A stretch of DNA of 64,000 nucleotides, from assembly GCF_039545795.1 (NCBI RefSeq), contig NZ_CP154260.1:5647001-5711000 (forward strand), in the 5' to 3' direction. The notes under the pieces were generated by a model. The model saw only the letters and a list, made by a program, of their open reading frames with translations, did not search any database and was not told the DNA's origin. This document shows positions 1 through 64,000 of this stretch, in pieces. How positions within the stretch are numbered: position 1 is the first letter of the stretch; every line of letters begins with the position of its first letter. The translations under genes were made by a program, and so were the position numbers. The DNA is from Chitinophaga niabensis. Its GTDB lineage: Bacteria > Bacteroidota > Bacteroidia > Chitinophagales > Chitinophagaceae.

Positions 1-294
1 CTCTCAGGTTACCGGAACCGCTTATGTCAAAAGCGCATTTTATATCATTGGAAACAAGGGCACACAAGGTCTTTGATTTTACTATACGGCAATATTATGT
101 CATTCCCGCTGGAAAATATTGCACGCAGATTACAATTGAAAGCGCAGGAATATACAATCCTTTGCCATCGGATGTTTGCGCATAAAATGTTTCCGGATGT
201 GGTAAATTCTTTTCCGCATCTGAGGGCTTGCTTCTCCTTCTCAGGTAAGCTTTTCTCCGTAGCAGGTGTAGCGGAAAGCGGAACTTTGCTTTTT
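1..294 (+). other. leader region before the first TonB receptor
   Basis: No gene is supported here. The frame of the downstream receptor is open back to the window edge, but the residues upstream of 295 do not resemble a receptor extension, whereas 295 begins a clean signal peptide. This makes the stretch a probable 5' leader or the edge of an intergenic region. I could not assign a riboswitch family; it lacks the B12-box core that is obvious at 37767. Confidence 0.4.
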
Positions 295-2367
295 ATGAAA
301 AGGATCATCCTGCTACTATTATTCCCTGTTGTTACCGCTCAGGCGCAAGATACCAACATTAAGTCCCTTCAAACCGTTACCATCACCCATCAATTATATA
401 AAAAGCAGGATGATGTGATCGATATAAAAAAGGTAGCGAATCCCATTACCATCATTGATAAAAAAACCATCCGGATGATGGGCAGCCGCAGACTGGATGA
501 AGTATTACGTGAACAAACGGGCATGGCTATGGTAAATGACCTCGGTTCGGGGAACCGCAGCCTGGGCATACAAATGCAGGGGTTCAGTTCTGAATACATC
601 CTGATACTCATTAATGGCCAGCCCATGACAGGCCGTTTCAATGGCAACTTTGATCTCTCCCGCATCAGTGTATCGGATATTGAAAGGATAGAAGTGATCA
701 AAGGCGCCGCCAGTAGTTTATATGGAAGTGAAGCCATGGGGGGCGTGATCAATATTATCACCAAACAAACGGTTACAGATCCGCAGGCTACTGCCAGCCT
801 GCTATATGGTACTTATAATACACTGGATGCCACCCTGCAGGGAGAAGCTCCTTTTACCCGCGGCTCCGTGAACATCTCCGGTAATTATTATAAAACAGAG
901 GGTTTCAACGTCAACACCCAATACCTAAAAGAAGGGCAGACATCTCCTCCCTATCACAGCATTAACCTGCAGGGGCGTGCGCATTATAAACTAAGTGATA
1001 AAAGTTCCCTCTACCTCAGCAGCAGGCTGGCAGACCGGCATTCTGTAATGGACCGTTCCTATGGTGCCCAGCCCTTTTCCGATCTGCTGGATGAAAAAGA
1101 TTTCAATACCGCCCTTTCACTCAACACCAATTTAAAAAACGGCTGGCGTTTATTAAGCCGTTACTATATCACCCACTATAAAACAGAACAGGCGGTACAT
1201 ATTGTGGAAACCGGAAAGGAACTACAGCGGAATGTTTTCTCGCAGGTGATCAACCGCCTGGAAATACAGGCAGCAAAAGACCTGCTCCCTGGGAAACTCG
1301 CTTTCACCGGGGGCCTGGGAGGAGACCATCAGCAAATGATCTATAACATGTATAACTACTTCGGTTATGCGCAACTGAATTATAATCCCAAACCCGCCTA
1401 TAGTTTCATTGCCGGATTACGGTACGATGGGAATAATGTATATGGCGGGAAGTTGAATCCTAGTCTTGGTGCCACCTGGTCTCCTGCTGCCTGGGTAAAG
1501 ATCAAAACTTCTTTGGGCAGAGGTTTTAAATCTCCTACCTATGCGCAGATGTACCAGGTGTTCACCAATATCACACAGGGATACACGGTGATCGGCGCCA
1601 ATAATTTTGAAGAGAAAATAGCAGAACTGCAAAAGGCAGGGCTCGTACAACAGGTATGGGCCAATGCTGCCGGCATCCGTGACCTGGAACCGGAAACTTC
1701 CACCTCATTCAATTTGGGCGCTAAATTCTCTTTCGCTAAAACAGTGGAGCTGGACGTTAACGGTTTCTACAACAAGATCGATAACCTCATAAATACGGAA
1801 CAGGTGGGGATCAGTAAAAACGGACAACAGATCTTTTCCTATTTCAACCTGAAAGATATTTATACCAGCGGTGTGGAAGCTGGTATCAAATACAGCCCGC
1901 TGAAACATTTAGTACTGAGCGCAGGTTACCAATACCTCATTGCTAAAAACAGGGAGATGGAAGATAACATTGGCCATACCACCGTAAGAAGCCCTGAAGG
2001 TATCCGCCCCGCCCGCAGCAGTGATTACTTTGGATTACCCAACAGAAGTAAACACATGTTCAATGTACAGGCATATTACGCATACAAACCCTGGGGCCTC
2101 TCAGCTTCTGTACGTGCCGGATACAGAGGTAAGTATGGTTTCCTGGACATCGACAATAACGGATACATCGATCGGTACGATGTATTTGTGAACGGATATA
2201 CGCTCCTGAATGCCTCCATTCAGAAAACATTGTTCCGCGATATGTTAACCCTCCGTTTCACGGTAGATAATATCACCGATCATACAGATTACCTCATGCC
2301 TTCACAACCAGGCAGGATGCTGATGGGCGGGTTTATTTTTAACCTGCGCAAAAATTCAGTAAATTAG
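295..2367 (+). CDS. TonB-dependent outer-membrane receptor (BtuB/FepA/heme-receptor type)
   Basis: Outer-membrane beta-barrel importer powered by TonB/ExbBD, 690 aa from ATG 295. The start is chosen because residues 1-18 form a signal peptide (MKRIILLLLF, cleaved after AQA). A plug domain follows at about residues 45-155, with the typical GSRRLDEVL, RIEVIKGAASSLYGSEAMGG and VINIITK blocks, then a long barrel rich in alternating aromatic residues. There is no N-terminal carboxypeptidase-like domain, so it is not a SusC. The plug resembles those of heme, siderophore and cobalamin receptors, but the substrate cannot be decided from sequence. No partner periplasmic or ABC genes are adjacent. The nearest downstream gene is a tiny membrane protein 17 nt away. 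Confidence 0.88.
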   Translation: MKRIILLLLFPVVTAQAQDTNIKSLQTVTITHQLYKKQDDVIDIKKVANPITIIDKKTIRMMGSRRLDEVLREQTGMAMVNDLGSGNRSLGIQMQGFSSEYILILINGQPMTGRFNGNFDLSRISVSDIERIEVIKGAASSLYGSEAMGGVINIITKQTVTDPQATASLLYGTYNTLDATLQGEAPFTRGSVNISGNYYKTEGFNVNTQYLKEGQTSPPYHSINLQGRAHYKLSDKSSLYLSSRLADRHSVMDRSYGAQPFSDLLDEKDFNTALSLNTNLKNGWRLLSRYYITHYKTEQAVHIVETGKELQRNVFSQVINRLEIQAAKDLLPGKLAFTGGLGGDHQQMIYNMYNYFGYAQLNYNPKPAYSFIAGLRYDGNNVYGGKLNPSLGATWSPAAWVKIKTSLGRGFKSPTYAQMYQVFTNITQGYTVIGANNFEEKIAELQKAGLVQQVWANAAGIRDLEPETSTSFNLGAKFSFAKTVELDVNGFYNKIDNLINTEQVGISKNGQQIFSYFNLKDIYTSGVEAGIKYSPLKHLVLSAGYQYLIAKNREMEDNIGHTTVRSPEGIRPARSSDYFGLPNRSKHMFNVQAYYAYKPWGLSASVRAGYRGKYGFLDIDNNGYIDRYDVFVNGYTLLNASIQKTLFRDMLTLRFTVDNITDHTDYLMPSQPGRMLMGGFIFNLRKNSVN

Positions 2368-2384
2368 GGTACAAACTGTAACCC

Positions 2385-2504
2385 ATGAACAAATTTATCA
2401 GAGCATTGATTGCCGGATATGGCGCAAAGAAATTAGGTGGTGGTTGTCTTGGTACGGTGGTGGTCTTCATTATTATCTATCTCGCGCTGGGCCATTGCGG
2501 CTAA
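2385..2504 (+). CDS. 39-residue small membrane protein
   Basis: A short reading frame starts with ATG 17 nt after the receptor stop and encodes 39 aa. It has a basic N-terminus (MNKFIRALIAG), a Gly-rich turn with three consecutive Gly and a Cys, and a clear hydrophobic helix (TVVVFIIIYLALG), ending in HCG. The positive-inside arrangement and single transmembrane segment suggest an inner-membrane peptide. Location in the same direction directly behind the receptor suggests co-transcription. I do not recognise a family. It is supported by composition and position only. Confidence 0.45.
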   Translation: MNKFIRALIAGYGAKKLGGGCLGTVVVFIIIYLALGHCG

Positions 2505-2555
2505 GCAAACCCTTTGGCACAATATTTTAGCCTTATATGGTGAATTGTGCCCACC

Positions 2556-3035
2556 ATGGAATTTAACGAAGAAAAGATCAGGCTGATCAAAGATTACCTG
2601 TTGCAGCATCAACAAACCGTTGCTGTAGCGGAAAGTGTTACCTCTGGATTGTTGCAGTTTGCCCTCTCAAGCGCAGACGATGCCCTTCATTTCTTCCAGG
2701 GTGGTCTCACGGCCTATAACCTTGGCCAGAAAGCAAGACAACTACATATTGAACCCATCCATGCTGCCCGCTGTAACTGTGCAGATGGGAAAGTAGCGGC
2801 TGAAATGGCCGTAAATGTTACGCAATTATTCTCCAGCCACTGGGGTATCAGCATTACCGGATATGCTACGCCCGTTCCGGAATCAGGCAATCAGTTGTTT
2901 GCCTATTATGCCATCGCGCAGAAAGACAAAGTGATCGCGTCCGGAAAAATGCAGGAAGGAAAAGGTACGGCAAAGGAAGTGCAGCTGTATTATGTGAATT
3001 CGGTATTGGGGGCATTTCTCAAACTATTGGGGTAA
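2556..3035 (+). CDS. CinA C-terminal / PncC-like nicotinamide-nucleotide amidohydrolase
   Basis: A 159-residue stand-alone CinA_C domain. Family members deamidate nicotinamide mononucleotide to nicotinate mononucleotide in NAD salvage. The family signature near the N-terminus (AESxTxG) is present as AESVTSG at residues 25-31, with the presumed catalytic Ser at 27. GGLTAYN and SITGYATP correspond to the other conserved blocks. The Cys of the usual AESCTGG is replaced by Val, and the second Gly by Ser, so the protein is a divergent member and activity is not certain. ATG 2556 is preferred over an in-frame GTG nine bases upstream. The N-terminal molybdopterin-binding half of full CinA is absent, as in PncC. 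Confidence 0.75.
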   Translation: MEFNEEKIRLIKDYLLQHQQTVAVAESVTSGLLQFALSSADDALHFFQGGLTAYNLGQKARQLHIEPIHAARCNCADGKVAAEMAVNVTQLFSSHWGISITGYATPVPESGNQLFAYYAIAQKDKVIASGKMQEGKGTAKEVQLYYVNSVLGAFLKLLG

Positions 3036-3146
3036 TATTTCTACACTTAAACAGTAACAACCATGAAAACGAAGAAAAATGAAGTGGAGTATAATTTGCT
3101 GGATGTTTTAAATGTTTTTATTTATAAACCCATTAAAAAAAGTATC

Positions 3147-3593
3147 ATGGCAAAGTATTCAAAAAAAGCAGGAGACAAGGTGGAAAGGGCCATGCACGAA
3201 ATGCATGAAGGGAAACTGAGGAGTGGTAGCAAGAAAGGCCCGAAAGTAACCAGCCGTAAACAGGCTATTGCAATCGGATTGTCTGAAGCAAGAGAAGAAG
3301 GAGCCAAGGTCCCAAAGAAAGCTGCAGCGAAGAAAGCTACTGGTAAAAAAGCGGTGGCTAAAAAGGCCACTGCAAAAAAAGCAACTGGCAAAAAAGCAAC
3401 AGGTAAAAAGGCAACGGCGAAGAAAGCAACAAGCAAAAAAGCTACGGCTAAAAAAGCGACAGGAAAAAGAGCTACAGCTAAAAGGGCAACTGCAAAGAAA
3501 GCTACAGCTAAAAGAGCAACCGGCAAGAAAGCAACTGCAAAGAAAGCCACCGCTAAAAGAGCAACTGCTAAACGGGCTGCCAAAAAGAAATAA
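3147..3593 (+). CDS. DUF6496-type protein with histone-H1-like Lys/Ala tail
   Basis: Small basic protein of 148 aa. Residues 1-60 ([19 protein letters not shown], then [17 protein letters not shown]) match the short Bacteroidota DUF6496 family. The remaining residues are a low-complexity tail of about 17 pentads of the type [15 protein letters not shown], like eukaryotic H1 and bacterial Hc1-like tails. This points to a nucleoid-associated protein that binds DNA electrostatically. ATG 3147 is chosen because the family begins at MAKY; an in-frame ATG at 3063 would add an unrelated AT-rich leader. The 15-base coding repeat makes the tail prone to length variation by slippage. Confidence 0.8.
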
Positions 3594-3695
3594 GAAAATC
3601 CATCTTGAAAATTGAAAATACCCGGGCGCAACCGCTGTGAAAAATGGTGGTTGCGCCATCTCACCTAACTATATAGCTCAACAAATAACGGAAAT

Positions 3696-4577
3696 ATGTC
3701 AAGGCAAATTTTAAATAAAACAGTTAAAGTTGACGGCATTGATATTTTCTACCGGGAAGCCGGAGACAAAAAGAATCCGGCATTACTACTGCTCCCTGGA
3801 TTCCCCACTACATCGATCATGTTTAAAAATCTGATGACAGCACTATCGGACAGGTTTTATCTCGTTGCGCCGGATTTCCCCGGATTTGGGTTCAGTGCCT
3901 TCCCGGACAGGGAATTCTTTGAATATACCTTCAGGAATATAGCAGCATACATGGATAAATTCACGGATGCCATCAACCTGAAACGCTTTACTATCTTTCT
4001 CCATGACTACGGATCTGTTATTGGCCTCCGAATGTGCGTGAACCATCCGGAAAAGATAGAGCGGATCATTGTCCAAAACGGCAATGCATATGAGGAAGGG
4101 ATTGGCCCGGAATGGGATGAGTATAAAGAATACTGGGAAAACCCCACAGCTGAAAAGAAGAAAAAACTCTCCGAATTCATTAGTGCAAAAGGTGTGAAGG
4201 GCCAATATACCTGGGGCTTACCTGAAGAATTATTACCCACCGTGAGTCCTGAATTGTGGATGCTTGACTGGGCTTTCATTAAACGGCCCGGTAACCGTGA
4301 AATGCAGTTTGAGTTGAACTGTGATTATAGGGATAATATTAAAATGTTCCCGGTCTTCCAGGAATACTTCCGTACTCACCAACCACCTGCCCTGATCATA
4401 TGGGGTAAGTATGATGTTTTCTTTAGTATAAATGAACCTCCCTGTTACAAGAGAGACCTGCCCGATGCCGAGATCCATATGGTCGATGGTGGCCACTGGG
4501 CATTGGAAACAAACTTCGATGAGGTATTAACGCTTATAGATAATTTCCTCAACACTAAAATACCTGGTGAACACTAA
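3696..4577 (+). CDS. alpha/beta hydrolase, haloalkane dehalogenase / epoxide hydrolase-like
   Basis: Cytosolic alpha/beta-hydrolase of 293 aa. The oxyanion region is LLLPGFPTTS. The nucleophile elbow reads LHDYGSVIG (about residues 101-109), with Asp rather than Ser in the nucleophile position, as in haloalkane dehalogenases and epoxide hydrolases. IIWGKYDVFF carries the acid region and VDGGHWALE the catalytic His. There is no signal peptide. The Asp nucleophile argues against an esterase or lipase, but the actual substrate cannot be told from sequence. It is monocistronic, ending in a hairpin terminator shared with the convergent gene at 4620. Confidence 0.8.
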   Translation: MSRQILNKTVKVDGIDIFYREAGDKKNPALLLLPGFPTTSIMFKNLMTALSDRFYLVAPDFPGFGFSAFPDREFFEYTFRNIAAYMDKFTDAINLKRFTIFLHDYGSVIGLRMCVNHPEKIERIIVQNGNAYEEGIGPEWDEYKEYWENPTAEKKKKLSEFISAKGVKGQYTWGLPEELLPTVSPELWMLDWAFIKRPGNREMQFELNCDYRDNIKMFPVFQEYFRTHQPPALIIWGKYDVFFSINEPPCYKRDLPDAEIHMVDGGHWALETNFDEVLTLIDNFLNTKIPGEH

Positions 4578-4597
4578 TCCATTCACCAGGTATTTTA
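4561..4597. terminator. bidirectional hairpin terminator
   Basis: An 11-bp perfect stem (TACCTGGTGAA at 4561-4571, TTCACCAGGTA at 4582-4592) spans the hydrolase stop codon. A T-rich run follows on each strand (TTTTAAT on plus, TTTTAG on minus). It separates the convergent genes ending at 4577 and 4620. Confidence 0.8.
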
Positions 4598-4619
4598 ATC
4601 AAAGTATCAAGAGGGAATG

Positions 4620-4901
4620 TTATTCCTCATCATCGTCATCATCATCCTCATCTTCTTCCAGCCACTCCATGTAAGAGTAATACCAGTCTTCCAATTCGTC
4701 TAATAACTCCTGCTTTTTTTCCGGCTCTCCATGAAAGTATTCTTCCACGTTATCAATTTCTTCCACAATATCGATATAAGCCATCTCTTCGTCTTCTTCT
4801 ACACGTTTGGCAAAGAACCGCGGTTTCTCCGTATGGAAGATGTATTCATTATCCGGATCTGTAACGGGATCATCTGCAATCATGAATTTAGGTAATGCCA
4901 T
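4620..4901 (-). CDS. small highly acidic conserved protein
   Basis: A 93-residue cytosolic protein beginning MALPKFMIADDPVTDPDNEY and ending in an almost pure Asp/Glu run (about 13 acidic residues). The middle contains FHTEKPRFFAKRVEE and several Tyr/Trp residues. It has no transmembrane segment or signal peptide. I recall proteins of this shape as conserved hypotheticals in Chitinophagaceae, but no function is known to me. A TAnnTTTG promoter lies upstream at 4935-4942 on the same strand, giving a leader of about 27 nt. The acidic tail could contact basic proteins or nucleic-acid-binding surfaces; that is speculation. Confidence 0.7.
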   Translation of the reverse strand: MALPKFMIADDPVTDPDNEYIFHTEKPRFFAKRVEEDEEMAYIDIVEEIDNVEEYFHGEPEKKQELLDELEDWYYSYMEWLEEDEDDDDDDEE

Positions 4902-4934
4902 TGGTCAAAATTTTAATTGATAACTAAAGGACTA

Positions 4935-4942
4935 CAAAAATA
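4935..4942 (-). promoter_or_regulatory. Bacteroidota -7 element for the acidic protein
   Basis: Minus-strand TATTTTTG matches TAnnTTTG, 33 nt upstream of the start at 4901. Its presence argues that the upstream start at 4942 for the divergent GntR gene is not used. Confidence 0.5.
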
Positions 4943-5011
4943 TGCAATATCTGATTAAGATATCCCCCCTTTTCGAATTAATTAACACATATAAACTTTC
5001 AGAAAAAAATG

Positions 5012-5019
5012 TAGCTTTG
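5012..5019 (+). promoter_or_regulatory. -7 element of the GntR gene
   Basis: TAGCTTTG matches TAnnTTTG. It lies 15 nt before ATG 5035 and directly upstream of the candidate operator at 5023-5038. It supports 5035 or 5038 as the translation start. Confidence 0.6.
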
Positions 5020-5022
5020 CAA

Positions 5023-5038
5023 ACATCTGATGATATGA
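5023..5038 (+). promoter_or_regulatory. candidate GntR operator, copy 1
   Basis: ACATCTGATGATATGA contains the 9-bp dyad CATC-T-GATG. It sits between the -7 element and the start codon, where a bound repressor would block initiation. It matches 14 of 16 bases of the sequence at 5730-5745 in front of the transporter gene. Confidence 0.45.
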
Positions 5039-5709
5039 TGACTACACCCGTAACATACGTAAAACGCAAAAACCTGGCGGACGAAGTAGCCGGCCACCTG
5101 CAGCAGCAGATCTGTTCAGGCAAATATGCCATTGGCCAGCAACTCCCCACGGAACCTGATCTCATGGCCCAGTTTGGTGTAGGCCGCTCCACTATCCGTG
5201 AAGCAGTAAGACTGCTGGTGAATGCAGGATTGGTAAGAGTGCAACAGGGCCTGGGCACTTTCATCATCTCTCACCAGACCATGGGAGAACCCCTCGCCCA
5301 ACGTTTTCACCGCGCTCACTTCCAGGACCTCAACGAAGTACGGCTGTTACTGGAAGTTAAGATTGCAGAGAAAGCAGCCCTCCACCGCACAAAAGACGAC
5401 ATCACACAAATGAAGGCCTTCCTTAAAAAGAGAGGCGAACATGCAAAAGCACAGAACGTGGACGCCTGTATGCAGGCGGACATCGACTTCCATACCAGCA
5501 TAGCCATGGCATCCAAGAATGAGATCATGGTAGATCTTTATAAAACCATCGCCACGCACCTGAAACAATCTTTCCGTGAAAGGTACGCAGATACCAAACC
5601 TTTCCTGGAATCGCAGGACCTGCACAAGTCGCTCCTGCAAAGCATTATAGATAAAGACTCCGCACAAGCGCTGCTGTGGGCAACCCGCATCAGCACCCAT
5701 GCGAAATGA
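5035..5709 (+). CDS. GntR/FadR-family transcriptional regulator
   Basis: DNA-binding regulator of 224 aa. An N-terminal winged helix-turn-helix (about residues 12-78: LADEVAGHLQQQI, QQLPTEPDLMAQFGVGRSTIREAVRLL, GLGTFI) is followed by an all-helical FCD effector domain (about 90-220). The FCD metal-site pattern is visible as DIDFHTSI and DLHKSLL. FCD regulators usually bind small acids or sugar derivatives. The gene precedes an Fsr-type MFS exporter by 41 nt, and both are preceded by near-identical 16-bp sequences. The simplest reading is a regulator that controls itself and the transporter. ATG 5035 is chosen because the promoter element lies at 5012; ATG 5038 is also possible. Confidence 0.88.
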   Translation: MMTTPVTYVKRKNLADEVAGHLQQQICSGKYAIGQQLPTEPDLMAQFGVGRSTIREAVRLLVNAGLVRVQQGLGTFIISHQTMGEPLAQRFHRAHFQDLNEVRLLLEVKIAEKAALHRTKDDITQMKAFLKKRGEHAKAQNVDACMQADIDFHTSIAMASKNEIMVDLYKTIATHLKQSFRERYADTKPFLESQDLHKSLLQSIIDKDSAQALLWATRISTHAK

Positions 5710-5729
5710 GATATTTTTTTGAATTCTAA

Positions 5730-5745
5730 ACATCAGATGATCTGA
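5730..5745 (+). promoter_or_regulatory. candidate GntR operator, copy 2
   Basis: ACATCAGATGATCTGA lies 5 nt before the transporter ATG and contains the perfect 13-bp dyad TCAGAT-G-ATCTGA (5733-5745). Fourteen of 16 bases are shared with the copy at 5023-5038. Confidence 0.45.
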
Positions 5746-5750
5746 CAACA

Positions 5751-6974
5751 ATGGAAACTGTACTTGAAGGCGAAGAGAAAAAGGCGACGCAGAACCTGGC
5801 CGAAAAAACCGTATTCTCCGTATTGCTGGCCCTCAGCTTTACACACCTGCTGAACGACACAATTCAATCTATCATTCCTGCCATCTACCCGATGGTGAAG
5901 GATTCCCTGCACCTGAGCTTCTCGCAGGTGGGATTGATCACCTTAACTTTCCAACTCTCTGCATCTATTCTGCAGCCCCTGGTTGGAATGTATACAGACA
6001 AAAGGCCGCAGCCTTATTCACTGGCCATTGGTATGTCTTTCACACTGATGGGCCTGTTATGCCTGGCTTTCGTACACACCTTCCCCATGGTATTGGTTTC
6101 CGTAGGATTGATCGGGATCGGCTCTGCGGTTTTTCATCCTGAAGCATCCCGGCTGGCTTATATGGCTTCCGGCGGCCAGCATGGCATGGCGCAATCTTTA
6201 TTCCAGGTAGGAGGTAATACAGGAAGTTCCCTCGGCCCGCTATTGGCTGCTGCTATCATTGTGCCCTTGGGCCAAACGCACATCGCCTGGTTTTCTATCG
6301 TAGCGCTGATAGCCATTGTGGTAATGCTCCGTATCAGCAAATGGTACCTCAGCAATACCCATCGCATCAAACCTAAAAAACAAAAGCTACAGGTAGAAAC
6401 CATCAAATTATCGAGAGGCCGGGTGATCTTTGCGCTGTTCATCCTCATGATCCTGATCTTCTCCAAGTACTTCTACATGGCAAGCCTTACCAGCTATTAT
6501 ACTTTCTACCTGATCGATAAATTCAATGTATCCGTGCAAAGTGCACAGGTATACCTCTTCATCTTCCTCTTTGCCATTGCAGCTGGAACTTTCATCGGAG
6601 GGCCTGTGGGAGACCGTATCGGCAGAAAATATGTGATCTGGATCTCCATCCTCGGTGTAGCACCTTTTGCATTGCTGATGCCACATGCCAATCTTTTCTG
6701 GACGGCCATCCTGAGTGTGTTCATTGGTGTGATCCTTTCTTCTGCGTTCTCTGCCATCCTTGTATATGCGCAGGAACTGGTGCCGGGGAAAGTAGGCATG
6801 ATTGCCGGTCTGTTCTTTGGATTTGCCTTTGGCATGGCCGGAGTGGGATCTGCACTGCTGGGAGAACTGGCAGACCGTACCAGCATTAATTATGTATACC
6901 AGGTATGTGCATACCTTCCCTTAATAGGATTATTAACAGGTTTCCTGCCCAATATTGAAAGAAAGAAGCAGTAA
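5751..6974 (+). CDS. MFS transporter, fosmidomycin-resistance (Fsr) family
   Basis: Inner-membrane major facilitator protein of 407 aa with about 12 transmembrane helices. The N-terminal block FTHLLNDTIQSIIPAIYP and the following LVGMYTDKRPQPYSLAIGM, FHPEASRLAYMASGGQHG and FQVGGNTGSSLGPL are hallmarks of the Fsr family, whose E. coli member exports fosmidomycin. GDRIGRKYV is the second-half MFS loop motif. The natural substrate here is unknown. The gene lies 41 nt downstream of a GntR regulator and probably forms an operon with it, with an extra candidate operator just before its start codon. Confidence 0.85.
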   Translation: METVLEGEEKKATQNLAEKTVFSVLLALSFTHLLNDTIQSIIPAIYPMVKDSLHLSFSQVGLITLTFQLSASILQPLVGMYTDKRPQPYSLAIGMSFTLMGLLCLAFVHTFPMVLVSVGLIGIGSAVFHPEASRLAYMASGGQHGMAQSLFQVGGNTGSSLGPLLAAAIIVPLGQTHIAWFSIVALIAIVVMLRISKWYLSNTHRIKPKKQKLQVETIKLSRGRVIFALFILMILIFSKYFYMASLTSYYTFYLIDKFNVSVQSAQVYLFIFLFAIAAGTFIGGPVGDRIGRKYVIWISILGVAPFALLMPHANLFWTAILSVFIGVILSSAFSAILVYAQELVPGKVGMIAGLFFGFAFGMAGVGSALLGELADRTSINYVYQVCAYLPLIGLLTGFLPNIERKKQ

Positions 6975-6980
6975 ATCAAT

Positions 6981-7016
6981 AACCGGCATATTGGCTACCT
7001 TTGCAATATGCCGGTT
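6981..7016. promoter_or_regulatory. 10-bp inverted repeat enclosing the yheT-like promoter and start codon
   Basis: AACCGGCATA (6981-6990) and TATGCCGGTT (7007-7016) are perfect inverted repeats. The 16-nt loop holds TACCTTTG (6996-7003), a TAnnTTTG promoter element. The right arm contains the ATG at 7008. It lacks a T-tract, so an operator or an RNA hairpin affecting the MFS 3' end is more likely than a terminator. Confidence 0.5.
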
Positions 7017-7973
7017 ATTAAAACACCAGATTATAAAGCGCCGATCCTCCTAAGGAACCGCCATCTGCTAACGATCTTTCCTTCCCTTTTCAGAAAGATC
7101 AAACCGGCTAATTATACCCGCACCCGCATCTCCACACAGGATAACGATTTTCTCGATCTTGATTTCAGCAAAACAGGCAGCGATCAGCTGGTAGTGATCC
7201 TCCATGGCCTGGAAGGCAATTCCCAACGGCAATACATCACCGGCATGGTACATATCTTTAATGAAGGAGGATATGATACGGTGTCTATGAACTTCAGAGG
7301 CTGCAGCGGAGAAAGTAACAAAGCCCTGCGCTTTTATCACAGTGGCGAAACAGGCGATCTACAAACAGTCATAGAACACCTGGAAGCCTCCCATCATTAC
7401 AAACGTATTCACCTGGTAGGCTTTTCCCTGGGTGGAAATGTAACACTCAAGTATGTGGGAGAAAGAGGCGCAGCTATTCCCGCTATCATAAGATCTGCCG
7501 TGGCCATCTCCGTTCCCTGCGATCTGAAAGACAGTTCCATTGAACTGGAGAAAAGGCATAACTTCATCTACATGAAACGTTTCATCCGCTCGCTCGGCCT
7601 GAAACTGGAAACCAAAGCCAAACAATATCCCAACGAAATATCACTGGACAATTTCGGCATCATCAAAAACTTTAAACAGTTCGATGACCGGTACACGGCT
7701 CCCATGCATGGATTCAAGGATGCTGAGGAATACTGGGCAAGGAACAGCTCCAAACAATTCCTCGAAAATATCCGCATCCCCACCTTGCTGATCAATGCAC
7801 TGGACGATCCTTTTTTAGGCAAAGGCAGTTTCCCATACAAGGAAGCAGATAACAATCCCTACTTATACCTGGAAACACCGGAAACCGGCGGGCATGTTGG
7901 GTTTGTAACGTTTACGGGAAAACATTACTGGTCTGAGAGAAGGGCTTTTCAGTTTATACATGACCATCCGTAG
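7008..7973 (+). CDS. YheT-like alpha/beta hydrolase
   Basis: A 321-residue hydrolase of the YheT/ABHD1-3 group. Conserved family segments are the N-terminal RNRHLLTIFPSLFR, the oxyanion region ILHGLEGNS, NFRGCSGE, the nucleophile elbow VGFSLGGNV (Ser about residue 140), the acid-region LINALDDPF and the catalytic His in GGHVGFV. YheT proteins are predicted hydrolases without an established substrate. No signal peptide or membrane segment is visible. A TAnnTTTG element at 6996-7003 lies only 4 nt before the ATG, so the transcript is nearly or completely leaderless if that promoter is used. Confidence 0.85.
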   Translation: MPVIKTPDYKAPILLRNRHLLTIFPSLFRKIKPANYTRTRISTQDNDFLDLDFSKTGSDQLVVILHGLEGNSQRQYITGMVHIFNEGGYDTVSMNFRGCSGESNKALRFYHSGETGDLQTVIEHLEASHHYKRIHLVGFSLGGNVTLKYVGERGAAIPAIIRSAVAISVPCDLKDSSIELEKRHNFIYMKRFIRSLGLKLETKAKQYPNEISLDNFGIIKNFKQFDDRYTAPMHGFKDAEEYWARNSSKQFLENIRIPTLLINALDDPFLGKGSFPYKEADNNPYLYLETPETGGHVGFVTFTGKHYWSERRAFQFIHDHP

Positions 7974-8069
7974 CAAGAATATTCTATCAGCGTCATCATC
8001 TATAACCATCCTTAATGATCGTTTCATAGCAGCGCGATTCATTCATGACCGCGGCAAATCAGCAACAGG

Positions 8070-8684
8070 TTATCCCTGCTGCAACAAGGGTCTCATTACC
8101 GTTACCAGATCACTCACATCCCCCAGCACCTCATCCACTAACCCATATTCCTTCGCCTCCACCGCATTCAAAAACTTATCCCTGCGGAACATCTCTTCAA
8201 TTTCCTCCCGTTTATGATTGGAACTACGCCCCATGAGGTAAAAGATCTGATTCTGCAAGCGCTCCTGCTCCTGGTAAGCAATCCGCACATCTTCCGTATA
8301 CCCTCTTGCTCCACCACCTGTAGGATGCATATGTACCGTTGTATGTGAAAGTGCATACCGTTGTCCTTTTGTACCACTGCTCAGTAAAAAGGTACCCATA
8401 CTCCCGGTAAAGCCAACTGAAACCGTAGCGATAGGAGATTTACACATCTTCATGGTATCGTAAATGGCTAATCCGGCATACACACCGCCACCCGGACAAT
8501 TAATATACAACCGGATCGGATAATGATTTTCACTGTCCAGGTAAAGCAGTTGGGCCACTATAAGATTGGCTACATGTTCATCAATAGCAGTACCCAGGAA
8601 AATGATCCTTTCTTTGAGGAGCAGGCTGTAAATATCATACGCACCACGCGTGGCGCCGTCAATTACTGTTGGTATAATAGTCAT
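8070..8684 (-). CDS. ClpP-like serine peptidase
   Basis: Self-compartmentalising peptidase subunit of 204 aa, ClpP family. The Ser-His-Asp triad appears intact: Ser95 in GFTGSMG, His120 in VHMHPTGG, Asp169 in [20 protein letters not shown]. The motif differs from the usual GQAASMG and IHQP, so this is a divergent paralogue rather than the housekeeping ClpP. No propeptide is evident. ATG 8684 begins one base after the stop of the upstream anti-sigma-like gene, so translation is probably coupled. No Clp ATPase is encoded nearby. Its place in a sigma/anti-sigma operon suggests regulated proteolysis, which is inference. Confidence 0.85.
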
Positions 8685-8685
8685 G

Positions 8686-8940
8686 TTATTTGAATATGGA
8701 AGTGATGGTAAAATGGAATTCCTCGCCCAGCCCATCATAGATGGCAGACAATCTTTTCCTTTGCAGATCGCGGCCGTACCAGCGGATCATTTGAAAGGCC
8801 CTGCGCTGCTGTTGCACGGCTTCCTGTAATGCAGGGTCCGCCAGCATCTTTGCTTCAAAAAGCAATCGCTCCGGTTCCGGCATATTGCCCAGCAGGTATG
8901 CTTCTGTTTCAGTTAAGTGCTCCTTCATAAAGCTTTGCAT
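8686..8940 (-). CDS. short anti-sigma-like protein
   Basis: An 84-residue soluble protein from ATG 8940 (ATG 8928 is an alternative). The N-terminal half, [35 protein letters not shown], has the layout seen at the start of many Bacteroidota anti-sigma proteins (Tyr/Leu-rich helix, then an E-R-x-x-FE-x-x-hxxDP-x-L segment). The transmembrane part and sensor domain of a full anti-sigma factor are missing. It overlaps the end of the sigma gene by about 30 nt and ends one base before the ClpP-like gene. I infer a cytosolic partner of the sigma factor; sequence alone does not prove it. Confidence 0.6.
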
Positions 8941-9382
8941 TTTTAACAGTGGCACGAACTTTCTGCAGGCACTTATGTTTCTGCACGGTTACCGAACGAA
9001 CATTACTGTAATGAAAAGTATCCGCCATTTCCTGGAGGTCCATTTGCTCATAGTAGAATGCCTGTAACAATTGCATGCACTTTTCACCGGCTGTGCGCAA
9101 ATATTCCAGCAGGGGCTGCTCTTCCTCAGGCACATGAAAATCTTTAAAAAAAAACACTTGTTCCCGCATGCGCAACTTCTGCTGCTTCATCCATAGTATC
9201 CGTGTAATGCCAATGAGGTAAGCTTTGGCAGATACCCTGATCTCCGCAGGTGCTTTTTCCATGTAAATGATCATGGCGTCATGGAACAGGTCTTTGGCCA
9301 TCTCCAGGTCTCCTCCCAGTTGCTTTATTACCCGCGCAACATCCGGAAAGGTATCCCTGTATAATGCTGTAATGTTTTCCAT
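8909..9382 (-). CDS. sigma-70 family (ECF-type) RNA polymerase sigma factor
   Basis: A 157-residue ECF-type sigma factor. Region 2 is seen in MAKDLFHDAMIIYMEK and AKAYLIGITRILWMKQQK, and region 4 in LLQAFYYEQMDLQEMADTFHYSNVRSVTVQKHKCLQKV. Region 4 is short and somewhat divergent. It heads a three-gene minus-strand unit with an anti-sigma-like protein and a ClpP-like peptidase. The divergent AraC gene begins 108 nt away, so the two share an intergenic control region. Confidence 0.8.
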   Translation of the reverse strand: MENITALYRDTFPDVARVIKQLGGDLEMAKDLFHDAMIIYMEKAPAEIRVSAKAYLIGITRILWMKQQKLRMREQVFFFKDFHVPEEEQPLLEYLRTAGEKCMQLLQAFYYEQMDLQEMADTFHYSNVRSVTVQKHKCLQKVRATVKNAKLYEGALN

Positions 9383-9478
9383 TGAACTTGGGTTTTACAG
9401 TATAGTATCCAAAACGGCCCGGATATCACCCCTACTGTTAAAAATTAATGAAAAAAGGTCAAAATACCCGGCAATCCT

Positions 9479-9486
9479 TAATTTTG
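9479..9486 (+). promoter_or_regulatory. -7 element of the AraC gene
   Basis: TAATTTTG matches TAnnTTTG and ends 4 nt before ATG 9491, implying a very short or absent 5' leader. Confidence 0.5.
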
Positions 9487-9490
9487 TTAC

Positions 9491-10393
9491 ATGGAAAAGA
9501 TACAGTCACTGGAAGAATTTTACCGTGCCAAGGAGTTGAGGATGCCTGCTAATCTTGGAAGGGAGAATGGGCATTTCAATGTGTTCAATTCCGAAGAATT
9601 CCTGGGCCATCATGCCAGGCAGCTACCTTACAGCCGTAAGGACTTTTACAAAATAGCCCTGGTCAGTGGCCGGAACCGTTACTATTATGCAGATAAGACC
9701 ATGGACGTGGAAACACACGGCCTCTTTTTTGCCAACCCACAGGTACCCTATCAATGCGAACCCCTGTCTGAAGAGCAGTCCGGCTTATTCTGCATTTTTA
9801 CGGAGGCTTTCTTTCATCAGTACACTACCCTGAAATTACAGGAGTACCCGATCTTCAAACCCGGAGGCCAGCCCATTGTGTATTTACCAGATGCACAGGT
9901 AGCCCCCGTGAGAGAGATCTTTGAAAAGATGCTGGCCGAAATGGCTTCCGATTACCAATATAAACTGGACCTCTGCCGGAACTATGTAATGGAGCTGATC
10001 CACATGGGTTTGAAAATGCAACCGATAGAGGTATCTCCTTCCCATTCCAATGCGTCCACCCGGATCTCTTCCCTGTTCACGGACCTTCTGGAAAGGCAAT
10101 TCCCGATAGAATCCCCTGTGCAACAGGTAAATTTCCGCTCTGCAACCGACTTTGCATCCCAGCTCTCCGTTCACGTGAACCATTTAAACAAGGCCCTGAA
10201 AGACACTACCGGCAAATCCACCTCAGAACTCATTGCAGAGAGGATCGTGCAGGAAGCCAAGGCTTTATTAATGCATACAGACTGGAATGTATCCGAGATC
10301 GGTTACTGCCTGGGATTCCAGGAACCAGCCCACTTTAACAACTTTTTCAAGAAAAAAACCCAGCTTACCCCCCGTTCTTTCCGCAGCGTTTGA
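9491..10393 (+). CDS. AraC-family transcriptional regulator
   Basis: A 300-residue regulator. The N-terminal part (to about residue 185) is a cupin-like ligand domain with HHARQLPYSRKDFYKIALVSG and FFANPQVPYQCEPL. The C-terminal tandem helix-turn-helix covers about 200-300: FASQLSVHVNHLNKALKDTTGKSTSELIAERIVQEAKALL, then WNVSEIGYCLGFQEPAHFNNFFKKKTQLTPRSFR. An SDR oxidoreductase gene follows 94 nt downstream with its own promoter element. AraC/SDR neighbours are common and suggest, without proving, that the SDR is a target. Confidence 0.88.
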   Translation: MEKIQSLEEFYRAKELRMPANLGRENGHFNVFNSEEFLGHHARQLPYSRKDFYKIALVSGRNRYYYADKTMDVETHGLFFANPQVPYQCEPLSEEQSGLFCIFTEAFFHQYTTLKLQEYPIFKPGGQPIVYLPDAQVAPVREIFEKMLAEMASDYQYKLDLCRNYVMELIHMGLKMQPIEVSPSHSNASTRISSLFTDLLERQFPIESPVQQVNFRSATDFASQLSVHVNHLNKALKDTTGKSTSELIAERIVQEAKALLMHTDWNVSEIGYCLGFQEPAHFNNFFKKKTQLTPRSFRSV

Positions 10394-10457
10394 TGCAGCG
10401 TTTGATTTTTGCAATTTTTGATTTGATATCATTAACAGCCATGGTTCCTCCCCGGCG

Positions 10458-10465
10458 TAGCTTTG
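10458..10465 (+). promoter_or_regulatory. -7 element of the SDR gene
   Basis: TAGCTTTG matches TAnnTTTG and lies 22 nt before ATG 10488. Confidence 0.55.
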
Positions 10466-10487
10466 TTCTATCAAAACAAACACTACA

Positions 10488-11327
10488 ATGGAACAACAAA
10501 AAGTATGGTATGTTACAGGCGCCTCACAAGGTTTTGGCCTGATACTCGTAAAAAAATTACTCGCCGCCGGTCAGAAAGTAGCAGGTACTTCCCGTAAACT
10601 GGATGCCCTCAAAAGTGCCGTAGGTGAGCATGAAAACTTCCTGCCTATTCAGTCTGACGTAGCTAATGAAGCCAGCGTGCAGCAATCCATTCAGCAAACG
10701 ATCCAAACATTAGGTGGTATAGATGTGGTAGTGAACAATGCCGGGTATGGCCTCATCGGCAGCCTGGAAGAATTGTCAGACAAAGAAGTGCGCAGCAACT
10801 TTGATGTGAATGTATTTGGTGTATTGAATGTGATCCGCCACGTGATGCCGCACTTCCGTGAAAAGAACAGTGGTTTCATTTTCAACATCTCTTCCATCGC
10901 GGGTTTCACTGGTAACTTCCCCGGCTTCGGCAGTTACTGCGCTACCAAATTTGCATTGGATGGTTTAACGGAATCACTGGCAGCAGAAGTAAAAGCATTT
11001 GGTGTGAAAGTGGTGATCGTTGGCCCTGGTTATTTCCGTACGAACTTCCTTACATCCACTTCCCTGGCAGTACCGGCTCATCCGATAGATGCCTATAAGG
11101 ATGTACGTGAATCACAGGCACAACACCAAAATGGTATCAATGGCCAGCAGGCAGGTGATCCGGAAAAAGGAATCGATGTACTGATAGAAGTGAGCAAAGC
11201 GGAAAATCCTCCCCTGCATTTATTCCTCGGCCCTGATGCCTATGAGTTTGCCAAACTGAAGATAGGCGCACTGGAAGAGGATATGAACACATGGCAGGAA
11301 CTGGCTACTTCCACCAACTTCAACTGA
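10488..11327 (+). CDS. short-chain dehydrogenase/reductase
   Basis: Classical SDR of 279 aa, a cytosolic NAD(P)-dependent oxidoreductase. The Rossmann motif is TGASQGFG (residues 10-17), NNAGYG marks the adenine-ring strand, NISSIAG carries the catalytic Ser, and YCATK gives the Tyr-x3-Lys pair. VIVGPGYFRTNFL is the usual GPG loop. The residues after TSRKLDALK favour NADP. It resembles the SDRs often annotated as oxidoreductase behind AraC regulators; the substrate is unknown. It ends at a strong hairpin terminator at 11352-11379. Confidence 0.88.
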   Translation: MEQQKVWYVTGASQGFGLILVKKLLAAGQKVAGTSRKLDALKSAVGEHENFLPIQSDVANEASVQQSIQQTIQTLGGIDVVVNNAGYGLIGSLEELSDKEVRSNFDVNVFGVLNVIRHVMPHFREKNSGFIFNISSIAGFTGNFPGFGSYCATKFALDGLTESLAAEVKAFGVKVVIVGPGYFRTNFLTSTSLAVPAHPIDAYKDVRESQAQHQNGINGQQAGDPEKGIDVLIEVSKAENPPLHLFLGPDAYEFAKLKIGALEEDMNTWQELATSTNFN

Positions 11328-11351
11328 TCTGTTAAAATACTTTAACAGTTA

Positions 11352-11379
11352 CAAAACCCACCAGAAAAGGTGGGTTTTG
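11352..11379 (+). terminator. terminator after the SDR gene
   Basis: Stem CAAAACCCACC / GGTGGGTTTTG with a 6-nt loop. The T run lies in the right arm, followed by CTCGTTT. It lies 25 nt after the SDR stop. Confidence 0.75.
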
Positions 11380-11399
11380 CTCGTTTAACCAATAAAGCG

Positions 11400-11407
11400 T
11401 ACCTTTG
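11400..11407 (+). promoter_or_regulatory. -7 element of the RNA helicase gene
   Basis: TACCTTTG matches TAnnTTTG exactly and lies 152 nt before the TTG start, so the helicase mRNA has a long leader. Confidence 0.6.
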
Positions 11408-11412
11408 CGTCA

Positions 11413-11559
11413 TATTTTTATATCCCCTCCTTGCAGTAAGGTAATTCCCTCCGCAATTTGGTTCACTTAAAATGATGTGTGGATATACAATCTAGCCATC
11501 CTTCTCTTCTTATAAGGTCAGGGTTGTTAGCATCATTTTAAACTTAAACTAAAAACATA
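11413..11559 (+). promoter_or_regulatory. long structured 5' leader of the DEAD-box helicase
   Basis: About 147 nt from the predicted transcription start to the start codon without a supportable gene. It contains a perfect 10-bp inverted repeat, TAAAATGATG (11468-11477) and CATCATTTTA (11531-11540), that would enclose a 53-nt loop. Long leaders are usual for cold-induced helicase mRNAs and often serve autoregulation. Confidence 0.45.
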
Positions 11560-12837
11560 TTGTCATTCGAGAATTTAGGTCTCATCGCACCTATTTTGCG
11601 TGCGCTTGAAACACAAGGCTATACTACGCCTACGCCTATCCAGTCCCAGGCCATTCCGGTGGTATTAGGGCAGAAAGACCTCCTGGCCTGTTCACAAACA
11701 GGTACCGGTAAAACCGCAGCATTTGCTATTCCCATTCTGCAATTGTTATACAAACAAAAGCAAACGGAGCAAACGCCCAGCAGGCATATTAAAACATTGA
11801 TCTTAACGCCTACGCGTGAACTCGCTATCCAGATAGCTGAGAACTTCTCGGAATATGGTGCCCATACCGGCCTTAAACACCTCGTGATCTTTGGTGGTGT
11901 TTCCGCCGGCCCACAGGTACAAGCCCTGAGGAATGGACCAGACATCCTGATCGCTACACCAGGCCGTTTACTGGACCTCTGGCAGCAGGGGCATATCAAT
12001 CTCCGTTACATTCACCAGTTTGTACTGGATGAAGCAGACCGTATGCTGGACATGGGTTTTATTCATGATGTAAAAAGAGTGATCACCAAATTACCAGAGA
12101 AACGCCAAACCCTGTTCTTCTCAGCTACCATGCCGGAAGAAATTGCCCACCTGGCCAATTCTATCCTCACCAACCCTTTAAAAGTATCGGTAACGCCGGT
12201 TTCTTCTACAGCGGAAAAGGTAGAGCAACGCATGTATTTTGTAGATAAGAACTCCAAACGTTCCTTACTGATCCATCTGCTGAAAAACCCGGACATCACC
12301 AGCGCTTTGGTATTCACCAGAACAAAACACGGGGCAGACAGAGTGGCGAAAGAACTGAACAAAGTGAATATCTCCGCCAACGCCATTCATGGTGATAAGT
12401 CCCAGAACTCCCGCCAGCGGGCACTGACAGACTTTAAAGCAGGCAAGATCCGCATCCTCGTTGCTACTGATATTGCAGCAAGAGGTATTGATGTAGATAA
12501 CCTCGCGTATGTATTCAATTTTGAAATACCCAACGTACCGGAAACTTATGTTCACCGTATTGGACGAACAGGCCGTGCCGGCGCCAGTGGTATTGCCATT
12601 TCTTTCTGTGATGATGAGGAAAAGGCTTACCTGAAGGATATCACCAAACTGATTGCACAAAGCATTCCGGTAGTCACAGACCATCCATTCCCGATGAGTC
12701 AGTCCCCTGCTCCCGTAAAATCAGCGCAAGGGGTGAACCTCCGTCAGTCTTCCTCCCAACAGGTACAGGCGAAAAAGAAACACCACAATAGTAACCGCAA
12801 GTGGAATAATCGCCCGCAAAACAAACAATATAGTTAA
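11560..12837 (+). CDS. rhlE: DEAD-box RNA helicase, RhlE type (TTG start)
   Basis: ATP-dependent RNA helicase of 425 aa acting in RNA remodelling, ribosome assembly or cold adaptation. The N-terminus MSFENLGL is the family's typical beginning and coincides with a TTG codon at 11560; no upstream ATG in frame fits. Motifs in order: Q motif (TPTPIQSQAIP), motif I SQTGTGKT (45-52), PTRELAIQ, TPGRLLDL, motif II DEAD (in VLDEADRMLDMGF), motif III FFSATMP, ARGIDVDNL, and motif VI HRIGRTGRAG. The tail after about residue 375 is basic and Gln/Asn-rich, typical of RhlE RNA-binding extensions. The mRNA has a long leader with an inverted repeat. Confidence 0.92.
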   Translation: MSFENLGLIAPILRALETQGYTTPTPIQSQAIPVVLGQKDLLACSQTGTGKTAAFAIPILQLLYKQKQTEQTPSRHIKTLILTPTRELAIQIAENFSEYGAHTGLKHLVIFGGVSAGPQVQALRNGPDILIATPGRLLDLWQQGHINLRYIHQFVLDEADRMLDMGFIHDVKRVITKLPEKRQTLFFSATMPEEIAHLANSILTNPLKVSVTPVSSTAEKVEQRMYFVDKNSKRSLLIHLLKNPDITSALVFTRTKHGADRVAKELNKVNISANAIHGDKSQNSRQRALTDFKAGKIRILVATDIAARGIDVDNLAYVFNFEIPNVPETYVHRIGRTGRAGASGIAISFCDDEEKAYLKDITKLIAQSIPVVTDHPFPMSQSPAPVKSAQGVNLRQSSSQQVQAKKKHHNSNRKWNNRPQNKQYS

Positions 12838-12881
12838 ATTTATAGCGCTCATACTGTAACAGGTATGGGCGCGTTATAAAT
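12838..12881 (+). terminator. probable hairpin after the helicase gene
   Basis: An imperfect stem, TTATAGCGCTCATAC with GTATGGGCGCGTTATAA, starts at the helicase stop codon and ends before the next gene at 12888. It has no long T-tract, so it may be an attenuator rather than a full terminator. Confidence 0.4.
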
Positions 12882-12887
12882 TTCACT

Positions 12888-13655
12888 ATGGAAGAGATCA
12901 TCAAAGAACAATTAAACCGGATTGAACAGGAACATGGCGTAAAGATTTTATACGCCTGCGAATCCGGCAGCCGGGCCTGGGGATTTCCCGGAACGGACAG
13001 TGACTATGATGTGCGTTTTATTTACGCAGCCCCCATTCAGCACTACCTCAGTATCCGCGACCGCCGCGATGTGATAGAACTCCCTGTAAATGAAGTGCTG
13101 GACGTTAGCGGATGGGATATCCGCAAAGCTTTACAGCTTTTCCTTAAATCCAATCCTCATTTATACGAATGGCTCCAGTCTCCCATCTGCTATAAAGCGG
13201 ACCCTGCTTTCCTGAAAGAAATGGAATACCTGATGCCCGTCTATTTTGCCAGCCGCCCGGGTTGCCATCATTATCTGAATATAGCACTCAGTACTTTTGA
13301 AAATGATCTCAGCGGTAACGAGGTGAAACTGAAAAGATATTTCTATGCCCTGCGGTCCATCCTGGCCTGCCTTTGGATCATAGAGAACGAAGTATTGCCA
13401 CCCATGGAATTCCGCTTGCTGCGCACACTTGTTGGTGATCAGGTTTGGCAGAATGAAGTGGAACGTTTACTGGAGATCAAACAATCTGCTTCTGAAAAAA
13501 CAATTGTTCCTGTAGTGCCTTTCCTGCATGCATGGTTAAAAGAGACGATTGCGTTCTGCAAAGAAAAAGCGGCTGCGATACCCTCCACACAGGAAAGCAT
13601 CGAACCGCTGGACAGATTATTTCAGAAGTATATTAATGTGCCTGTGGTTATTTAA
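12888..13655 (+). CDS. RlaP-type nucleotidyltransferase (YcgL/pfam10127)
   Basis: A 255-residue protein of the DNA-polymerase-beta nucleotidyltransferase superfamily. The active-site signature is ESGSRAWGFPGTDSDYDVRFIY, with Gly27-Ser28 and the DxD pair Asp39/Asp41. This long GSRAWG...DSDYD form is characteristic of pfam10127, the RNA-ligase-activating predicted nucleotidyltransferases. Later parts (LFLKSNPHLYEWLQSP, LKRYFYALRSILACLWI) are family helices. The family is associated with RNA ligase in RNA repair, though no ligase gene is nearby. It may be co-transcribed with the RNA helicase 50 nt upstream, which would fit an RNA-related role. Confidence 0.82.
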   Translation: MEEIIKEQLNRIEQEHGVKILYACESGSRAWGFPGTDSDYDVRFIYAAPIQHYLSIRDRRDVIELPVNEVLDVSGWDIRKALQLFLKSNPHLYEWLQSPICYKADPAFLKEMEYLMPVYFASRPGCHHYLNIALSTFENDLSGNEVKLKRYFYALRSILACLWIIENEVLPPMEFRLLRTLVGDQVWQNEVERLLEIKQSASEKTIVPVVPFLHAWLKETIAFCKEKAAAIPSTQESIEPLDRLFQKYINVPVVI

Positions 13656-13752
13656 TGCTGTATCAAACTCTGCTTTCCGGAATCATGTATACCTGTGTTT
13701 ATTTAACACCAAACCAGACGCCGGCTTTTCATGCACATACAGCCGAAGTACA

Positions 13753-15162
13753 TCACTTCTTCTTCCTAAACACCATCGTATCCGTTTCCAACACCGGCAT
13801 CTTATAACCTCCCGTATCTATTTTCGTATCCGGGAATGCTTTAAACACTGCTGCTGTTACGGCCGTCTTATACACAAATAATTCCTGCAAGCCTTTGTTC
13901 TTCTGCAAAGCCAGCAGTCCTTTATCACTCACCTTTGTGCCTACAAGGTTCAGGTACTTCAACTGTTTACATTTAGCCAGTTCCTGTAAACCTGCATCTG
14001 TAATCGCAGTGTTCTCCAATTGCAAACGCGTCAGTTCAGGCAATTGTGCAATGATCTTCATCGCAGAATCACCCACCTGCGTATTGGATAATTTCAGCCA
14101 TACGATCTGTGATTTCAGGGGCAGCAACAAAGCTGCCTGTTTATTATCAAAGCCGGATGCATTCACTGCATTCACCATCACAAATCCATTCCCTGCCGCT
14201 ACAGGCATCACTTTCAGGCCCAAGGTCTCTAAGGTATCTACATCTTTGGAAGCAGCCGCTTTGCTGATGGCTTCTTTTGGGAGGAAAGGATGATTCCCCG
14301 GCCCTGAAGAAGGTTGCATGGATTCCAGCACCAGTTCTATCCTCGGAGATTTACGAAGCTCTTTTACTTTCGCAGTAGCAGACGCCCCCTGCTCAATCCA
14401 CCAGTAAATTAATTCTACCTGGTTAGGACTCAGTTGTGGCTTGCCTTTCGGCGGCATCCGTTTATCATCATTATCAGAAAGCACCAGGCGCTTATACATT
14501 TCACTCAGTTCCGGCATACTGTCTTTCAGCACAGGCCCGTTCTCTCCGCCTTTCAGGATATGCGTCATGCTATCCAACCGCAGCCCGCCTTTCAGCTTGC
14601 CAACGTTATGGCAGCTCATACATTTCTGTTCTAATATCGGTTTGATCAGTTCATCATATACTTTCGCCTCTTCAATATTAGCAATACCAGTTGCAACCGC
14701 AGCACGTTGACCGAATGGCATAGCCGCAGAGAGATAATCTTCTCCATGTGTAAGATTGCCACCAAGGTGCCCTGCTATTGAAAGCAGGATGATCATACCA
14801 GAGGAAACCCACAACCAGCTTTTCCTGAAAATGGAATATCTTCTTAAAACGCAAAGCAAAGTGGAAATAACGGCAACGCCTATCCCCATCCACATATGCA
14901 GGTCTAATGCACGTTCTTCATATCCGCCGGAAAGCGATAAGAGGTAACCTGCAATACAGGCTGCGATGGCAGACGCTGCACCAAAGATCAGTACCGGTAA
15001 TACGGAAGCCCCCACAAAAGCCAGGCGGCGATGGCGGCTCATCCATTCCAGGATAAAAGCTACGATCAGTATTCCTATTGGAAGATGTACCAGCAGCGGG
15101 TGAAAGCGGCCTATAAATAAACTCCAGCTCCCCTGTGGAGCAGACTGTAATAAATTGATCAC
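13753..15162 (-). CDS. DUF2231-cytochrome c-leucine-rich-repeat membrane protein
   Basis: Last gene of a four-gene minus-strand operon; 469 aa from GTG 15162. That start overlaps the upstream TGA as GTGA, indicating translational coupling. The N-terminal half has about four transmembrane helices with FHPLLVHLPIGILI typical of DUF2231. The middle holds a planctomycete-type cytochrome c segment (KPILEQKCMSCHN, one CxxCH haem site; RMPPKGKPQLSPNQVELIYWWIEQGA). The C-terminal third has leucine-rich-repeat-like units (LTRLQLENTAITDAGLQELAK, then LKYLNLVGTKVSDKGLLAL). The haem domain should face the periplasm. Partners encode DUF1553/DUF1549, DUF1501 and an isomerase-like protein. Confidence 0.8.
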   Translation of the reverse strand: MINLLQSAPQGSWSLFIGRFHPLLVHLPIGILIVAFILEWMSRHRRLAFVGASVLPVLIFGAASAIAACIAGYLLSLSGGYEERALDLHMWMGIGVAVISTLLCVLRRYSIFRKSWLWVSSGMIILLSIAGHLGGNLTHGEDYLSAAMPFGQRAAVATGIANIEEAKVYDELIKPILEQKCMSCHNVGKLKGGLRLDSMTHILKGGENGPVLKDSMPELSEMYKRLVLSDNDDKRMPPKGKPQLSPNQVELIYWWIEQGASATAKVKELRKSPRIELVLESMQPSSGPGNHPFLPKEAISKAAASKDVDTLETLGLKVMPVAAGNGFVMVNAVNASGFDNKQAALLLPLKSQIVWLKLSNTQVGDSAMKIIAQLPELTRLQLENTAITDAGLQELAKCKQLKYLNLVGTKVSDKGLLALQKNKGLQELFVYKTAVTAAVFKAFPDTKIDTGGYKMPVLETDTMVFRKKK

Positions 15163-16073
15163 TTGCCGTATCGCGATTTTAAAAGTTTCATCATATGCAC
15201 ATTGATATCCCATTGATTAGCCACCGGCTGACGCGTATAGGGCAACGTGGGCATGTAGTCCGGCGGACCGAATTCAGTAAGTATAGTGAGCACTTCGCCG
15301 GTAGCCTGTTTATGTTTTATAATCTCATCCCACCAGGCAAAGTGTGCTTTTACAACACCTTCCCATTCCGGCGCACGCGGATCATTCACCTGCGGCCCTT
15401 CCGGATGGCCTATGCGCGCATGGATATGTCCTGCGCGGGACAAAGCGATCGCCACTGTTTCTGCCTGGTCCTGCAAAAGGGACTCATGCACATTACACCA
15501 GTGGGAAATATCCAGCGTTAAACGTAACGCAGGCATGGCTTCTATAAAACGGCGTGCCACATGTGCTGCAAACAACATGCGCGAACGATGTGTTTCATGG
15601 TATACCGGGATGCCGGAGAGCTGTGAAACACGTGTGGTCATGTCTATCAGTTTACAGTTCTGTTCAAAAGAAAAGTAATCCTTGCCGGAATGGCAATTGA
15701 TATACACAGGGCGTTTTATTTTCTGGCTGGTAGCTGCATTAATAGCTGCTTCAAACTGCTCGGCATGTTTCGTATAATCAGATCCGTTACCGCCACATAA
15801 AAAACCTACTTCCAGTTCATGCTTTTTCAGAGCTGCAAAAAGTTCGTCCGCCGCTTTCCCATCATTGGGCCACCACACTTCAATACCATCGTATCCTGCA
15901 CCCTTTGACTTTTTGCAGAATTCATCGATAGTTCCGGGGAAACCCCAGTTGGTAGCCATTATAAGCAACTTGAAACCAGGCGCCGTATGCGCTGCTTTTG
16001 CAAATGCCGGTAAAAGAGAAACGGTGCCAAGCATGGCGGATTGTTTAAGAAAATTCCTTCTGTCAAGATGCAT
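15159..16073 (-). CDS. sugar phosphate isomerase/epimerase-like TIM barrel with Tat signal
   Basis: A 304-residue xylose-isomerase-like TIM-barrel protein (AP_endonuc_2). It begins MHLDRRNFLKQSAML, a twin-arginine-type signal, so export is likely. Barrel blocks include GFPGTIDEFCKKSKGAGYDGIEVW, PVYINCHSGKDYF, GIPVYHETHRSR (metal-ligand Glu and His), LTLDISHWCNV and HIHARIGHPEGPQV, with ILTEFGPPDYMP at the end. Sister proteins isomerise or epimerise sugars, or are uncharacterised. ATG 16073 is preferred; a TTG at 16082 overlaps the preceding TGA and would add three residues. Its stop overlaps the next gene's GTG. Confidence 0.82.
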   Translation of the reverse strand: MHLDRRNFLKQSAMLGTVSLLPAFAKAAHTAPGFKLLIMATNWGFPGTIDEFCKKSKGAGYDGIEVWWPNDGKAADELFAALKKHELEVGFLCGGNGSDYTKHAEQFEAAINAATSQKIKRPVYINCHSGKDYFSFEQNCKLIDMTTRVSQLSGIPVYHETHRSRMLFAAHVARRFIEAMPALRLTLDISHWCNVHESLLQDQAETVAIALSRAGHIHARIGHPEGPQVNDPRAPEWEGVVKAHFAWWDEIIKHKQATGEVLTILTEFGPPDYMPTLPYTRQPVANQWDINVHMMKLLKSRYGK

Positions 16074-16078
16074 ATAGA

Positions 16079-17578
16079 TCAACCTAGTATTTCATGTATA
16101 ACGTGCCCTTCTACATCCGTTAATCTGAATGGACGGCCCTGGAAATTATAAATTAATTTTTCGTGGTCAAACCCCAGTTGTTGCAGCATAGTGGCATGGA
16201 TATCATGCACCGCTACTTTTCCTTTCACTACACTGAAACCAATCTCATCTGTTTCTCCCCAGGTATATCCTTTACGGATACCACCTCCTGCCATCCACAT
16301 CGTAAATGCCTCCGCATGGTGATCACGGCCAAGGAAAGGCATTTCTTTACCTTCACGGTTTTCCTGCATCGGCGTACGGCCAAATTCTCCACCCCATACT
16401 ACCAATGTTTCATCTAACAACCCACGTTGTTTCAGGTCCATTAATAAAGCTGTGATCGGTTTGTCGATCTCGGTGCATTTATTACGCATGCCCAGATCAA
16501 TGGCCGTATCTTCTCCTGTACCATGTGCATCCCATCCCCAGTCAAACAACTGCACAAAACGAACCCCTTTCTCTACCAGTTTGCGTGCCAGCAAACAGTT
16601 GTTGGCAAAGGATTCCTGGCCAGGTTTGGTTCCATATAATTGTTGAATGTATTCCGGCTCATCGCTGATATCCATTACGCCCGGTACAGAGATCTGCATC
16701 TTGTAGGCCAATTCATATTGAGAAATGCGGGACAATGTTTCCGCATCCGCAAATGTTTCATATTCCAGTTTGTTCACTTCATTGATCGCCTGGATGGATT
16801 GGTAACGCATATCACGGTCCATCCCTTCCGGATCTGTGATATATAATACCGGATCTCCTTTGGAGCGGCATTGTACCCCCTGGTAAACAGAAGGAAGGAA
16901 ACCGCTGCCCCAAACACTTTTACCGGCATCGGGTGTTTTGCCGCCAGAGGTCAATACCACAAAACCTGGCAGGTTGCTGTTCTCTGACCCTAAACCATAT
17001 GTTACCCAGGCCCCGATACTCGGTCTTCCCAAACGTGCACTGCCCGTATGCATAAATAATTGCGCAGGGCCATGATTGAACTGGTCTGTATGTACACCTT
17101 TCAGAAAACTCACCTCATCCACCATGGTAGAAAAATGCGGCATGTAATCAGATACCCATTGGCGGGATTCTCCATACTGCTGAAATTTCGCCTGCGGCCC
17201 CAGCATTTTAGGTACGCCACGGATGAACGCAAATTTCTTTCCCTGCAATAAAGATTGCGGGCAAAGCTGGTTATGCAGTTTTTGCAGGTCTGGTTTGTAA
17301 TCAAACATTTCCAGTTGCGAAGGTGCTCCTGCCATATGCAGATAGATCACATTCTTAGCCCTTGCAGGAAACTGCGGAGCCTTAGGGGCCAGCGGATTCA
17401 GGCTTTGCGGCATGCCTGCACCGGCAGGGCTCCCGGAAGAAGAAAAGATATTACATCCTCCAATTAAAGAACCCAGAGCCGTAGCACCAATACCAGCAGC
17501 AAAGTCCTGCAAAAAATGACGGCGTGAAAAATATTTCGCGGCTCTTTCATTTGCTTCCCTGATCAATTTCTCAGACAT
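16079..17578 (-). CDS. DUF1501 protein with Tat signal
   Basis: A 499-residue exported protein of the DUF1501 family, distantly related to the sulfatase/alkaline-phosphatase fold. The twin-arginine signal is SRRHFLQDFAAGIGATALG near residues 18-40, followed by a possible lipobox Cys (LIGGC). Conserved family blocks: NVIYLHMAGAPSQLEMFDYKP, HTDQFNHGPAQLFMHTGSARLGRPSIGAW, FVQLFDWGWDAHG, LVVWGGEFGRTPM and GRDHHAEAFTMWMAGGGI. ATG 17578 lies 10 nt after the preceding stop at 17589. DUF1501 genes are almost always paired with PSCyt1/DUF1549/DUF1553 genes, as here. Confidence 0.88.
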   Translation of the reverse strand: MSEKLIREANERAAKYFSRRHFLQDFAAGIGATALGSLIGGCNIFSSSGSPAGAGMPQSLNPLAPKAPQFPARAKNVIYLHMAGAPSQLEMFDYKPDLQKLHNQLCPQSLLQGKKFAFIRGVPKMLGPQAKFQQYGESRQWVSDYMPHFSTMVDEVSFLKGVHTDQFNHGPAQLFMHTGSARLGRPSIGAWVTYGLGSENSNLPGFVVLTSGGKTPDAGKSVWGSGFLPSVYQGVQCRSKGDPVLYITDPEGMDRDMRYQSIQAINEVNKLEYETFADAETLSRISQYELAYKMQISVPGVMDISDEPEYIQQLYGTKPGQESFANNCLLARKLVEKGVRFVQLFDWGWDAHGTGEDTAIDLGMRNKCTEIDKPITALLMDLKQRGLLDETLVVWGGEFGRTPMQENREGKEMPFLGRDHHAEAFTMWMAGGGIRKGYTWGETDEIGFSVVKGKVAVHDIHATMLQQLGFDHEKLIYNFQGRPFRLTDVEGHVIHEILG

Positions 17579-17588
17579 ATGGAGACAA

Positions 17589-20297
17589 TTAAGATTTTGA
17601 TAAAAATTCATCCAGGTTCATGATCGCATTGGCCACTACAGTTAATGCAGCCAGTTCTCCCACCGCCGGCATATCATCTTTGCAATTTGCTAAAGACGCT
17701 GCAGCCGCCGGATCACCCTTAAACTTATCGAAAGCCTGTGTATATAATTTAGATAGAATAGCGAGTTTAGCAGGTGTGATCTCCTTATACATCGCCAGTT
17801 TGTATCCCTCACTGATCCATGCCTTCTGGTCTTTGCCACCAGACGATCTCATCCAGAGCGCAAGATTACGCGCCGCCTCTACAAACACCGGATCATTTAA
17901 GGTGACCAATGCCTGCAATGGCGTATTGGTACGGATCCTGCGTTGTAAACATACCTCTCTGCTGGAACCATCAAAAGTAACAACGGAAGGATAAGGACTA
18001 GTCCTCCGGATATAAGTATACACACCTCTCCTGTATTGATCACCATCCTCACTGAGTTTCCAACGCTGCCCATTATATACTGCCTGCCAGATCCCTTCCG
18101 GCTGATAAGGCATCACACTCGGGCCATGCATTTTTTCACTCAGTAATCCGCTTACAGCCAATACCTGGTCACGCACCTGCTCAGCTGTTAAACGGAAACG
18201 CGGGCCATGCGCCAGCCATCTGTTGGCCGGATCTTTTTGTTGCAACTCAAGCGAGCTGCGGGAATCACGGCGGTAGGCGGCAGACATCACCATTTCTTTT
18301 AAAGCTGCCTTCATCCGCCATTGGTGTTTATTCATAAATTGGTAAGCAAGATGATCCAACAAAGCAGGATGCGAAGGCAGGAAACCCTGCGTGCCAAAAT
18401 CCTCCTGTGTTTCCACGATACCTGTTCCAAACAATTGTTCCCATAAACGATTCACCATTACACGTGCAGTAAGCGGATTCTGTTTGCTGGCCATCCACTG
18501 ACCCAGCCCCAGCCTGTTGCGTTGTGCATTGGCAGGGAAAGGATTCAATACTTTAGGTACATCAGGTTGTACCAGCACTCCTTTCACTAACCAGTTACCC
18601 CTTTCGAAAGTATAGGTTTCGCGGAACATCTCTTTCGGATTTTCCACCATCACCGGCACACTTTCAGGATGACTATTCACTACTCTCCAGTAAGCATTTT
18701 CCATTTGTTTATAACCCGGAGCACTTTTTCCCGGAAGGTCTCCGCGTAAAGCCATCCATTCCACACTGCACACTGTCTGGTCAGGTTTGATAGTACTGTT
18801 CTTAAAAATAAAATACAGGTGATGCCTTCCTTCAATAGCAGGAATAGGAACATCTGCTACCATGGCACCTTTGGGGTCCGGAAGAGGATGCCTGGCAATA
18901 ACAGGCCCGTTCAAACTATCTATCCGTATCTCTATGGAACTACCTTTATTGCCGGTCCAGTAATACATATATAAATGCGTACGGCCATTCAAAGGAACAT
19001 TCTTTAAACGGCAGCTGCCACCATTCCTGATACCTAAATATTTGGTATCTGCCAGGTTACCATTGATGAACTCGTCACAATCATGCGCATGGATCTTAGG
19101 TTCCAGTGTACGCAGGAAATCATGCATTTCTTTTTCCTCCGCTTTGTTGCCATGCCGGCTGATCCAGCCGATCACCGTGTCCACCTGTTTCCTTCCTATA
19201 CTGTCATACAACCGCAGTGTGGGATATTCTCCCGGTGTATCTTCATCTCTTGTATTATTGAGGAAGGCCATCAGTTTATAATAATCCTCAAAACGGAATG
19301 GATCATAAGGATGGCTATGGCATTGCACACAGGCAATGGTAGTACCCTGGAAAACTTCCATCGTAGTATTCACCCGGTCAATAATAGCCGCTGTACGGAA
19401 TTCTTCATCCTGTGTTCCGCCTTCATCATTATTCATGGTGTTACGGTGGAAGGCGGTAGCCGTTATCTGTGATTCTGTAGCATCCGGCAAAAGATCGCCC
19501 CCGAGTTGTTCTATCGTGAACTGATCATAAGGCATGTCGTTATTAAATGCATCGATCACCCAATCCCTGTACCGCCAGATCTGGCGTTGTGCATCTTTTT
19601 CATATCCTTTGGAATCTGCAAAACGGGCAAGGTCCAGCCACATGGCTGCCCAGCGTTCTCCGTAATGAGGAGAAGCCAGCAAACTGTCCACTACTTTTTC
19701 ATAACCCTTGTCACTGCTGTCTGCCATAAAAGATGCCTGCATGGCAGCGGTAGGAGGCAAACCTGTAAGATCAAGACTAACCCTGCGTAACAGGGTGAGT
19801 TTATCAGCCTGCGGAGCTGGTTGTAAGCCCTCTTCTTCCAGTTTGGTATTAATATAGAAGTCGATATCCGCGGAAGTATCCTTAGGCTTCTCAGGAGGAA
19901 TATAGGCCCAATGTTCTCCCCATTGCGCACCTTCCTCTACCCAGCGGGTCAGGATCTCAATCTCTTCCTTTTTGAGGGGAGCCGATTTATAAGGCATTCT
20001 TTCTTTGGGATCCTTGCTGTGCAGGCGGCGAATAAATTCACTGCGTTTGGCACTGCCGGGGATAATGGCAGGATGCCCGCTTTTAGTATTGCCCAAAGCT
20101 TCCTCCCGGAATAGCACACTAAAGCCACCATTTTGCTTTACACCACCATGGCAACTGATACAATGTTTATTAAGGATGGGTTTTACCTCTGTGCTAAAGT
20201 CAACGGGCTTGCGTTTCCCGCAACCAATGGTCAATATTCCAGCAACCAGCACAACACAGATGCCGGACAATATTCGGAACGTGGTAGAGTAATGCAT
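17589..20297 (-). CDS. PSCyt1-DUF1549-DUF1553 lipoprotein
   Basis: First gene of the operon, 902 aa. The N-terminal signal ends in a lipobox (GILTIGC), so it is a lipoprotein. Domains in order: a planctomycete cytochrome c-like domain ([15 protein letters not shown], one CxxCH; about 30-115), DUF1549 (about 150-360: [43 protein letters not shown]), a carbohydrate-binding-like insert, and DUF1553 (about 595-880: [50 protein letters not shown]). The haem domain and exported location suggest a redox function. Such clusters are expanded in Planctomycetes and Verrucomicrobia that degrade complex polysaccharides; the reaction is unknown. Confidence 0.88.
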
Positions 20298-20544
20298 AAA
20301 GTAAAATAGACGTGCTTATCGTATACTTCTCTCAAAGTACAAAAAAGCCGATACGTTTACAATCCCCACGATAAGATCATCCATCAAATCATAAAATTAT
20401 CCATCACATTTAACATCTTTTCAATTACATAATGAATATTCATACTTTATCCCAACAAATATATCTTTCACCTGGTCTGTGTTTGTTATTGTTGTTATAC
20501 ATTTAACAGATAACAATCAGATCCTTTGATCAACCATAAAAAGA

Positions 20545-20580
20545 GGCCGTTTCAGATCCGTTCTGGAACGGTTTTTTATT
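20545..20580 (+). terminator. plus-strand hairpin terminator
   Basis: CCGTTC-TG-GAACGG with an alternative longer pairing of the upstream GCCGTT, followed by TTTTTTATTT. No annotated plus-strand gene ends here. Confidence 0.6.
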
Positions 20581-20648
20581 TACACTTGTATATCTTAGAT
20601 AGGCTTCACATAGGGTCGACATAGGCTATTCCTTTTACACTTGTATAC

Positions 20649-20676
20649 ACAAAAAAGCCCTCTGGTATCAGAGGGC
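20649..20676 (-). terminator. minus-strand hairpin terminator
   Basis: Perfect 8-bp stem GCCCTCTG/CAGAGGGC with a 4-nt loop, followed on the minus strand by TTTTTTGTG. Confidence 0.7.
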
Positions 20677-20772
20677 CCGGGTTTCAGTTTACTCAAGTTT
20701 TCTAGATCGGGGGTTAGGTTACTCAAAAAGTATATAGTATTCAATGAGTTATATCTCTTTGCCTATGTTTCA

Positions 20773-20802
20773 TAAAAAAGAGGGTGAAAGAATTCACCCT
20801 CC
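20773..20802 (-). terminator. minus-strand hairpin terminator
   Basis: Stem AGGGTGAA/TTCACCCT with a 4-nt loop, followed on the minus strand by CTTTTTTATG. It lies 15 nt beyond the stop of the small minus-strand frame at 20817. Confidence 0.7.
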
Positions 20803-20816
20803 GGTATATGCATACA

Positions 20817-20921
20817 TTAGACATGAGACTTATTTGGATCCGGTACTACAACACATATCAACCCAATAATTAAAACAATCCATTTATGATTCCCGGAGTA
20901 ATGATTCAGAAAAATTAACAA
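20817..20921 (-). CDS. possible small membrane peptide
   Basis: A 34-residue frame from TTG 20921 has a basic/aromatic start, then NHKWIVLIIGLICVVVPDP, a single hydrophobic helix, and a polar tail. The frame is open further upstream (to 21047) but the extension looks random. A good terminator follows directly, the main reason for listing it. There is no recognised family and no clear promoter. Confidence 0.25.
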   Translation of the reverse strand: MLIFLNHYSGNHKWIVLIIGLICVVVPDPNKSHV

Positions 20922-21129
20922 ATGCGGCCCAATAGAAGGCTGCAAGGTGATTTTGGTGCTTTGGGGCTGGACGATGAAAGGCCGGCCTGCGCGAAAATGT
21001 TTATAATATACATAAGAGTGCTTTTCTGATTTCCAAGGGTGAATCAAAAAAGAAAAAAAATATGGAACTCCGCTTCACCCTCTCCGGATGGATTTAGACT
21101 CTTCAATTTGTAAGTCTACAAACAGAGTT

Positions 21130-21528
21130 ATGGAACCAATCGCCAAGAGACTAAAAAGTTTTTTACAGTTCAAGGGACTCACTACAACTGCCTTCACCAG
21201 GACCCTTGAGTACAATAGTTGTGAAAAAGTAGCCCGCTTGTTCCGGGTGCCGGGAGCAAAGCCCAGTGTGGATATACTGGAAGATATCGGGAAACATTTT
21301 GAAGAGCTGAATCTGCGATGGCTGATCACCGGTCATGGTGAAATGCTGTGCGGAAACCTGCAGCAACCGGTTGCAATTCCGGAAACAGACAGGCCTGCTA
21401 CCAAAATGGAAACGCATGATCCACAATTACTTTTCCTTCAAACCGCTAATACGGATGATGAATATGTGCATCGTCAGCCCTTTCCTGCTTTCCTCCTGAA
21501 AGGCCAGGAAGAAATAGATACGATCTGA
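21130..21528 (+). CDS. helix-turn-helix (phage-repressor-like) regulator
   Basis: A 132-residue protein. The N-terminal 75 residues (MEPIAKRLKSFLQFKGLTTTAF, then YNSCEKVARLF, GAKPSVDILEDIGKHFEELNLRWLITGHGEML) form a divergent XRE-like DNA-binding domain common in Bacteroidota. The motif NLRWLITGxGEM is typical. The remaining 55 residues are polar and unlike known effector domains. ATG 21130 is chosen because the HTH family starts at this Met; 21088 would add an unrelated leader. It is monocistronic with a terminator at 21564. Its targets are unknown; the adjacent SusCD operon runs toward it. Confidence 0.7.
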   Translation: MEPIAKRLKSFLQFKGLTTTAFTRTLEYNSCEKVARLFRVPGAKPSVDILEDIGKHFEELNLRWLITGHGEMLCGNLQQPVAIPETDRPATKMETHDPQLLFLQTANTDDEYVHRQPFPAFLLKGQEEIDTI

Positions 21529-21562
21529 TCAAAGACCAACTGTGATTTCCTTAAAAAAAATA

Positions 21563-21596
21563 CAAAAGGGCTGCCTAAACAGGCGGCCCTTTTTCC
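21563..21596. terminator. bidirectional terminator between HTH gene and susD
   Basis: Stem AAAGGGCTGCCT / AGGCGGCCCTTT with a 4-nt loop. T-rich tails lie on both sides: TTTTCC on plus and a long T run on minus. Confidence 0.75.
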
Positions 21597-21636
21597 TAAC
21601 ATCTACTTTTGATATATCGCTTTTATCAAAAAATGC

Positions 21637-23172
21637 TTAATTATATCCTTTGTTCTGTTCAATATTCCCAATACGCACATCTTCATTGGGGATAGGTAAT
21701 AATTCATGTTTATTAGCCTTATAACCTAAAGCCCCCAGTTCTGCTTCTGCTTTCCCCCAACGCACAAGGTCCATATAACGGAAACCCTCAAACGCCAGTT
21801 CCAGGAAACGTTCATTGACTATCGCATTGAACAATGCATCGCCGGTAGCAGTGATCTCACCCAGCCCTGCACGTACCCTCACCTTCTTCAGTTCTTCCCT
21901 TGCACGGCCTTCATTACCAGCTCTGTAATAAGCCTCGGCGGCCATGAGTAAAACATCCGCATAACGGATCAGGCGGATATTATTCCCATAGTTCAGATCA
22001 GGTACAGCACCGCCCTCTGAACTGGTCTGCCCTTCAAAAGATCCATATTTACGCTGGAAGAACCCTTCATAATCCCAGGCCGTTGGAGCCGTCCAGGCAC
22101 CACCGTTAGCCACAAGTTCACCAACAGACATTACGGTGTTCTGCCTTCTTTTCACATCTCCTGCTGCCACGTAAGCATTGTACAATTTGGGTTTGGGTAA
22201 ATTAAAGCCCCAGCCTGCCTGTAAGGAATCATTCGGTGCTTTGGTATAAAAATCACTGCGGGGTCCCTGCAGTTGCACATGGATATTGCTTTCTATCAGG
22301 CGGAAAGTAGCCCAGGGGAAATTGCCCCAGTCAAATCCTTTGCGGGAAGAGAACGGTACTTCAAAAACACTTTCTATACCAAACTCTCCGGCATTGGAAA
22401 ATACTTTCGCAAAATCTGCTTCCAGGTCGTATTCATGAGAAGTGATCACATCATTAAAAGCAGCGGCAGCTTCCGGCCATTTTTGCTGATAGAGGTACAC
22501 CTTACCCAATAAAGCCTGCGCAGCTCCTTTGCTCACCCTGAAACGTTCACTGGCAGGGTAAGCAGATTTAACTGGCAGTAGAGGGATTGCTTCTTTCAGG
22601 TCTTTTTCCATCTGTGCGTACACCTCTGCTTTTTTAGCACGGGGTATTTTGCTGTATTCCGCAGAAGTAAGGTCCTTGAGGATTAAGGGTACATCTCCCC
22701 ATAAGCCTACGAGATCAAAATAGAAATGTGCACGTAACACTTTACTCTCTGCAATGAGGCGTTTTTGCAGATCGGTTTCCCCTTTCACACGGTTGATCAC
22801 CTGGTTGCAACGGTAAGCACCAAAGTAACAAACCCGCCATGTCCATAACACAGCTTCGTTCTGTGATTCAAAGGTGAAATTATCCAATGCCTGGTAAGAA
22901 GGCTGGTCAGCAGGACCGCTGCCCCCGGCATTGCTTTCATCTGAAGGGAAAGTTTTCACCAGCAATATGCTGGCCCATCCCCAGTTATAATCTGCTTGCA
23001 GGAAATCATACGCGGCAAATGTAGCAGCCTGGGCATCTGCATCTGTTGCGTAGAATTCCTGGTCCGGAGACCGGCCCGGTATTTCCTGGTCCAGGAAACT
23101 TTTTGCACATCCACTGCCTAAGAACAAGGCAGTGAGGCTAAGGAATGTATATCGGATAATTGAATGCTTCAT
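21637..23172 (-). CDS. RagB/SusD family nutrient-uptake outer-membrane lipoprotein
   Basis: Surface glycan- or peptide-binding lipoprotein of 511 aa, partner of the SusC gene just upstream. The signal ends in a lipobox with Cys22 (ALFLGSGC), followed by FLDQEIPGRSPDQEFYATDADA, a typical SusD start. TPR-like helices and the C-terminal block NERFLELAFEGFRYMDLVRWG are family hallmarks, and the end LLPIPNEDVRIGNIEQNKGY is typical. The gap from the SusC stop is 17 nt. It closes an operon of sigma factor, FecR, SusC and SusD. The ligand is unknown; no glycoside hydrolase is encoded in the unit. Confidence 0.92.
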   Translation of the reverse strand: MKHSIIRYTFLSLTALFLGSGCAKSFLDQEIPGRSPDQEFYATDADAQAATFAAYDFLQADYNWGWASILLVKTFPSDESNAGGSGPADQPSYQALDNFTFESQNEAVLWTWRVCYFGAYRCNQVINRVKGETDLQKRLIAESKVLRAHFYFDLVGLWGDVPLILKDLTSAEYSKIPRAKKAEVYAQMEKDLKEAIPLLPVKSAYPASERFRVSKGAAQALLGKVYLYQQKWPEAAAAFNDVITSHEYDLEADFAKVFSNAGEFGIESVFEVPFSSRKGFDWGNFPWATFRLIESNIHVQLQGPRSDFYTKAPNDSLQAGWGFNLPKPKLYNAYVAAGDVKRRQNTVMSVGELVANGGAWTAPTAWDYEGFFQRKYGSFEGQTSSEGGAVPDLNYGNNIRLIRYADVLLMAAEAYYRAGNEGRAREELKKVRVRAGLGEITATGDALFNAIVNERFLELAFEGFRYMDLVRWGKAEAELGALGYKANKHELLPIPNEDVRIGNIEQNKGYN

Positions 23173-23189
23173 TGTACTGGGTTTGCTGG

Positions 23190-26100
23190 TTAGAAACTAA
23201 ATGAAAGGCCCACCAATGCGGTACGGGGAATAGGATATACTCCTCTGTCTATCCCTAAGCTGTTATTATCTTCACTACCTGCTTCAGGGTCCATTCCTTT
23301 GTATTTGGTGAATGTGAAGTAATTATCCAGCGAAGCATAGATCCTGGCATTGCGGATCTTTGCGCGTTTCAGTAAGGATGCCGGCAAAGTATACCCTAAC
23401 TGTAACTGACGGATACGGGTATACGAACCATCGAATAACATGAAGTCGCTGTTATATACAAACTCGCTGCTGGTATTGGGAGCAAACCATGTATTGGTAC
23501 TACCCTCACCTGTCCACCTGTCCGTATAGAAGAAAGCAGGACGGTTACCGGTTGGCCTGTCTACCCGGTTGAAGCCCATCAGCACTTCATTTCCGATCTG
23601 GCCCTGCACAAATACCAGCAGGTCAAATCCTTTGAAGGCAAGATTTACACGGCCACCAAAGATCACATCCGGATGCGGGCTGCCAATATTGGTATGATCA
23701 CTGTTAGAGATCACGCCGTCACCATCTGTATCTACAATAATAGGATCGCCGGGTTTAGGGTTCACCGTCATAGTTGTCTTTGCGAGATAATCATCCACCT
23801 GTTTCTGGTTCTGGAAAATACCGGCTGTTTTATACCCGCGGAAGTACCAGATCGGTAATCCCTTTTCAAACCAGGAAGCCGTCCAACCCACACCAACACC
23901 AGATCCTGCAATACGGTCCACGAACTCATTGGAGCTGGTCACCTCATTTTTAATCGTGGTCATGTTAGCACCGATCTCATATGTGAAGGCATTTTTCTGA
24001 TCGTTGCGGTAACTTAGTTCCAGTTCAATACCCTTGTTAGAAACTGTACCACCATTCACAATGCGGAGTACGTTCCCTACAACGTTAGGTGCGCTGCCCG
24101 GGGTAAGCAAACCTCTTGTGATCTTATTATAATAGTCGACAGTAAAGCTCAGGCGGTTATCGAAGAAGCCCATATCTGCTCCCACATCAAACTGTTCACT
24201 GGCTTCCCATTTCAGGTGCCTGTTCTCCAGGTTGGCAGGTTCTGCACCTACAAAGAAATTATCGTTCACATCCGGATAGCTGATATTCTGTGTAGTGATC
24301 AATGCCTGCCAGTCTCCAATATTGATATTGGCAATACTACCATTCCTGCCCCAGCTGGCTCTCAGCTTCAGATAGTTCAGCGGGATATTGGGGAAGAAAG
24401 CTTCGTTGGAAACAATCCATCCTGCAGATACGGAAGGGAAAGTACCCCATGTATTCTCAGGTGGTAAAAGAGAAGAGCCATCCCTTCTAAGGGTAGCATT
24501 GAAAAGATATTTGCCTTTATAATCATACAGCAAACGGCCATAGTAAGAAACCATGGTAGTAGATGTTTGTGTACCTGCAATACGGTCCTGGTCATCCGGC
24601 ATGAAATCAGGATAACTGAAGTTGTCTCTTTCCTTGAACATACCGGAAGCAGTACCTTCCAAACGATCGTAACCACGCTTCAGGGAACTCATACCAGCCA
24701 TCACGGTGAAATCATGCTGACCAACTTTTTTATTATAGGTCAGGTAGTTTTCCCACTGCCAATTGTACCAGTTCTCATTCTTGTCAAAAGAACCGGGCAC
24801 TGTATTCATTCTTTCAGCAGAGAACCAGAAAGTGGGATGCCAGCCATGGTTGCGAAGGAATGCCGCATCCAATCCAAAGCGGGAAGTAAGCTTTAATCCT
24901 TTCATGAGTTCCGCTTCTGCATACAAACTACCTACTATCTTATGCTGCGCAGTACCGTCCCTGGTAATAGCCATTTGTGCCAATGGGTTACCTGCTTCTC
25001 CAAACACGTAATCAGACACACCATAGTAACGGCCATTGGGATCTTTCACCAGGTTAAAACCAGCGTTCAATGCATTCTGCGCTCTTGTGCTCAATGGCCC
25101 TGTAAATACAGTAGGCATGAGGGGGTCCAGCAGAATAGCATTACTGATCACCGAACCAAATTCATCATCTTCCGTTACACCATTTCTTTTATGGTAAGCA
25201 TAGGAAAGACGATTGCCCACTGTTAACCAGGGTTTTACTTTGTGATCTGTATTGATCCTTACAGTGTAACGATCAAAACGTGCACGGTCACCACCAATTA
25301 CACCATCCTGCCGGAACAAGGTTCCGCCAATGAGGTAAGAGGATTTTTCAGAACCTCCGCTGATGGTGAGTGCATGTCTTTGTAATGGAGCTGTTTGTGC
25401 AATTTCTTCAAACCACTCTGTACCTGTTTTCCCTTTCCAGGCTGCCGGATCAGGAATGGTGCCGGGCGTTCCGGCATCTTTTACGTACTGGGTGTATTGC
25501 TCCGCATTCATCATCTTCATCGGGTTCTTAATGGATTGCCGGCCGTACTGCATGCTGTAATCAACTCTGGTGGACCCGTCTTTTGGTCCTGATTTTGTGG
25601 TGATGATCACTACACCGTTTGCTCCTTCCGCTCCATAGATAGCTGCGGAAGCTGCGTCCTTCAAAACCTCCATGGAAGCTATTTCAGAAGGATCGAGGTA
25701 TTCAATGCCACCGGCACGCATACCATCAATAATATACAAGGGTTCTGAAGAACCATTGGAACCTGTACCACGGATCCGTACCCGCATGCCGCTTCCGGGA
25801 GAACCGGAAACCGGTAATACGGTTACACCTGCTGTACGTCCCTGTAATGCCTGTTCAATTCTGCTGGAAGAAACAGAAGCAATATCTGCTGCTCTTACAG
25901 AAGAAATGGCACCGGTCACCAGGCTTTTGCGTTGTGTACCATAACCCACTACCACTACTTCATTCAGTGCGCGGTTGCTTACATCCAGGGTTACATCAAT
26001 GGAACGGTCTCCGGCAACAACCACTTCTTTCCCTTCGTACCCCAGCAGGGAAAATACCAGTGTTTTACCCGTGGAAACATCCAGCGAATATTTACCTTCT

Positions 26101-26705
26101 CCATCAGCCTGGGCGCCCCGCGTTTCCCCTTTGATCTGAACGGATACACCGGGTAATGGTGTTCCATTCTCTCCATCTGTAATGCGGCCGGTCACTTTCA
26201 CTTTACGTACCGTGTCTGCTGCTACGCCTGTGATCATCATGGCAGAAGCGCCATTGAGTTTCATCATGGGCATAGTGTTCGTAGACTCATCGCCGTTAGT
26301 GTCCTGTTTTGCGGGGCCGGATGACTTTGGGCGGGGAGCTTTATCTTCTGGTAACGGAACGATGGCCCAGGTATTGGGCTGAACAGATTGGGCCTGCAAA
26401 CCATGCGGCGTCAGCAGGGCTTTGAGCATCTCTTCTACATTGTTGAATCCTTCCGTAGAAAAATTCACTTTTACATTGGGTAACTTTTTTGCTTCATACA
26501 GCAGATCAATTTTGTACTCCTTGTGGATCTCTTTTAGCAACTGTACCAGTGTTTTCTCCCTGGCTTTTTCAGACGTGGGTTGCTGCCAGAATTCTGGTTG
26601 GCGGATAACAGCCAGTTCCTGCCAGGGGCCTGCTACAGACCAGCTCGAAGTGGCTGTTGATACCGCAACCAGTAAGGCGCTTCGCAACAATAGTTTAGCT
26701 TTCAT
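23190..26705 (-). CDS. SusC/RagA family TonB-linked outer-membrane protein with STN domain
   Basis: A 1171-residue TonB-dependent transporter. Signal peptide (about 1-25), then a Secretin/TonB N-terminal STN domain (about 50-115: TLVQLLKEIHKEYKIDLLYEA, NVEEMLKALL). The STN domain signals to a FecR/sigma pair. A carboxypeptidase-regulatory-like domain follows (about 168-250: GRITDGENGTPLPGVSVQIKG), then the plug (VVVGYGTQRKSLVTGAISSV, EPLYIIDGMR, VLKDAASAAIYGAEGANGVVIITT) and the barrel ending GLSFSF. The STN domain matches the upstream FecR and ECF sigma genes, so transcription is probably substrate-induced by cell-surface signalling. Confidence 0.93.
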   Translation of the reverse strand: MKAKLLLRSALLVAVSTATSSWSVAGPWQELAVIRQPEFWQQPTSEKAREKTLVQLLKEIHKEYKIDLLYEAKKLPNVKVNFSTEGFNNVEEMLKALLTPHGLQAQSVQPNTWAIVPLPEDKAPRPKSSGPAKQDTNGDESTNTMPMMKLNGASAMMITGVAADTVRKVKVTGRITDGENGTPLPGVSVQIKGETRGAQADGEGKYSLDVSTGKTLVFSLLGYEGKEVVVAGDRSIDVTLDVSNRALNEVVVVGYGTQRKSLVTGAISSVRAADIASVSSSRIEQALQGRTAGVTVLPVSGSPGSGMRVRIRGTGSNGSSEPLYIIDGMRAGGIEYLDPSEIASMEVLKDAASAAIYGAEGANGVVIITTKSGPKDGSTRVDYSMQYGRQSIKNPMKMMNAEQYTQYVKDAGTPGTIPDPAAWKGKTGTEWFEEIAQTAPLQRHALTISGGSEKSSYLIGGTLFRQDGVIGGDRARFDRYTVRINTDHKVKPWLTVGNRLSYAYHKRNGVTEDDEFGSVISNAILLDPLMPTVFTGPLSTRAQNALNAGFNLVKDPNGRYYGVSDYVFGEAGNPLAQMAITRDGTAQHKIVGSLYAEAELMKGLKLTSRFGLDAAFLRNHGWHPTFWFSAERMNTVPGSFDKNENWYNWQWENYLTYNKKVGQHDFTVMAGMSSLKRGYDRLEGTASGMFKERDNFSYPDFMPDDQDRIAGTQTSTTMVSYYGRLLYDYKGKYLFNATLRRDGSSLLPPENTWGTFPSVSAGWIVSNEAFFPNIPLNYLKLRASWGRNGSIANINIGDWQALITTQNISYPDVNDNFFVGAEPANLENRHLKWEASEQFDVGADMGFFDNRLSFTVDYYNKITRGLLTPGSAPNVVGNVLRIVNGGTVSNKGIELELSYRNDQKNAFTYEIGANMTTIKNEVTSSNEFVDRIAGSGVGVGWTASWFEKGLPIWYFRGYKTAGIFQNQKQVDDYLAKTTMTVNPKPGDPIIVDTDGDGVISNSDHTNIGSPHPDVIFGGRVNLAFKGFDLLVFVQGQIGNEVLMGFNRVDRPTGNRPAFFYTDRWTGEGSTNTWFAPNTSSEFVYNSDFMLFDGSYTRIRQLQLGYTLPASLLKRAKIRNARIYASLDNYFTFTKYKGMDPEAGSEDNNSLGIDRGVYPIPRTALVGLSFSF

Positions 26706-26820
26706 AATATGGAATGTTAATTGTGGGTAAACGATTTTGGTAGATACACTTTGGGCCTTCAGTCTTGTTACAAGCTGTCAGTAAACCCCGATTTAGCGCT
26801 GTTTTTAAATTATTGTTAGG

Positions 26821-27696
26821 TTATTCTTTATTCTTAAATACCAGCTGGCCGTCCTTTGCTTCAATTTGGATGTTCATAGTGATGGACAATGCCCGCGAAA
26901 GCTGCGTGATATCCTCTGCGTAAAGATCCCCGCTGATCTTTTTGTGGTTGATCTCGTCGTCTAAGACCAACACTTCATAGCCGAATTTTGTTAAGATGAT
27001 GGATGATATCTCTGCAATAGAAGTATTTTCAAAATGATACCGGTGATTCCGCCAGTCTGCTATTAACTCTGTATTCACGGCTTCCCGGAGTTTGGATTGA
27101 TGTTTTTCCACCTGCACTTCATCTCCCGGTTTCATCATAAACACCTTATCACTGGCTGTCAGCTGTACCTTTCCCTCTTTCAGGGAAACGGTGGTGCGCG
27201 CGCCTAACATATTCACATTGAACTTTGTACCCAATACCGCTACGTCAATTTCATCCGTATGTACAATGAACTGTGCATTCCCCGCACCGGGCTTTTTGGT
27301 GATCTCAAAGTAAGCCTCCCCATCCAGCCAAACACTACGGCTTTCCGCAGGATCCCACTCCATGGGTATACGCAATGTGGAGTTCGCATTAAGGTAGACG
27401 ATCGAACTGTCCGGAAGTACCACCTGTTTGATCTCCCCATAGGCAGTATGGTAACTCTTGGTGCTATTGGAAACAATCGTACAATAGATATTATAGGCTG
27501 CATACCCCAGTAATGGCAACAACACGGCTGCTGCCAGGGCCCTTACAACAATACGCCTTACCATCCCGGACTTTTTCCGGGAAATAGCCGTTTCAATCTG
27601 CTGCCAGCTTTCTTTTGTTTTTTCTTCCGGCACTGCTTTACGCCGGAAGCGGATAGGAGAACTGCCTGGATCTTGCGGTACGGATGGATCTTCCAT
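26821..27696 (-). CDS. FecR-family anti-sigma factor
   Basis: A 291-residue inner-membrane anti-sigma/signal transducer. The cytosolic N-terminus (about 1-45) includes KESWQQIETAISRKK. One transmembrane helix follows (about 46-70, VVRALAAAVLLPLLGYAAY). The periplasmic FecR domain (about 85-190) has YGEIKQVVLPDSSIVYLNANSTL and RSVWLDGEAYFEI, and the C-terminal domain 218-291 is DUF4974-like (FENTSIAEISSIILTKFGYEV). It lies between the sigma and SusC genes and should hold the sigma factor until SusC's STN domain signals substrate. Confidence 0.92.
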   Translation of the reverse strand: MEDPSVPQDPGSSPIRFRRKAVPEEKTKESWQQIETAISRKKSGMVRRIVVRALAAAVLLPLLGYAAYNIYCTIVSNSTKSYHTAYGEIKQVVLPDSSIVYLNANSTLRIPMEWDPAESRSVWLDGEAYFEITKKPGAGNAQFIVHTDEIDVAVLGTKFNVNMLGARTTVSLKEGKVQLTASDKVFMMKPGDEVQVEKHQSKLREAVNTELIADWRNHRYHFENTSIAEISSIILTKFGYEVLVLDDEINHKKISGDLYAEDITQLSRALSITMNIQIEAKDGQLVFKNKE

Positions 27697-27758
27697 AGCG
27701 TGTTTTATTAGAAGACACGCAAACAGGCACCGGGATACTCCTTTTCAGGGAACTTTTT

Positions 27759-28346
27759 TTAAAATAAATGCAGGAACAGCCACCATAAAGGGATATGCCC
27801 CATCATTCCCCTGAGCTGGGTGAGGGCCTTATGGGCTAAATTGATCACGGACTGGTAATTCACTTTCATGATCTCCGCTATTTCTGTATAAGAAAGCTCT
27901 TCATAAAAGCGCAAATAGATCACTTCTTTCTGCCGCCGGGGTAACTGATTGAGGTACTGGCTGATCCTGGACTGCCGTTCTGTGGTTTGCTCCTGTTCTA
28001 TAATAATGTCCTCCGGCGAAAATGCGATATCGGGTTCGCTGGGGGGTAAGATCTGGAGGGTACGTAACCCGCGTAACTGGTTGAGTGCCTGCCGCCGGAG
28101 GGCCGTGAAGAAAAAAGCCCGCACATTCTGTAGCAGGCCAATGTTTTCTTTTTTATACCATATACGAATAAACACTTCCTGCACCGCATCCTGCGCAACA
28201 TCTTCATTACCAAGCATGGCGAGTGCATACCGGTATAATACCGGATGTAATTGACCGTGAATGCCGGCATACGCTCTTGCATCTCCCTGGAGCACAAGTT
28301 GCCAGGAACTGGTCAGGTCTTCACCCTGTTCATAGGCATCCGGCAT
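27759..28346 (-). CDS. ECF sigma factor controlling the downstream SusCD
   Basis: A 195-residue ECF sigma-70 factor. Region 2: AYAGIHGQLHPVLYRYALAMLGNEDVAQDAVQEVFIRIW and NVRAFFFTALRRQALNQLR. Region 4: LNQLPRRQKEVIYLRFYEELSYTEIAEIMKVNYQSVINLAHKALTQLR. It ends in a hydrophobic IPLWWLFLHLF tail. It is followed 63 nt later by its FecR partner and then SusCD, the common Bacteroidota regulatory arrangement for nutrient uptake. Confidence 0.92.
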   Translation of the reverse strand: MPDAYEQGEDLTSSWQLVLQGDARAYAGIHGQLHPVLYRYALAMLGNEDVAQDAVQEVFIRIWYKKENIGLLQNVRAFFFTALRRQALNQLRGLRTLQILPPSEPDIAFSPEDIIIEQEQTTERQSRISQYLNQLPRRQKEVIYLRFYEELSYTEIAEIMKVNYQSVINLAHKALTQLRGMMGHIPLWWLFLHLF

Positions 28347-28417
28347 GGGTGAGCTTGGGTTTTTTATTGGAATGTGGAATCGCTGTCACTTCATGTAAAA
28401 TAACGAATCTCATCGAA

Positions 28418-28708
28418 ATAAAAAGGAAAAGGCACAAGCTGAAGCTTGCGCCCGTTATATTAGCAGCATATTCCTATAAGGCGTTTTTGAATGATGCGGG
28501 AAGCAGAACACGGAAAAAAAGTGCCCTGCATCCGCACCTCCGCTTGCGTGTAGCGGGGAGGTTTGTCAATCTAAAAGATCTCAGTTCTCAGTAAACATAG
28601 CGTGTACGCCATTACCATGCTGGCGGCAGCATGCACGGGTATTGCTATTTATCGGATCAGGCAATTGGGGGCTTACTCCGGGGTCGTTTACTTCGCAATT
28701 AGTTTCCT
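28418..28708 (-). ncRNA. candidate small RNA upstream of the sigma factor
   Basis: On the minus strand, TACCTTTG (28721-28714) matches the -7 consensus, predicting a start near 28708. About 290 nt downstream, a 10-bp stem GGCGCAAGCT/AGCTTGTGCC (28431-28452) is followed by TTTTCCTTTTT, a standard terminator. Inside, CCTC-CGCT pairs with AGCG-GAGG (28537-28561). No frame longer than about 15 codons is present. It could equally be a leader of the sigma gene with premature termination. Confidence 0.3.
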
Positions 28709-28742
28709 TGCAGCAAAGGTAGAAGGCTTTGATCTAAAGCCA

Positions 28743-28759
28743 ACCACATAAAGATGTGA
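28743..28759. promoter_or_regulatory. ACCACAT-N4-ATGTG dyad, copy 1
   Basis: ACCACAT-AAAG-ATGTGA, centred 57 nt upstream of the kinase -7 element and about 70 nt upstream of its likely transcription start. It shares a 12-base stretch (CCAACCACATAA) with copy 2 at the end of the kinase gene. It is a candidate binding site for the neighbouring LuxR-type regulator. Confidence 0.5.
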
Positions 28760-28807
28760 AATGTCTTTTTTAATGCTTCAATTGCTGAATTAATGGAATT
28801 AAGCAAT

Positions 28808-28815
28808 TATTTTTG
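28808..28815 (+). promoter_or_regulatory. -7 element of the histidine kinase gene
   Basis: TATTTTTG matches TAnnTTTG and lies 16 nt before ATG 28832. Confidence 0.5.
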
Positions 28816-28831
28816 AGGAGAGCATTAATCT

Positions 28832-31800
28832 ATGTACATGATCCGCAAGGAAAAGCAGCTGCTACTCTCTGTGTTGTTCCTGCTTTTTCAACTGGCTGCA
28901 AAGCCCCAATCCCAATCTTATCTCTTCTCCCGCCTCAATGTGGAAGACGGTTTGCGCAGCAATTATGTGACGGCCATTTTCCAGGATACCAAAGGTTTTA
29001 TGTGGATAGGTACGGAAGGAGGGCTCCAACGCTACGATGGCAAACAATTTGAATACTTCCCCTTTGAGGGCATACCGGAGATCTATCATGAAAAGGTACA
29101 GCGCATCCTGGAAGGAAAGAACAATACCCTCTGGATCGCTTATAACTCCTGCATCGTCACCTATAATTATGTAACAGGCAAAGCACGCAAAATACTGGTT
29201 CTGCACCAGCATATTGAAAAGAACTTCCAGGCCACGCAGTTCTTTATAGACAGTCGTGGTAACACCTGGCTCTGCACTACAGACCACGGTACTTTTTTGT
29301 ATGAAGAAAAAGCACTGGCATTCATCCCCTTCTCTAAATTCTTCGCCCCCGCCGGTTTCAATATCGTCAATGTAGCAGAGGACCCTGTTACGCATAATTA
29401 CTGGCTGGGTACCAATATCGGGATCTGTATGCTGGACTATGCGCAGAAGATCTGTTATACGCCACAGAACAATCCCCGTAACATTCCGCTCCTGAATACC
29501 CCGCAGCTACAGGTAAACGTTACCCGTTTATTCGGCAGTTCCAAACGTGGCCTGTTCATTAATACCTGGCTTCGCAATGCAGAAAGGCCCCGTTTCTATC
29601 ATTATGATCTGCAAACCGGGGTGCTCACAGAACAGCATAAAGACCAGGGCCATATGTCCCAGTTGATAGAAGATAGCCGCGGGAATATTTGGGCTGCAGG
29701 AGACCGCTTACTTCGATTCACCCCGGATGGCCACCAGCTGGAGATATTCGAACGTAACCAGTTCGCCCGCAATGGCCTGGACTATTCAGAGATGTTCGCC
29801 CTCGCAGAAGACAATATGCAGAACCTCTGGATAGGTACCAGCAATGGCCTGTTCATCTTCAATTATGCCAAACAGCAATTCCATACAGTGATCTACTGGC
29901 CGGAGAGTTACAAACACTCGCCCCCTTTACTGGAAGCCACTGATATCTGGCAACATCCTAATGGAGACGTATGGGTGAGCAGCTGGGGATATGGGGTACT
30001 GGTATTCGACAGTTCCATCACCCGGTTAAAAAAACGCCTGTTCCACCCCTCCAATACTACCATCAACATGGCCTTTTGCATGTTGCCCCTGCCGGATGGA
30101 AAAGTACTGATCGGCGCACAGCATGCTAACCTATGGATCGTAGATCCCAAAACATGGAAAGTGGAATACCGTGTATTGAAAGAACTGGATAACCGCTCCA
30201 TCCGTTGCATGACGCTGGACAAACAGGGGAAGGTATGGCTGGGCACACAAAGAGGTATCGTAGCAAAATGGGACCTCCAACGTAATAACATCCGCACTTT
30301 CACAGATAGTTTTTATACGCAGGGCCGTTATCTCTGGAACCATATTCAGGATATTTATGCAGACGAGGATAATTTCATCTGGGTAGGTACCATGTACAAT
30401 GGCCTGTTGAAAATGGATACCGCCGGCCATGTAATGCAACGTTATGCAGCTGATGAACGCGCTCACCTCTTACCCACCAGCGATATCCGCAACATCTTCC
30501 CCATGGGAGATCACAAACTCCTGATCGCAGCAGGCGGCATCGTACTGCTGGATACGAAAAAGGATAAAGTGCTTTCAACTATTACGCAGGAAGATGGATT
30601 GCCCGTTGGCGCCATCACCAATGTGCAGCCCCTCAATGATCAGAACATCCTGTTCACTACAAACTTCAGCGCAGGCAAAGCTAATCTCACCAAACGCAAA
30701 GTAGTGCACTACGGCAGGAAATACGGGATTGCAGATGAAACCTTTGAATCCCCCGCCAGTTACAAACTGCGGGATGGCCGCGTAGTGTTGGGCAGTACCA
30801 AAAACATTATCTTCTTTGAACCGGATAGCCTGCAGGACCCTGTTCCGCCTCCTGATGTACGCATCCATTATTTTAAAACAGACGGGGACCTGGTGACGCC
30901 TTATCAGCCCATGATGGAGAATGCTGATCCCGAAATAAACCTGCGGTACCAGGATTGCAATTTCACCATCGGTTATATTTCCCTCGCCTATCTCGAACAG
31001 GATAATCTCAGTTATTCTTACCGTTTAGAAGGAATAGACAATGGCTGGGTAAAAGCAGGCAACCGCAGGTATGTGACCTACACCAATCTTGCTCCCGGCA
31101 CTTATACCTTCCAGGTATATTGCGAGAACGGAGAAGGCATGCAAAGCCAGCACATCACTTCCATCCGTATTGTACTGGCTTCGCCTATCTGGCAGAAAGG
31201 ATGGTTTTACGGGCTGATCATATTACTCATCGCCGGCATCATTTATCTCATTCACCGCATCCGTGTGAATCGTATCATGTCCACCGAAAAAGTAAGGCGT
31301 CGCATTGCACGGGACTTACATGATGATATGGGCTCCACGCTCACTTCCATTAATATCATGAGTGCCATGGCCAGGAGGAACGCAGCCCTGGCAGACCTCA
31401 GTAAAACACAGGAATTCCTGGTGAAGATCGGCGACAGTACCACCCGCATGATGGAAAGCATGGACGATATTGTGTGGAGCATCAACCCCATGAACGATAA
31501 CCTGCAAAGAGTGATTGCCAGGATGCGTGAATTCACAACAGGTGTACTGGAAGGCCGGCAGATAGCATTCACATTTTCCATCGATGATAAGATCTTCAAC
31601 CGCAGGCTGCAACTGGAAAGCCGGCACGACTTCTTCATGATCTATAAAGAAACCATCACCAATATCGCCAAATATGCCCAATGTACTTTTGTAGACATCC
31701 GCATTCAGTTACGCAAAGGCAAACTGGTACTACGTGTACAGGATAACGGCGTAGGCTTTGATGTGAATGATGCAAATGAAGGAGATGGATTGATGAATAT

Positions 31801-31894
31801 GCAACGCAGGGCACACCGCATGAAAGGCCATCTTAATATTCAGTCACAACCCGGAAAAGGCACCGTGATCACGCTCATGTTCCCAACCACATAA
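28832..31894 (+). CDS. two-component propeller sensor histidine kinase
   Basis: A 1020-residue membrane kinase. A signal/anchor (about 1-26) is followed by a periplasmic sensor made of repeated propeller units (NYVTAIFQDTKGFMWIGTEGGLQRYDG, IEDSRGNIWAAG, DNMQNLWIGTSNGL and more). A Y_Y_Y domain comes next (about 700-780, LSYSYRLEGIDNGWVKAG), then one transmembrane helix (about 790-808). The cytosolic HisKA_3 domain has phospho-acceptor His830 in RRRIARDLHDDMGS, followed by a HATPase (DNGVGFDVN, GDGLMNMQRRAHRMKG). Unlike classic hybrid systems it has no receiver domain; the receiver is the next gene. Such sensors usually detect glycan fragments. Confidence 0.93.
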   Translation: MYMIRKEKQLLLSVLFLLFQLAAKPQSQSYLFSRLNVEDGLRSNYVTAIFQDTKGFMWIGTEGGLQRYDGKQFEYFPFEGIPEIYHEKVQRILEGKNNTLWIAYNSCIVTYNYVTGKARKILVLHQHIEKNFQATQFFIDSRGNTWLCTTDHGTFLYEEKALAFIPFSKFFAPAGFNIVNVAEDPVTHNYWLGTNIGICMLDYAQKICYTPQNNPRNIPLLNTPQLQVNVTRLFGSSKRGLFINTWLRNAERPRFYHYDLQTGVLTEQHKDQGHMSQLIEDSRGNIWAAGDRLLRFTPDGHQLEIFERNQFARNGLDYSEMFALAEDNMQNLWIGTSNGLFIFNYAKQQFHTVIYWPESYKHSPPLLEATDIWQHPNGDVWVSSWGYGVLVFDSSITRLKKRLFHPSNTTINMAFCMLPLPDGKVLIGAQHANLWIVDPKTWKVEYRVLKELDNRSIRCMTLDKQGKVWLGTQRGIVAKWDLQRNNIRTFTDSFYTQGRYLWNHIQDIYADEDNFIWVGTMYNGLLKMDTAGHVMQRYAADERAHLLPTSDIRNIFPMGDHKLLIAAGGIVLLDTKKDKVLSTITQEDGLPVGAITNVQPLNDQNILFTTNFSAGKANLTKRKVVHYGRKYGIADETFESPASYKLRDGRVVLGSTKNIIFFEPDSLQDPVPPPDVRIHYFKTDGDLVTPYQPMMENADPEINLRYQDCNFTIGYISLAYLEQDNLSYSYRLEGIDNGWVKAGNRRYVTYTNLAPGTYTFQVYCENGEGMQSQHITSIRIVLASPIWQKGWFYGLIILLIAGIIYLIHRIRVNRIMSTEKVRRRIARDLHDDMGSTLTSINIMSAMARRNAALADLSKTQEFLVKIGDSTTRMMESMDDIVWSINPMNDNLQRVIARMREFTTGVLEGRQIAFTFSIDDKIFNRRLQLESRHDFFMIYKETITNIAKYAQCTFVDIRIQLRKGKLVLRVQDNGVGFDVNDANEGDGLMNMQRRAHRMKGHLNIQSQPGKGTVITLMFPTT

Positions 31895-31906
31895 CCATGT
31901 GGTTGG
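31883..31906. promoter_or_regulatory. intercistronic hairpin and ACCACAT-N4-ATGTG dyad, copy 2
   Basis: CCAACCACAT-AACC-ATGTGGTTGG, a perfect 10-bp inverted repeat spanning the kinase TAA. There is no T-tract, so it is not a normal terminator. An ATG at 31897 lies in the right arm and would be occluded, which supports the regulator start at 31951. Confidence 0.55.
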
Positions 31907-31950
31907 CAGAACCGGTCAGGCATGTTACCTTTACCGAACATTCCATTACC

Positions 31951-32583
31951 ATGATTCGAATTGTGTTATACGAGGATAACACCAAACTGCGAGAGAACTT
32001 AACATTACTGATCGATGGAGCAAACGACTTTATAGTATGCGGCGCATTCAAGAACTGCGACCATATTCTGCAACAAACGCAAGAGCTGCTTCCTGACGTA
32101 ATATTAATGGACATCGATATGCCGGGTACCAATGGCATTCAGGGCCTACGGATCATCCGTTCACAATACCCCGATCTTCCCATTCTCATGCTCACGGTGT
32201 TTGATGATAACCAGCATGTTTTTGATGCCATCAAAGCGGGTGCAGATGGATACCTCCTGAAAAAAACATCCCCCGAAAAATTACTGGAATACATACACGA
32301 AGTATATGAAGGCGGTGCCCCCATGACCTCTTCTATCGCCCGGCAGGTATTACATCTCTTTGCCCGCCAGCCTTCTGACAAGAATGATACCTATCATCTT
32401 TCAGAGCGGGAAAAAGAAGTGCTGCAATTACTGGTAAATGGTTACAGTTATAAAATGATCGCGGGAGAGATCTTCATTTCTATAGATACCGTACGCTCAC
32501 ATATTAAAAAGATCTACGAGAAATTACATGTTAACTCAAAATCGGAAGCTGTAGCCAAGGCCTTCAGGGACAAGCTGGTGTAA
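31951..32583 (+). CDS. NarL/LuxR-type response regulator
   Basis: A 210-residue regulator from ATG 31951 (MIRIVLYEDN). Receiver domain at 1-120 with acidic pocket Glu8-Asp9, phospho-acceptor Asp54 (LMDIDMPG), Thr/Lys switch positions in MLTVFDD and YLLKKTSPEKLL. The C-terminal LuxR-type helix-turn-helix lies at about 145-205 (LSEREKEVLQLLVNGYSYKMIAGEIFISIDTVRSHIKKIYEKLHV). It is the cognate partner of the kinase ending 56 nt upstream. Regulators of this family bind inverted repeats, and three such repeats flank this gene and its neighbours. Confidence 0.93.
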   Translation: MIRIVLYEDNTKLRENLTLLIDGANDFIVCGAFKNCDHILQQTQELLPDVILMDIDMPGTNGIQGLRIIRSQYPDLPILMLTVFDDNQHVFDAIKAGADGYLLKKTSPEKLLEYIHEVYEGGAPMTSSIARQVLHLFARQPSDKNDTYHLSEREKEVLQLLVNGYSYKMIAGEIFISIDTVRSHIKKIYEKLHVNSKSEAVAKAFRDKLV

Positions 32584-32683
32584 GCAACATGCTTCAAAAA
32601 CCATAGTCAAGGCTTTTAAACACCGATCTGGTTTTCACATTCCCATCTAGTTACAACCACTCATCCTCACACGTTCGTTGTAA

Positions 32684-32700
32684 ACCACATCGATATGTGA
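32684..32700. promoter_or_regulatory. ACCACAT-N4-ATGTG dyad, copy 3
   Basis: ACCACAT-CGAT-ATGTGA lies 53 nt before the predicted start of the YD-repeat lipoprotein gene. Same half-sites and same 4-nt spacing as copies 1 and 2, suggesting that the lipoprotein belongs to the same regulon. Confidence 0.5.
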
Positions 32701-32752
32701 TTGTATGCTACCCCCAACTGTTGCAATTTTACAGCAACGGAAACCTAATGAC

Positions 32753-33508
32753 ATGCTTTTTAACACCCCCCTTGTGGCAGTGCTATGCATCGCCATGATC
32801 ATTTCTTGCAGGAAGGACCCCAAACCCTTGCAGCCAAATAACAATAGGTTATTGCTGAGAGTGGCAGCAGCGGATAACAACAAGGTTGATAAATTCCAGT
32901 ATGACGCGCAAGGCCAGGTGATCAGGTTTTTCTATTACCGTGGTTATGGAGACACTGCTCACCAGGAGTATACATACAAGAACAACCGCCTGCATAAAAT
33001 AATCCATTACAACGCAGAGTTCTCTGAATACTTCTATGCAGGAGATACCCTGAAAAAAATGGAGATCAGCGATGTCAACGATGGGGTAACAAACTATGTA
33101 ACATACAGCTACCGGAACGGCAAGCTGGATGAAGAACAAACATATCACCGGGAAAATGGCCAATGGGTACCGCAGCAGAAAAGAACGTACGACTATGATG
33201 CAAAAGGAAATGTTCATAAGATAGATACATACCTCGGGCCGGATCTTCAGGGAACGATCGAATATGCCCGTTACAGTGATCATCCGGATCCGTTAGAGGG
33301 TATCATACAACAAAAATACACAAAGGGGCTGCCCCGATGTGTAGAGAAAGAAATTCATTATGATGGATGGGGGAATATTGAATGGACAACGGAATACACT
33401 TATGAATATGATGCAAAAGGATACCCCCTGAAAAGAGAAACGATCTCCCGCAACCCGGATAATAATGTATTGGCCAGGTACACTGTTTTTTATTCATATG
33501 CTAATTAG
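32753..33508 (+). CDS. lipoprotein with YD/RHS-like repeats
   Basis: A 251-residue lipoprotein from ATG 32753; the signal ends IAMIISC with the lipobox Cys at about residue 20, then RKDPKP. The mature part contains repeated Tyr/Asp units (KFQYDAQGQVIRFFYY, EYTYKNNRLHKIIHY, KRTYDYDAKGNVHKI, EYTYEYDAKGYPLKRE), like YD-repeat or RHS-type strands but short and without a toxin tip. It is expected in the periplasm or on the cell surface. A dyad shared with the upstream two-component genes precedes it. Function unknown. In-frame upstream Met codons lack a signal peptide. Confidence 0.75.
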   Translation: MLFNTPLVAVLCIAMIISCRKDPKPLQPNNNRLLLRVAAADNNKVDKFQYDAQGQVIRFFYYRGYGDTAHQEYTYKNNRLHKIIHYNAEFSEYFYAGDTLKKMEISDVNDGVTNYVTYSYRNGKLDEEQTYHRENGQWVPQQKRTYDYDAKGNVHKIDTYLGPDLQGTIEYARYSDHPDPLEGIIQQKYTKGLPRCVEKEIHYDGWGNIEWTTEYTYEYDAKGYPLKRETISRNPDNNVLARYTVFYSYAN

Positions 33509-33579
33509 CCCCGGAAACATTTATTCCTTGTAATGTTTATCCCCAAAAACATTTGTTCGTAGCCCCAAAAAAGCAAAAA

Positions 33580-33610
33580 GGGCACACCACGCGTGTGCCC
33601 ATATTTTTTT
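33580..33610 (+). terminator. terminator after the YD-repeat lipoprotein
   Basis: Stem GGGCACAC/GTGTGCCC with a 5-nt loop, followed by ATATTTTTTT. Confidence 0.85.
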
Positions 33611-33661
33611 ACAACACTTTTGGCCGGTTTTTTGTTACCTATGCATCAAAACATCCAAAAA

Positions 33662-34162
33662 ATGACAAAGCAATTGATCCGCCTCTTTACAGTATTTGGA
33701 GCAGCCTCCCTGCTGCTGAGTGCCTGTGCTTCACAGCAGGGTACCCCAACTGCCGCCAGTATGGGCAAAGACGCAAAAGGAAAATGGACGCTGAACAATG
33801 TAAGTTATGACGGTTTGCCTTCCACGGCCAAGGTGACCACTGTTTTTTCCAATATTCCACCCAAATGCCTCGAGGGCAGTGACTGGAACCTGCCATCCAA
33901 TAAATACGGCAGTTTCGCTACCACTTCTTCTGCTAATGGCTGTACACCCGTTTCCCAGAACATCGTATGGTCTACCCTCAACCAGGGCGGCGTGGTGATG
34001 ATCCAGTTCAAGGAACTGCTGGAAGGGGTGAAAGCCAAAAATATCTCAGACGGGTACCGGGTGGAACTGACTTCTGTTAACAATACCTCCATGGTATGGC
34101 GCGCACCGGTTACTTATGATGGCAAAACCGCTTATATCGTATATTCTTTTACAAGGAAATAA
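33662..34162 (+). CDS. lipocalin-like lipoprotein
   Basis: A 166-residue lipoprotein from ATG 33662. The signal ends in LLLSAC (lipobox Cys about residue 21). The mature domain starts with KGKWTLNNVSYDG and continues with CLEGSDWNLPSNKYGSF, WSTLNQGGVVMIQFKEL and GYRVELTSVNNTSMVWR, a pattern of small Bacteroidota lipocalin-like lipoproteins. Two Cys (in PPKCLEG and NGCTP) may form a disulfide. Function unknown; probably binds a small hydrophobic ligand or has a structural envelope role. Terminators bound it on both sides, so it is monocistronic. Confidence 0.78.
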   Translation: MTKQLIRLFTVFGAASLLLSACASQQGTPTAASMGKDAKGKWTLNNVSYDGLPSTAKVTTVFSNIPPKCLEGSDWNLPSNKYGSFATTSSANGCTPVSQNIVWSTLNQGGVVMIQFKELLEGVKAKNISDGYRVELTSVNNTSMVWRAPVTYDGKTAYIVYSFTRK

Positions 34163-34186
34163 TTAACGGGAAACCGGCTTAAAAAA

Positions 34187-34226
34187 GGGAAAAGCAGGGC
34201 AATTTTGTCCTGCTTTTTCCTTTTTA
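34187..34226 (+). terminator. terminator after the lipocalin-like gene
   Basis: Stem GGAAAAGCAGG / CCTGCTTTTTCC with a 10-nt loop, followed by TTTTTAG. Confidence 0.75.
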
Positions 34227-34233
34227 GTTATTG

Positions 34234-34241
34234 TATCTTTG
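34234..34241 (+). promoter_or_regulatory. -7 element of the TPR gene
   Basis: TATCTTTG matches TAnnTTTG and lies 18 nt before ATG 34260. Confidence 0.6.
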
Positions 34242-34259
34242 CCCCTCGTTGAAAGAATT

Positions 34260-34910
34260 ATGAAAGCATTTAATTTATTTATCAAATATCGTTTACCCCT
34301 GGGCATCCTGCTTTTGATAGGGGGTATTGCGCTGGGCCTTGCTTTTGGCTGGTGGGAAGCTGCTATTGTATTGCTGATAGCCGTTGTTTGTATCGTTACG
34401 CATTTCCTGTTTGGGCCTATGCGCCTGGTACAGGAAGCTGTGGAGGCTGGAGATGTGGATGGAGCCATGCGCATCCTGAATAGTATCCAGTTCCCGAAAC
34501 TGCTGTACAAACCCATCCGTTCCGGGTATTACCTGATGCAAAGTAACCTGGCCATGCAGAATGAAGATCTGGACAAAGCGGAATCTGCCGTAAGGGCCAG
34601 TATCAAATCCGGCAGTCCTACCAGGGAACATGAAGGCATGCAGTATTTCCAACTGGGCATCATCGCTTCTCAGAAGAATGATACCAAAACAGCCAGCGAA
34701 AACCTGCGTAAAGCCCTCAAGCTGGGCCTGCCAGACAAAGAAAATACCGCCGCCGCTTTATTGCAGCTCTGCTCTATTTCTATGGGTCGCCGGGATTTTA
34801 AAGCTGCCAAAGAGTATTTCCGCCGTGCAAAAGAGCAGAAGCCTACTACCGAGCAGATCAAAAGTCAGATTAAAGAAATGGACAAATACATCAGCCGGAT
34901 GCCTGGTTGA
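34260..34910 (+). CDS. membrane-anchored tetratricopeptide-repeat protein
   Basis: A 216-residue protein from ATG 34260. Two transmembrane helices at about 12-30 and 33-52 (LGILLLIGGIALGLAFG, EAAIVLLIAVVCIVTHFL) are followed by a cytosolic tail with about four TPR-like helix pairs (LVQEAVEAGDVDGAMRIL, GYYLMQSNLAMQNEDLDKAESAVRASI, GMQYFQLGIIASQKNDTKTASENLRKAL, ALLQLCSISMGRRDFKAAKEYFRRA). TPR domains mediate protein contacts; no partner is suggested by neighbours. It is monocistronic with its own promoter and a bidirectional terminator. Function unknown. Confidence 0.75.
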   Translation: MKAFNLFIKYRLPLGILLLIGGIALGLAFGWWEAAIVLLIAVVCIVTHFLFGPMRLVQEAVEAGDVDGAMRILNSIQFPKLLYKPIRSGYYLMQSNLAMQNEDLDKAESAVRASIKSGSPTREHEGMQYFQLGIIASQKNDTKTASENLRKALKLGLPDKENTAAALLQLCSISMGRRDFKAAKEYFRRAKEQKPTTEQIKSQIKEMDKYISRMPG

Positions 34911-34931
34911 TGATAAATTCCTTTATAAAAG

Positions 34932-34967
34932 AAATCCCGGTAGGCCATGCTTACCGGGATTTTTTAT
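34932..34967. terminator. bidirectional terminator
   Basis: Stem AAATCCCGGTA / TACCGGGATTT with a 9-nt loop and T-rich tails on both strands, between the convergent TPR gene and PLP-enzyme gene. Confidence 0.8.
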
Positions 34968-34998
34968 GCTTGCAGGCCGGAACTCCGGCCGCCTATAT

Positions 34999-36159
34999 CT
35001 AGATCTTATTTAAAGCCTGCTCCAGGTCTTTAATTAAATATCCCGGGTCCTCCAGCCCTATATACAACCGCACCATCTTATGTTTCGGCTCCTTAGGATC
35101 AAAACTATCCGCCTCCAGGGAAGCACAGGCAGGGAAAGCCAAAGACTCATGCCCACCCCAGGAAACAGCCATGAGAAAATGTTTCAGGGAATTGCAGAAC
35201 AATTCCACCTGCTCCCGGCGTTCCACTTTTAATTGAATGGTCAGCAACCCCGCTGCTCCCTTCATCTGGCTGGAAGCCAGTTCAAACTGCGGAAAATCCG
35301 GGTCCAGCGGAAAGAATACTTTATGGATCAGGGGATGTTTTTTCAGCCATGCCAATACCTGCCGGGTACTATCCGCACTGCGTTGCAGCCTGATCTCCAG
35401 GGTACGCAACCCTCTCAGTAAAAGCCATGCATTAAAAGGCGCAATACCACTGCCGATATTCAGGTATTCAGATACAAAGATCCGGCGGATCTTTTCCTGG
35501 GAACCGGTCAATACACCCGCCATGGTATCACTATGACCACTGATGAATTTGGTAGCAGATTGCAGGCAGAGATCTATCCCCATCAGATGCGGTTGCTGGT
35601 ACAAAGGTGTACAGTAACTGTTATCGATCATGGTGGTGATATTCCGGCTGCGACCTAATTGGGCTACGGCCTTTATATCCTGTAACTCAAACGTAAAGGA
35701 GTTGGGAGATTCCAGGTAAATGAGACGGGTATTGGGCCGGATCGCCTTTTCAAAATTGGCGGTGTCCGTTCCGTCCACAAAAGTGGTTTCCACCCCGAAT
35801 TTCGGCAGGATGATCTCAAATAGTTGTCTTGCCCAATTGTAAGGGTCGCGTACACAGATCACATGGTCCCCCTGTTGCACAACAGAAAGTACCCCCGTAA
35901 AAATAGCTGCGGCGCCGCTTCCAAATACAAGCGCATCCTCCGCTCCATCCAATGCGGCCAGCTTCTGCCGAAGGATGTCAATGGTTGGATTATGCCCCCG
36001 GGAGTACAGGAAACCCTTGTACTCATCCAGCAGCAGGTCTCTCATAGCTGCGACTGTCTCGAACGCAAAATTGCTGCTTTGCATAATTGGAGGAGCAATG
36101 GCATTAAAATATTGCTCTCTGTCTTCCCCCAATTCATTGATAATAAACGATAGATCCAT
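34999..36159 (-). CDS. Cys/Met metabolism PLP-dependent enzyme (cystathionine/methionine lyase-like)
   Basis: Fold-type I pyridoxal-phosphate enzyme of 386 aa in the cystathionine gamma-synthase/methionine gamma-lyase group. The PLP lysine is Lys204 in SATKFISGHSD. Other family blocks: YSRGHNPTIDILRQKLAALDGAEDALVFGSGAAA, VICVRDPYNWA, ESPNSFTFELQD, NSYCTPLYQQP and VSWGGHESLAFP. ATG 36159 is chosen because the family begins here; extra upstream residues overlap the permease end. It follows an APC permease by 53 nt, suggesting uptake plus breakdown of a sulfur amino acid. The exact reaction (synthase or lyase) cannot be set by eye. Confidence 0.82.
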   Translation of the reverse strand: MDLSFIINELGEDREQYFNAIAPPIMQSSNFAFETVAAMRDLLLDEYKGFLYSRGHNPTIDILRQKLAALDGAEDALVFGSGAAAIFTGVLSVVQQGDHVICVRDPYNWARQLFEIILPKFGVETTFVDGTDTANFEKAIRPNTRLIYLESPNSFTFELQDIKAVAQLGRSRNITTMIDNSYCTPLYQQPHLMGIDLCLQSATKFISGHSDTMAGVLTGSQEKIRRIFVSEYLNIGSGIAPFNAWLLLRGLRTLEIRLQRSADSTRQVLAWLKKHPLIHKVFFPLDPDFPQFELASSQMKGAAGLLTIQLKVERREQVELFCNSLKHFLMAVSWGGHESLAFPACASLEADSFDPKEPKHKMVRLYIGLEDPGYLIKDLEQALNKI

Positions 36160-36212
36160 AGTCAGTTGTATTCCCTTTGCACTATCCAAAAAAGACGCAA
36201 AGTACATAAACT

Positions 36213-37544
36213 TCATTTCTCCGTGACGGTCCGGCGTACGGCTCTTTTCATAAAAAAGTAGATCGGCAGGCCCGCTACGAACCAGAACATTCCACTAAGG
36301 GCCTGCTGCCAGTCACTTATAAAGATATTGACTGTTACAAAGAGATAAGTTCCAATAAAAAATACCGGTAACCAGGGGTATAAACGCATTTTATAGATAC
36401 CTGTATTGTCCAGGTGCGCCGTTTTCTTCCTCAGGATAAATATAGTGGCCGCCGCAGAAGCCAGGCCGATGGAATCAAACAGCATTACGTACTGGATGAT
36501 CTTGTCAAAATTGCTCAGGAAATACAGCAGCCCTATGATCAATACAGTAAAGGTGGTAAGGGCCACTTCCTGCACCTGCGTTTTGCTGTTCACCCTTTTA
36601 AAGACCGAAGGTAATACCCCGTCTTCCGCCATGGCGTAATACATGCGGGGATTGGAAATGAGGTTCACGTTAGAATACCCCAGCACGGATAAGAACAATA
36701 AAATAGAGGTGATCTTAAATCCGTTCTCTCCAAAAAATACGCCTGCCATACGGGCTGCCAGGGCATCTGTTGTTTTCAGCTGCTCAAAACCTATCACTTT
36801 CACATAAGCATAGTTCACCGTCAGGTATAAGAAAAGGATAATGCTGATGCCAATGAAAATAGCCCTGGGTGTATTTTTAGCCGGCTCCCGTACATCACTT
36901 CCAAAGTTGATGGTCTGCTGATAACCGCCATAGGTAAAGAATACCGGTACCAGGGCAGCACCAAAAATATAAAACCAGCCATGGCTGCTGGTGGTGGTAG
37001 CTGTACTGGGCGGGGCCACATGATTGCTGAATACGGTTAAACAAAGCAGTAATACCATCCCTATCTTCACCACCGTAAGTATATTCTGCCAGTTGGCACT
37101 CATACGGATGCCCATCATATTGATCACATACAGGAATAGCACAGCCCCGATGGCAATGGCTTTCCGCCCTCCTTCATGTTGAACGGTTTCGGGTAAAAGC
37201 ACTGGCCCTATATATTCCGCCCCAACAATACAAACAGCTGCAATGGAAGCCGCATTAGAGATCACCAGCGTCCAGTTGATCATAAAAGAATAAGCAGGAT
37301 GGTAACCATAGGAGCATACTTTATAAAAGCCCCCTGCAACAGGATAACGGGAACCGATCTCTGCATAAGTAAGCGCCCCGCATAAGGAAACAAGTCCTGC
37401 CAATGCCCATACAGCATAGAACAATGTTGGCGTACCGGTTTCCCGGGCCACGCTCACAGGGGTTTTGAAGATGCCCATACCAATCACTAATCCCACCACT
37501 ATCATCGTCAGGTCAAAGGGCCCCAGCTTAGGTTTAATACTCAT
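36213..37544 (-). CDS. APC-family amino acid permease
   Basis: A 443-residue inner-membrane transporter with about 12 helices. The first helix contains the substrate-binding motif VGLVIGMGIFKTP (GxGIF type), followed by VWALAGLVSLCGALTYAEIGSRYPVAGGFY, typical of amino acid/polyamine/organocation permeases of the LAT-like group. FTYGGYQQ and NFGSDVREPAKNTPRAI are family loops. It is the first gene of a two-gene unit with a Cys/Met PLP enzyme. It is divergent from the cobalamin riboswitch region. Confidence 0.85.
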   Translation of the reverse strand: MSIKPKLGPFDLTMIVVGLVIGMGIFKTPVSVARETGTPTLFYAVWALAGLVSLCGALTYAEIGSRYPVAGGFYKVCSYGYHPAYSFMINWTLVISNAASIAAVCIVGAEYIGPVLLPETVQHEGGRKAIAIGAVLFLYVINMMGIRMSANWQNILTVVKIGMVLLLCLTVFSNHVAPPSTATTTSSHGWFYIFGAALVPVFFTYGGYQQTINFGSDVREPAKNTPRAIFIGISIILFLYLTVNYAYVKVIGFEQLKTTDALAARMAGVFFGENGFKITSILLFLSVLGYSNVNLISNPRMYYAMAEDGVLPSVFKRVNSKTQVQEVALTTFTVLIIGLLYFLSNFDKIIQYVMLFDSIGLASAAATIFILRKKTAHLDNTGIYKMRLYPWLPVFFIGTYLFVTVNIFISDWQQALSGMFWFVAGLPIYFFMKRAVRRTVTEK

Positions 37545-37569
37545 ATCTACAAGATATTACAAAATATCG

Positions 37570-37577
37570 TAGGTTTG
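37570..37577 (+). promoter_or_regulatory. -7 element of the cobalamin operon
   Basis: TAGGTTTG matches TAnnTTTG directly upstream of the riboswitch. It is preceded by the 6-bp dyad GATATT-N4-AATATC (37553-37568). Confidence 0.6.
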
Positions 37578-37582
37578 CCCCC

Positions 37583-37790
37583 GGTAAACGGTTGCCCTTA
37601 GAAGATATCCTTCTTCTATCAGGCATTAATAGGGAATCCGGTTCAATTCCGGAGCTATCCCCGTAGCTGTGATCCTGCTTCCTTATCTTTCTCCATAAGG
37701 AATGTTTTTCGGACGCTTCAACCACTTCTCATAACGGGAGGGAAGGTCAATCCGGAAAGCAGGAAAGCCAGAAGACCTGCCGTATACCCA
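37583..37790 (+). promoter_or_regulatory. cobalamin (B12) riboswitch
   Basis: The sequence shows the class core: GGTAAACGGTTGCC at the 5' end, GGGAATCCGG...TTCCGGAGCTATCCCCG in the middle, CTGTGATC, GGGAGGGAAGGTC, and the B12 box GCCAGAAGACCTGCC at 37767-37781. It precedes a BtuB-type receptor. Binding of adenosyl- or methylcobalamin should lower expression of the operon. The following 107 nt form the expression platform (next entry). Confidence 0.93.
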
Positions 37791-37897
37791 TTTTATCAGT
37801 CCGCGCTTTCGGGTGAAAAGCGGAGGGTGTAATTGCCTGTTCGAAACGGCATTCTATACTTTTCAGTATCTCCCTTGCGTGTAATTAAAACAATTAC
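37791..37897 (+). promoter_or_regulatory. riboswitch expression platform with alternative start-codon pairing
   Basis: A hairpin lies at 37801-37823. GTGTAATT occurs twice (37827-37834 and 37879-37886), and each copy can pair with AATTAC (37892-37897) that abuts the ATG at 37898. No T-tract is present, so control by start-codon occlusion is more likely than termination. This is a reading of complementarity, not a fold calculation. Confidence 0.45.
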
Positions 37898-39808
37898 ATG
37901 AAAAAAAACATCTACACACCAATCGCAATTGCCATGCTGGCAATGGGCCACGCTGGCTTCGCGCAGGATTCTTCGCGCGTATCGCAACTCAACACCGTAG
38001 TAGTTACTGCTACCAAATTCGCCAAAAAACAAAGTGAAACCGGTAAGGTGCTCACCGTTATTGGCCGTGAACAAATTGAAAGGAACATCGGCCGCTCTGT
38101 AAGTGATGTACTGAATGAACAAGCCGGCATCGTGATCAATGGCGTAGGTTCCAACCCCGGTAAAAACAAAGAACTGTATTTCCGCGGTGCCACTTCTCAA
38201 TATACCACTATCCTCTTAGATGGTATCCCCGCTGCAGATGCTACCGGCCTTACCGGTAATGCCATCGACCTCCGCTTTATGCCGGTAGACCTCATCGAAA
38301 GAATTGAGATCCTGCGCGGCACACAATCTACATTGTATGGTGCAGATGCCATCGCCGGTGTGATCAACATCATCACTAAAAAAGGCGGCGTAAAACCCAT
38401 CAGTGGTTTCGGCAACCTTACCTGGGGCAGCAACCGCAGCCTGAAAGGAACAGTTGGTCTGCGCGGCCACCAGGAGAATGTTGACTACAACGTGAGCTTC
38501 ACCCACTTTGAAACAGATGGTATCTCTGAAGCCGCACCGCATGATACGGTGACCAATCCGCAATTCGACAAGGATGGTTACAAACAGAATGCCGTGATGG
38601 TAAACCTCGGCATCCAGGCTACAGAACAGCTGAAACTGCAACCCTTCTTCGTATACTCTGATTACAAAAGCTCTTACGATGGCGGCCCATTTGTGGATGC
38701 CCTGAAGAACACTAACAAATCAGATCTCATCCATACCGGTATCCGTGGTATCTATGACCTGAACGGTAAAGGAGAAATACGCGCCAATTTCGGCTACCAG
38801 AAAGTAACACGCGTGGATGAAAGCCAGTGGGGAGTACTTCCCCTGGACGGCCGTTCTTACTTCGCGGATGTGTATGGTCACTATAGCATCAATGACTGGT
38901 TCCAGGTACTGGCAGGAGTGGAATATCGTAAAGCGGAACTGATAGACACAGTTAATTTCCTTGTCAACAAATTCAGTGCACGCTCGCTATTCAACACCAG
39001 CCCTTACGTGTCTGTATTCATTAAAAACCTGCATGGCTTCAGCTTTGAAGCTGGCGGCCGTTATACCCTGCATTCCAAGTTCGGCAACAACTTCACTTAC
39101 AGCCTCAACCCTTCTTACCTGGTGTCTGATAAGCTGAAACTGTTTGTGAACATCTCTTCCGGATTCAAGGCACCTACTTTAACTGCGCTCTATGCTTCTT
39201 ACGGAGATGAGAACCTGAAAGCAGAAAAAGCCACCAGCTACGAAGCCGGCTTCCAGACCTTCCTCATAAAAGATAAACTGGATCTCCGCGTAGTAGGATT
39301 CAAACGTGATATTAAAGATGTGATCGCCTACATCGGCAACAAGTACATGAACTTTAACAAGCAGAACGATAAAGGAATAGAAGTGGAACTGGCTGTACAT
39401 CCTGCAAAAGGCCTGGATGTGAAAGTATTCTACGCTTATGTGGAAGGACAGGTAACTACCAGGGCCGGTACAAAAGATACCACCTACAATAACCTCGTAC
39501 GCCGTCCTAACCACAGTGGTGGTTTGAACATTGCTTACCAGGTATTACCGAAAGTATTAGTAAGCACCAATATCCGCCAGGTAGGTACCAGGAACGATCT
39601 GTACTTTCCGCCATGGCCAAATCCTTCTCAGAATGTTGAGCTGAAAGCCTACACCATCTGGGATATGTATGCAGAATACCGCTTCTCTGACAATGGCCGT
39701 TTATTTTTTAATGCAAATAATATCACCAATAACAAAAAATATTGGGAAATTTACGGATACTCCGTGCAAGGCTTTAACATGCAGGCCGGAATATCTTTCA
39801 GTTTGTAA
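37898..39808 (+). CDS. btuB: BtuB-like TonB-dependent vitamin B12 receptor
   Basis: Outer-membrane cobalamin importer of 636 aa. Signal peptide 1-22 (ends GFAQ), then the TonB-box-like VVVTATK at about 33-39, plug to about 165 (SVSDVLNEQAGIVINGVGSN, RGATSQYTTILLDGIPAAD, RIEILRGTQSTLYGADAIAGVINIITKKGG) and a barrel ending with QAGISFSL (terminal residues typical of outer-membrane proteins). The plug resembles BtuB. The cobalamin riboswitch immediately upstream fixes the substrate as a corrinoid. It is the first gene of the B12 operon. Confidence 0.9.
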   Translation: MKKNIYTPIAIAMLAMGHAGFAQDSSRVSQLNTVVVTATKFAKKQSETGKVLTVIGREQIERNIGRSVSDVLNEQAGIVINGVGSNPGKNKELYFRGATSQYTTILLDGIPAADATGLTGNAIDLRFMPVDLIERIEILRGTQSTLYGADAIAGVINIITKKGGVKPISGFGNLTWGSNRSLKGTVGLRGHQENVDYNVSFTHFETDGISEAAPHDTVTNPQFDKDGYKQNAVMVNLGIQATEQLKLQPFFVYSDYKSSYDGGPFVDALKNTNKSDLIHTGIRGIYDLNGKGEIRANFGYQKVTRVDESQWGVLPLDGRSYFADVYGHYSINDWFQVLAGVEYRKAELIDTVNFLVNKFSARSLFNTSPYVSVFIKNLHGFSFEAGGRYTLHSKFGNNFTYSLNPSYLVSDKLKLFVNISSGFKAPTLTALYASYGDENLKAEKATSYEAGFQTFLIKDKLDLRVVGFKRDIKDVIAYIGNKYMNFNKQNDKGIEVELAVHPAKGLDVKVFYAYVEGQVTTRAGTKDTTYNNLVRRPNHSGGLNIAYQVLPKVLVSTNIRQVGTRNDLYFPPWPNPSQNVELKAYTIWDMYAEYRFSDNGRLFFNANNITNNKKYWEIYGYSVQGFNMQAGISFSL

Positions 39809-39829
39809 TATCTAAATACTATACCCGTC

Positions 39830-40429
39830 ATGTCAATTAAAAACTTACAGCCCCGCTTTTTAGTGCTGTTATTATTCATCGTAGTAGCAGGTGTACTGCG
39901 GATCACCGCAGCAGGTGAGATCACCCCCTTCTCCAATTTTTCTCCTGTAGGAGCCATGGCCTTATTTGGCGGCGCTTACTTTGCAGATAAATGGAAAAGT
40001 TATGTGTTCCCGCTGCTCACCCTTTTCCTCGGTGATGTGATCATGAGCCAAACCATCTATAAAGCATATGCCACCGGCATCCTGTATGAAGGATGGATCT
40101 GGACGTACCTGGGCTTTGCCGCTATGGTATTAACCGGACAGCTCATCATCAAAAAAGTGCGGATCACCAATGTGGTGGCTGCCAGCATGATCGCTGCCAT
40201 CGTATTCTGGCTGCTGGCCGATTTCGGTACATGGACCACCACACATAATATTGACATGACAACCGGTCTTCCCTTCACAAAAGATGCACAAGGTCTCGTG
40301 AAATGTTACATACAAGGGTTGCCGTTAGTAAAGAATACCATACTGAGTAACCTAGTGTTCAGTGCTATCTTCTTCGGTTTATTCGAGTGGATGCAGAACA
40401 AAATACCAGCACTGTCTATTCCAAGATAA
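39830..40429 (+). CDS. DUF6580 membrane protein in the B12 operon
   Basis: A 199-residue inner-membrane protein with about five or six helices (FLVLLLFIVVAGVLRITAAG, FSPVGAMALFGGAYFADKW, FPLLTLFLGDVIMS, TYLGFAAMVLTGQLII, VAASMIAAIVFWLLADFGTW, TILSNLVFSAIFFGLFEW). The segment NFSPVGAMALFGG is the DUF6580 signature. It starts 22 nt after btuB under the riboswitch. No BtuCD permease or ATPase is present in the window. I infer a role in moving a corrinoid across the inner membrane, possibly like an S-component; this is not established here. Confidence 0.75.
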   Translation: MSIKNLQPRFLVLLLFIVVAGVLRITAAGEITPFSNFSPVGAMALFGGAYFADKWKSYVFPLLTLFLGDVIMSQTIYKAYATGILYEGWIWTYLGFAAMVLTGQLIIKKVRITNVVAASMIAAIVFWLLADFGTWTTTHNIDMTTGLPFTKDAQGLVKCYIQGLPLVKNTILSNLVFSAIFFGLFEWMQNKIPALSIPR

Positions 40430-40435
40430 TATCAC

Positions 40436-40468
40436 AAAGGGGCTGGCTGCATGGTCAGCCCCTTTATA
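40436..40468 (+). terminator. intercistronic hairpin (attenuator-like)
   Basis: Perfect 10-bp stem AAAGGGGCTG / CAGCCCCTTT with a 10-nt loop. The following ATAAAAAAT is A-rich rather than T-rich, so it may act as an RNA processing or attenuation site. An ATG at 40451 lies in the loop, arguing for the next gene starting at 40481. Confidence 0.5.
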
Positions 40469-40480
40469 AAAAATACAAAC

Positions 40481-41410
40481 ATGGTCGCCTGTTCCTTTCT
40501 CCCCGCTGCCACACAAATGATCTACGATATGGGCCTGCAACACCTGTTGCATGGCGTTACATTTGAATGCCCGCCCATTGCACTTGCTGAAAAACAACGG
40601 GTAGTACGCTACGTATTGGAAGGAAATACTTACAGCAGTGAGGAAATAGACCGCATCTTTTCTGCGTCCAAAGCACAGGGCAAGAGTTTGTATTATGTGG
40701 ATGATGCCGTACTGGGAGCCATTGCACCGGATGTGATCTTTACACAGGATGTTTGCGAAGTATGCCAGATAGATACCCATTGCACGCAACAGGCCGTTTA
40801 TAAATTACCAAAGCTCCCCGAGCTGGTAAGCCTCAGCCCCAATAACCTCCAGGATGTTTTTAATTGTGCTATCACCATAGGTAAAGCATTGGGAGAAGAA
40901 GAAGCCGCTTACCGTTACCTCGCCCGTTTACAGGAACGTTTGGACTTTACTGTAGATACTCTACGTGCACACCGTGCTCCCTTACGCCGTGTGATGATCA
41001 TGGAATGGATGGCCCCTGTGTATAACTGCGGTCACTGGATCCCTTACCAGGTTGCTTATGCTGGTGGGGTAGACATGTTATCCAATCCCGCCGGCGATTC
41101 CATCGTTACCCCCTGGGAAAAGATACTACGTTATGACCCCGAAGTATTAGTAATTGCACCCTGCGGTTTTCTCACAGAACGTTCCGCACAGGAATTACAT
41201 CTCGTAACCCGCGTGCCCGGTTGGGAGCAATTACAAGCTGTACGCAATAACCATGTATTTCTGGCTGACTACGATCTCTTCACCCAACCCAGTGCCAGCA
41301 CATTGGTAGATGGTATCACTGTGCTTTCCCATCTTTTCCATCCAGAAATATTTCCCACGCCCATTGAGCTGCAACACAAGTTCAGAACACTGGACCTTCA
41401 ACCTGCGTAA
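40481..41410 (+). CDS. BtuF-like cobalamin-binding protein without signal peptide
   Basis: A 309-residue protein with the ABC-type substrate-binding fold of the BtuF/FhuD (cluster A-II) family: VACSFLPAATQMIYDMG, APDVIFTQDVCEVC, LVSLSPNNLQDVFNCAITIGKALGEEEAA, RVMIMEWMAPVYNCGHWIPYQVAYAGGVDML, EVLVIAPCGF and AVRNNHVFLADYDLFTQPS. No signal peptide or lipobox is present, so the protein is predicted to be cytosolic, unlike true BtuF. It has an unusual number of Cys. It lies between DUF6580 and CobC genes. It may bind or deliver corrinoids in the cytosol. Confidence 0.78.
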   Translation: MVACSFLPAATQMIYDMGLQHLLHGVTFECPPIALAEKQRVVRYVLEGNTYSSEEIDRIFSASKAQGKSLYYVDDAVLGAIAPDVIFTQDVCEVCQIDTHCTQQAVYKLPKLPELVSLSPNNLQDVFNCAITIGKALGEEEAAYRYLARLQERLDFTVDTLRAHRAPLRRVMIMEWMAPVYNCGHWIPYQVAYAGGVDMLSNPAGDSIVTPWEKILRYDPEVLVIAPCGFLTERSAQELHLVTRVPGWEQLQAVRNNHVFLADYDLFTQPSASTLVDGITVLSHLFHPEIFPTPIELQHKFRTLDLQPA

Positions 41411-41421
41411 TAGAATTATAG

Positions 41422-41429
41422 TATCTTTG
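41422..41429 (+). promoter_or_regulatory. -7 element of cobC
   Basis: TATCTTTG matches TAnnTTTG and ends 7 nt before ATG 41437, implying an almost leaderless cobC transcript in addition to read-through from the B12 operon. Confidence 0.5.
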
Positions 41430-41436
41430 CGCCGGA

Positions 41437-41997
41437 ATGAGGGATATATTTTTAATAAGGCATACTACGCCTGATGTAATTTACGGCACCTGCTACGGAT
41501 TTACCGACCTAGACCTGGCCAGCACTTTTCATACAGAAGCTACCCGCGTGCAGAACATCTTACCGGCAAAAGACTTTACCGTTTTCGCCAGTCCCCTACA
41601 ACGATGCAGCAAACTGGCCGAGTTCCTGTTTGGCGCTCCCTTTGTAACCGATGAACGTTTACGCGAAGTGAATTTCGGCGACTGGGAAATGCAAACCTGG
41701 ACAGACATTGCTATCACCACTCCCAAAACCTGGATGGCAGATTACCTCTACAACCCCATGCCCAACGGCGAAAGTTATGCCGCTCTCTACGAACGCAGCG
41801 TAGCCGCTTTCCAGGAAATACTAAAAACCAAAGAAGATACCGTTATCGTCACCCACGGCGGCGTGATCCGTTCCATTTTAGCCTACGCAACCAATACAGC
41901 CCTGGAAGATTCTTATGGGATCAGGGTGGAATATGGGCGGGTGGCGCATTTGAGGGCAAATGAGGAAGGATTTGAGGTGAAGGGACTGAATTTGTAA
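41437..41997 (+). CDS. cobC: CobC-like alpha-ribazole phosphatase (histidine phosphatase)
   Basis: Histidine phosphatase of 186 aa. The catalytic RHTT motif is at residues 8-11 (FLIRHTTPDV), followed by the second Arg in FASPLQRC, Glu in REVNFGDWE, and the final His in VIVTHGGVIR. GTCYGFTDLDL is the CobC-type sequence after the catalytic His. The enzyme removes phosphate from alpha-ribazole-5'-phosphate (or adenosylcobalamin-5'-phosphate) in assembly of the lower loop of B12. Its place after the B12 transport genes supports the assignment. It has its own promoter element. Confidence 0.85.
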   Translation: MRDIFLIRHTTPDVIYGTCYGFTDLDLASTFHTEATRVQNILPAKDFTVFASPLQRCSKLAEFLFGAPFVTDERLREVNFGDWEMQTWTDIAITTPKTWMADYLYNPMPNGESYAALYERSVAAFQEILKTKEDTVIVTHGGVIRSILAYATNTALEDSYGIRVEYGRVAHLRANEEGFEVKGLNL

Positions 41998-42003
41998 GGG
42001 AGC

Positions 42004-42082
42004 TTTGCGGAGAATAAATGATCTATTTTACGCACTATTTGCGGAGAATAAGCCGTATATTTACCGCATAAAATGCGGAGTA
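42004..42082 (+). repeat. direct repeats with 34-bp period before the fic gene
   Basis: TTTGCGGAGAATAA occurs identically at 42004-42017 and 42038-42051. A third shorter copy, TGCGGAG, is at 42074-42080, with exactly 34 bp between successive copies. The third copy overlaps the fic start codon and forms the dyad CCGCAT-AAA-ATGCGG (42064-42078). Candidate operator for autoregulation by the Fic protein's C-terminal winged helix. Confidence 0.6.
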
Positions 42083-43182
42083 TGTACTTACACCAATTAC
42101 CAAAATGGCCTGACTTCTATTTTGATTTCCCCAAAACCTACTGGGCTCTTGTAGACGTTCGCCATAATCAGGGTAAGCTGTTAGGCCGAATGGAAAGTCT
42201 TGGGTTCAATCTGCAAAAACAAGCCGGATTGCAGAACCTTACATTAGATGTAATCAAATCCAGCGAAATAGAAGGTGAGATCCTTAACCCAGAACAGGTA
42301 CGTTCTTCCATTGCACGAAGATTAGGAATAGATATTGGTGGCTTCGTTCCGGCAGACCGGGACGTGGAAGGCATCGTGGATATGATGGTAGATGCCACAC
42401 AACACTACAAAGAGCCACTAACGGCTGAACGGCTCTTCCGCTGGCATACCTCATTATTTCCTGCAAACAAATACAAAATGACCATTGGCGCATGGCGGAC
42501 AAATGCAAAAGATGCCCCCATGCAAGTAGTATCAGGCCCCATAGGCTATGAGAAAGTTCACTTTCAGGCACCGGACTCAGATAAACTGGATGCTGAAATG
42601 CAAAAGTTCCTCGACTGGTTCAATGATACCGATCCGATGTTGGACCCGGTTATAAAAGCAGCCATGGCACATCTTTGGTTTGTAACCATTCATCCATTTG
42701 ATGACGGCAATGGCCGCATAGGCCGTGCTATTGCAGATATGGCAATGGCTCGTGCAGATGAAACACCATACAGGTTCTACAGTATGTCTGCACAGATCAG
42801 AGCTGAAAGGAATACCTATTATCATATGCTGCAGGAAACACAAAGAAGCGAGCTGGATATCACCGAATGGCTGGCCTGGTTCCTTCAATGTTTTGACCGC
42901 TCTATCGCCGCTACTGATAATACACTGGCAATGATAATGAAGAGAAAGAAATTCTGGGACAATTTTGCAACCGAGCCGCTCAATGAACGACAGAAAAAAA
43001 TGCTTAGTAAACTATTGGATGATTTCGAAGGAAAGCTCACTTCCTCCAAATGGGCTAAAATGAATAAATGCTCTCAGGACACCGCCACCAGAGATATACA
43101 GGACCTCATAACAAAAGGCATCCTCGAAAAAGAAGACTCCGGCGGCAGAAGCACCAACTACGCCTTAAAAGAAATAGCATAA
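42073..43182 (+). CDS. Fic-family protein (AMPylase) with inhibitory N-terminal motif
   Basis: A 369-residue cytosolic protein. N-terminal DUF4172-like region, inhibitory-helix motif SSEIEG (S63...E67-G68, the S/T-x3-E-G/N pattern of class II Fic proteins), Fic core with HPFDDGNGRIGR at 207-218 (catalytic His207), and a C-terminal winged-helix domain (about 295-369: LNERQKKMLSKLLDDFEG, TRDIQDLITKGILEKEDSGGRSTNYAL). All catalytic residues are present, so AMP transfer is expected once the inhibitory Glu67 is displaced. The C-terminal DNA-binding-like domain and the repeats at the promoter suggest autoregulation. ATG 42082 is an alternative start. Confidence 0.9.
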   Translation: MRSMYLHQLPKWPDFYFDFPKTYWALVDVRHNQGKLLGRMESLGFNLQKQAGLQNLTLDVIKSSEIEGEILNPEQVRSSIARRLGIDIGGFVPADRDVEGIVDMMVDATQHYKEPLTAERLFRWHTSLFPANKYKMTIGAWRTNAKDAPMQVVSGPIGYEKVHFQAPDSDKLDAEMQKFLDWFNDTDPMLDPVIKAAMAHLWFVTIHPFDDGNGRIGRAIADMAMARADETPYRFYSMSAQIRAERNTYYHMLQETQRSELDITEWLAWFLQCFDRSIAATDNTLAMIMKRKKFWDNFATEPLNERQKKMLSKLLDDFEGKLTSSKWAKMNKCSQDTATRDIQDLITKGILEKEDSGGRSTNYALKEIA

Positions 43183-43212
43183 AAAAGCCCCGATACAATC
43201 GGGGCTTTTTAA
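43181..43212. terminator. bidirectional terminator after fic
   Basis: Stem AAAAAGCCCCGAT / ATCGGGGCTTTTT with a 3-nt loop; T run on plus and TTTTTT on minus. It lies between fic and the convergent SusD-like gene. Confidence 0.9.
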
Positions 43213-43217
43213 GATCA

Positions 43218-44801
43218 TTACTTTATCAACCACATCTTCGCATTAATATCATCCACCGCAGAACCAAACTGTTTCTGCACCGCATCCTTCCAATTCTTTT
43301 CATTAGAAGAACGATGACTATCAGGATATTTAAACCGCATGGGTATCACTCCATTATTCCCAGTCCCTGCACCTACACTGAAGACCGGCACGCCCGTTCT
43401 TCTCCAGTTCAGGTAAGCTTCAAAGTCCGAACCCTGGAAAAACGCCAGGTACTTTTGCGTTAATATCTGTGCCAGACCGGTAGCATTATTTCCTGCATAC
43501 TTTACATCCGGCTGTTGATAATACACACCTTCAAAATTGAAGGGAATGGTATAATTGGTACCTGCATACGCTTTGGTGACATTGCCCGGTGCATCAACAG
43601 GAACACCATAAAATGAAAGAGAAGCACGGATACCTTTTTTATACCAGTCTTCCGCATTACCTGTGATCCAGCTACGGTTGATCGCTTCGGCAATATTGAA
43701 ACACATTTCAGCATACCCGATATACACCTGTGGTTCTGGAGAATACCCTGAATAATAACGGCTCCTGCTTCTGAGAGAGTAAGCCGCATTCACCACATCC
43801 GCCATTTTAGAGGACATGTCATCCAGGCTTTCACCGGAAGGCGCACCCACATACGCTGTAATATCAGCAGGCGTTTTACCATTCTTCAATTGTTGCGTGG
43901 CAGGCTCCGCAGTGATGTAAGCACGTGGGTCATTCAAGCTCACCAGCTTGTTCAGATAGGTGGCAGACATGTTATAACGGGTTGCATCGTTCCCCAGGTT
44001 ATCCGGGTTGATGGGATATTTATTGATGTTGTTATAGGTATACTGCATGTTCTGCTGCACACTCGTCATCAAAGGATACTTGGCAGGATTATTCACTACA
44101 TCCGCAAACTGCTGCCCTACCTTCAATTCAGCATCTGCTGTTTTCATACTCAGGCTGATCAGCACACGCAAACGCAAAGTGTTTACCGTACGCTGCCAGT
44201 TTTCAAGATTGTTACCAAAGTAGAAATCGTTGGATAAGATCTGGCCTACGCTGGTATTACTTTTATCCGGGTTCACGATGAGCTGTGTAAGATCTGTATT
44301 GGCTTCATCCAGCCATTTCAGTATCTGGAGGAAGATCGCTTTCTGATCATCATACACAGGATAGAGGTTATCTTTTCCTTTCAAAGCCTCTGTCATCGGC
44401 AGATCACCTACCATTACCGTCATGCGGTAAAAGAGGAAGGCTTTGAAGAATTTACCCAATGCTGCATAAGGGTTCACCGTAGCACCACCCAAACGTTTGG
44501 CCTCTGATTCCATTTTCAGCACATTGGCCAGCGAGTAGTAATCGTTGGATTTTGCACCGCCCCAATCGTAACGTTGGTTACCATAATAGTTATAGTTACA
44601 GGCATCGAACTGGTTCCAGCGCATTACATCACTCCAGGGAGAATTGATATTGATGCTACTGAGGATCCCTGTTAACACAAGGCCGGGAGGCGTTTGCAGC
44701 GGCTTGTTGTTATTCATTTCATAATCCGAGAACTGCTTGCTGCAACCTGTAGTGCCAAGGCCAAGTACTGTAACGAAGGTTAATATTTTGATCGCTTTCA
44801 T
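43218..44801 (-). CDS. SusD/RagB-type outer-membrane lipoprotein (SusD-like_2 type)
   Basis: A 527-residue lipoprotein; the signal ends GLGTTGC with lipobox Cys20. The mature N-terminus SKQFSDYEMNNNKPLQTPPGLVL and the blocks NPYAALGKFFKAFLFYRMTVMVGDLPMTEAL and LTQKYLAFFQGSDFEAYLNWRRTGVP are typical of the second SusD-like family. It is the partner of the SusC gene 11 nt upstream. No sigma/FecR pair precedes this pair, and no hydrolase is adjacent, so its ligand and control differ from the first SusCD unit and are unknown. Confidence 0.9.
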   Translation of the reverse strand: MKAIKILTFVTVLGLGTTGCSKQFSDYEMNNNKPLQTPPGLVLTGILSSININSPWSDVMRWNQFDACNYNYYGNQRYDWGGAKSNDYYSLANVLKMESEAKRLGGATVNPYAALGKFFKAFLFYRMTVMVGDLPMTEALKGKDNLYPVYDDQKAIFLQILKWLDEANTDLTQLIVNPDKSNTSVGQILSNDFYFGNNLENWQRTVNTLRLRVLISLSMKTADAELKVGQQFADVVNNPAKYPLMTSVQQNMQYTYNNINKYPINPDNLGNDATRYNMSATYLNKLVSLNDPRAYITAEPATQQLKNGKTPADITAYVGAPSGESLDDMSSKMADVVNAAYSLRSRSRYYSGYSPEPQVYIGYAEMCFNIAEAINRSWITGNAEDWYKKGIRASLSFYGVPVDAPGNVTKAYAGTNYTIPFNFEGVYYQQPDVKYAGNNATGLAQILTQKYLAFFQGSDFEAYLNWRRTGVPVFSVGAGTGNNGVIPMRFKYPDSHRSSNEKNWKDAVQKQFGSAVDDINAKMWLIK

Positions 44802-44812
44802 GATAGTAAGAT

Positions 44813-47800
44813 TTAGAAGGTAATATTGAGATTCACCCCATAACGGCGGGTGCTGGGAGATTGCAGACCGGAACCGCTTTGGTCACCGGCATACTGATCA
44901 ATATCCACATCTTTATATTTCGCGAAATACAACAGGTTCCTGCCCACCAGGGAAATATTAGCCTGACGGATGAAAGACCGGCTGAGGATACTTTGTGGCA
45001 CTGTATAACCAATCACCACTTCCCTGAGTTTCATGAAGGTTTTGCTGATCATGTTAGCCTCCATGGTATTGTAGTAGAAGCTGATATAGTCCTGCAGGAA
45101 GGTTTTGGTAGTGTTAGGCGCGTATTGCAGGTCTTTATAGTTAGTTACCTTACCATCGTTATCATACTGAATAGCTGCACCGTTGTTGATCACAACACCA
45201 TCTCCTACCCATGATTTCACACCTTTGTAGTCCTGGAAACGGGCTTCTCCCATTTTACCCTGTACTGTACTGATGTGACGGCCACCGCGGAAAGTCTGTT
45301 GCTGGATGTAGTTGTTCATCTTTCCACCTACACGGCCATCGAACTGGAAGTTGAAGGAGATAGATTTGTAACGGAAGGTATTGTTCACTGCCCATACCCA
45401 ATCAGGATTGGCATAACCCAGGAACTGATTTACCGGAGCTTTGATAGGCCTGCCGCTTCCATCGTTGATCAGTTTACCATCCGGTGTTCTCACAAAAGCC
45501 TGACCGTAGATACCATCTACCCTGTCACCTGCTTTATAGAAAGTATTGAGTGTATTTACACCAGGATAGAAATCCACATAACGTTCTTTGAAAGTAGACC
45601 AGTTAAACATCACATCCCAGTTCAAACCTGTAGTGCTGCGCAGCGGAGAACCAGTCAATGATACTTCCCAGCCTTTCTTGCGGGTTACCACACCATTCAC
45701 CAGGTATCTTTCTGCACCGGTTGCATCTGTGATCGGGAAGTTATAGATCCGTGGGCCATCTTTTGTAACGAAATAAGTAACGTCCAAACCTAAACGATTA
45801 CGGAACAAACGCAGGTCCATACCTGTTTCATAAGCGGTACTGGAGAAAGGTTTCAGATCAGGATTAGCAATAGTCCTGGAATAGATAGCGCCTACTTTGG
45901 AATCGTATATAGGGCGTACATCGTATCCGGCGGAGTTTTCAAAAGAAGGGCCATCATAAGAAGATTGATACTCTGTTCCATAACCAACCGGGAATGTAGC
46001 CTGAGGGGTTGCACCAATGGTAGCCATGGTCAAACCACCTTTTACGTTAGCATAAGAACCTCTGAATTTCAACAGATCTATCACCTCGGGCAGTTTCACG
46101 TAATCAGATACCACCGTACTAAGAGAAACAGATGGATAGAAATAAACATCATTGCCTTTAGGAAGCGTAGATAATTTATCATAACGGCCGGTTAAAGATA
46201 AAGTAGCGTATTTGGAGAAAGAAAGGTCTGCATAACCATATCCGCTCAATACCAGCATATCAGATTTGAAGTTACTGGCCTTCAGCGGGTTTAATGTATT
46301 TGCAAATGCATACCAGCCCGGAACGTTCAGGTAATCTGTACTGGTAAAGCTGGAATTATAGGTGAAAGAACGCGCATTAGCACCAACTGAAGCTTTCAGG
46401 CTGATGTTTTTGGCAATCTCGTCATGATAAGTGAGCAGCACATCTGTATTGTTCTCAAACATGGAACGTTTATCTTCCCTGTAATCACCCAAACCGGCTT
46501 CTCTTCCATAAGGGTGTGCAGAATAAGGCAGTTTTTCGTTCCGCAACATATCATAAGAAGTCACTTGTGAACGGGCCAGGATATCCAGGTTGTCAGAGAT
46601 CTTGTAAGAAAGCTTCATGTACCCGTTGATATCTGTTTTATAGTGACCACGTTTCCACTCCATCACCTGGAACCATGGGTTGGTATAACGCTGATACTCT
46701 GCAAAGATGGATTGAATACCTTCTTTACCTGGCTGCCAGTAATTGCGCATGGCATCCACATCCCAGTCTGCACCCGTCCAGATAGTGATGTTATAAATAA
46801 GACTGTTAGGTCCATATTGCACATCCGGGAAATTGGGTGTGTACTGGCGGTTGTAATTCAGGTAACCATCTAAACGTAACCTGTCAGACAGGTTGTAACC
46901 AGCAGAGATGTTGAAATTGGTGATGCTTAATTTGTTGTTGGGGATAATGCTTTTTTGTTCTGAATGCGAGAGAGAGAAACGCAGATCGTAATTATCACCT
47001 CTTGCAGAAACAGAAAGGTTGTTGGTACTGAGTACACCTGTTTGCATGAATCGGTTCAGGTTATCCTTTCCGCGCGCCAGCCAGGGAGTAGGTGTACGAA
47101 CACCTGTAACAGGGTCAACAGGACTATCATACTGCGGAATGGGCTGACCTTCAAACTTAGGGCCCCATACATCATAGTCACCATCATTGGTTCCGCCACC
47201 GCGGCCATCTTTGAATGCATATTTACCATGGTCGCCGGGGCCATACTCATTCTGTGTTTTAGGAATAGCCAGGAAACCTTTGTCGAACATAGTGCTGGAA
47301 TTGAACTCTACAGAAAAGCCCCTTTTATCTTTAGAGCCTCTTTTAGTAGTGATCATGATAGCACCGTTCAAACCGCGCGAACCGTACAAAGCAGAAGCAG
47401 TAGCACCTTTCAGGATAGTATAACTTTCAATATCATCCGGAGAAATGTTCCAGGTATCTGAGTTGATGGGTACACCATCTACTACAAACAACCCGATCTT
47501 GCTACCACGTAACAGGAGTTGCGGAGATGCGAGCAATTCAGGGGAAGCACCTACAGTAAGACCAGCTACCTTACCTACCAAACCATTGATAGGATTCGGT
47601 TCGCGAGCTTTGATCAGGTCAGCGCCCTTTACTTCCTGCACAGAATAACCCAGGGCCTTTTTATCTTTTTTAATGCCGAGTGCTGTTACTACTACTTCGC
47701 CTAAATTCTTTTTGTCTGTTTGCAGGGTGATGATAATAGAAGATTGACCGTCCACTTTGATCTCCTGGCTGAGGAAACCAATGAAAGAAACCTGGAGCAC

Positions 47801-48016
47801 TGCGCCATTGGCAGCTTTGATGGAAAAAGCACCCTGTCCGTCTGTAACCGTACCAGTATTAGTACCTTTTACTTTCACGGAGGCGCCAGGCACCGGTTGC
47901 AGATCTTCCGACTGGATCTTGCCGGAGATTTGTTGTGCCCACGTAGCCGTGCACGTGAGCAGCAGGGCCAGCATGAGGAATGCTGCCCGCAAGTTAGGTT
48001 GAAAACTGTGTTGCAT
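44813..48016 (-). CDS. SusC/RagA family TonB-linked outer-membrane protein
   Basis: A 1067-residue TonB-dependent transporter without an STN domain. Signal peptide about 1-28 (ends TWAQ), carboxypeptidase-regulatory-like domain about 30-110 (ISGKIQSEDLQPVPGASVKVKGT), then the SusC segment GEVVVTALGIKKDKKALGYSVQEVKG and plug (GLFVVDGVPINSD, SYTILKGATASALYGSRGLNGAIMITTKRG). Barrel to the C-terminal RRYGVNLNITF. The lack of STN agrees with the lack of a sigma/FecR pair. It lies 310 nt from the divergent DUF5690 gene. Confidence 0.93.
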   Translation of the reverse strand: MQHSFQPNLRAAFLMLALLLTCTATWAQQISGKIQSEDLQPVPGASVKVKGTNTGTVTDGQGAFSIKAANGAVLQVSFIGFLSQEIKVDGQSSIIITLQTDKKNLGEVVVTALGIKKDKKALGYSVQEVKGADLIKAREPNPINGLVGKVAGLTVGASPELLASPQLLLRGSKIGLFVVDGVPINSDTWNISPDDIESYTILKGATASALYGSRGLNGAIMITTKRGSKDKRGFSVEFNSSTMFDKGFLAIPKTQNEYGPGDHGKYAFKDGRGGGTNDGDYDVWGPKFEGQPIPQYDSPVDPVTGVRTPTPWLARGKDNLNRFMQTGVLSTNNLSVSARGDNYDLRFSLSHSEQKSIIPNNKLSITNFNISAGYNLSDRLRLDGYLNYNRQYTPNFPDVQYGPNSLIYNITIWTGADWDVDAMRNYWQPGKEGIQSIFAEYQRYTNPWFQVMEWKRGHYKTDINGYMKLSYKISDNLDILARSQVTSYDMLRNEKLPYSAHPYGREAGLGDYREDKRSMFENNTDVLLTYHDEIAKNISLKASVGANARSFTYNSSFTSTDYLNVPGWYAFANTLNPLKASNFKSDMLVLSGYGYADLSFSKYATLSLTGRYDKLSTLPKGNDVYFYPSVSLSTVVSDYVKLPEVIDLLKFRGSYANVKGGLTMATIGATPQATFPVGYGTEYQSSYDGPSFENSAGYDVRPIYDSKVGAIYSRTIANPDLKPFSSTAYETGMDLRLFRNRLGLDVTYFVTKDGPRIYNFPITDATGAERYLVNGVVTRKKGWEVSLTGSPLRSTTGLNWDVMFNWSTFKERYVDFYPGVNTLNTFYKAGDRVDGIYGQAFVRTPDGKLINDGSGRPIKAPVNQFLGYANPDWVWAVNNTFRYKSISFNFQFDGRVGGKMNNYIQQQTFRGGRHISTVQGKMGEARFQDYKGVKSWVGDGVVINNGAAIQYDNDGKVTNYKDLQYAPNTTKTFLQDYISFYYNTMEANMISKTFMKLREVVIGYTVPQSILSRSFIRQANISLVGRNLLYFAKYKDVDIDQYAGDQSGSGLQSPSTRRYGVNLNITF

Positions 48017-48325
48017 AGTAGTAGGATTAAGCGATTTAGCAATGTAAAGTTGTTCAGTCTATATGACCTAAATGTTAAGCAATACTAAATTAACAGTATA
48101 GAAATATTAAAATAATAATAACTTAACATGGGGCGGTTTTTTACTAATTCTAAACTGTCGATCTTCGTTTGGAGAATTTAAAATCGGCCATAATAAAGGG
48201 TTTAAGGGATTTTTTAAGAAAAAACTTCTGCTTATCCCTTGTAAGTTAAGGAATTTTCATAATTTACAAATATTAAACAAAATATACTGGCCAGCTATTG
48301 TAATACTAAACATTGAAAATCGGTC
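48017..48325. other. divergent intergenic region susC / DUF5690
   Basis: AT-rich, no gene. TTAAACAAAATATA at 48273-48286 resembles the half-site TAAACAAATAT seen before phnA at 53171-53181 but has one extra A. No exact TAnnTTTG element was found on either strand. Confidence 0.35.
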
Positions 48326-49663
48326 ATGTTTAAGAAACGGCTACAGGATTCCTCCGGGATTTTCTTTATTGTTTGGTGTCTGCTCGCTTCGTTCGGCACC
48401 TATTTCTGTATGTATGCATTCCGTAAACCTTTCAATACGGGTTTGTATGCAAACCTGGAATTATTTGGTATTGGCTACAAGAGCGTACTGATCATTGCAC
48501 AGGTGATGGGATATATGCTGTCCAAGTTCATCGGTATAAAAGTGATCTCCGAATTGCAGCCTTCCCGGCGCATCCGGCTGATCATTGGCCTGATCCTTTT
48601 TGCTGAGATCTCCTTGCTGGGTTTTGGCCTGGTACCTTATCCCTATAACTTTTTCTTCCTTTTCCTGAATGGCCTGCCCTTAGGGATGGTCTGGGGAGTG
48701 ATCTTCAGTTTCCTGGAAGGCCGCCGGTTCACGGAAATATTGGGCATGGGGCTGAGCATCAGTATGATAGCAGCTTCCGGAGTATTGAAAACTGCCTACA
48801 TGGAGGTACATGATCTCTTTCCTTTTATCTCTGAATTCTGGATGCCCTTCACCATCGGTCTCGTATTCCTGCCCCTGTTCTGCTTTTTTGTATGGATGCT
48901 TTCCGTAATACCCGCACCAAACGATACAGATAAACTATTAAGGGCAGAACGGCAGCCTATGAATACTGAAGACAAACGTACGGTTCTCCGGAAATACGGC
49001 CCCGGCCTGCTGTGCATCCTGCTGAGCTATTGCATGCTCACCACCCTGCGCGATTTCCGGGATAACTTTGCCGTGGAAATATGGAACGATATTTCCGGTA
49101 CACATTGGAATAAAGCGGTATTCTCGCAAACAGAATTACTCAGCACCCTGATCGTAGTCTGCTGTGTGGCGCCACTGTCACTTATCCGCAGTAATATCCG
49201 CGGATTCTGGGCCACACAGGGTTTGATCATCGCAGGTATACTCGTGTCAGGCCTGAGCACTTTTTTATTTTACCAGGAGTTGATCAGCCCTTTTATGTGG
49301 ATGTTATTATTAGGCACCGGTTTGTTCTTAGCCTACATCCCCATACAGATCGCATTATTTGAAAGACTGATAGGCTTGTTTAAAATGAAGGCAAATGCAG
49401 GGTTCTTTGTATACGGCTGCGATGCTACCGGTTACCTGGGCAGCGTGGGTTTATTATTATACCGGGAATTTTTCATGAAAGATCTTCGCTGGAGCAGGGT
49501 GTTGATGCAGTTCAGTTATGTGATGTGTTTCGTCTGCCTCACATTGCTCCTGATCTCCGTGATATTCTTCAACCGTAAATACGGGATCAGTAAATTGTTT
49601 CAGTCGCCAGGTGCAGAACCAGAACCACCTGTGAATATGAAGAATATTACTTTACATCAATAG
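48326..49663 (+). CDS. DUF5690 membrane transporter of the aminoethylphosphonate locus
   Basis: A 445-residue protein with about 12 helices, MFS-like. The opening SGIFFIVWCLLASFGTYFCMYAFRKPFNTG and the later LLCILLSYCMLTTLRDFRDNFAVEIWND are DUF5690 signatures. It is followed 5 nt later by the remains of phnW, and phnY and phnA lie convergent to it. In Bacteroidota this family is found beside 2-aminoethylphosphonate catabolic genes, so a phosphonate-transport role is inferred. No ABC phosphonate transporter is present here. Confidence 0.78.
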   Translation: MFKKRLQDSSGIFFIVWCLLASFGTYFCMYAFRKPFNTGLYANLELFGIGYKSVLIIAQVMGYMLSKFIGIKVISELQPSRRIRLIIGLILFAEISLLGFGLVPYPYNFFFLFLNGLPLGMVWGVIFSFLEGRRFTEILGMGLSISMIAASGVLKTAYMEVHDLFPFISEFWMPFTIGLVFLPLFCFFVWMLSVIPAPNDTDKLLRAERQPMNTEDKRTVLRKYGPGLLCILLSYCMLTTLRDFRDNFAVEIWNDISGTHWNKAVFSQTELLSTLIVVCCVAPLSLIRSNIRGFWATQGLIIAGILVSGLSTFLFYQELISPFMWMLLLGTGLFLAYIPIQIALFERLIGLFKMKANAGFFVYGCDATGYLGSVGLLLYREFFMKDLRWSRVLMQFSYVMCFVCLTLLLISVIFFNRKYGISKLFQSPGAEPEPPVNMKNITLHQ

Positions 49664-49668
49664 CATAC

Positions 49669-50237
49669 ATGAAGAAATTATTATTTACACCCAGGCCATT
49701 ATCCACGTCCCGCACAGTAAAGGAGGCAGCCTTAGAAGATATGGGCTCCCGGGACGAAGCATTCATTGCCACTATCCAATACATCCGGAATGCATTATTA
49801 CAACTGGGCCATGTAACCAAAGAAGAAGGTTATGAAACCGTCATTGTACAAGGCTCCGGTACCTTTGGAGTGGAGAGTGTGATCAGCAGTACCATTGGAC
49901 CTGATGATCATTTATTGATCCTGAGTAATGGCGCTTATGGCGAACGGATTGTAAAAATGGCGCTGATCCACAAGTTACCTTAGGTTTTAAACAATACCTA
50001 AAGCCAGAGATACAAGGCCATATCATCACCTCCTTTTTATACCCGGCGCATCCTTCATTCAACTTCGAAACATTCTACCGCAAACTGAGTGACAGGAATT
50101 TTGTGATCTATCCCGGCAAGCTCAGCAAAACCAATGCCTTCCGTATAGGCAACATAGGCCAGATCTTCCCGGAAGATGTAACAGCCCTTGTGAAAGCGAT
50201 CGGAGAGATCTTACAGGAAGAAAATATTTCCATATAA
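49669..50237 (+). pseudogene. phnW: phnW (2-aminoethylphosphonate-pyruvate transaminase), internally deleted
   Basis: The first 104 codons (49669-49983) encode a normal PhnW N-terminus (LLFTPRPLSTSRTVKEA, MGSRDEAF, VIVQGSGTFGVESVISS, ILSNGAYGERI) and then hit TAG. After the stop, in another frame (about 49986-50237), the normal C-terminus resumes: KPEIQGHIITSFLYPAHP, FETFYRKLSDRNFVIYPGKLS, FRIGNIGQIFPEDV. Roughly 185 codons in the middle, including the PLP-binding lysine, are missing, given a usual length near 367 aa. Short TACCT sequences flank the junction (49977-49981 and 49996-50000). No active transaminase can be made from this copy. Confidence 0.88.
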
Positions 50238-50255
50238 CATAGCTTTGAAGCAACA

Positions 50256-50288
50256 GGCCCCTGATATTTATCGGGAGCTTTTTGTTTT
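50256..50288 (+). terminator. terminator after phnW remnant
   Basis: Imperfect stem GCCCCTGAT / ATCGGGAGC followed by TTTTTGTTTT. Confidence 0.65.
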
Positions 50289-50381
50289 AGGGAAGATAAA
50301 AAATACCGTTGTTTTATTTAAAAAAAACGCTCCACAGTCTTCTTTATATTTTTTCAAAGAAAAAATAACCCCTCCCACAGA

Positions 50382-50414
50382 AAAATAAAAAAACCTCCCG
50401 TTCCAACGGGAGGT
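50382..50414 (-). terminator. terminator of the phnA-phnY transcript
   Basis: On the minus strand, stem ACCTCCCGTT/AACGGGAGGT is followed by TTTTTTTATTTTT. It lies 32 nt beyond the phnY stop. Confidence 0.85.
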
Positions 50415-50445
50415 CACACTGTAATTATACAATAAAGAGTACCAA

Positions 50446-51879
50446 CTACCAGGGCATTGAAAACGTCTTCACATAGGTAAAACACTTCATCGCTTCAATC
50501 ACTCCTTCCTTAATCCCCAACCCTGAATCCTTCACACCACCAAAAGGAGAATTCTCAATCCTATAACCAGGCACTTCATTAATATTCACTGTGCCCATAC
50601 GCAAATGCTTCACGGCATAGACCGCCTTTTCCATATCCTTCGTCACAATACCGGAAGAAAGCCCATAAGCCGTTCCATTCGCCAATGCAATCGCATCTTC
50701 CAGGTCCTTCACTTTCATGATCGGCGCGAGTGGCCCAAAAGACTCCTGCACCACCATCTGCGCATCCCTTGGAACATCCACGATCACCGTAGGTTCCAGC
50801 AATGCCCCTTTACGATGGCCGCCATACAATACTTTAGCCCCTTGCGCAACTGCCTTTTTCACCACATCTTCCAGGTAAACAGCAGCAGGTTCATCAATAA
50901 CAGTGCCCACACGGGTACCAGCATCTGCAGGATCTCCACAGATATATTCTTTCGTTTTCTCCACAAAACGTTTTACAAATTCATCGTGGATGCTCTCCTG
51001 TACAAGGATCCGTTTCACTGCTGTACAACGCTGTCCGGAATTCCTGTAAGCCCCTTCCGCAGCCAATGTAACCGCAAGGTCCATATCCGCATCTTCGAGA
51101 ATGATCAAAGGATCATTGCCCCCCAATTCCAGGATCACTTTTTTATACCCTGCCTGTTTAGCAATATGTTTCCCCACTGCCACACTCCCTGTAAAAGACA
51201 CTAACTCTACCCGGGGATCCTGCACCAATACCTCCGCCACTTCAGCAGTAGGCCCTAACAACACACTCAGCATATGATGCGGCAGTCCCGCTTCATACAG
51301 CAGTTCCACTAAACGTATAGCCGTAAGGGGAGTTTTCTCTGAAGGTTTTAAGATCACCGGGGTACCGGTAGCAATGGCAGGTGCAATTTTATGCGCCACC
51401 TGGTTCAGCGGATGATTAAATGGTGTGATAGCCACTGCAAGGGACAAAGGTTCCCGCAATGTAAAGATCTTACGCGCTTTACCCTGCGGAGAAATATCAC
51501 AGGAAAAAACCTGCCCGTCATCCTTCAGGGCTTCAATAGCCGCAAAATGTAATACATCTCTTGCACGCCCAACCTCGTAGCGGGTTTCACGGAGACAAAG
51601 CCCCGATTCAGACATGATCAGCTGTGCAAATTCCTCTTTTCGCTCCTCCAGCAGTTGGCGTGCTTTATCCAGCACAGCAAAACGATCATACCTGGTTAAT
51701 AGGGGGCCGCCTTTCAAACCTGCTGCAATAGCCGCCTCAGTATCTTTGCGATTACCCAATGTAACGGTGCCTACTAAACGTCCATCGTAAGGGCTTTTTA
51801 CTTCCAGCAATGCCCCAGATTGTAATGGTGTTCCGGCAATATAGCCGGTTAAAGAAGTGACCTCATCTAATACAAGCAT
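50446..51879 (-). CDS. phnY: phosphonoacetaldehyde dehydrogenase
   Basis: NAD(P)-dependent aldehyde dehydrogenase of 477 aa. Family residues: TPFNHPLNQVAHKIAPAIATGTPVILKPSEKTPL (Asn and Lys), FTGSVAVGK (cofactor loop), LELGGNDPLIIL (general-base Glu), NSGQRCTAVKR (nucleophilic Cys), and ESFGPLAPI. In 2-aminoethylphosphonate degradation it oxidises phosphonoacetaldehyde to phosphonoacetate. The assignment to PhnY rather than another ALDH rests on phnA being 5 nt upstream in the same operon and on phnW remains nearby. Confidence 0.85.
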   Translation of the reverse strand: MLVLDEVTSLTGYIAGTPLQSGALLEVKSPYDGRLVGTVTLGNRKDTEAAIAAGLKGGPLLTRYDRFAVLDKARQLLEERKEEFAQLIMSESGLCLRETRYEVGRARDVLHFAAIEALKDDGQVFSCDISPQGKARKIFTLREPLSLAVAITPFNHPLNQVAHKIAPAIATGTPVILKPSEKTPLTAIRLVELLYEAGLPHHMLSVLLGPTAEVAEVLVQDPRVELVSFTGSVAVGKHIAKQAGYKKVILELGGNDPLIILEDADMDLAVTLAAEGAYRNSGQRCTAVKRILVQESIHDEFVKRFVEKTKEYICGDPADAGTRVGTVIDEPAAVYLEDVVKKAVAQGAKVLYGGHRKGALLEPTVIVDVPRDAQMVVQESFGPLAPIMKVKDLEDAIALANGTAYGLSSGIVTKDMEKAVYAVKHLRMGTVNINEVPGYRIENSPFGGVKDSGLGIKEGVIEAMKCFTYVKTFSMPW

Positions 51880-51884
51880 AAAGA

Positions 51885-53129
51885 CTAATTATGGTGAGTT
51901 CCATTCACGGTGAAATCAAAAACATCAAAGTTGCGCGGATCGCCCAGGGCTTTGCTTTTGTAAGCAGCTGTCAGCGGATGTGAGATCAGCAGTGGCACCA
52001 TTTCTTCATAACGGCCGCCATGAGAACGCAGCCCGCTATCCAATGCACTGAGATCATGATGTGCCGGCGTACGGCCCACCACTACATCCCTTGCACTGAG
52101 AACGATCAGATCCCCGATACGGTCTTCCGGTTGTTCCAGCAAATGCACAGCGCGTGCTTTGTTATGTACTTCCGTAATACCCGGCTGCCCCTGTAACCAA
52201 TTGCTGACAACCGTTTCATCCACCCCTTCCGGTAAATGTACCGCCACATAAGAACCCAGTGCACCATGGTGTTTTACATATGGGTCCGTAATAGGGCAGA
52301 TCACCCGGAAACCGTTTCCAAACTGTTCTGTAAGCATGGTTTCTATAAAGAGCACATTGGGAGAACCATCTGCTTTCTGTTTAGCATTCATACCATGATC
52401 AGCAGTAGCCCCGATCACTGCACCCAATGCCAGCAAGCGGCCCAGCTCATGATCAATAGCTTCGTAGAATGCCAGTGACGGCTCATCTTCAGGAGCGTAA
52501 GTATGTTGCATATAATCCGTGAGGGAGAGATACAGGAAATCTCCCAGCCCCTGTTCTATCAATGCCACGCCTGCACGTAATACAAAAAGACTGGCATCTG
52601 CACTATATATAGCCGGGGTTTTAAGGTTCAATGTTGTTTCCACATTGCCAATACCATGCGTGGCTTCCTGAGCCTGGTTGGCCTTTTCCGCAGAGAAGGC
52701 GATGCCTGTCATTTTATGGCTGAGGATATCCCGCAGTTTTTCTTTCGCTGTTACTACCGCTACTTTGCGGCCTGCGTTGGCTGCAGCGGCAAGGATCGTT
52801 TCTGCACGGAGGTATTCTGAAGAGTTCATCATCACCTCTTCCTTGCGGTTGGTGTCATAGAAGAAATTCCCGCAGATGCCATGCACCGCCGGGGTAACAC
52901 CTGTTACAATAGAGGAGTTGTTTACATTGGTAAAGGAAGGCAAAGCCCCTCTCACCATACCCCGGTAACCGGCCAATGTCATTTTTTTAAGGTTCGGCAT
53001 CCTGTCGTGTGCCATTGTAGCGTCTAGATATTCATCGGCAGAGCCATCCAGGCAAATCACCACCACTGGAGAGGCAGGCGGAGTATAGGTTTTGCCATTT
53101 ACAGTAAAGGATTGGGTGGATATTGACAT
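51885..53129 (-). CDS. phnA: phosphonoacetate hydrolase
   Basis: Alkaline-phosphatase-superfamily enzyme of 414 aa that cleaves the C-P bond of phosphonoacetate to acetate and phosphate using two zinc ions. Metal and nucleophile sites are visible: VVICLDGSADEYLD (Asp), ALPSFTNVNNSSIVTG (nucleophilic Thr), LSLTDYMQHTYAP (Asp/His), GATADHGMN (Asp-His), and LRSHGGRYEE (His). ATG 53129 (MSISTQSF) is chosen; upstream in-frame residues overlap the inverted repeat that looks like an operator. Translation of phnY follows after 5 nt. Confidence 0.87.
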   Translation of the reverse strand: MSISTQSFTVNGKTYTPPASPVVVICLDGSADEYLDATMAHDRMPNLKKMTLAGYRGMVRGALPSFTNVNNSSIVTGVTPAVHGICGNFFYDTNRKEEVMMNSSEYLRAETILAAAANAGRKVAVVTAKEKLRDILSHKMTGIAFSAEKANQAQEATHGIGNVETTLNLKTPAIYSADASLFVLRAGVALIEQGLGDFLYLSLTDYMQHTYAPEDEPSLAFYEAIDHELGRLLALGAVIGATADHGMNAKQKADGSPNVLFIETMLTEQFGNGFRVICPITDPYVKHHGALGSYVAVHLPEGVDETVVSNWLQGQPGITEVHNKARAVHLLEQPEDRIGDLIVLSARDVVVGRTPAHHDLSALDSGLRSHGGRYEEMVPLLISHPLTAAYKSKALGDPRNFDVFDFTVNGTHHN

Positions 53130-53131
53130 GT

Positions 53132-53181
53132 ATATTTGTTTATAAATACTAATAGATTGAGTAGTAAAAGTAAACAAATAT
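53132..53181. promoter_or_regulatory. 11-bp inverted repeat before phnA (candidate operator)
   Basis: ATATTTGTTTA (53132-53142) and TAAACAAATAT (53171-53181) are perfect inverted repeats, 39 bp centre to centre. The pair begins 3 nt upstream of the phnA start codon. A related sequence lies upstream of the DUF5690 gene. The XRE-cupin gene 68 nt away is the obvious candidate regulator. Confidence 0.5.
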
Positions 53182-53248
53182 TCAGTTCCAGAGCTGTTAA
53201 TTTTTTATGAATTGGGGCAAAAAATTGGTTGATCGGGCTAAAAAACCG

Positions 53249-53833
53249 CTATTTCTCTGCGTCCTGGAAGAAGTAAACCACCAACAGCAGTGCATCATCT
53301 GCTCCTACATTAGCCGGTTTGTGGCCCAGGCGGCCATCGAAAAAGATGGAATCCCCGCTTTCGAGGATGTACTTTTCATTATTGATGAGGTATTCCACCG
53401 TGCCTTTGATCACATACTTATATTCATAAGCATCCGTTTTCACGATCTGGTTACGTTTGGCGCCCTGCTTCAGCTCCAGCAGCACAAAATCCGTGGGGCC
53501 TCCCTTGATATTGCGGGTAAGCACCCGTTTGTACAGGAAACCTTTGGCATTCTCCTTTTCAAAGGATTGGTATTCATCTTTCCTTTTGATCAATACCCGG
53601 GCGGTTTGCGTCTGCTGATTGATGTCGTTAAAGAACTCATTCATATCCAGGTTGAGTGCCCGGATAATATTGATCAGTACCAACAGAGATGGTACGGTGC
53701 GGTTATTTTCTATCTGGGAGATGAGGCCCTTGCTCACTTCCGCTTTGTCTGCCAGTTCCTGCACGGTAATGCCTTTGGCCTTGCGCTTTTCCTTGATCTT
53801 AGTGCTGATCTGGATAATGATATCTTCTTGCAT
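53249..53833 (-). CDS. XRE-family regulator with cupin domain
   Basis: A 194-residue regulator. N-terminal HTH_3 domain (about 8-65: ISTKIKEKRKAKGITVQELADKAEVSKGLISQIENNRTVPSLLVLINIIRAL) and C-terminal cupin_2 domain (about 115-190: YKYVIKGTVEYLINNEKYILESGDSIFFDGRLGHKPAN). Such regulators sense small molecules through the cupin. It lies upstream of and parallel to phnA-phnY, so it probably controls phosphonate genes. The opposite strand carries a long open frame that is only a shadow. Confidence 0.88.
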   Translation of the reverse strand: MQEDIIIQISTKIKEKRKAKGITVQELADKAEVSKGLISQIENNRTVPSLLVLINIIRALNLDMNEFFNDINQQTQTARVLIKRKDEYQSFEKENAKGFLYKRVLTRNIKGGPTDFVLLELKQGAKRNQIVKTDAYEYKYVIKGTVEYLINNEKYILESGDSIFFDGRLGHKPANVGADDALLLVVYFFQDAEK

Positions 53834-53884
53834 GCCTTTGATTTATTGGGAGGTTCCGTTCTAATCCGCAACAAATTAGATATT

Positions 53885-53897
53885 TTAGCTTAGCTAA
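53885..53897. promoter_or_regulatory. perfect 13-bp palindrome between XRE and MarC genes
   Basis: TTAGCT-T-AGCTAA lies in the 111-bp region between the divergent XRE-cupin and MarC genes, 26 nt before the marC -7 element. A second imperfect dyad (TCTAAT...ATTAGA) lies just before it. Candidate operator. Confidence 0.4.
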
Positions 53898-53922
53898 CCA
53901 TCATCCCGGGTAAAGAATACCC

Positions 53923-53930
53923 TACTTTTG
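53923..53930 (+). promoter_or_regulatory. -7 element of the marC-like gene
   Basis: TACTTTTG matches TAnnTTTG, 14 nt before ATG 53945. Confidence 0.55.
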
Positions 53931-53944
53931 CAAAAATTCAAGAT

Positions 53945-54514
53945 ATGTTCAGTATCGACCAGATGATCACCGTAGGCTTCACACTCTTTGCTGTGATAGA
54001 TATCCTTGGTTCCATTCCCATCCTGCTTTCCCTGAAAGAAAAACTTGGGGAGATCAGCGCCTGGAAAGCCACACTGGCTTCCGGCATACTGATGGTAGCA
54101 TTCCTGCTGATAGGAGAAGCCTTCCTGAAACTCATGAGTGTAGACCTTCAATCCTTTGCCGTGGCGGGTTCTATTGTGATCTTCATCATCGGGCTGGAAA
54201 TGATCCTGGGCATTGAATTCTTTAAAAGTGATAATGACACCAAAACGGGAAGTCTTGTTCCTATTGCCTTTCCGCTGATTGCAGGTTCCGGTACGCTCAC
54301 CACCATCATGTCCCTCAAGGCTGATTTCGGGGATTATAACATCCTGGCGGGCATCCTGGTGAACCTCCTGATCATTTTTGTGGTATTAAAGTCCCTGAAC
54401 AGGATTGAGCGGATACTGGGAAAAGCTGGACTGATGGTGATACGGAAGTTTTTCGGGGTGATCCTGCTGGCCATTGCCGTACGGATCTTTAAAAGCAATA
54501 TCGGGACTTTGTAA
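53945..54514 (+). CDS. MarC-family integral membrane protein
   Basis: A 189-residue inner-membrane protein with six helices. The opening GFTLFAVIDILGSIPILLSL, and PIAFPLIAGSGTLTTIMSL in the middle, are MarC/UPF0056 signatures. VNLLIIFVVLKSLNRIERILGKAGLMVIRKFFGVILLAIAV is the typical end. Function is unsettled; an early link of MarC to multiple antibiotic resistance was not supported later. Own promoter; the tRNA follows 43 nt downstream. Confidence 0.88.
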   Translation: MFSIDQMITVGFTLFAVIDILGSIPILLSLKEKLGEISAWKATLASGILMVAFLLIGEAFLKLMSVDLQSFAVAGSIVIFIIGLEMILGIEFFKSDNDTKTGSLVPIAFPLIAGSGTLTTIMSLKADFGDYNILAGILVNLLIIFVVLKSLNRIERILGKAGLMVIRKFFGVILLAIAVRIFKSNIGTL

Positions 54515-54531
54515 TTTCCTATTAATTAACT

Positions 54532-54539
54532 TAGCTTTG
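54532..54539 (+). promoter_or_regulatory. -7 element of the tRNA-Arg gene
   Basis: TAGCTTTG matches TAnnTTTG, 18 nt before the mature tRNA 5' end. Confidence 0.6.
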
Positions 54540-54557
54540 CAGACCTTTTGAGGATTT

Positions 54558-54629
54558 GGCCTCGTCGTACAATGGATAGTACATTAGTCTCCGAAGCTGA
54601 TGATCCAGGTTCGATTCCTGGCGAGGCTA
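54558..54629 (+). tRNA. tRNA-Arg (anticodon CCG)
   Basis: A 72-nt cloverleaf by hand folding. Acceptor stem GGCCTCG/CGAGGCT with discriminator A, D-arm GTAC-AATGGATA-GTAC, anticodon arm TTAGT-CTCCGAA-GCTGA giving anticodon CCG (reads CGG), and T-arm CCAGG-TTCGATT-CCTGG. CCA is not encoded. The gene is followed by a terminator and then the SMEK gene pair, so this tRNA 3' end could have served as an integration point; no duplicated tRNA end was found. Confidence 0.93.
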
Positions 54630-54638
54630 CGAAAAAAT

Positions 54639-54685
54639 AAAACCGGAATTTCTGAAAAACCATTCAGCAGTTCCGGTTTTTTCTA
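54639..54685 (+). terminator. terminator after tRNA-Arg
   Basis: Outer stem AAAACCGGAA / TTCCGGTTTT plus inner stem CTGAA/TTCAG, followed by TTTTTTC. Confidence 0.8.
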
Positions 54686-54712
54686 TTAACCCTAATCTTA
54701 GTCAACCAAACG

Positions 54713-56086
54713 ATGTCCAACGAGCGCCAAAAACTGGGAAATATTTCTTTCTTACTTGCATGTTGGATAGCTGACATCCGGTTGAACAATGCTATTGACT
54801 TCCAGGATATCAATAAGTCTGCCGAAGGCGTATGCATGCAGTTGCTGAACCTCGTTTACAATTATGAGCTGGAAGACCTCAATTACACAAAGCGGAATTT
54901 CCCGGGGCTTGATCTTGCAGACCACAAAGCAAAAGTGGCCTTTCAGATCACTTCCCGTACTGATGCAGCCAAAGTGATTGAAACCTTACAGAAGGTAAAA
55001 GATGATTTTCCTTCCGCTGTCAAATTCTTCATCCTCAACCAGCAAACCAAAATAAGTTTCGGCAAAAAGAACGATCCTGCTAACATCCACCCTTCTTTCC
55101 ATGCAGAAAAGGATATTTTATATCCTGAAGACCTTCTCCGTGAAATAAAGAACATCTATCATACTGATCCGGCAAGGTTCCGGAAAATTCAACATCTCCT
55201 GGAGCGTGAACTGATCAGGTTCGTGCCTTCTGATAAAGTGCAATCCGTTATGTCAGGCAACACTATAGATAACTTACTGAAACATTTGCCCCACAAAACC
55301 AGGGCATTCTTCGCCGTGCTGATCCTGATGCTGATCATTACCGGTGGGGCGCTTTACATCTACAAGGACTATGACTCCGTTAAAGCAGCAACAGATAAAG
55401 AACCCTGCATCGCGTACAGCATAACCGGTATCATATTGGAAAACAGAGATGGTACGGAAACAAAAATGCGGTCTGTTACCATTGTGCTGCCGGAGATCAG
55501 CCCTTATACTAAAGAAGAGATGATCACGAATGGAGAATTCCTGATAAGGGATGTTAAACTGAGCAGGAATAACCCTGCCATTCAGCTCAGGATAGAGCGG
55601 GAAGGGAAGATCCTGTATAAGAAACGGATTGAATTAAATGCATCTAAATGGGATAGCTCCCAATGCAGTGTCAATATCGGGGAAGTGCATCTTACACAGG
55701 AAGATCGTGTAAACCCGATCCCTGTAACTGCTGCTCAACCTGTAACCTTTAACATCAATTACGAGCACAAGGGTTTAATTGCCGCCATCAGCAAAGCAAA
55801 AAACCTGGTATACCGCAGATCTTCTCCGCGCCTGGTAGAGATCACTTATTCCGGCGAAATATTACCTGCGGTTACTCGCAGCCTGTATTATTACCCGGGT
55901 GGCCATCTGCTGGTTCGGGTAAAAGAACATCACTGTGAAAAAGAACTGCCTTTCCGGATCGGGGAAACGTTCAGGATAGGCAACAGGATGGAAGGTGTAA
56001 AAGCAGACATACAGCGTGATATTGATTCTATCATAGATAATAATACCTCATCTATTGCGAAAACTATTGCCTCATGTTTCGATTAA
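54713..56086 (+). CDS. SMEK-domain transmembrane protein
   Basis: A 457-residue protein. Residues about 8-110 match the SMEK domain found in predicted anti-phage and conflict systems: SAEGVCMQLLNLVYNYELEDLNYTKRNFPGLDLADHKAKVAFQITSR by position 36-82 (key residues N57, N62-F63-P64, D67, D70, Q78-I79-T80). The D...QxT pattern recalls restriction-nuclease folds. One transmembrane helix follows (about 198-217). The C-terminal part (about 230-457) looks extracytoplasmic, with a carboxypeptidase-regulatory-like beta domain (GIILENRDGTETKMRSVTIVLPE). A membrane-spanning SMEK protein is unusual. Its stop overlaps the next gene by 13 nt. Confidence 0.75.
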   Translation: MSNERQKLGNISFLLACWIADIRLNNAIDFQDINKSAEGVCMQLLNLVYNYELEDLNYTKRNFPGLDLADHKAKVAFQITSRTDAAKVIETLQKVKDDFPSAVKFFILNQQTKISFGKKNDPANIHPSFHAEKDILYPEDLLREIKNIYHTDPARFRKIQHLLERELIRFVPSDKVQSVMSGNTIDNLLKHLPHKTRAFFAVLILMLIITGGALYIYKDYDSVKAATDKEPCIAYSITGIILENRDGTETKMRSVTIVLPEISPYTKEEMITNGEFLIRDVKLSRNNPAIQLRIEREGKILYKKRIELNASKWDSSQCSVNIGEVHLTQEDRVNPIPVTAAQPVTFNINYEHKGLIAAISKAKNLVYRRSSPRLVEITYSGEILPAVTRSLYYYPGGHLLVRVKEHHCEKELPFRIGETFRIGNRMEGVKADIQRDIDSIIDNNTSSIAKTIASCFD

Positions 56087-57864
56087 GTTTTCTACTACTC
56101 CTTATCCCTTTTATCGGTGACGCTCAACAGGCGCCCAAAAGAACGATCATGATCCACACGCATGGCGACAGAACGTTGGTGACCCTGATCGAAAAATCGT
56201 TGGGCCGTTTACGGGTAGGCGATTCCCTTCGTTTTGAACATGTAACCAACTTGAATCAGATCTACAATACCGCCATGATAGACACCATCGTCAGAACTCT
56301 TATTGATCGTGGCCCTTACATCAATTTTAAATTGACCCCGGAACAGGAAAAGAACTTGAAAGAACTGGCAACAACCGTCTCTCAATATGAACTCCTGCTG
56401 AGTGTCAATATTAATAAGGTCAATGCGCTGCTGGAATACCAGTTCTATTTATATAGTACGGATACAACTACCAAAGAAAAAACACAGCAAGACTCAACAG
56501 CGCACTGGCCCACTAAAAACCTCTTAAAACCACGGTATCTGAACAGCTTCTTTATAGATGTTTCTTCGCCGGATTACAGTGAGCGCATCGATCGCGAAGT
56601 TGCCAAAATGTTCCCCGAAACAGAACAAGCTCCAGTAGCCGTAATCTCCAGCGGATCAAAAAAAGCACAGGAAACATTTATAGGTATAAAAGATACCATT
56701 CGTTTAGACGGATCCGTTCTATCGAATGACCATGAAGTATCTGCCCGGAAACTACAGTATTACTGGTATCGCGAAATACTTTCTCCTGATACCGGTGGCC
56801 ATAAGATCCTGGTAAGCGAAAAGCCTTCACTGGAATTGCCCTCAGACAGATTAAGCGACAACCGCTTCTTCCTGAAAGTATTCGATGGCGTACATTATTC
56901 GAATTTTGATTCTGTGGATATACATATCAAAGCAAAACCAGAAATATACCTGGTGGATACTGTTATTTCCACCTACTACCATAGATCCCTTTTTAAAAGC
57001 AAGGACCGCATACAAGCTTATGCACATATATTAAGCTCAAGTCTTTCCCGAAGTGATGTCAGCAAATTGCAACTATACGTTTGGGACAGGAGGATAGATA
57101 CTTTTAATGTAAAAAAGGAATATTACAGTGGGAAGAGGTATAAGCGCAGGTCCACTTATAAGGATTGGATAAATTTATCCATGGAAGAGGCCCTGTTGCC
57201 CCGGGAAGACCAGATCAACCTAAAAGTGGAAAAAACAGAAGATGGATATGATATCAATTTTGATAATGATGCCAACCATGATTTTTATGTAAATTATTTT
57301 ATTGAAGAACAGGAATTAAATGTAAGCAGCAATTCTGTGAACCTAACGGTGGAACATAGAGCCTATCCAATGTATTCATTTATCCTGAACTATAACCATC
57401 TGGAATTCGGCGCTCTCAATAAAAGCATAGAAGACACCATAGACGCCGTTATTCACGAAGCGCGATTTGGTATTGCTTTAAGCCTGTACAGATCAGAACA
57501 GACAGGTATAGCATTAGAGGCAGATGCAACTGTAGGTTTTTCCGCAAATACCCCCCGCAGGGTTACAATGTCCAGAACGTTGCAGGGGCATTTGTATTTT
57601 AAAAAATGGGTAAAATATCACTCAATGGCGCTTGTCGTTGGCGCAGGTTACACCCTGTTTACTGTGGAATCGGAAGTTCCCTTGAACAGGTTCACATACA
57701 ATGAATGGAAGCCGGGAATATCAGTCGGGATAGAAAGTCAGCCGGTTCGATGGTGTACTCTCTTTTTTGGTGTAAATGGCAATTTTTCTAAAATGGAAGC
57801 CCATGGCTACCAGATAAGCTCCCAATGGATGAATATCAGGCTAAAGTTTCATATCCCGCAATGA
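56074..57864 (+). CDS. exported beta-rich protein coupled to the SMEK gene
   Basis: A 596-residue protein whose ATG lies inside the end of the SMEK gene, so the two are translationally coupled. Signal peptide 1-18 (LSFLLLLIPFIGDAQ). The next 185 residues have no recognised family. About 195-290 resembles an Ig/PKD-like domain (DTIRLDGSVLSNDHEVSARKLQYYWYRE, FFLKVFDGVHYSNFDSVDI). The last 150 residues show alternating aromatic/hydrophobic strands ending in NIRLKFHIP, like an outer-membrane beta-barrel. It is probably the envelope partner of the SMEK protein. No homologue with known function is recognised. Confidence 0.65.
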   Translation: MFRLSFLLLLIPFIGDAQQAPKRTIMIHTHGDRTLVTLIEKSLGRLRVGDSLRFEHVTNLNQIYNTAMIDTIVRTLIDRGPYINFKLTPEQEKNLKELATTVSQYELLLSVNINKVNALLEYQFYLYSTDTTTKEKTQQDSTAHWPTKNLLKPRYLNSFFIDVSSPDYSERIDREVAKMFPETEQAPVAVISSGSKKAQETFIGIKDTIRLDGSVLSNDHEVSARKLQYYWYREILSPDTGGHKILVSEKPSLELPSDRLSDNRFFLKVFDGVHYSNFDSVDIHIKAKPEIYLVDTVISTYYHRSLFKSKDRIQAYAHILSSSLSRSDVSKLQLYVWDRRIDTFNVKKEYYSGKRYKRRSTYKDWINLSMEEALLPREDQINLKVEKTEDGYDINFDNDANHDFYVNYFIEEQELNVSSNSVNLTVEHRAYPMYSFILNYNHLEFGALNKSIEDTIDAVIHEARFGIALSLYRSEQTGIALEADATVGFSANTPRRVTMSRTLQGHLYFKKWVKYHSMALVVGAGYTLFTVESEVPLNRFTYNEWKPGISVGIESQPVRWCTLFFGVNGNFSKMEAHGYQISSQWMNIRLKFHIPQ

Positions 57865-57873
57865 TACCATTAG

Positions 57874-58076
57874 GGAAATCTGACCTACCTGGAAGAAGTG
57901 AATTTTACCAAAGAGGCCAGCAGAGAACGTTTTTTTTACAGTTGAAAAAATTCTATTCAGAGAAAGAAATCCTGGAAATAACCTGGGTTAACGCCACTGA
58001 GAACTACTTCAATATGATGGCAAAGCCCCTGGGCCAGACCTCCGATAACTTTGTCTACCGGCAAAATACCCATTAA
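57874..58076 (+). pseudogene. C-terminal remnant of a carboxymuconolactone-decarboxylase-family gene, frameshifted
   Basis: Reading 57874-57936 in one frame gives GNLTYLEEVNFTKEASRERFF. Shifting frame in the run of eight T (57930-57937) continues LQLKKFYSEKEILEITWVNA, then ENYFNMMAKPLGQTSDNF, to TAA at 58076. This matches the C-terminal third of AhpD/carboxymuconolactone-decarboxylase-like proteins (FSEKEIvEITW-NA-ENYfN). Loss of one T explains the shift. The N-terminal part is absent; the sequence begins 10 nt after the SMEK-associated gene ends. ECF41 sigma factors commonly regulate genes of this family, and an ECF41 gene lies 1.8 kb downstream. Confidence 0.7.
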
Positions 58077-58343
58077 TTGGGCTACTCCCCAGCACCCATT
58101 AGCTCCCATCCAAATTTCCCCGTACCTCCTTAAAGGATTTCCAAAAAACCGCCCGCAGGGTAGAAAAATCTCCATATACAACAGGCCCTTTACCCCTCAA
58201 ATGACCCACCAGCAAGGGCTGCACGTATTACTACTTAAATTTCACCTCCAATTACCCCTTCCTACCTCAAAAATAAGTCTTAGAATATGCGGGACATCGT
58301 GCAGATTAAGACAAAGGGCCATCATTCACCACAACATTCCACT
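58077..58343. other. non-coding stretch after the remnant
   Basis: C-rich and A-rich, with no supportable gene, promoter consensus or terminator. Probably decayed sequence. Confidence 0.3.
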
Positions 58344-58877
58344 ATGAGTGCAACCATCACCCTGGACCTTGGGATTTTACTGGAGGTAACTTCCAAGTGC
58401 AAGCAGGATTATGCTAACTGGACTTTCTTTAACGTGAAGGATGCGACACTTTCTGTTCATTTTGATACCATTGCCAATGACTACTTCCGCCTGTTGCTGG
58501 TGGACATGAATACTATGCTTAGCCTCTCCAAGAACATCAAGATCACTTTCTGGCAGGTTTTCAACCGCCTGGAAAGAGGGAAATACGGGAGGAACAAGAT
58601 CACCCTCTCAGATATTATCCGCTGGCGGGAACTTCTCCTTACCAGTTACCAAACCATTGAAAAGATCAAATTGCTACGGGACAGGAAAGTCTACTACGTC
58701 AATGATGAAGAAACCTGCCAGGTTTTCATTAGCCGCAGTGAAATAGAGGAGGTACTGATAAAGATGGAAGATATTGTCTTAGAGATCTGCCGCATCCTGG
58801 AGTACCCTATCACCAGTATCCCTACCGTAGAGGAAAGATCCAACCACACCATTGAGGATGCCTTTAAGCGGATTTAA
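58344..58877 (+). CDS. hypothetical helical protein, weakly AbiU2/HEPN-like
   Basis: A 177-residue soluble protein from ATG 58344 (MSATITLDLG); an upstream ATG at 58287 gives no sensible extension. It is predicted mostly helical. ANDYFRLLLVDMNTMLSLSKN, RLERGKYGRNKITLSDIIRWRELL and KLLRDRKVYYVNDEE resemble in order the helices of AbiU2/HEPN-type proteins. However, the catalytic Rx4-6H motif is not present (RDRKVYYVND has no His), so it would be an inactive relative at best. It sits in an accessory region. Function unknown. Confidence 0.55.
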   Translation: MSATITLDLGILLEVTSKCKQDYANWTFFNVKDATLSVHFDTIANDYFRLLLVDMNTMLSLSKNIKITFWQVFNRLERGKYGRNKITLSDIIRWRELLLTSYQTIEKIKLLRDRKVYYVNDEETCQVFISRSEIEEVLIKMEDIVLEICRILEYPITSIPTVEERSNHTIEDAFKRI

Positions 58878-58937
58878 GTATTTGATCAGAAAATGTTATA
58901 CTATATTTATACTGTTCCCTAACCTAAATCTTTTATT

Positions 58938-59822
58938 ATGCGCTCCCCCTTTACCTTGATGCTTTTAATGCTATCCACCCACGTATTCGCACAAAAAATT
59001 GAATTTAAGAAAAAACTTAAAGTACAGGTTAATGCTGCCGCTAATCCTCTTTACCAGGTGAGGTTTATTGATCCCAAAAAGGACACCCTGATGAAACGGT
59101 CTATGGAAGTATTTGCACCCAATGGTCAGTTACTAAATTACCAGCTTACCAAAACACTGAACTGGAATAAGGCCTTACCCTTTCATAAAGACAGTCTCAC
59201 ATTACCAGGTAGCTTAAGCCAAAAAAGCTATTTATATGCGGATATCAAACCCGATGAAGACCGGTTGTTGATTTACTTCTGGCCCTACATCACAAGCGGT
59301 ACTCCCTCCACTGAAATAGTGCAAAACAATGCCTTTTTTGAAGATCATATGTTTTCTATTGCACTGGAAGACAGAACAACGCTATCATTTCCTTCCTCCT
59401 CCCTGCATGCAGGTGCAATGACCCTTCCCATCAAAATATATATTGGTGGCCCGGACTCTGTGAGTGCAGTACAGGCTGGTGTTAGCGCCGGGCTGTATGT
59501 AGGTAAGAAATGGAGCAGGACCCAATATATCAAGTTGCCGAATGAGAAAGAATTCACCACTTATCAAACAGCCTATTCATTGAACGTGTTACTTGGCCTG
59601 AATAAATTAGATCTTGATGAAAAGAATACAAAAGACGCAGGTAAGAAATTTAAAGGAAGTATTGCTTCATTAAGTGCCGGTATTTCTCCAGGCTTTCACT
59701 ATAAAAGCTTTACCCTTTTTACGGCTATCGGATTTGACTTTCCGCTAAGTAGCAAAGGGGAACATTGGGCATTCAAAGGTAAACCCTGGATCGGGCTGGG
59801 AGCAGGATTTGAGATATTTTAG
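58938..59822 (+). CDS. exported hypothetical protein
   Basis: A 294-residue protein with a signal peptide (about 1-18, LLMLSTHVFAQ). The mature part is beta-rich with many polar strands. The last 100 residues alternate Gly/aromatic residues (SVSAVQAGVSAGLYVGKKW, GSIASLSAGISPGFHYKSFTLFTAIGFDFP, KPWIGLGAGFEIF) and end with Phe, typical of small outer-membrane barrels. It lies upstream of the ECF41 gene, 44 nt apart, but the ECF41 promoter is between them. No family recognised; it could have an envelope role. Confidence 0.6.
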   Translation: MRSPFTLMLLMLSTHVFAQKIEFKKKLKVQVNAAANPLYQVRFIDPKKDTLMKRSMEVFAPNGQLLNYQLTKTLNWNKALPFHKDSLTLPGSLSQKSYLYADIKPDEDRLLIYFWPYITSGTPSTEIVQNNAFFEDHMFSIALEDRTTLSFPSSSLHAGAMTLPIKIYIGGPDSVSAVQAGVSAGLYVGKKWSRTQYIKLPNEKEFTTYQTAYSLNVLLGLNKLDLDEKNTKDAGKKFKGSIASLSAGISPGFHYKSFTLFTAIGFDFPLSSKGEHWAFKGKPWIGLGAGFEIF

Positions 59823-59830
59823 TCCCATCC

Positions 59831-59857
59831 TGTCACAAATAAAAAGGCTAATTTGTC
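59831..59857 (+). promoter_or_regulatory. ECF41-type promoter of the sigma gene
   Basis: TGTCACA (59831-59837), 16 nt, TGTC (59854-59857), followed by TTAT. This matches the reported ECF41 consensus TGTCACA-N16-CGTC in the -35 motif and spacing, with one base different in the -10. It ends 9 nt before the sigma ATG, implying autoregulation and a nearly leaderless mRNA. Confidence 0.7.
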
Positions 59858-59866
59858 TTATACAAT

Positions 59867-60754
59867 ATGACAGACAAAACCGCCACCTTCCTGGAATACA
59901 AAGCGCTGCTCTTCTCCATTGCCTACAACATGCTGGGCAATGTAGACGCGGCAGAAGACATGGTGCAGGACGCTTACCTGAAATGGATGGAAATTGACGC
60001 CATCGATGTACGCCATACAAAGGCCTACCTGGTAAAGATCGTCACCAATAAGTCCATTAATTACCTCCACAGCGCCCGGCAGCGGAGGGAGGAATATATT
60101 GGTCTATGGCTCCCGGAGCCTCTGCTGAACTATGAAAACCCTAAGATCGAATCTTATCATGCACTGTCTATCGGGTTCCTCGTCCTGCTGGAAAAGCTAA
60201 CTCCCCAGGAGAGAGCTATATTCCTGTTAAAAGAGGTGTTCTCATATGACTATTACGAGCTGGCGGAGATGTTTGAGAAAACAGAAGACAACTGCCGCCA
60301 GATCCTGAAACGGGCAAAAGATAACCTGGGCAAAGATACCCGGCGTTTTGAGGTAGATCTCAAAGTGCATGAAAAGATCCTGCATAAATTTTTACAGGCC
60401 ATTTCAGAAGGCAGTATGGAAGAACTGATCCATACTCTCAAAGAAGATATCGTATTGTTCGCTGATGGGGGAGGACGATTGTTCTCTACCAACAATCAGC
60501 GCCTCGCCGCTCCACCCAAACCGATCTATGGAAGGGAAAATGTCAGCAAACTATTGCTCAGCGCCGTATCCAAACTGGATTACATCAATGGCCTGGACAG
60601 GGAGATCATTGTGGCTAACGGATTGCCCTCCATTATCTCTTATTCCGGCGGAATGCCCTTCAGCCTTATTTCCTTTGAGCTGGAAGGAGATCATATCAGG
60701 AACATTTACCTCCAGATTAACCCTGATAAACTAAAGCATTTTAAAAAAACCTGA
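59867..60754 (+). CDS. ECF41 sigma factor with SnoaL-like C-terminal domain
   Basis: A 295-residue sigma factor. Region 2: FLEYKALLFSIAYNMLGNVDAAEDMVQDAYLKWM. Region 4: LLEKLTPQERAIFLLKEVFSYDYYELAEMFEKTEDNCRQILKRAKDNL. Then a SnoaL_2 domain of about 110 residues. All three ECF41 marker motifs are present: WLPEPL at 81-86, DGGGR at 200-204 and NPDKL at 285-289. ECF41 factors have no separate anti-sigma protein; the C-terminal domain adjusts activity. They typically control carboxymuconolactone decarboxylase, oxidoreductase, epimerase or DoxX-type genes. Here the promoter is repeated before the next two genes. Confidence 0.93.
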   Translation: MTDKTATFLEYKALLFSIAYNMLGNVDAAEDMVQDAYLKWMEIDAIDVRHTKAYLVKIVTNKSINYLHSARQRREEYIGLWLPEPLLNYENPKIESYHALSIGFLVLLEKLTPQERAIFLLKEVFSYDYYELAEMFEKTEDNCRQILKRAKDNLGKDTRRFEVDLKVHEKILHKFLQAISEGSMEELIHTLKEDIVLFADGGGRLFSTNNQRLAAPPKPIYGRENVSKLLLSAVSKLDYINGLDREIIVANGLPSIISYSGGMPFSLISFELEGDHIRNIYLQINPDKLKHFKKT

Positions 60755-60760
60755 TCTCAC

Positions 60761-60787
60761 CGTCACAGAAAAAGCAGGTGGCCTGTC
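60761..60787 (+). promoter_or_regulatory. ECF41-type promoter of the membrane-protein pair
   Basis: CGTCACA (60761-60767), 16 nt, TGTC (60784-60787), then TTAT. It has the same spacing and the same TGTCTTAT -10 block as the promoter at 59831, and lies 25 nt before ATG 60813. Predicted target of the ECF41 factor. Confidence 0.7.
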
Positions 60788-60812
60788 TTATGTATAAATA
60801 AATCACAGCCAC

Positions 60813-61265
60813 ATGCTTTTCAACACTTCTTTATGGCTCCATATCATCGGCATCAGCCTGATGGCAGGTGTTACGGTAGCGGATTTTGTACTCACCAGGA
60901 AATTCTGGTCATTATATGCACATAACCCACAGGAAGGGATCCTGGTAAGAAGGATCACCAACCGGCTGCCAGTGCTGATCATTGCCGGCACTGCACTCAT
61001 CCTGTTATCCGGCGTAGGAATGATGATTGCCACGCGCGGCGTTTTTGATACTTTCCTGTGGTTCAGGATCAAAATGGGAGTAGTACTGCTGGTGATCCTC
61101 AATGCTATTATCTTCGGCCGGCGGCAAAATGCAAAACTTAACAAGCTGCTGTTACAGGAAACGCCATCCCTCTCCGGCATTCGTAAAAACCTGAACACCT
61201 TCCACATTACCCAGCTGGTGTTTTTCGCCATCATTTACCTGTTAAGCACTTTCAAATTTAACTAA
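60813..61265 (+). CDS. four-helix membrane protein, predicted ECF41 target
   Basis: A 150-residue inner-membrane protein with four helices (LWLHIIGISLMAGVTVADFVL, LPVLIIAGTALILLSGVGMMI, FLWFRIKMGVVLLVILNAIIF, FHITQLVFFAIIYLLSTF). His10 in helix 1 and His in the last helix could hold a haem or metal, as in small cytochrome-like DUF families, but this is inference. It is the first gene under the second ECF41 promoter and is followed one base later by a DoxX-like gene. No family was named with confidence. Confidence 0.75.
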   Translation: MLFNTSLWLHIIGISLMAGVTVADFVLTRKFWSLYAHNPQEGILVRRITNRLPVLIIAGTALILLSGVGMMIATRGVFDTFLWFRIKMGVVLLVILNAIIFGRRQNAKLNKLLLQETPSLSGIRKNLNTFHITQLVFFAIIYLLSTFKFN

Positions 61266-61266
61266 C

Positions 61267-61629
61267 ATGAAAAGAGAAAGAATTATCTACTGGTCACTCA
61301 CCTGTGCCATCAGTTTCTTCATGCTGTTCAGCGCTTATTATTCCGGCACCCATGCCACTGAATTCGCAAACATGGGTTTCCCGAACTATTTCAGGATAGA
61401 ACTCACCACAGCCAAAGTGATCGGCGCAGTGGCATTGCTTTTCCCACAGGTGCCGGTGAGGATAAAAGAGTGGATCTATGTGGCTTTCAGCATTAATTTG
61501 TTCTCGGCTTTCCTGGCAAAGTTGAATACAGGGTATCCTGTGATCGGGGTGATAGAACCGCTCACCGTATTGGCTTTGCTGATCTGGTTTGCCTCGTACC
61601 TGCATAAACTGGAGCTCCAGAAAGCCTAA
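61267..61629 (+). CDS. DoxX-like membrane protein
   Basis: A 120-residue, four-helix inner-membrane protein. MGFPNYFRIELTTAKVIGAVALLFPQVPVRIKEWIYVAFSIN is the DoxX_2 family block (FPxYFRxEL...KxxGAxALLxP-xPxRxKEW). DoxX proteins are linked to redox or envelope stress in some bacteria, without a settled activity. It starts one base after the previous stop, so the two are one operon under the ECF41-type promoter at 60761. Confidence 0.82.
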   Translation: MKRERIIYWSLTCAISFFMLFSAYYSGTHATEFANMGFPNYFRIELTTAKVIGAVALLFPQVPVRIKEWIYVAFSINLFSAFLAKLNTGYPVIGVIEPLTVLALLIWFASYLHKLELQKA

Positions 61630-61718
61630 AACAATGAATGTCATCATTTTATCTAGTTCCCCTGGCCGCTTTGCAGCAACGCAGATACCGCTTATATTGC
61701 AGGTAAATATCAATACCT

Positions 61719-62471
61719 ATGCAATTCTCACTTAAGGGGCTTTTTACCTTATTGTGCGTATGTAGCTTTTGCACAACTGCCTTTGCCCAGGCACTCCATG
61801 ATACTGCCGAAGTACTGATCCTCAAAACCGGCGAACTATTGCCAGAAGATGCCAAACCGATGGGGGATGTCAAAGTTCTGGATGGTGGTTTCAAGATCAA
61901 ATGTGGTTACGACCGCACCATTGAACAGGCCAAAGAAAAAGCCCGTAAGAAAGGGGCTAACATCGTTCTGATCACAGAGCTCAAAGCCCCCGATTCCAAA
62001 AGTACCTGTTACCGCCTGAGAGGCGATGTGTATTATGCGGAAAACATCACAGGTTACACACCTGTTTCCAGCAGTGCTTTTGATTCATCGCTGAGTGCCA
62101 TCGTGCCACCTGATGCGGATTATGCCGTAGTATGTGTTTACAGACCGAAAGGAGGGACCGGCATGCTGGTACACTACAACCTGAATGTAGGAGATTCTGC
62201 AGATTGCCGCATGTGGAATGGCAGCAAGTATTCCGTAAAAATACTTAAACCCGGGCCGTTTACTATCTGGGCAAAGACAGAAACAAAAGAAGAGCTCACC
62301 ATAGATGTACAGCCTGGCAAGGTGTATTTCGTGAAGTGCAGTATAAAAATGGGGGCTTTCTGGGGAAGGCCGAAGTTTGTAGAAGTGGATGCCCATTTTG
62401 GACTGCCGGAGTTTAATGCAGTAGAGATGAAGGGAGACCCTGAGAAACAGGGAGATCCTATCTATCAATAA
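61719..62471 (+). CDS. exported DUF2846-like protein
   Basis: A 250-residue protein with a signal peptide (about 1-24, CTTAFAQ). The first mature part (LLPEDAKPMGDVKVLDGGFKIKCGYDRTIEQAKEKARKKGANIVLITE) resembles periplasmic proteins of the YhcN/DUF type, in which a helix pair packs on a sheet. The second half (ADYAVVCVYRPKGGTGMLVHYNLNVGDSADCRMWNGSKYSVKILKPGPFTIWAK, then VYFVKCSIKMG) matches DUF2846, a beta-sandwich found in lipoproteins. No lipobox is seen. Function unknown. Confidence 0.65.
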   Translation: MQFSLKGLFTLLCVCSFCTTAFAQALHDTAEVLILKTGELLPEDAKPMGDVKVLDGGFKIKCGYDRTIEQAKEKARKKGANIVLITELKAPDSKSTCYRLRGDVYYAENITGYTPVSSSAFDSSLSAIVPPDADYAVVCVYRPKGGTGMLVHYNLNVGDSADCRMWNGSKYSVKILKPGPFTIWAKTETKEELTIDVQPGKVYFVKCSIKMGAFWGRPKFVEVDAHFGLPEFNAVEMKGDPEKQGDPIYQ

Positions 62472-62804
62472 GTTATTCATCGGTTTGGGGCTTGTAAAGG
62501 AGCCTCAAACCGATACGCTTTAAAGAAAAACCCATCCCATTACACCCTGCTCCCCTTTTTTTTGCGTCTTAATAACAAGAGTACCGTTTACCCCTCCCAA
62601 TTTAACGCATTCAACTAGCCATTATCCATATGAAAAATAGGAAGGGGATTCTTATGCCCTGCATGTAACGAACCACCAGAAGAAATTGCCATTCCACGAA
62701 TTGAAAAAAGCTGATACAATTCAACAAAGCCGGCATTACTGAGATCCTTCAGTAATGCCGGATGTTACACGCACGTTTGTTATTAACTAAAAAGACCATT
62801 AGCT
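62472..62804. other. 330-bp intergenic region with two strong hairpins
   Basis: Hairpin 1: ATCGGTTTG...CAAACCGAT with inner GGCT/AGCC (62479-62514), just after the upstream stop. Hairpin 2: CCGGCATTACTGA / TCAGTAATGCCGG, a perfect 13-bp stem with a 6-nt loop (62730-62761). Neither is followed by a T-tract on plus. A 12-codon frame at 62630 is not considered real. Confidence 0.45.
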
Positions 62805-63284
62805 ATGTTATTCCATTTAAGTACACAGCATTTTCCGAACGCTATCCGAACAACTGAAATACCCCGTGAATATGCCGACATTACCCTGCCGGATCACATA
62901 AGAAATGTAACGATTGATGACGCCTGTACCCTTATTCATCAAACCATCCAAGAGCAAGGGTACAGTCTTTGGATAAATAATTTTTTCATCAACAAACCGC
63001 TTTCATTGTATGTATTATCCATGCAAAAAATGTATTCCCTGTATTATAGTATTGAGAACGTTGTAAAATTCGGAACAGCAGATAAAATAAAGAAAATTGA
63101 GCCAAAGGAGTTTTGTATGTTAGAACTGTCACCCGGCTTTCATTATGGCAAATTTGAGAAAGGCACTTACAGATCATTACATATTACAGTAGACGAGTAC
63201 AACAAGTCTATATTAAAGGACCGGGAATACATTGCAGCACTTTTAAGGGAGCACTACTTTGCCAGCGCTTATCAGCCTCAGTAG
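62805..63284 (+). CDS. hypothetical protein (possible sensor-type N-terminal domain)
   Basis: A 159-residue cytosolic protein without a recognised family. It is a mixed alpha/beta sequence with FHLSTQHFPNAIRTTEIP at the start and YSIENVVKFG...FCMLELSPGFHYGKFEKGTYRSLHITVDEY in the centre. The layout resembles the ligand-binding N-terminal part of some Bacteroidota AraC-type regulators, but the helix-turn-helix part is missing and the frame ends cleanly. It lies 16 nt before a MauE-like gene and may be in one operon with it. Confidence 0.55.
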   Translation: MLFHLSTQHFPNAIRTTEIPREYADITLPDHIRNVTIDDACTLIHQTIQEQGYSLWINNFFINKPLSLYVLSMQKMYSLYYSIENVVKFGTADKIKKIEPKEFCMLELSPGFHYGKFEKGTYRSLHITVDEYNKSILKDREYIAALLREHYFASAYQPQ

Positions 63285-63300
63285 CCATTAAAAATTGCAT

Positions 63301-63720
63301 ATGAAGAGGAGTACCATACCTGAGATCATCTCAGCAGTATTTATTTTTCTATTTGTCTATACCGCTTTAAGTAAAATATTTACATTTCATCTTTTTGCAC
63401 AGACATTAAAAGAAACACCGATAATAGGAGGCATAGCTGACTATATTGCCATTGCTATTCCCATCATTGAATTAATGATATCGCTGCTTTTATTCCTCCC
63501 ACGTACCAGGCGACCAGGCTTGTATAGCACTTTTGTCCTGATGTTTGTTTTTACATTATACATAGGATATATGATCATTTTTACCCCCCAGCTCCCATGT
63601 ACCTGCGGCGGGGTGATAGAAAAAATGACCTGGACACAGCATCTGCTCTTTAATGTGGTATTTACACTGCTCGCATTAACTGCTATTTTACTAACCCCTT
63701 ATAAACAGATCATCTCTTAA
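63301..63720 (+). CDS. MauE/DoxX-type redox-associated membrane protein
   Basis: A 139-residue inner-membrane protein with four helices. The start MKRSTIPEIISAVFIFLFVYTALSKIF and the extracytoplasmic motif LPCTCGGVIEKMTWTQHLLFN (CxCGG) identify the MauE group, which supports disulfide/redox maturation in the periplasm. In Bacteroidota this family is usually adjacent to a DUF6520 gene, as here. ATG 63301 is chosen over 63295 because MKR fits the helix start. Confidence 0.82.
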   Translation: MKRSTIPEIISAVFIFLFVYTALSKIFTFHLFAQTLKETPIIGGIADYIAIAIPIIELMISLLLFLPRTRRPGLYSTFVLMFVFTLYIGYMIIFTPQLPCTCGGVIEKMTWTQHLLFNVVFTLLALTAILLTPYKQIIS

Positions 63721-63737
63721 CTTTTAAAAAGACATGT

Positions 63738-64000
63738 ATGAAAAATTATCTCCTGGGCCTATGTGCCTTAGCAGCGGCCATTGCATTAAGCGCCTACACT
63801 GCTCCAAAAACCGAATTGATCAGCTTTCATTTTATTCCGGCAAATGGTGCTGAATTCTATTACGAAAATGCTTCCCATTGGGAGCTGGCCACTTCCCACT
63901 ACGAATGCGATGATATGGGAACTGATTGTTGTATCCTGCGGGTACCGGAAGACAAACTTTATTATTATTCAGGGTCGCCAACCCAGCAACTCGCGGGTTA
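63738..64000 (+). CDS. DUF6520 family protein (truncated by the window end)
   Basis: The visible 87 residues begin MKNYLLGLCALAAAIALSAYTAP, an export signal typical of DUF6520, followed by Tyr- and Cys-rich sequence (HYECDDMGTDCCILRV). The gene continues beyond the window. DUF6520 proteins are small exported Bacteroidota proteins of unknown function, usually next to MauE. Cys residues fit a substrate for the neighbouring redox protein, which is inference. Confidence 0.75.
   Translation, partial: MKNYLLGLCALAAAIALSAYTAPKTELISFHFIPANGAEFYYENASHWELATSHYECDDMGTDCCILRVPEDKLYYYSGSPTQQLAG

Follow-up and report, generated by a model that had tools for sequence, protein, structure and literature searches.

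Three copies of an inverted repeat as putative operators of a NarL-type two-component system in Chitinophaga niabensis

Three copies of an inverted repeat within a 4-kb locus of Chitinophaga niabensis are very probably the operators of the neighbouring NarL-type response regulator, which would act through them as an activator of its own system, of a lipoprotein gene and of a candidate small RNA gene. In the window (the whole stretch of 64,000 nucleotides analysed), exact matches to ACCACAT-N4-ATGTG were found on the + strand at 28743-28758, 31886-31901 and 32684-32699, in agreement with a previous sequence-only reading that had noted identical half-sites with the same 4-nt spacing at three places. 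Copy 2, being nearly a full palindrome, matches the pattern on the − strand too. When the window was shuffled 100 times with its dinucleotide content preserved, the 16-mer never appeared. Throughout the genome (7,201,998 bases) it was present at these three places only, all in this locus, and the reversed-pattern control at none. Arithmetically, about 0.9 chance matches are expected in a genome of such size, and three within 4 kb are therefore not due to chance. The looser core CACAT-N4-ATGTG was found at 11 places genome-wide (reversed-pattern control, 3): copies 1 to 3, one site belonging to a distal lipoprotein gene, and seven positions within long ORFs.

Copy 1 (core 28745..28758) is common to the promoter of the sensor kinase gene (28832..31894, + strand) and to a divergent promoter on the − strand. 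Reg_prop beta-propeller, Y_Y_Y, HisKA_3 and HATPase_c domains were all detected in the kinase, which places it among the HisKA_3 sensors with Reg_prop domains. Copy 2 (core 31888..31901, extended palindrome 31883-31906) lies in the gap between kinase and regulator. As read earlier, it runs across the kinase stop codon (31892-31894) with a perfect 10-bp stem, whose arms are CCAACCACAT (31883-31892) and ATGTGGTTGG (31897-31906). The regulator gene (31951..32583, + strand) most likely starts at 31951 and not at 31897, because the receiver domain begins with MIRIVLYEDN; copy 2 would therefore precede the regulator start rather than lie within its frame. Copy 3 (core 32686..32699), supported by the exact match and by comparison among relatives, is located 53 nt before the ATG at 32753 of an RHS/YD-repeat lipoprotein gene (32753..33508, + strand; lipobox judged by eye), the distance given before. 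With the two corrected starts, 31951 and 32753, each copy is situated just upstream of a gene.

The regulator contains Response_reg (4.5e-25) and GerE (1.6e-17) domains, the architecture of the NarL/FixJ type. Like regulators of this type with solved structures, it is matched over nearly its full length, by NarL (1a04, residues 4-206, E 1.3e-30) and VraR (5hev, residues 1-209), and further matches were obtained to ChrA, DevR and DesR. It did not reach the NCBIfam equivalog cut-offs: the best score was 142.9 versus 250 for NarL, and it stayed below the cut-off in the best 25 of 108 families.

All copies stand at defined distances from promoter-like boxes resembling the Bacteroidota TAnnTTTG. 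The regulator −7 box TACCTTTA (31926..31933, + strand) follows copy 2 by 24 nt, a spacing kept in 11/11 genomes. The same 24 nt separate copy 3 from the YD lipoprotein box CAATTTTA (32724..32731, + strand), an offset that is the best of its class, with at least 5/6 matching positions in 7/9 genomes. In this genome that box is weak (4/6), which speaks against a scheme of activation. An RTTG is found at −33 for copies 2 and 3, so that the operator abuts the upstream element at a fixed spacing with the −7 box 24 nt on. This corresponds to the geometry of a class II promoter, and at copies 2 and 3 the regulator would act as a class II activator. A dyad abutting the −33 element could also repress. 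The kinase −7 box TATTTTTG (28808..28815, + strand) is located 49 nt after copy 1, with a match of at least 5/6 at this offset in 10/11 genomes. Copy 1 had been described as centred about 70 nt upstream of the likely kinase transcription start; by our count 60 nt separate its centre from the midpoint of the kinase −7 box, which puts it at about −67, close to that estimate. On the other side, the divergent −7 box TACCTTTG (28714..28721, − strand) lies 23 nt from copy 1, an offset shared by 10/11 genomes; in the eleventh (G015, L132) it is 24.

We compared 60 genomes of the genus, of which 11 were counted as regulator-bearing (regulator with at least 80% identity). The 11 genomes contained 48 oriented 16-mer matches against 8 for the reversed-pattern control, and the other 49 contained 52 against 46; the clade genomes being related, these counts are not independent events. 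The sites thus travel with the regulator across the genus. Among the ten other regulator-bearing genomes, eight keep the site at all three positions; of the remaining two, G006 keeps two sites (contig end) and G015 two, one of them at 9/10. The core of copy 1 is 10/10 in 11/11 of the regulator-bearing genomes compared. Across Bacteroidota, we collected 79 relatives of the regulator (62-97% identity) by peptide patterns that included HTH words, which inflates the apparent invariance of the helix. In 69 of these a −7 box follows the site by 24 nt, and 8 more have it at 23 nt, compared with a mean of 0.48 for the remaining offsets; the core is conserved at 9/10 or better in 59 (shuffle mean, 0.30 per set). 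In another genus, the same operator precedes a lipoprotein that has an RHS match (L195). Two observations speak against the scheme proposed below: of 31 intact cores located beyond the regulator in the relatives, 8 had no −7 box 23-24 nt away on the strand concerned, and the YD-type promoter persists in G003 and G036, where a YD homologue is undetectable.

When the whole genome was searched for the operator combined with the −7 promoter, allowing up to 3 mismatches, only the promoters of the regulator, the YD lipoprotein and a small lipoprotein gene 3.5 Mb distant from the locus were found (reversed control, 1), making the last a further regulon candidate. It is present in 12/79 genus genomes, all within the 15 that have a regulator with at least 77% identity. 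Its site is retained in 12/12 carriers, at 10/10 in 11 and at 9/10 in G003, and its promoter shows the 24-nt spacing between site and box in 10/10 genomes. By eye, an efflux-like operon is encoded divergently from this gene. We do not claim it as a target, because no conserved −7 offset was found on the divergent side of the site among the genomes compared.

The divergent promoter leads into a candidate small RNA gene of about 290 nt, apparently not described before (28420..28708, − strand; start estimated from the −7 box). Like an intergenic sRNA, the element has its own promoter-like box and an intrinsic terminator, a hairpin (28430..28453, − strand) followed by a T-rich run. Its predicted folding gave z = −3.01, with 2/200 shuffles as good. 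Within it lies a near-invariant core of 35 nt, GCCTTATAGGAATATGCTGCTAATATAACGGGCGC (28448..28482, − strand), present in 14/79 genus genomes (12 at 0 mismatch, 2 at 1) as a single copy each. We infer both transcription and function of this RNA. Rfam gave no match for it in the whole window at gathering level, and in 28300-28850 at E up to 5 only chance-level hits (best 18.2 bits versus a gathering threshold of 111). No covariation was seen, as 0/16 pairs had two-sided changes. A covariance model of the 3′ part, applied to 394 family genomes with stricter filters, hit 7, of which 3 were true and within the genus. The other 4 were weak (E 9.7e-5 to 6.8e-4), had no core of at least 9/10 nearby and were rejected by eye as unrelated terminators. 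At the sensitivity of this model the candidate RNA looks clade-limited. Duplexes of the RNA core with the mRNA starts of the kinase, regulator, YD and distal lipoprotein genes in 20 sequences gave z values from −1.63 to +1.60 against mononucleotide shuffles; the lipoprotein starts used here were too early by anything from a few to about 20 nt. There was nothing unusual in these values and we therefore propose no RNA target.

From the observed sites, their spacing, their conservation and their co-occurrence with the regulator, we propose the following scheme. The propeller kinase would phosphorylate the NarL-type regulator, a dimer of which would bind AACCACAT-N4-ATGTGRTT and activate transcription. 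For the regulator gene and the two lipoprotein genes, YD and distal, the site would be centred near −42 (class II), directly adjoining an RTTG-like −33 element, with the −7 box 24 nt further on. For the kinase gene the centre would be near −67 (class I), and copy 1 would double at about −41 for the divergent promoter of the candidate small RNA. The predicted outcome is positive autoregulation, a compact lipoprotein output and one sRNA in this Chitinophaga clade. The sequence-only reading had assigned the copies to the neighbouring NarL-type regulator, with the lipoprotein gene as a third regulon member. This regulon interpretation, with the regulator as the putative binding protein, is supported by co-occurrence, site retention and fixed spacing, by the lack of a close core before the paralogous regulators examined and by the RHS-type lipoprotein with the same operator in another genus.

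An unlikely alternative to an sRNA is that the divergent element belongs to a neighbouring gene, as its leader, its 3′ end or a small-ORF mRNA. An ECF sigma factor gene is next on the same strand (from 28346), and transcription of the RNA is itself a prediction. None of the reading frames is open in 11/11 RNA sequences, and one through the core, reading PYRNMLLI, is open for at least 10 codons in 8/11. This frame, however, is a product of the conserved core: fewer than 10 codons of it are open in G003, G056 and G059, it overruns the stop in G032, and its upstream part varies. Moreover, the element has its own −7 box and ends in a terminator with a T run ahead of the sigma factor gene. The single-copy core is also retained by G012 and G061; their RNA loci have no kinase or regulator match and keep a −7-like box with the operator absent. 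We hardly credit the idea that the copies themselves act as RNA hairpins, intercistronic or in a 5′ UTR, on mRNA rather than DNA. Copy 2 does form a perfect 10-bp stem here, inside any kinase read-through transcript, and most of the 79 relatives preserve each of the four innermost pairs (broken in 5, 11, 1 and 14), a retention equally expected of any palindromic DNA site. The fifth, sixth and seventh pairs from the centre, in contrast, are broken in 31/79, 37/79 and 41/79, and the sixth has more C.A mismatches (23) than G.U pairs (11). Furthermore, the downstream arm is far better conserved than the upstream arm, and the sites, being upstream of the −7 boxes, fall outside the transcripts that would start there. 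The second role as an intercistronic hairpin suggested earlier for copy 2 is thus rejected, since its outer pairs are frequently broken among relatives.

With the copies taken as DNA sites, they might serve a different factor, either a NarL paralog or a protein like CRP/FNR, and flank the two-component genes by accident; we regard this as very improbable. In 5 relatives a second NarL regulator has the same site upstream (the 24-nt spacing is absent there), related dyads, mostly AACAT-N4-GTGTT, precede 8/18 paralogous regulators, and TGTGA is contained in ATGTGA. Against this, the 49 genomes without the regulator hold the 16-mer at control level (52 versus 46), the distal lipoprotein gene is found together with this regulator, and the paralogs differ from it in both dyad and recognition helix. 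Within 300 nt upstream of the 18 paralogous regulators no core of at least 9/10 was present (best 8/10, strand-aware). CRP sites are arranged as TGTGA-N6-TCACA, and the half-sites here are the wrong way round for that protein. Given the second NarL regulator and the related dyads, another regulator may cross-bind. Repression by the regulator itself, a negative autoregulation in which the dyad occludes the −33 region, would fit the abutment at the class II promoters and seems improbable. Upstream of the kinase the centre of the site is near −67 in this genome and, in most cases from other genera, around −57; activators act from such positions and lone repressors seldom do. Activation by the neighbouring regulator is the reading we retain.

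NarL binds half-sites in a 7-2-7 arrangement, unlike the 4-bp spacer found here. Small RNAs under two-component control are known from other bacteria, as in GacA-RsmZ and PhoP-MgrR; here too a response-regulator site would feed an sRNA promoter, a likeness of arrangement. The candidate RNA has no Rfam match at gathering level. Like the Bacteroides HTCS, whose regulons have been predicted by comparative genomics according to the sections of PMC3878776 available, our kinase has a large periplasmic sensor. An HTCS, however, is a single chain comprising kinase and AraC-type regulator, and its sites are direct repeats with long spacers. Here separate genes encode kinase and regulator and the latter has a GerE HTH, which sets the system apart from that class; the operator differs as well, being an inverted repeat. 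As described in the available sections of PMC7366714, sigma-ABfr promoters of Bacteroidota have TAnnTTTG at −7 and TTTG near −33. The promoters studied here share the −7 box and also an RTTG, whose centre lies 26 nt upstream of that of the box, and differ from that description in that the −33 element is fused to the downstream half of the operator. In the available portions of the literature, including PMC7366714, PMC3878776 and PMC9723704, we found no description of the operator or the RNA.

We lean slightly towards viewing the whole as a two-component system not characterised before, which is positively autoregulated and extends across the phylum, with one conserved operator fused to a class II −33 element. 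Its outputs would be small lipoproteins and a clade-specific new sRNA family with a targeting core, the RNA would have outlived the regulator in two species, and the paralogs would have their own dyad variants. Paralogous regulators may indeed carry such variants at the same place; if so, these would form a readable operator code for the whole regulator group. Comparative evidence here fixes the operator and a short list of targets along with the promoter geometry, which opens the regulator, its signal and the candidate sRNA to direct testing; the roughly 46-bp promoter signature lends itself to scans of the phylum. Related regulators are abundant in the genus, with at least 40-51 matches per genome.

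A pattern search of the window recovered ACCACAT-N4-ATGTG at 28743-28758 (copy 1), 31886-31901 (copy 2) and 32684-32699 (copy 3), the three places noticed in the sequence-only reading, and none of 100 shuffles of the window contained a match. In the whole genome (7,201,998 bases) the pattern occurs only at these three places, and its reversed control nowhere. Copy 2 is indeed a 10-bp perfect palindrome spanning the kinase stop codon. The regulator start should be placed at 31951, because the receiver domain begins there (in the longer frame, the Response_reg alignment starts at residue 22), and the start of the YD lipoprotein should be moved to 32753, judging by eye from its signal sequence and lipobox. 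After this correction all three copies precede gene starts, copy 2 falling in the regulator's own promoter region. The suggestion that copy 2 also serves as an intercistronic hairpin fails, as does any reading of the copies as RNA hairpins, because the outer stem is often broken in relatives.

Profile searches assigned Reg_prop repeats, Y_Y_Y, HisKA_3 and HATPase_c to the kinase, Response_reg and GerE to the regulator, and a weak RHS/YD-repeat match to the third gene. The nearest solved relatives of the regulator by sequence are NarL and VraR; it scored below every NCBIfam cut-off among the 25 families listed of 108 matched.

Within the genus, the regulator was found at 80% identity or more in 11 of 60 genomes and at 77-86% in 4 of 19 further ones (one with an internal stop, one partial), giving 15/79. 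In the first 11, the core CACAT-N4-ATGTG at the kinase site was intact (10/10) throughout, and that at the regulator site in 10, scoring 9/10 in G015. The third site was present in nine; the contig of G006 ends there, and G015 is without it. Oriented 16-mer matches numbered 48 in these 11 genomes against 8 for the reversed-pattern control, and 52 against 46 in the 49 genomes lacking a regulator at 80% identity or more, where the 16-mer is thus at background level. In G036, G025 and G006, kinase similarity is confined to the C-terminal 231-243 residues, so by sequence the sensor differs while the site is retained. At loci L078, L080, L084 and L209, kinases of this system match that of C. niabensis only C-terminally and operators are kept; the sensor was apparently lost or swapped.

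To describe promoter geometry, aligned sites were scored for the -7 box TAnnTTTG at every offset, and a single offset stood out per promoter class. It was 24 nt at three promoters: that of the regulator (at least 5/6 positions in 11/11), that of the third gene (7/9; the copy of C. niabensis itself scores 4) and that of a distal lipoprotein (10/10). At the kinase promoter it was 49 nt (10/11), and for the promoter facing the other way from the kinase site 23 nt (10/11). The primary promoter of Bacteroides is described in PMC7366714 as TAnnTTTG at -7 with TTTG near -33. A conserved RTTG adjoins the downstream half-site; its distance of 26 nt to the -7 box centre puts it at -33 and the dyad near -42.

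A composite genome search (operator, RTTG, 20 nt and -7 box, at most three mismatches) found three places: the promoters of the regulator and the YD lipoprotein, the latter in keeping with its predicted place as a third regulon member, and a promoter at 2,159,369; the reversed control gave one hit. The last promoter, 3.5 Mb away, precedes the distal lipoprotein gene (about 134 residues), which nothing in Pfam or NCBIfam matched. This gene is present in 12/79 genus genomes, all of which belong to the 15 that have the regulator, and its site in 12/12; the pattern is one of co-occurrence among related genomes, not of independent gain.

We scanned contigs for regulator homologues and took the best 80 of 362 loci (62-97% identity), from genera including Chitinophaga, Niastella, Sediminibacterium, Algoriphagus, Cyclobacterium, Maribellus and Arenibacter; L136 was left out for its short flank. 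The best core was sought 35-120 nt upstream, with half a point for TT after the site and the -7 box unused in the choice. A core of at least 9/10 was found in 59 of these 79 best loci (shuffle mean 0.30 per set), and a -7 box at 24 nt in 69 and at 23 nt in 8 (mean elsewhere 0.48). Both, at 24 nt, occurred in 50/79 and never in 20 shuffled sets. The consensus is ACAT-N4-ATGTGATTG-N20-TAnnTTTG, its downstream half far better conserved than its upstream half. For 46 intact cores more than 400 nt upstream of the regulator, presumably belonging to the kinase promoter, the -7 box lay mostly 38-41 nt away (32 hits), about one helical turn closer than the 49 nt of Chitinophaga. Beyond the regulator gene, 31 intact cores were found, of which 23 are followed by a -7 box 23 or 24 nt on. 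The genes behind some of them could be assigned: in other genera, an operator with the box at 24 nt stands before genes for an RHS-matching lipoprotein (L195), cytochrome c (L184), an ECF sigma factor (L156) and a member of the beta-lactamase family (L150). At L147 and L198 the core precedes genes for lipoproteins that by eye resemble that of L195 and have no Pfam match.

The divergent -7 box at 28714-28721 (minus strand) precedes a mostly variable region ending in GCCTTATAGGAATATGCTGCTAATATAACGGGCGC, a hairpin and a T-rich run. This near-invariant core is present as a single copy in 14/79 genus genomes with 0-1 mismatches. Its conservation is not simple recency, since four-fold sites of the regulator agree at only 34/78 to 41/77 between C. 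niabensis and seven more distant genomes. The candidate RNA of the window folds better than shuffles (z -3.01; 2/200 equally good) and matched nothing in Rfam at gathering level. A small ORF is a less likely reading: in 8/11 sequences the core lies within an open frame of at least 10 codons that reads PYRNMLLI there, and no frame is open in all 11. G012 and G061 (loci L207 and L208) keep the core with no regulator above 46% identity; at their RNA loci neither kinase nor regulator finds a match, and upstream of the RNA the operator is absent, while a TAnnTTTG box can still be made out by eye. Conversely, G015, G066 and G070 have the regulator and no core. We read the candidate RNA as an independent sRNA gene, putatively under the regulator in this clade. 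A first duplex test found no target. An extra strong hairpin with a T run lies inside the candidate RNA at 28514-28565 (minus strand) in C. niabensis and its near twin G053, and could end a shorter transcript. Directly past the RNA, on the same strand, lie paired genes for an ECF sigma factor and a FecR-type anti-sigma factor (26821-28346).

In the most likely mechanism, the phosphorylated regulator would activate its own gene (positive autoregulation), the lipoprotein genes and the divergent RNA at class II promoters, and the kinase gene at a class I promoter. That the regulator instead represses from these sites seems improbable, as site positions of -67 and -57 at kinase genes favour activation. 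CRP sites differ from these in half-site orientation, which together with the genome distribution of the 16-mer makes a CRP-like owner very unlikely. Ownership by a paralogous NarL regulator is less easily dismissed: 8 of 18 paralogs (44-48% identity; L029, L030, L032, L036, L037, L038, L041 and L045) carry a related dyad, ACAT-N5-TGT, 72-93 nt before the match, doubled in four. None of the 18 has a core of at least 9/10 within 300 nt upstream (best 8/10, in two), and of the eight paralogs with a dyad, two have a -7 box 23 nt after it and none has one at 24 nt. At recognition helix positions 183/186/187, 13/18 paralogs have R, H and N, versus S, K and K in the regulator's relatives; the invariance of this helix across the 78 aligned relatives is inflated, since the HTH contains two of the six words with which they were sought. 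The dyads, mostly AACAT-N4-GTGTT, are possibly the paralogs' own operator variant, and cross-binding is possible. In five relatives (L086, L089, L091, L092 and L093), a second NarL-type regulator (~33% identity) has the same site upstream, with a -7 spacing unlike that of the main regulator.

Comparative operator prediction is an established method in Bacteroidota (PMC3878776). Our literature search, which covered a minority of subscription journals, found no description of the operator or the RNA. The operator and its proposed regulator are probably joined by a new sRNA family. Elsewhere in the window, we found a cobalamin riboswitch at 37572-37798 (+; 85.8 bits), just before a 636-aa ORF at 37898, and a tRNA gene at 54558-54629 (+; Rfam, 61 bits).
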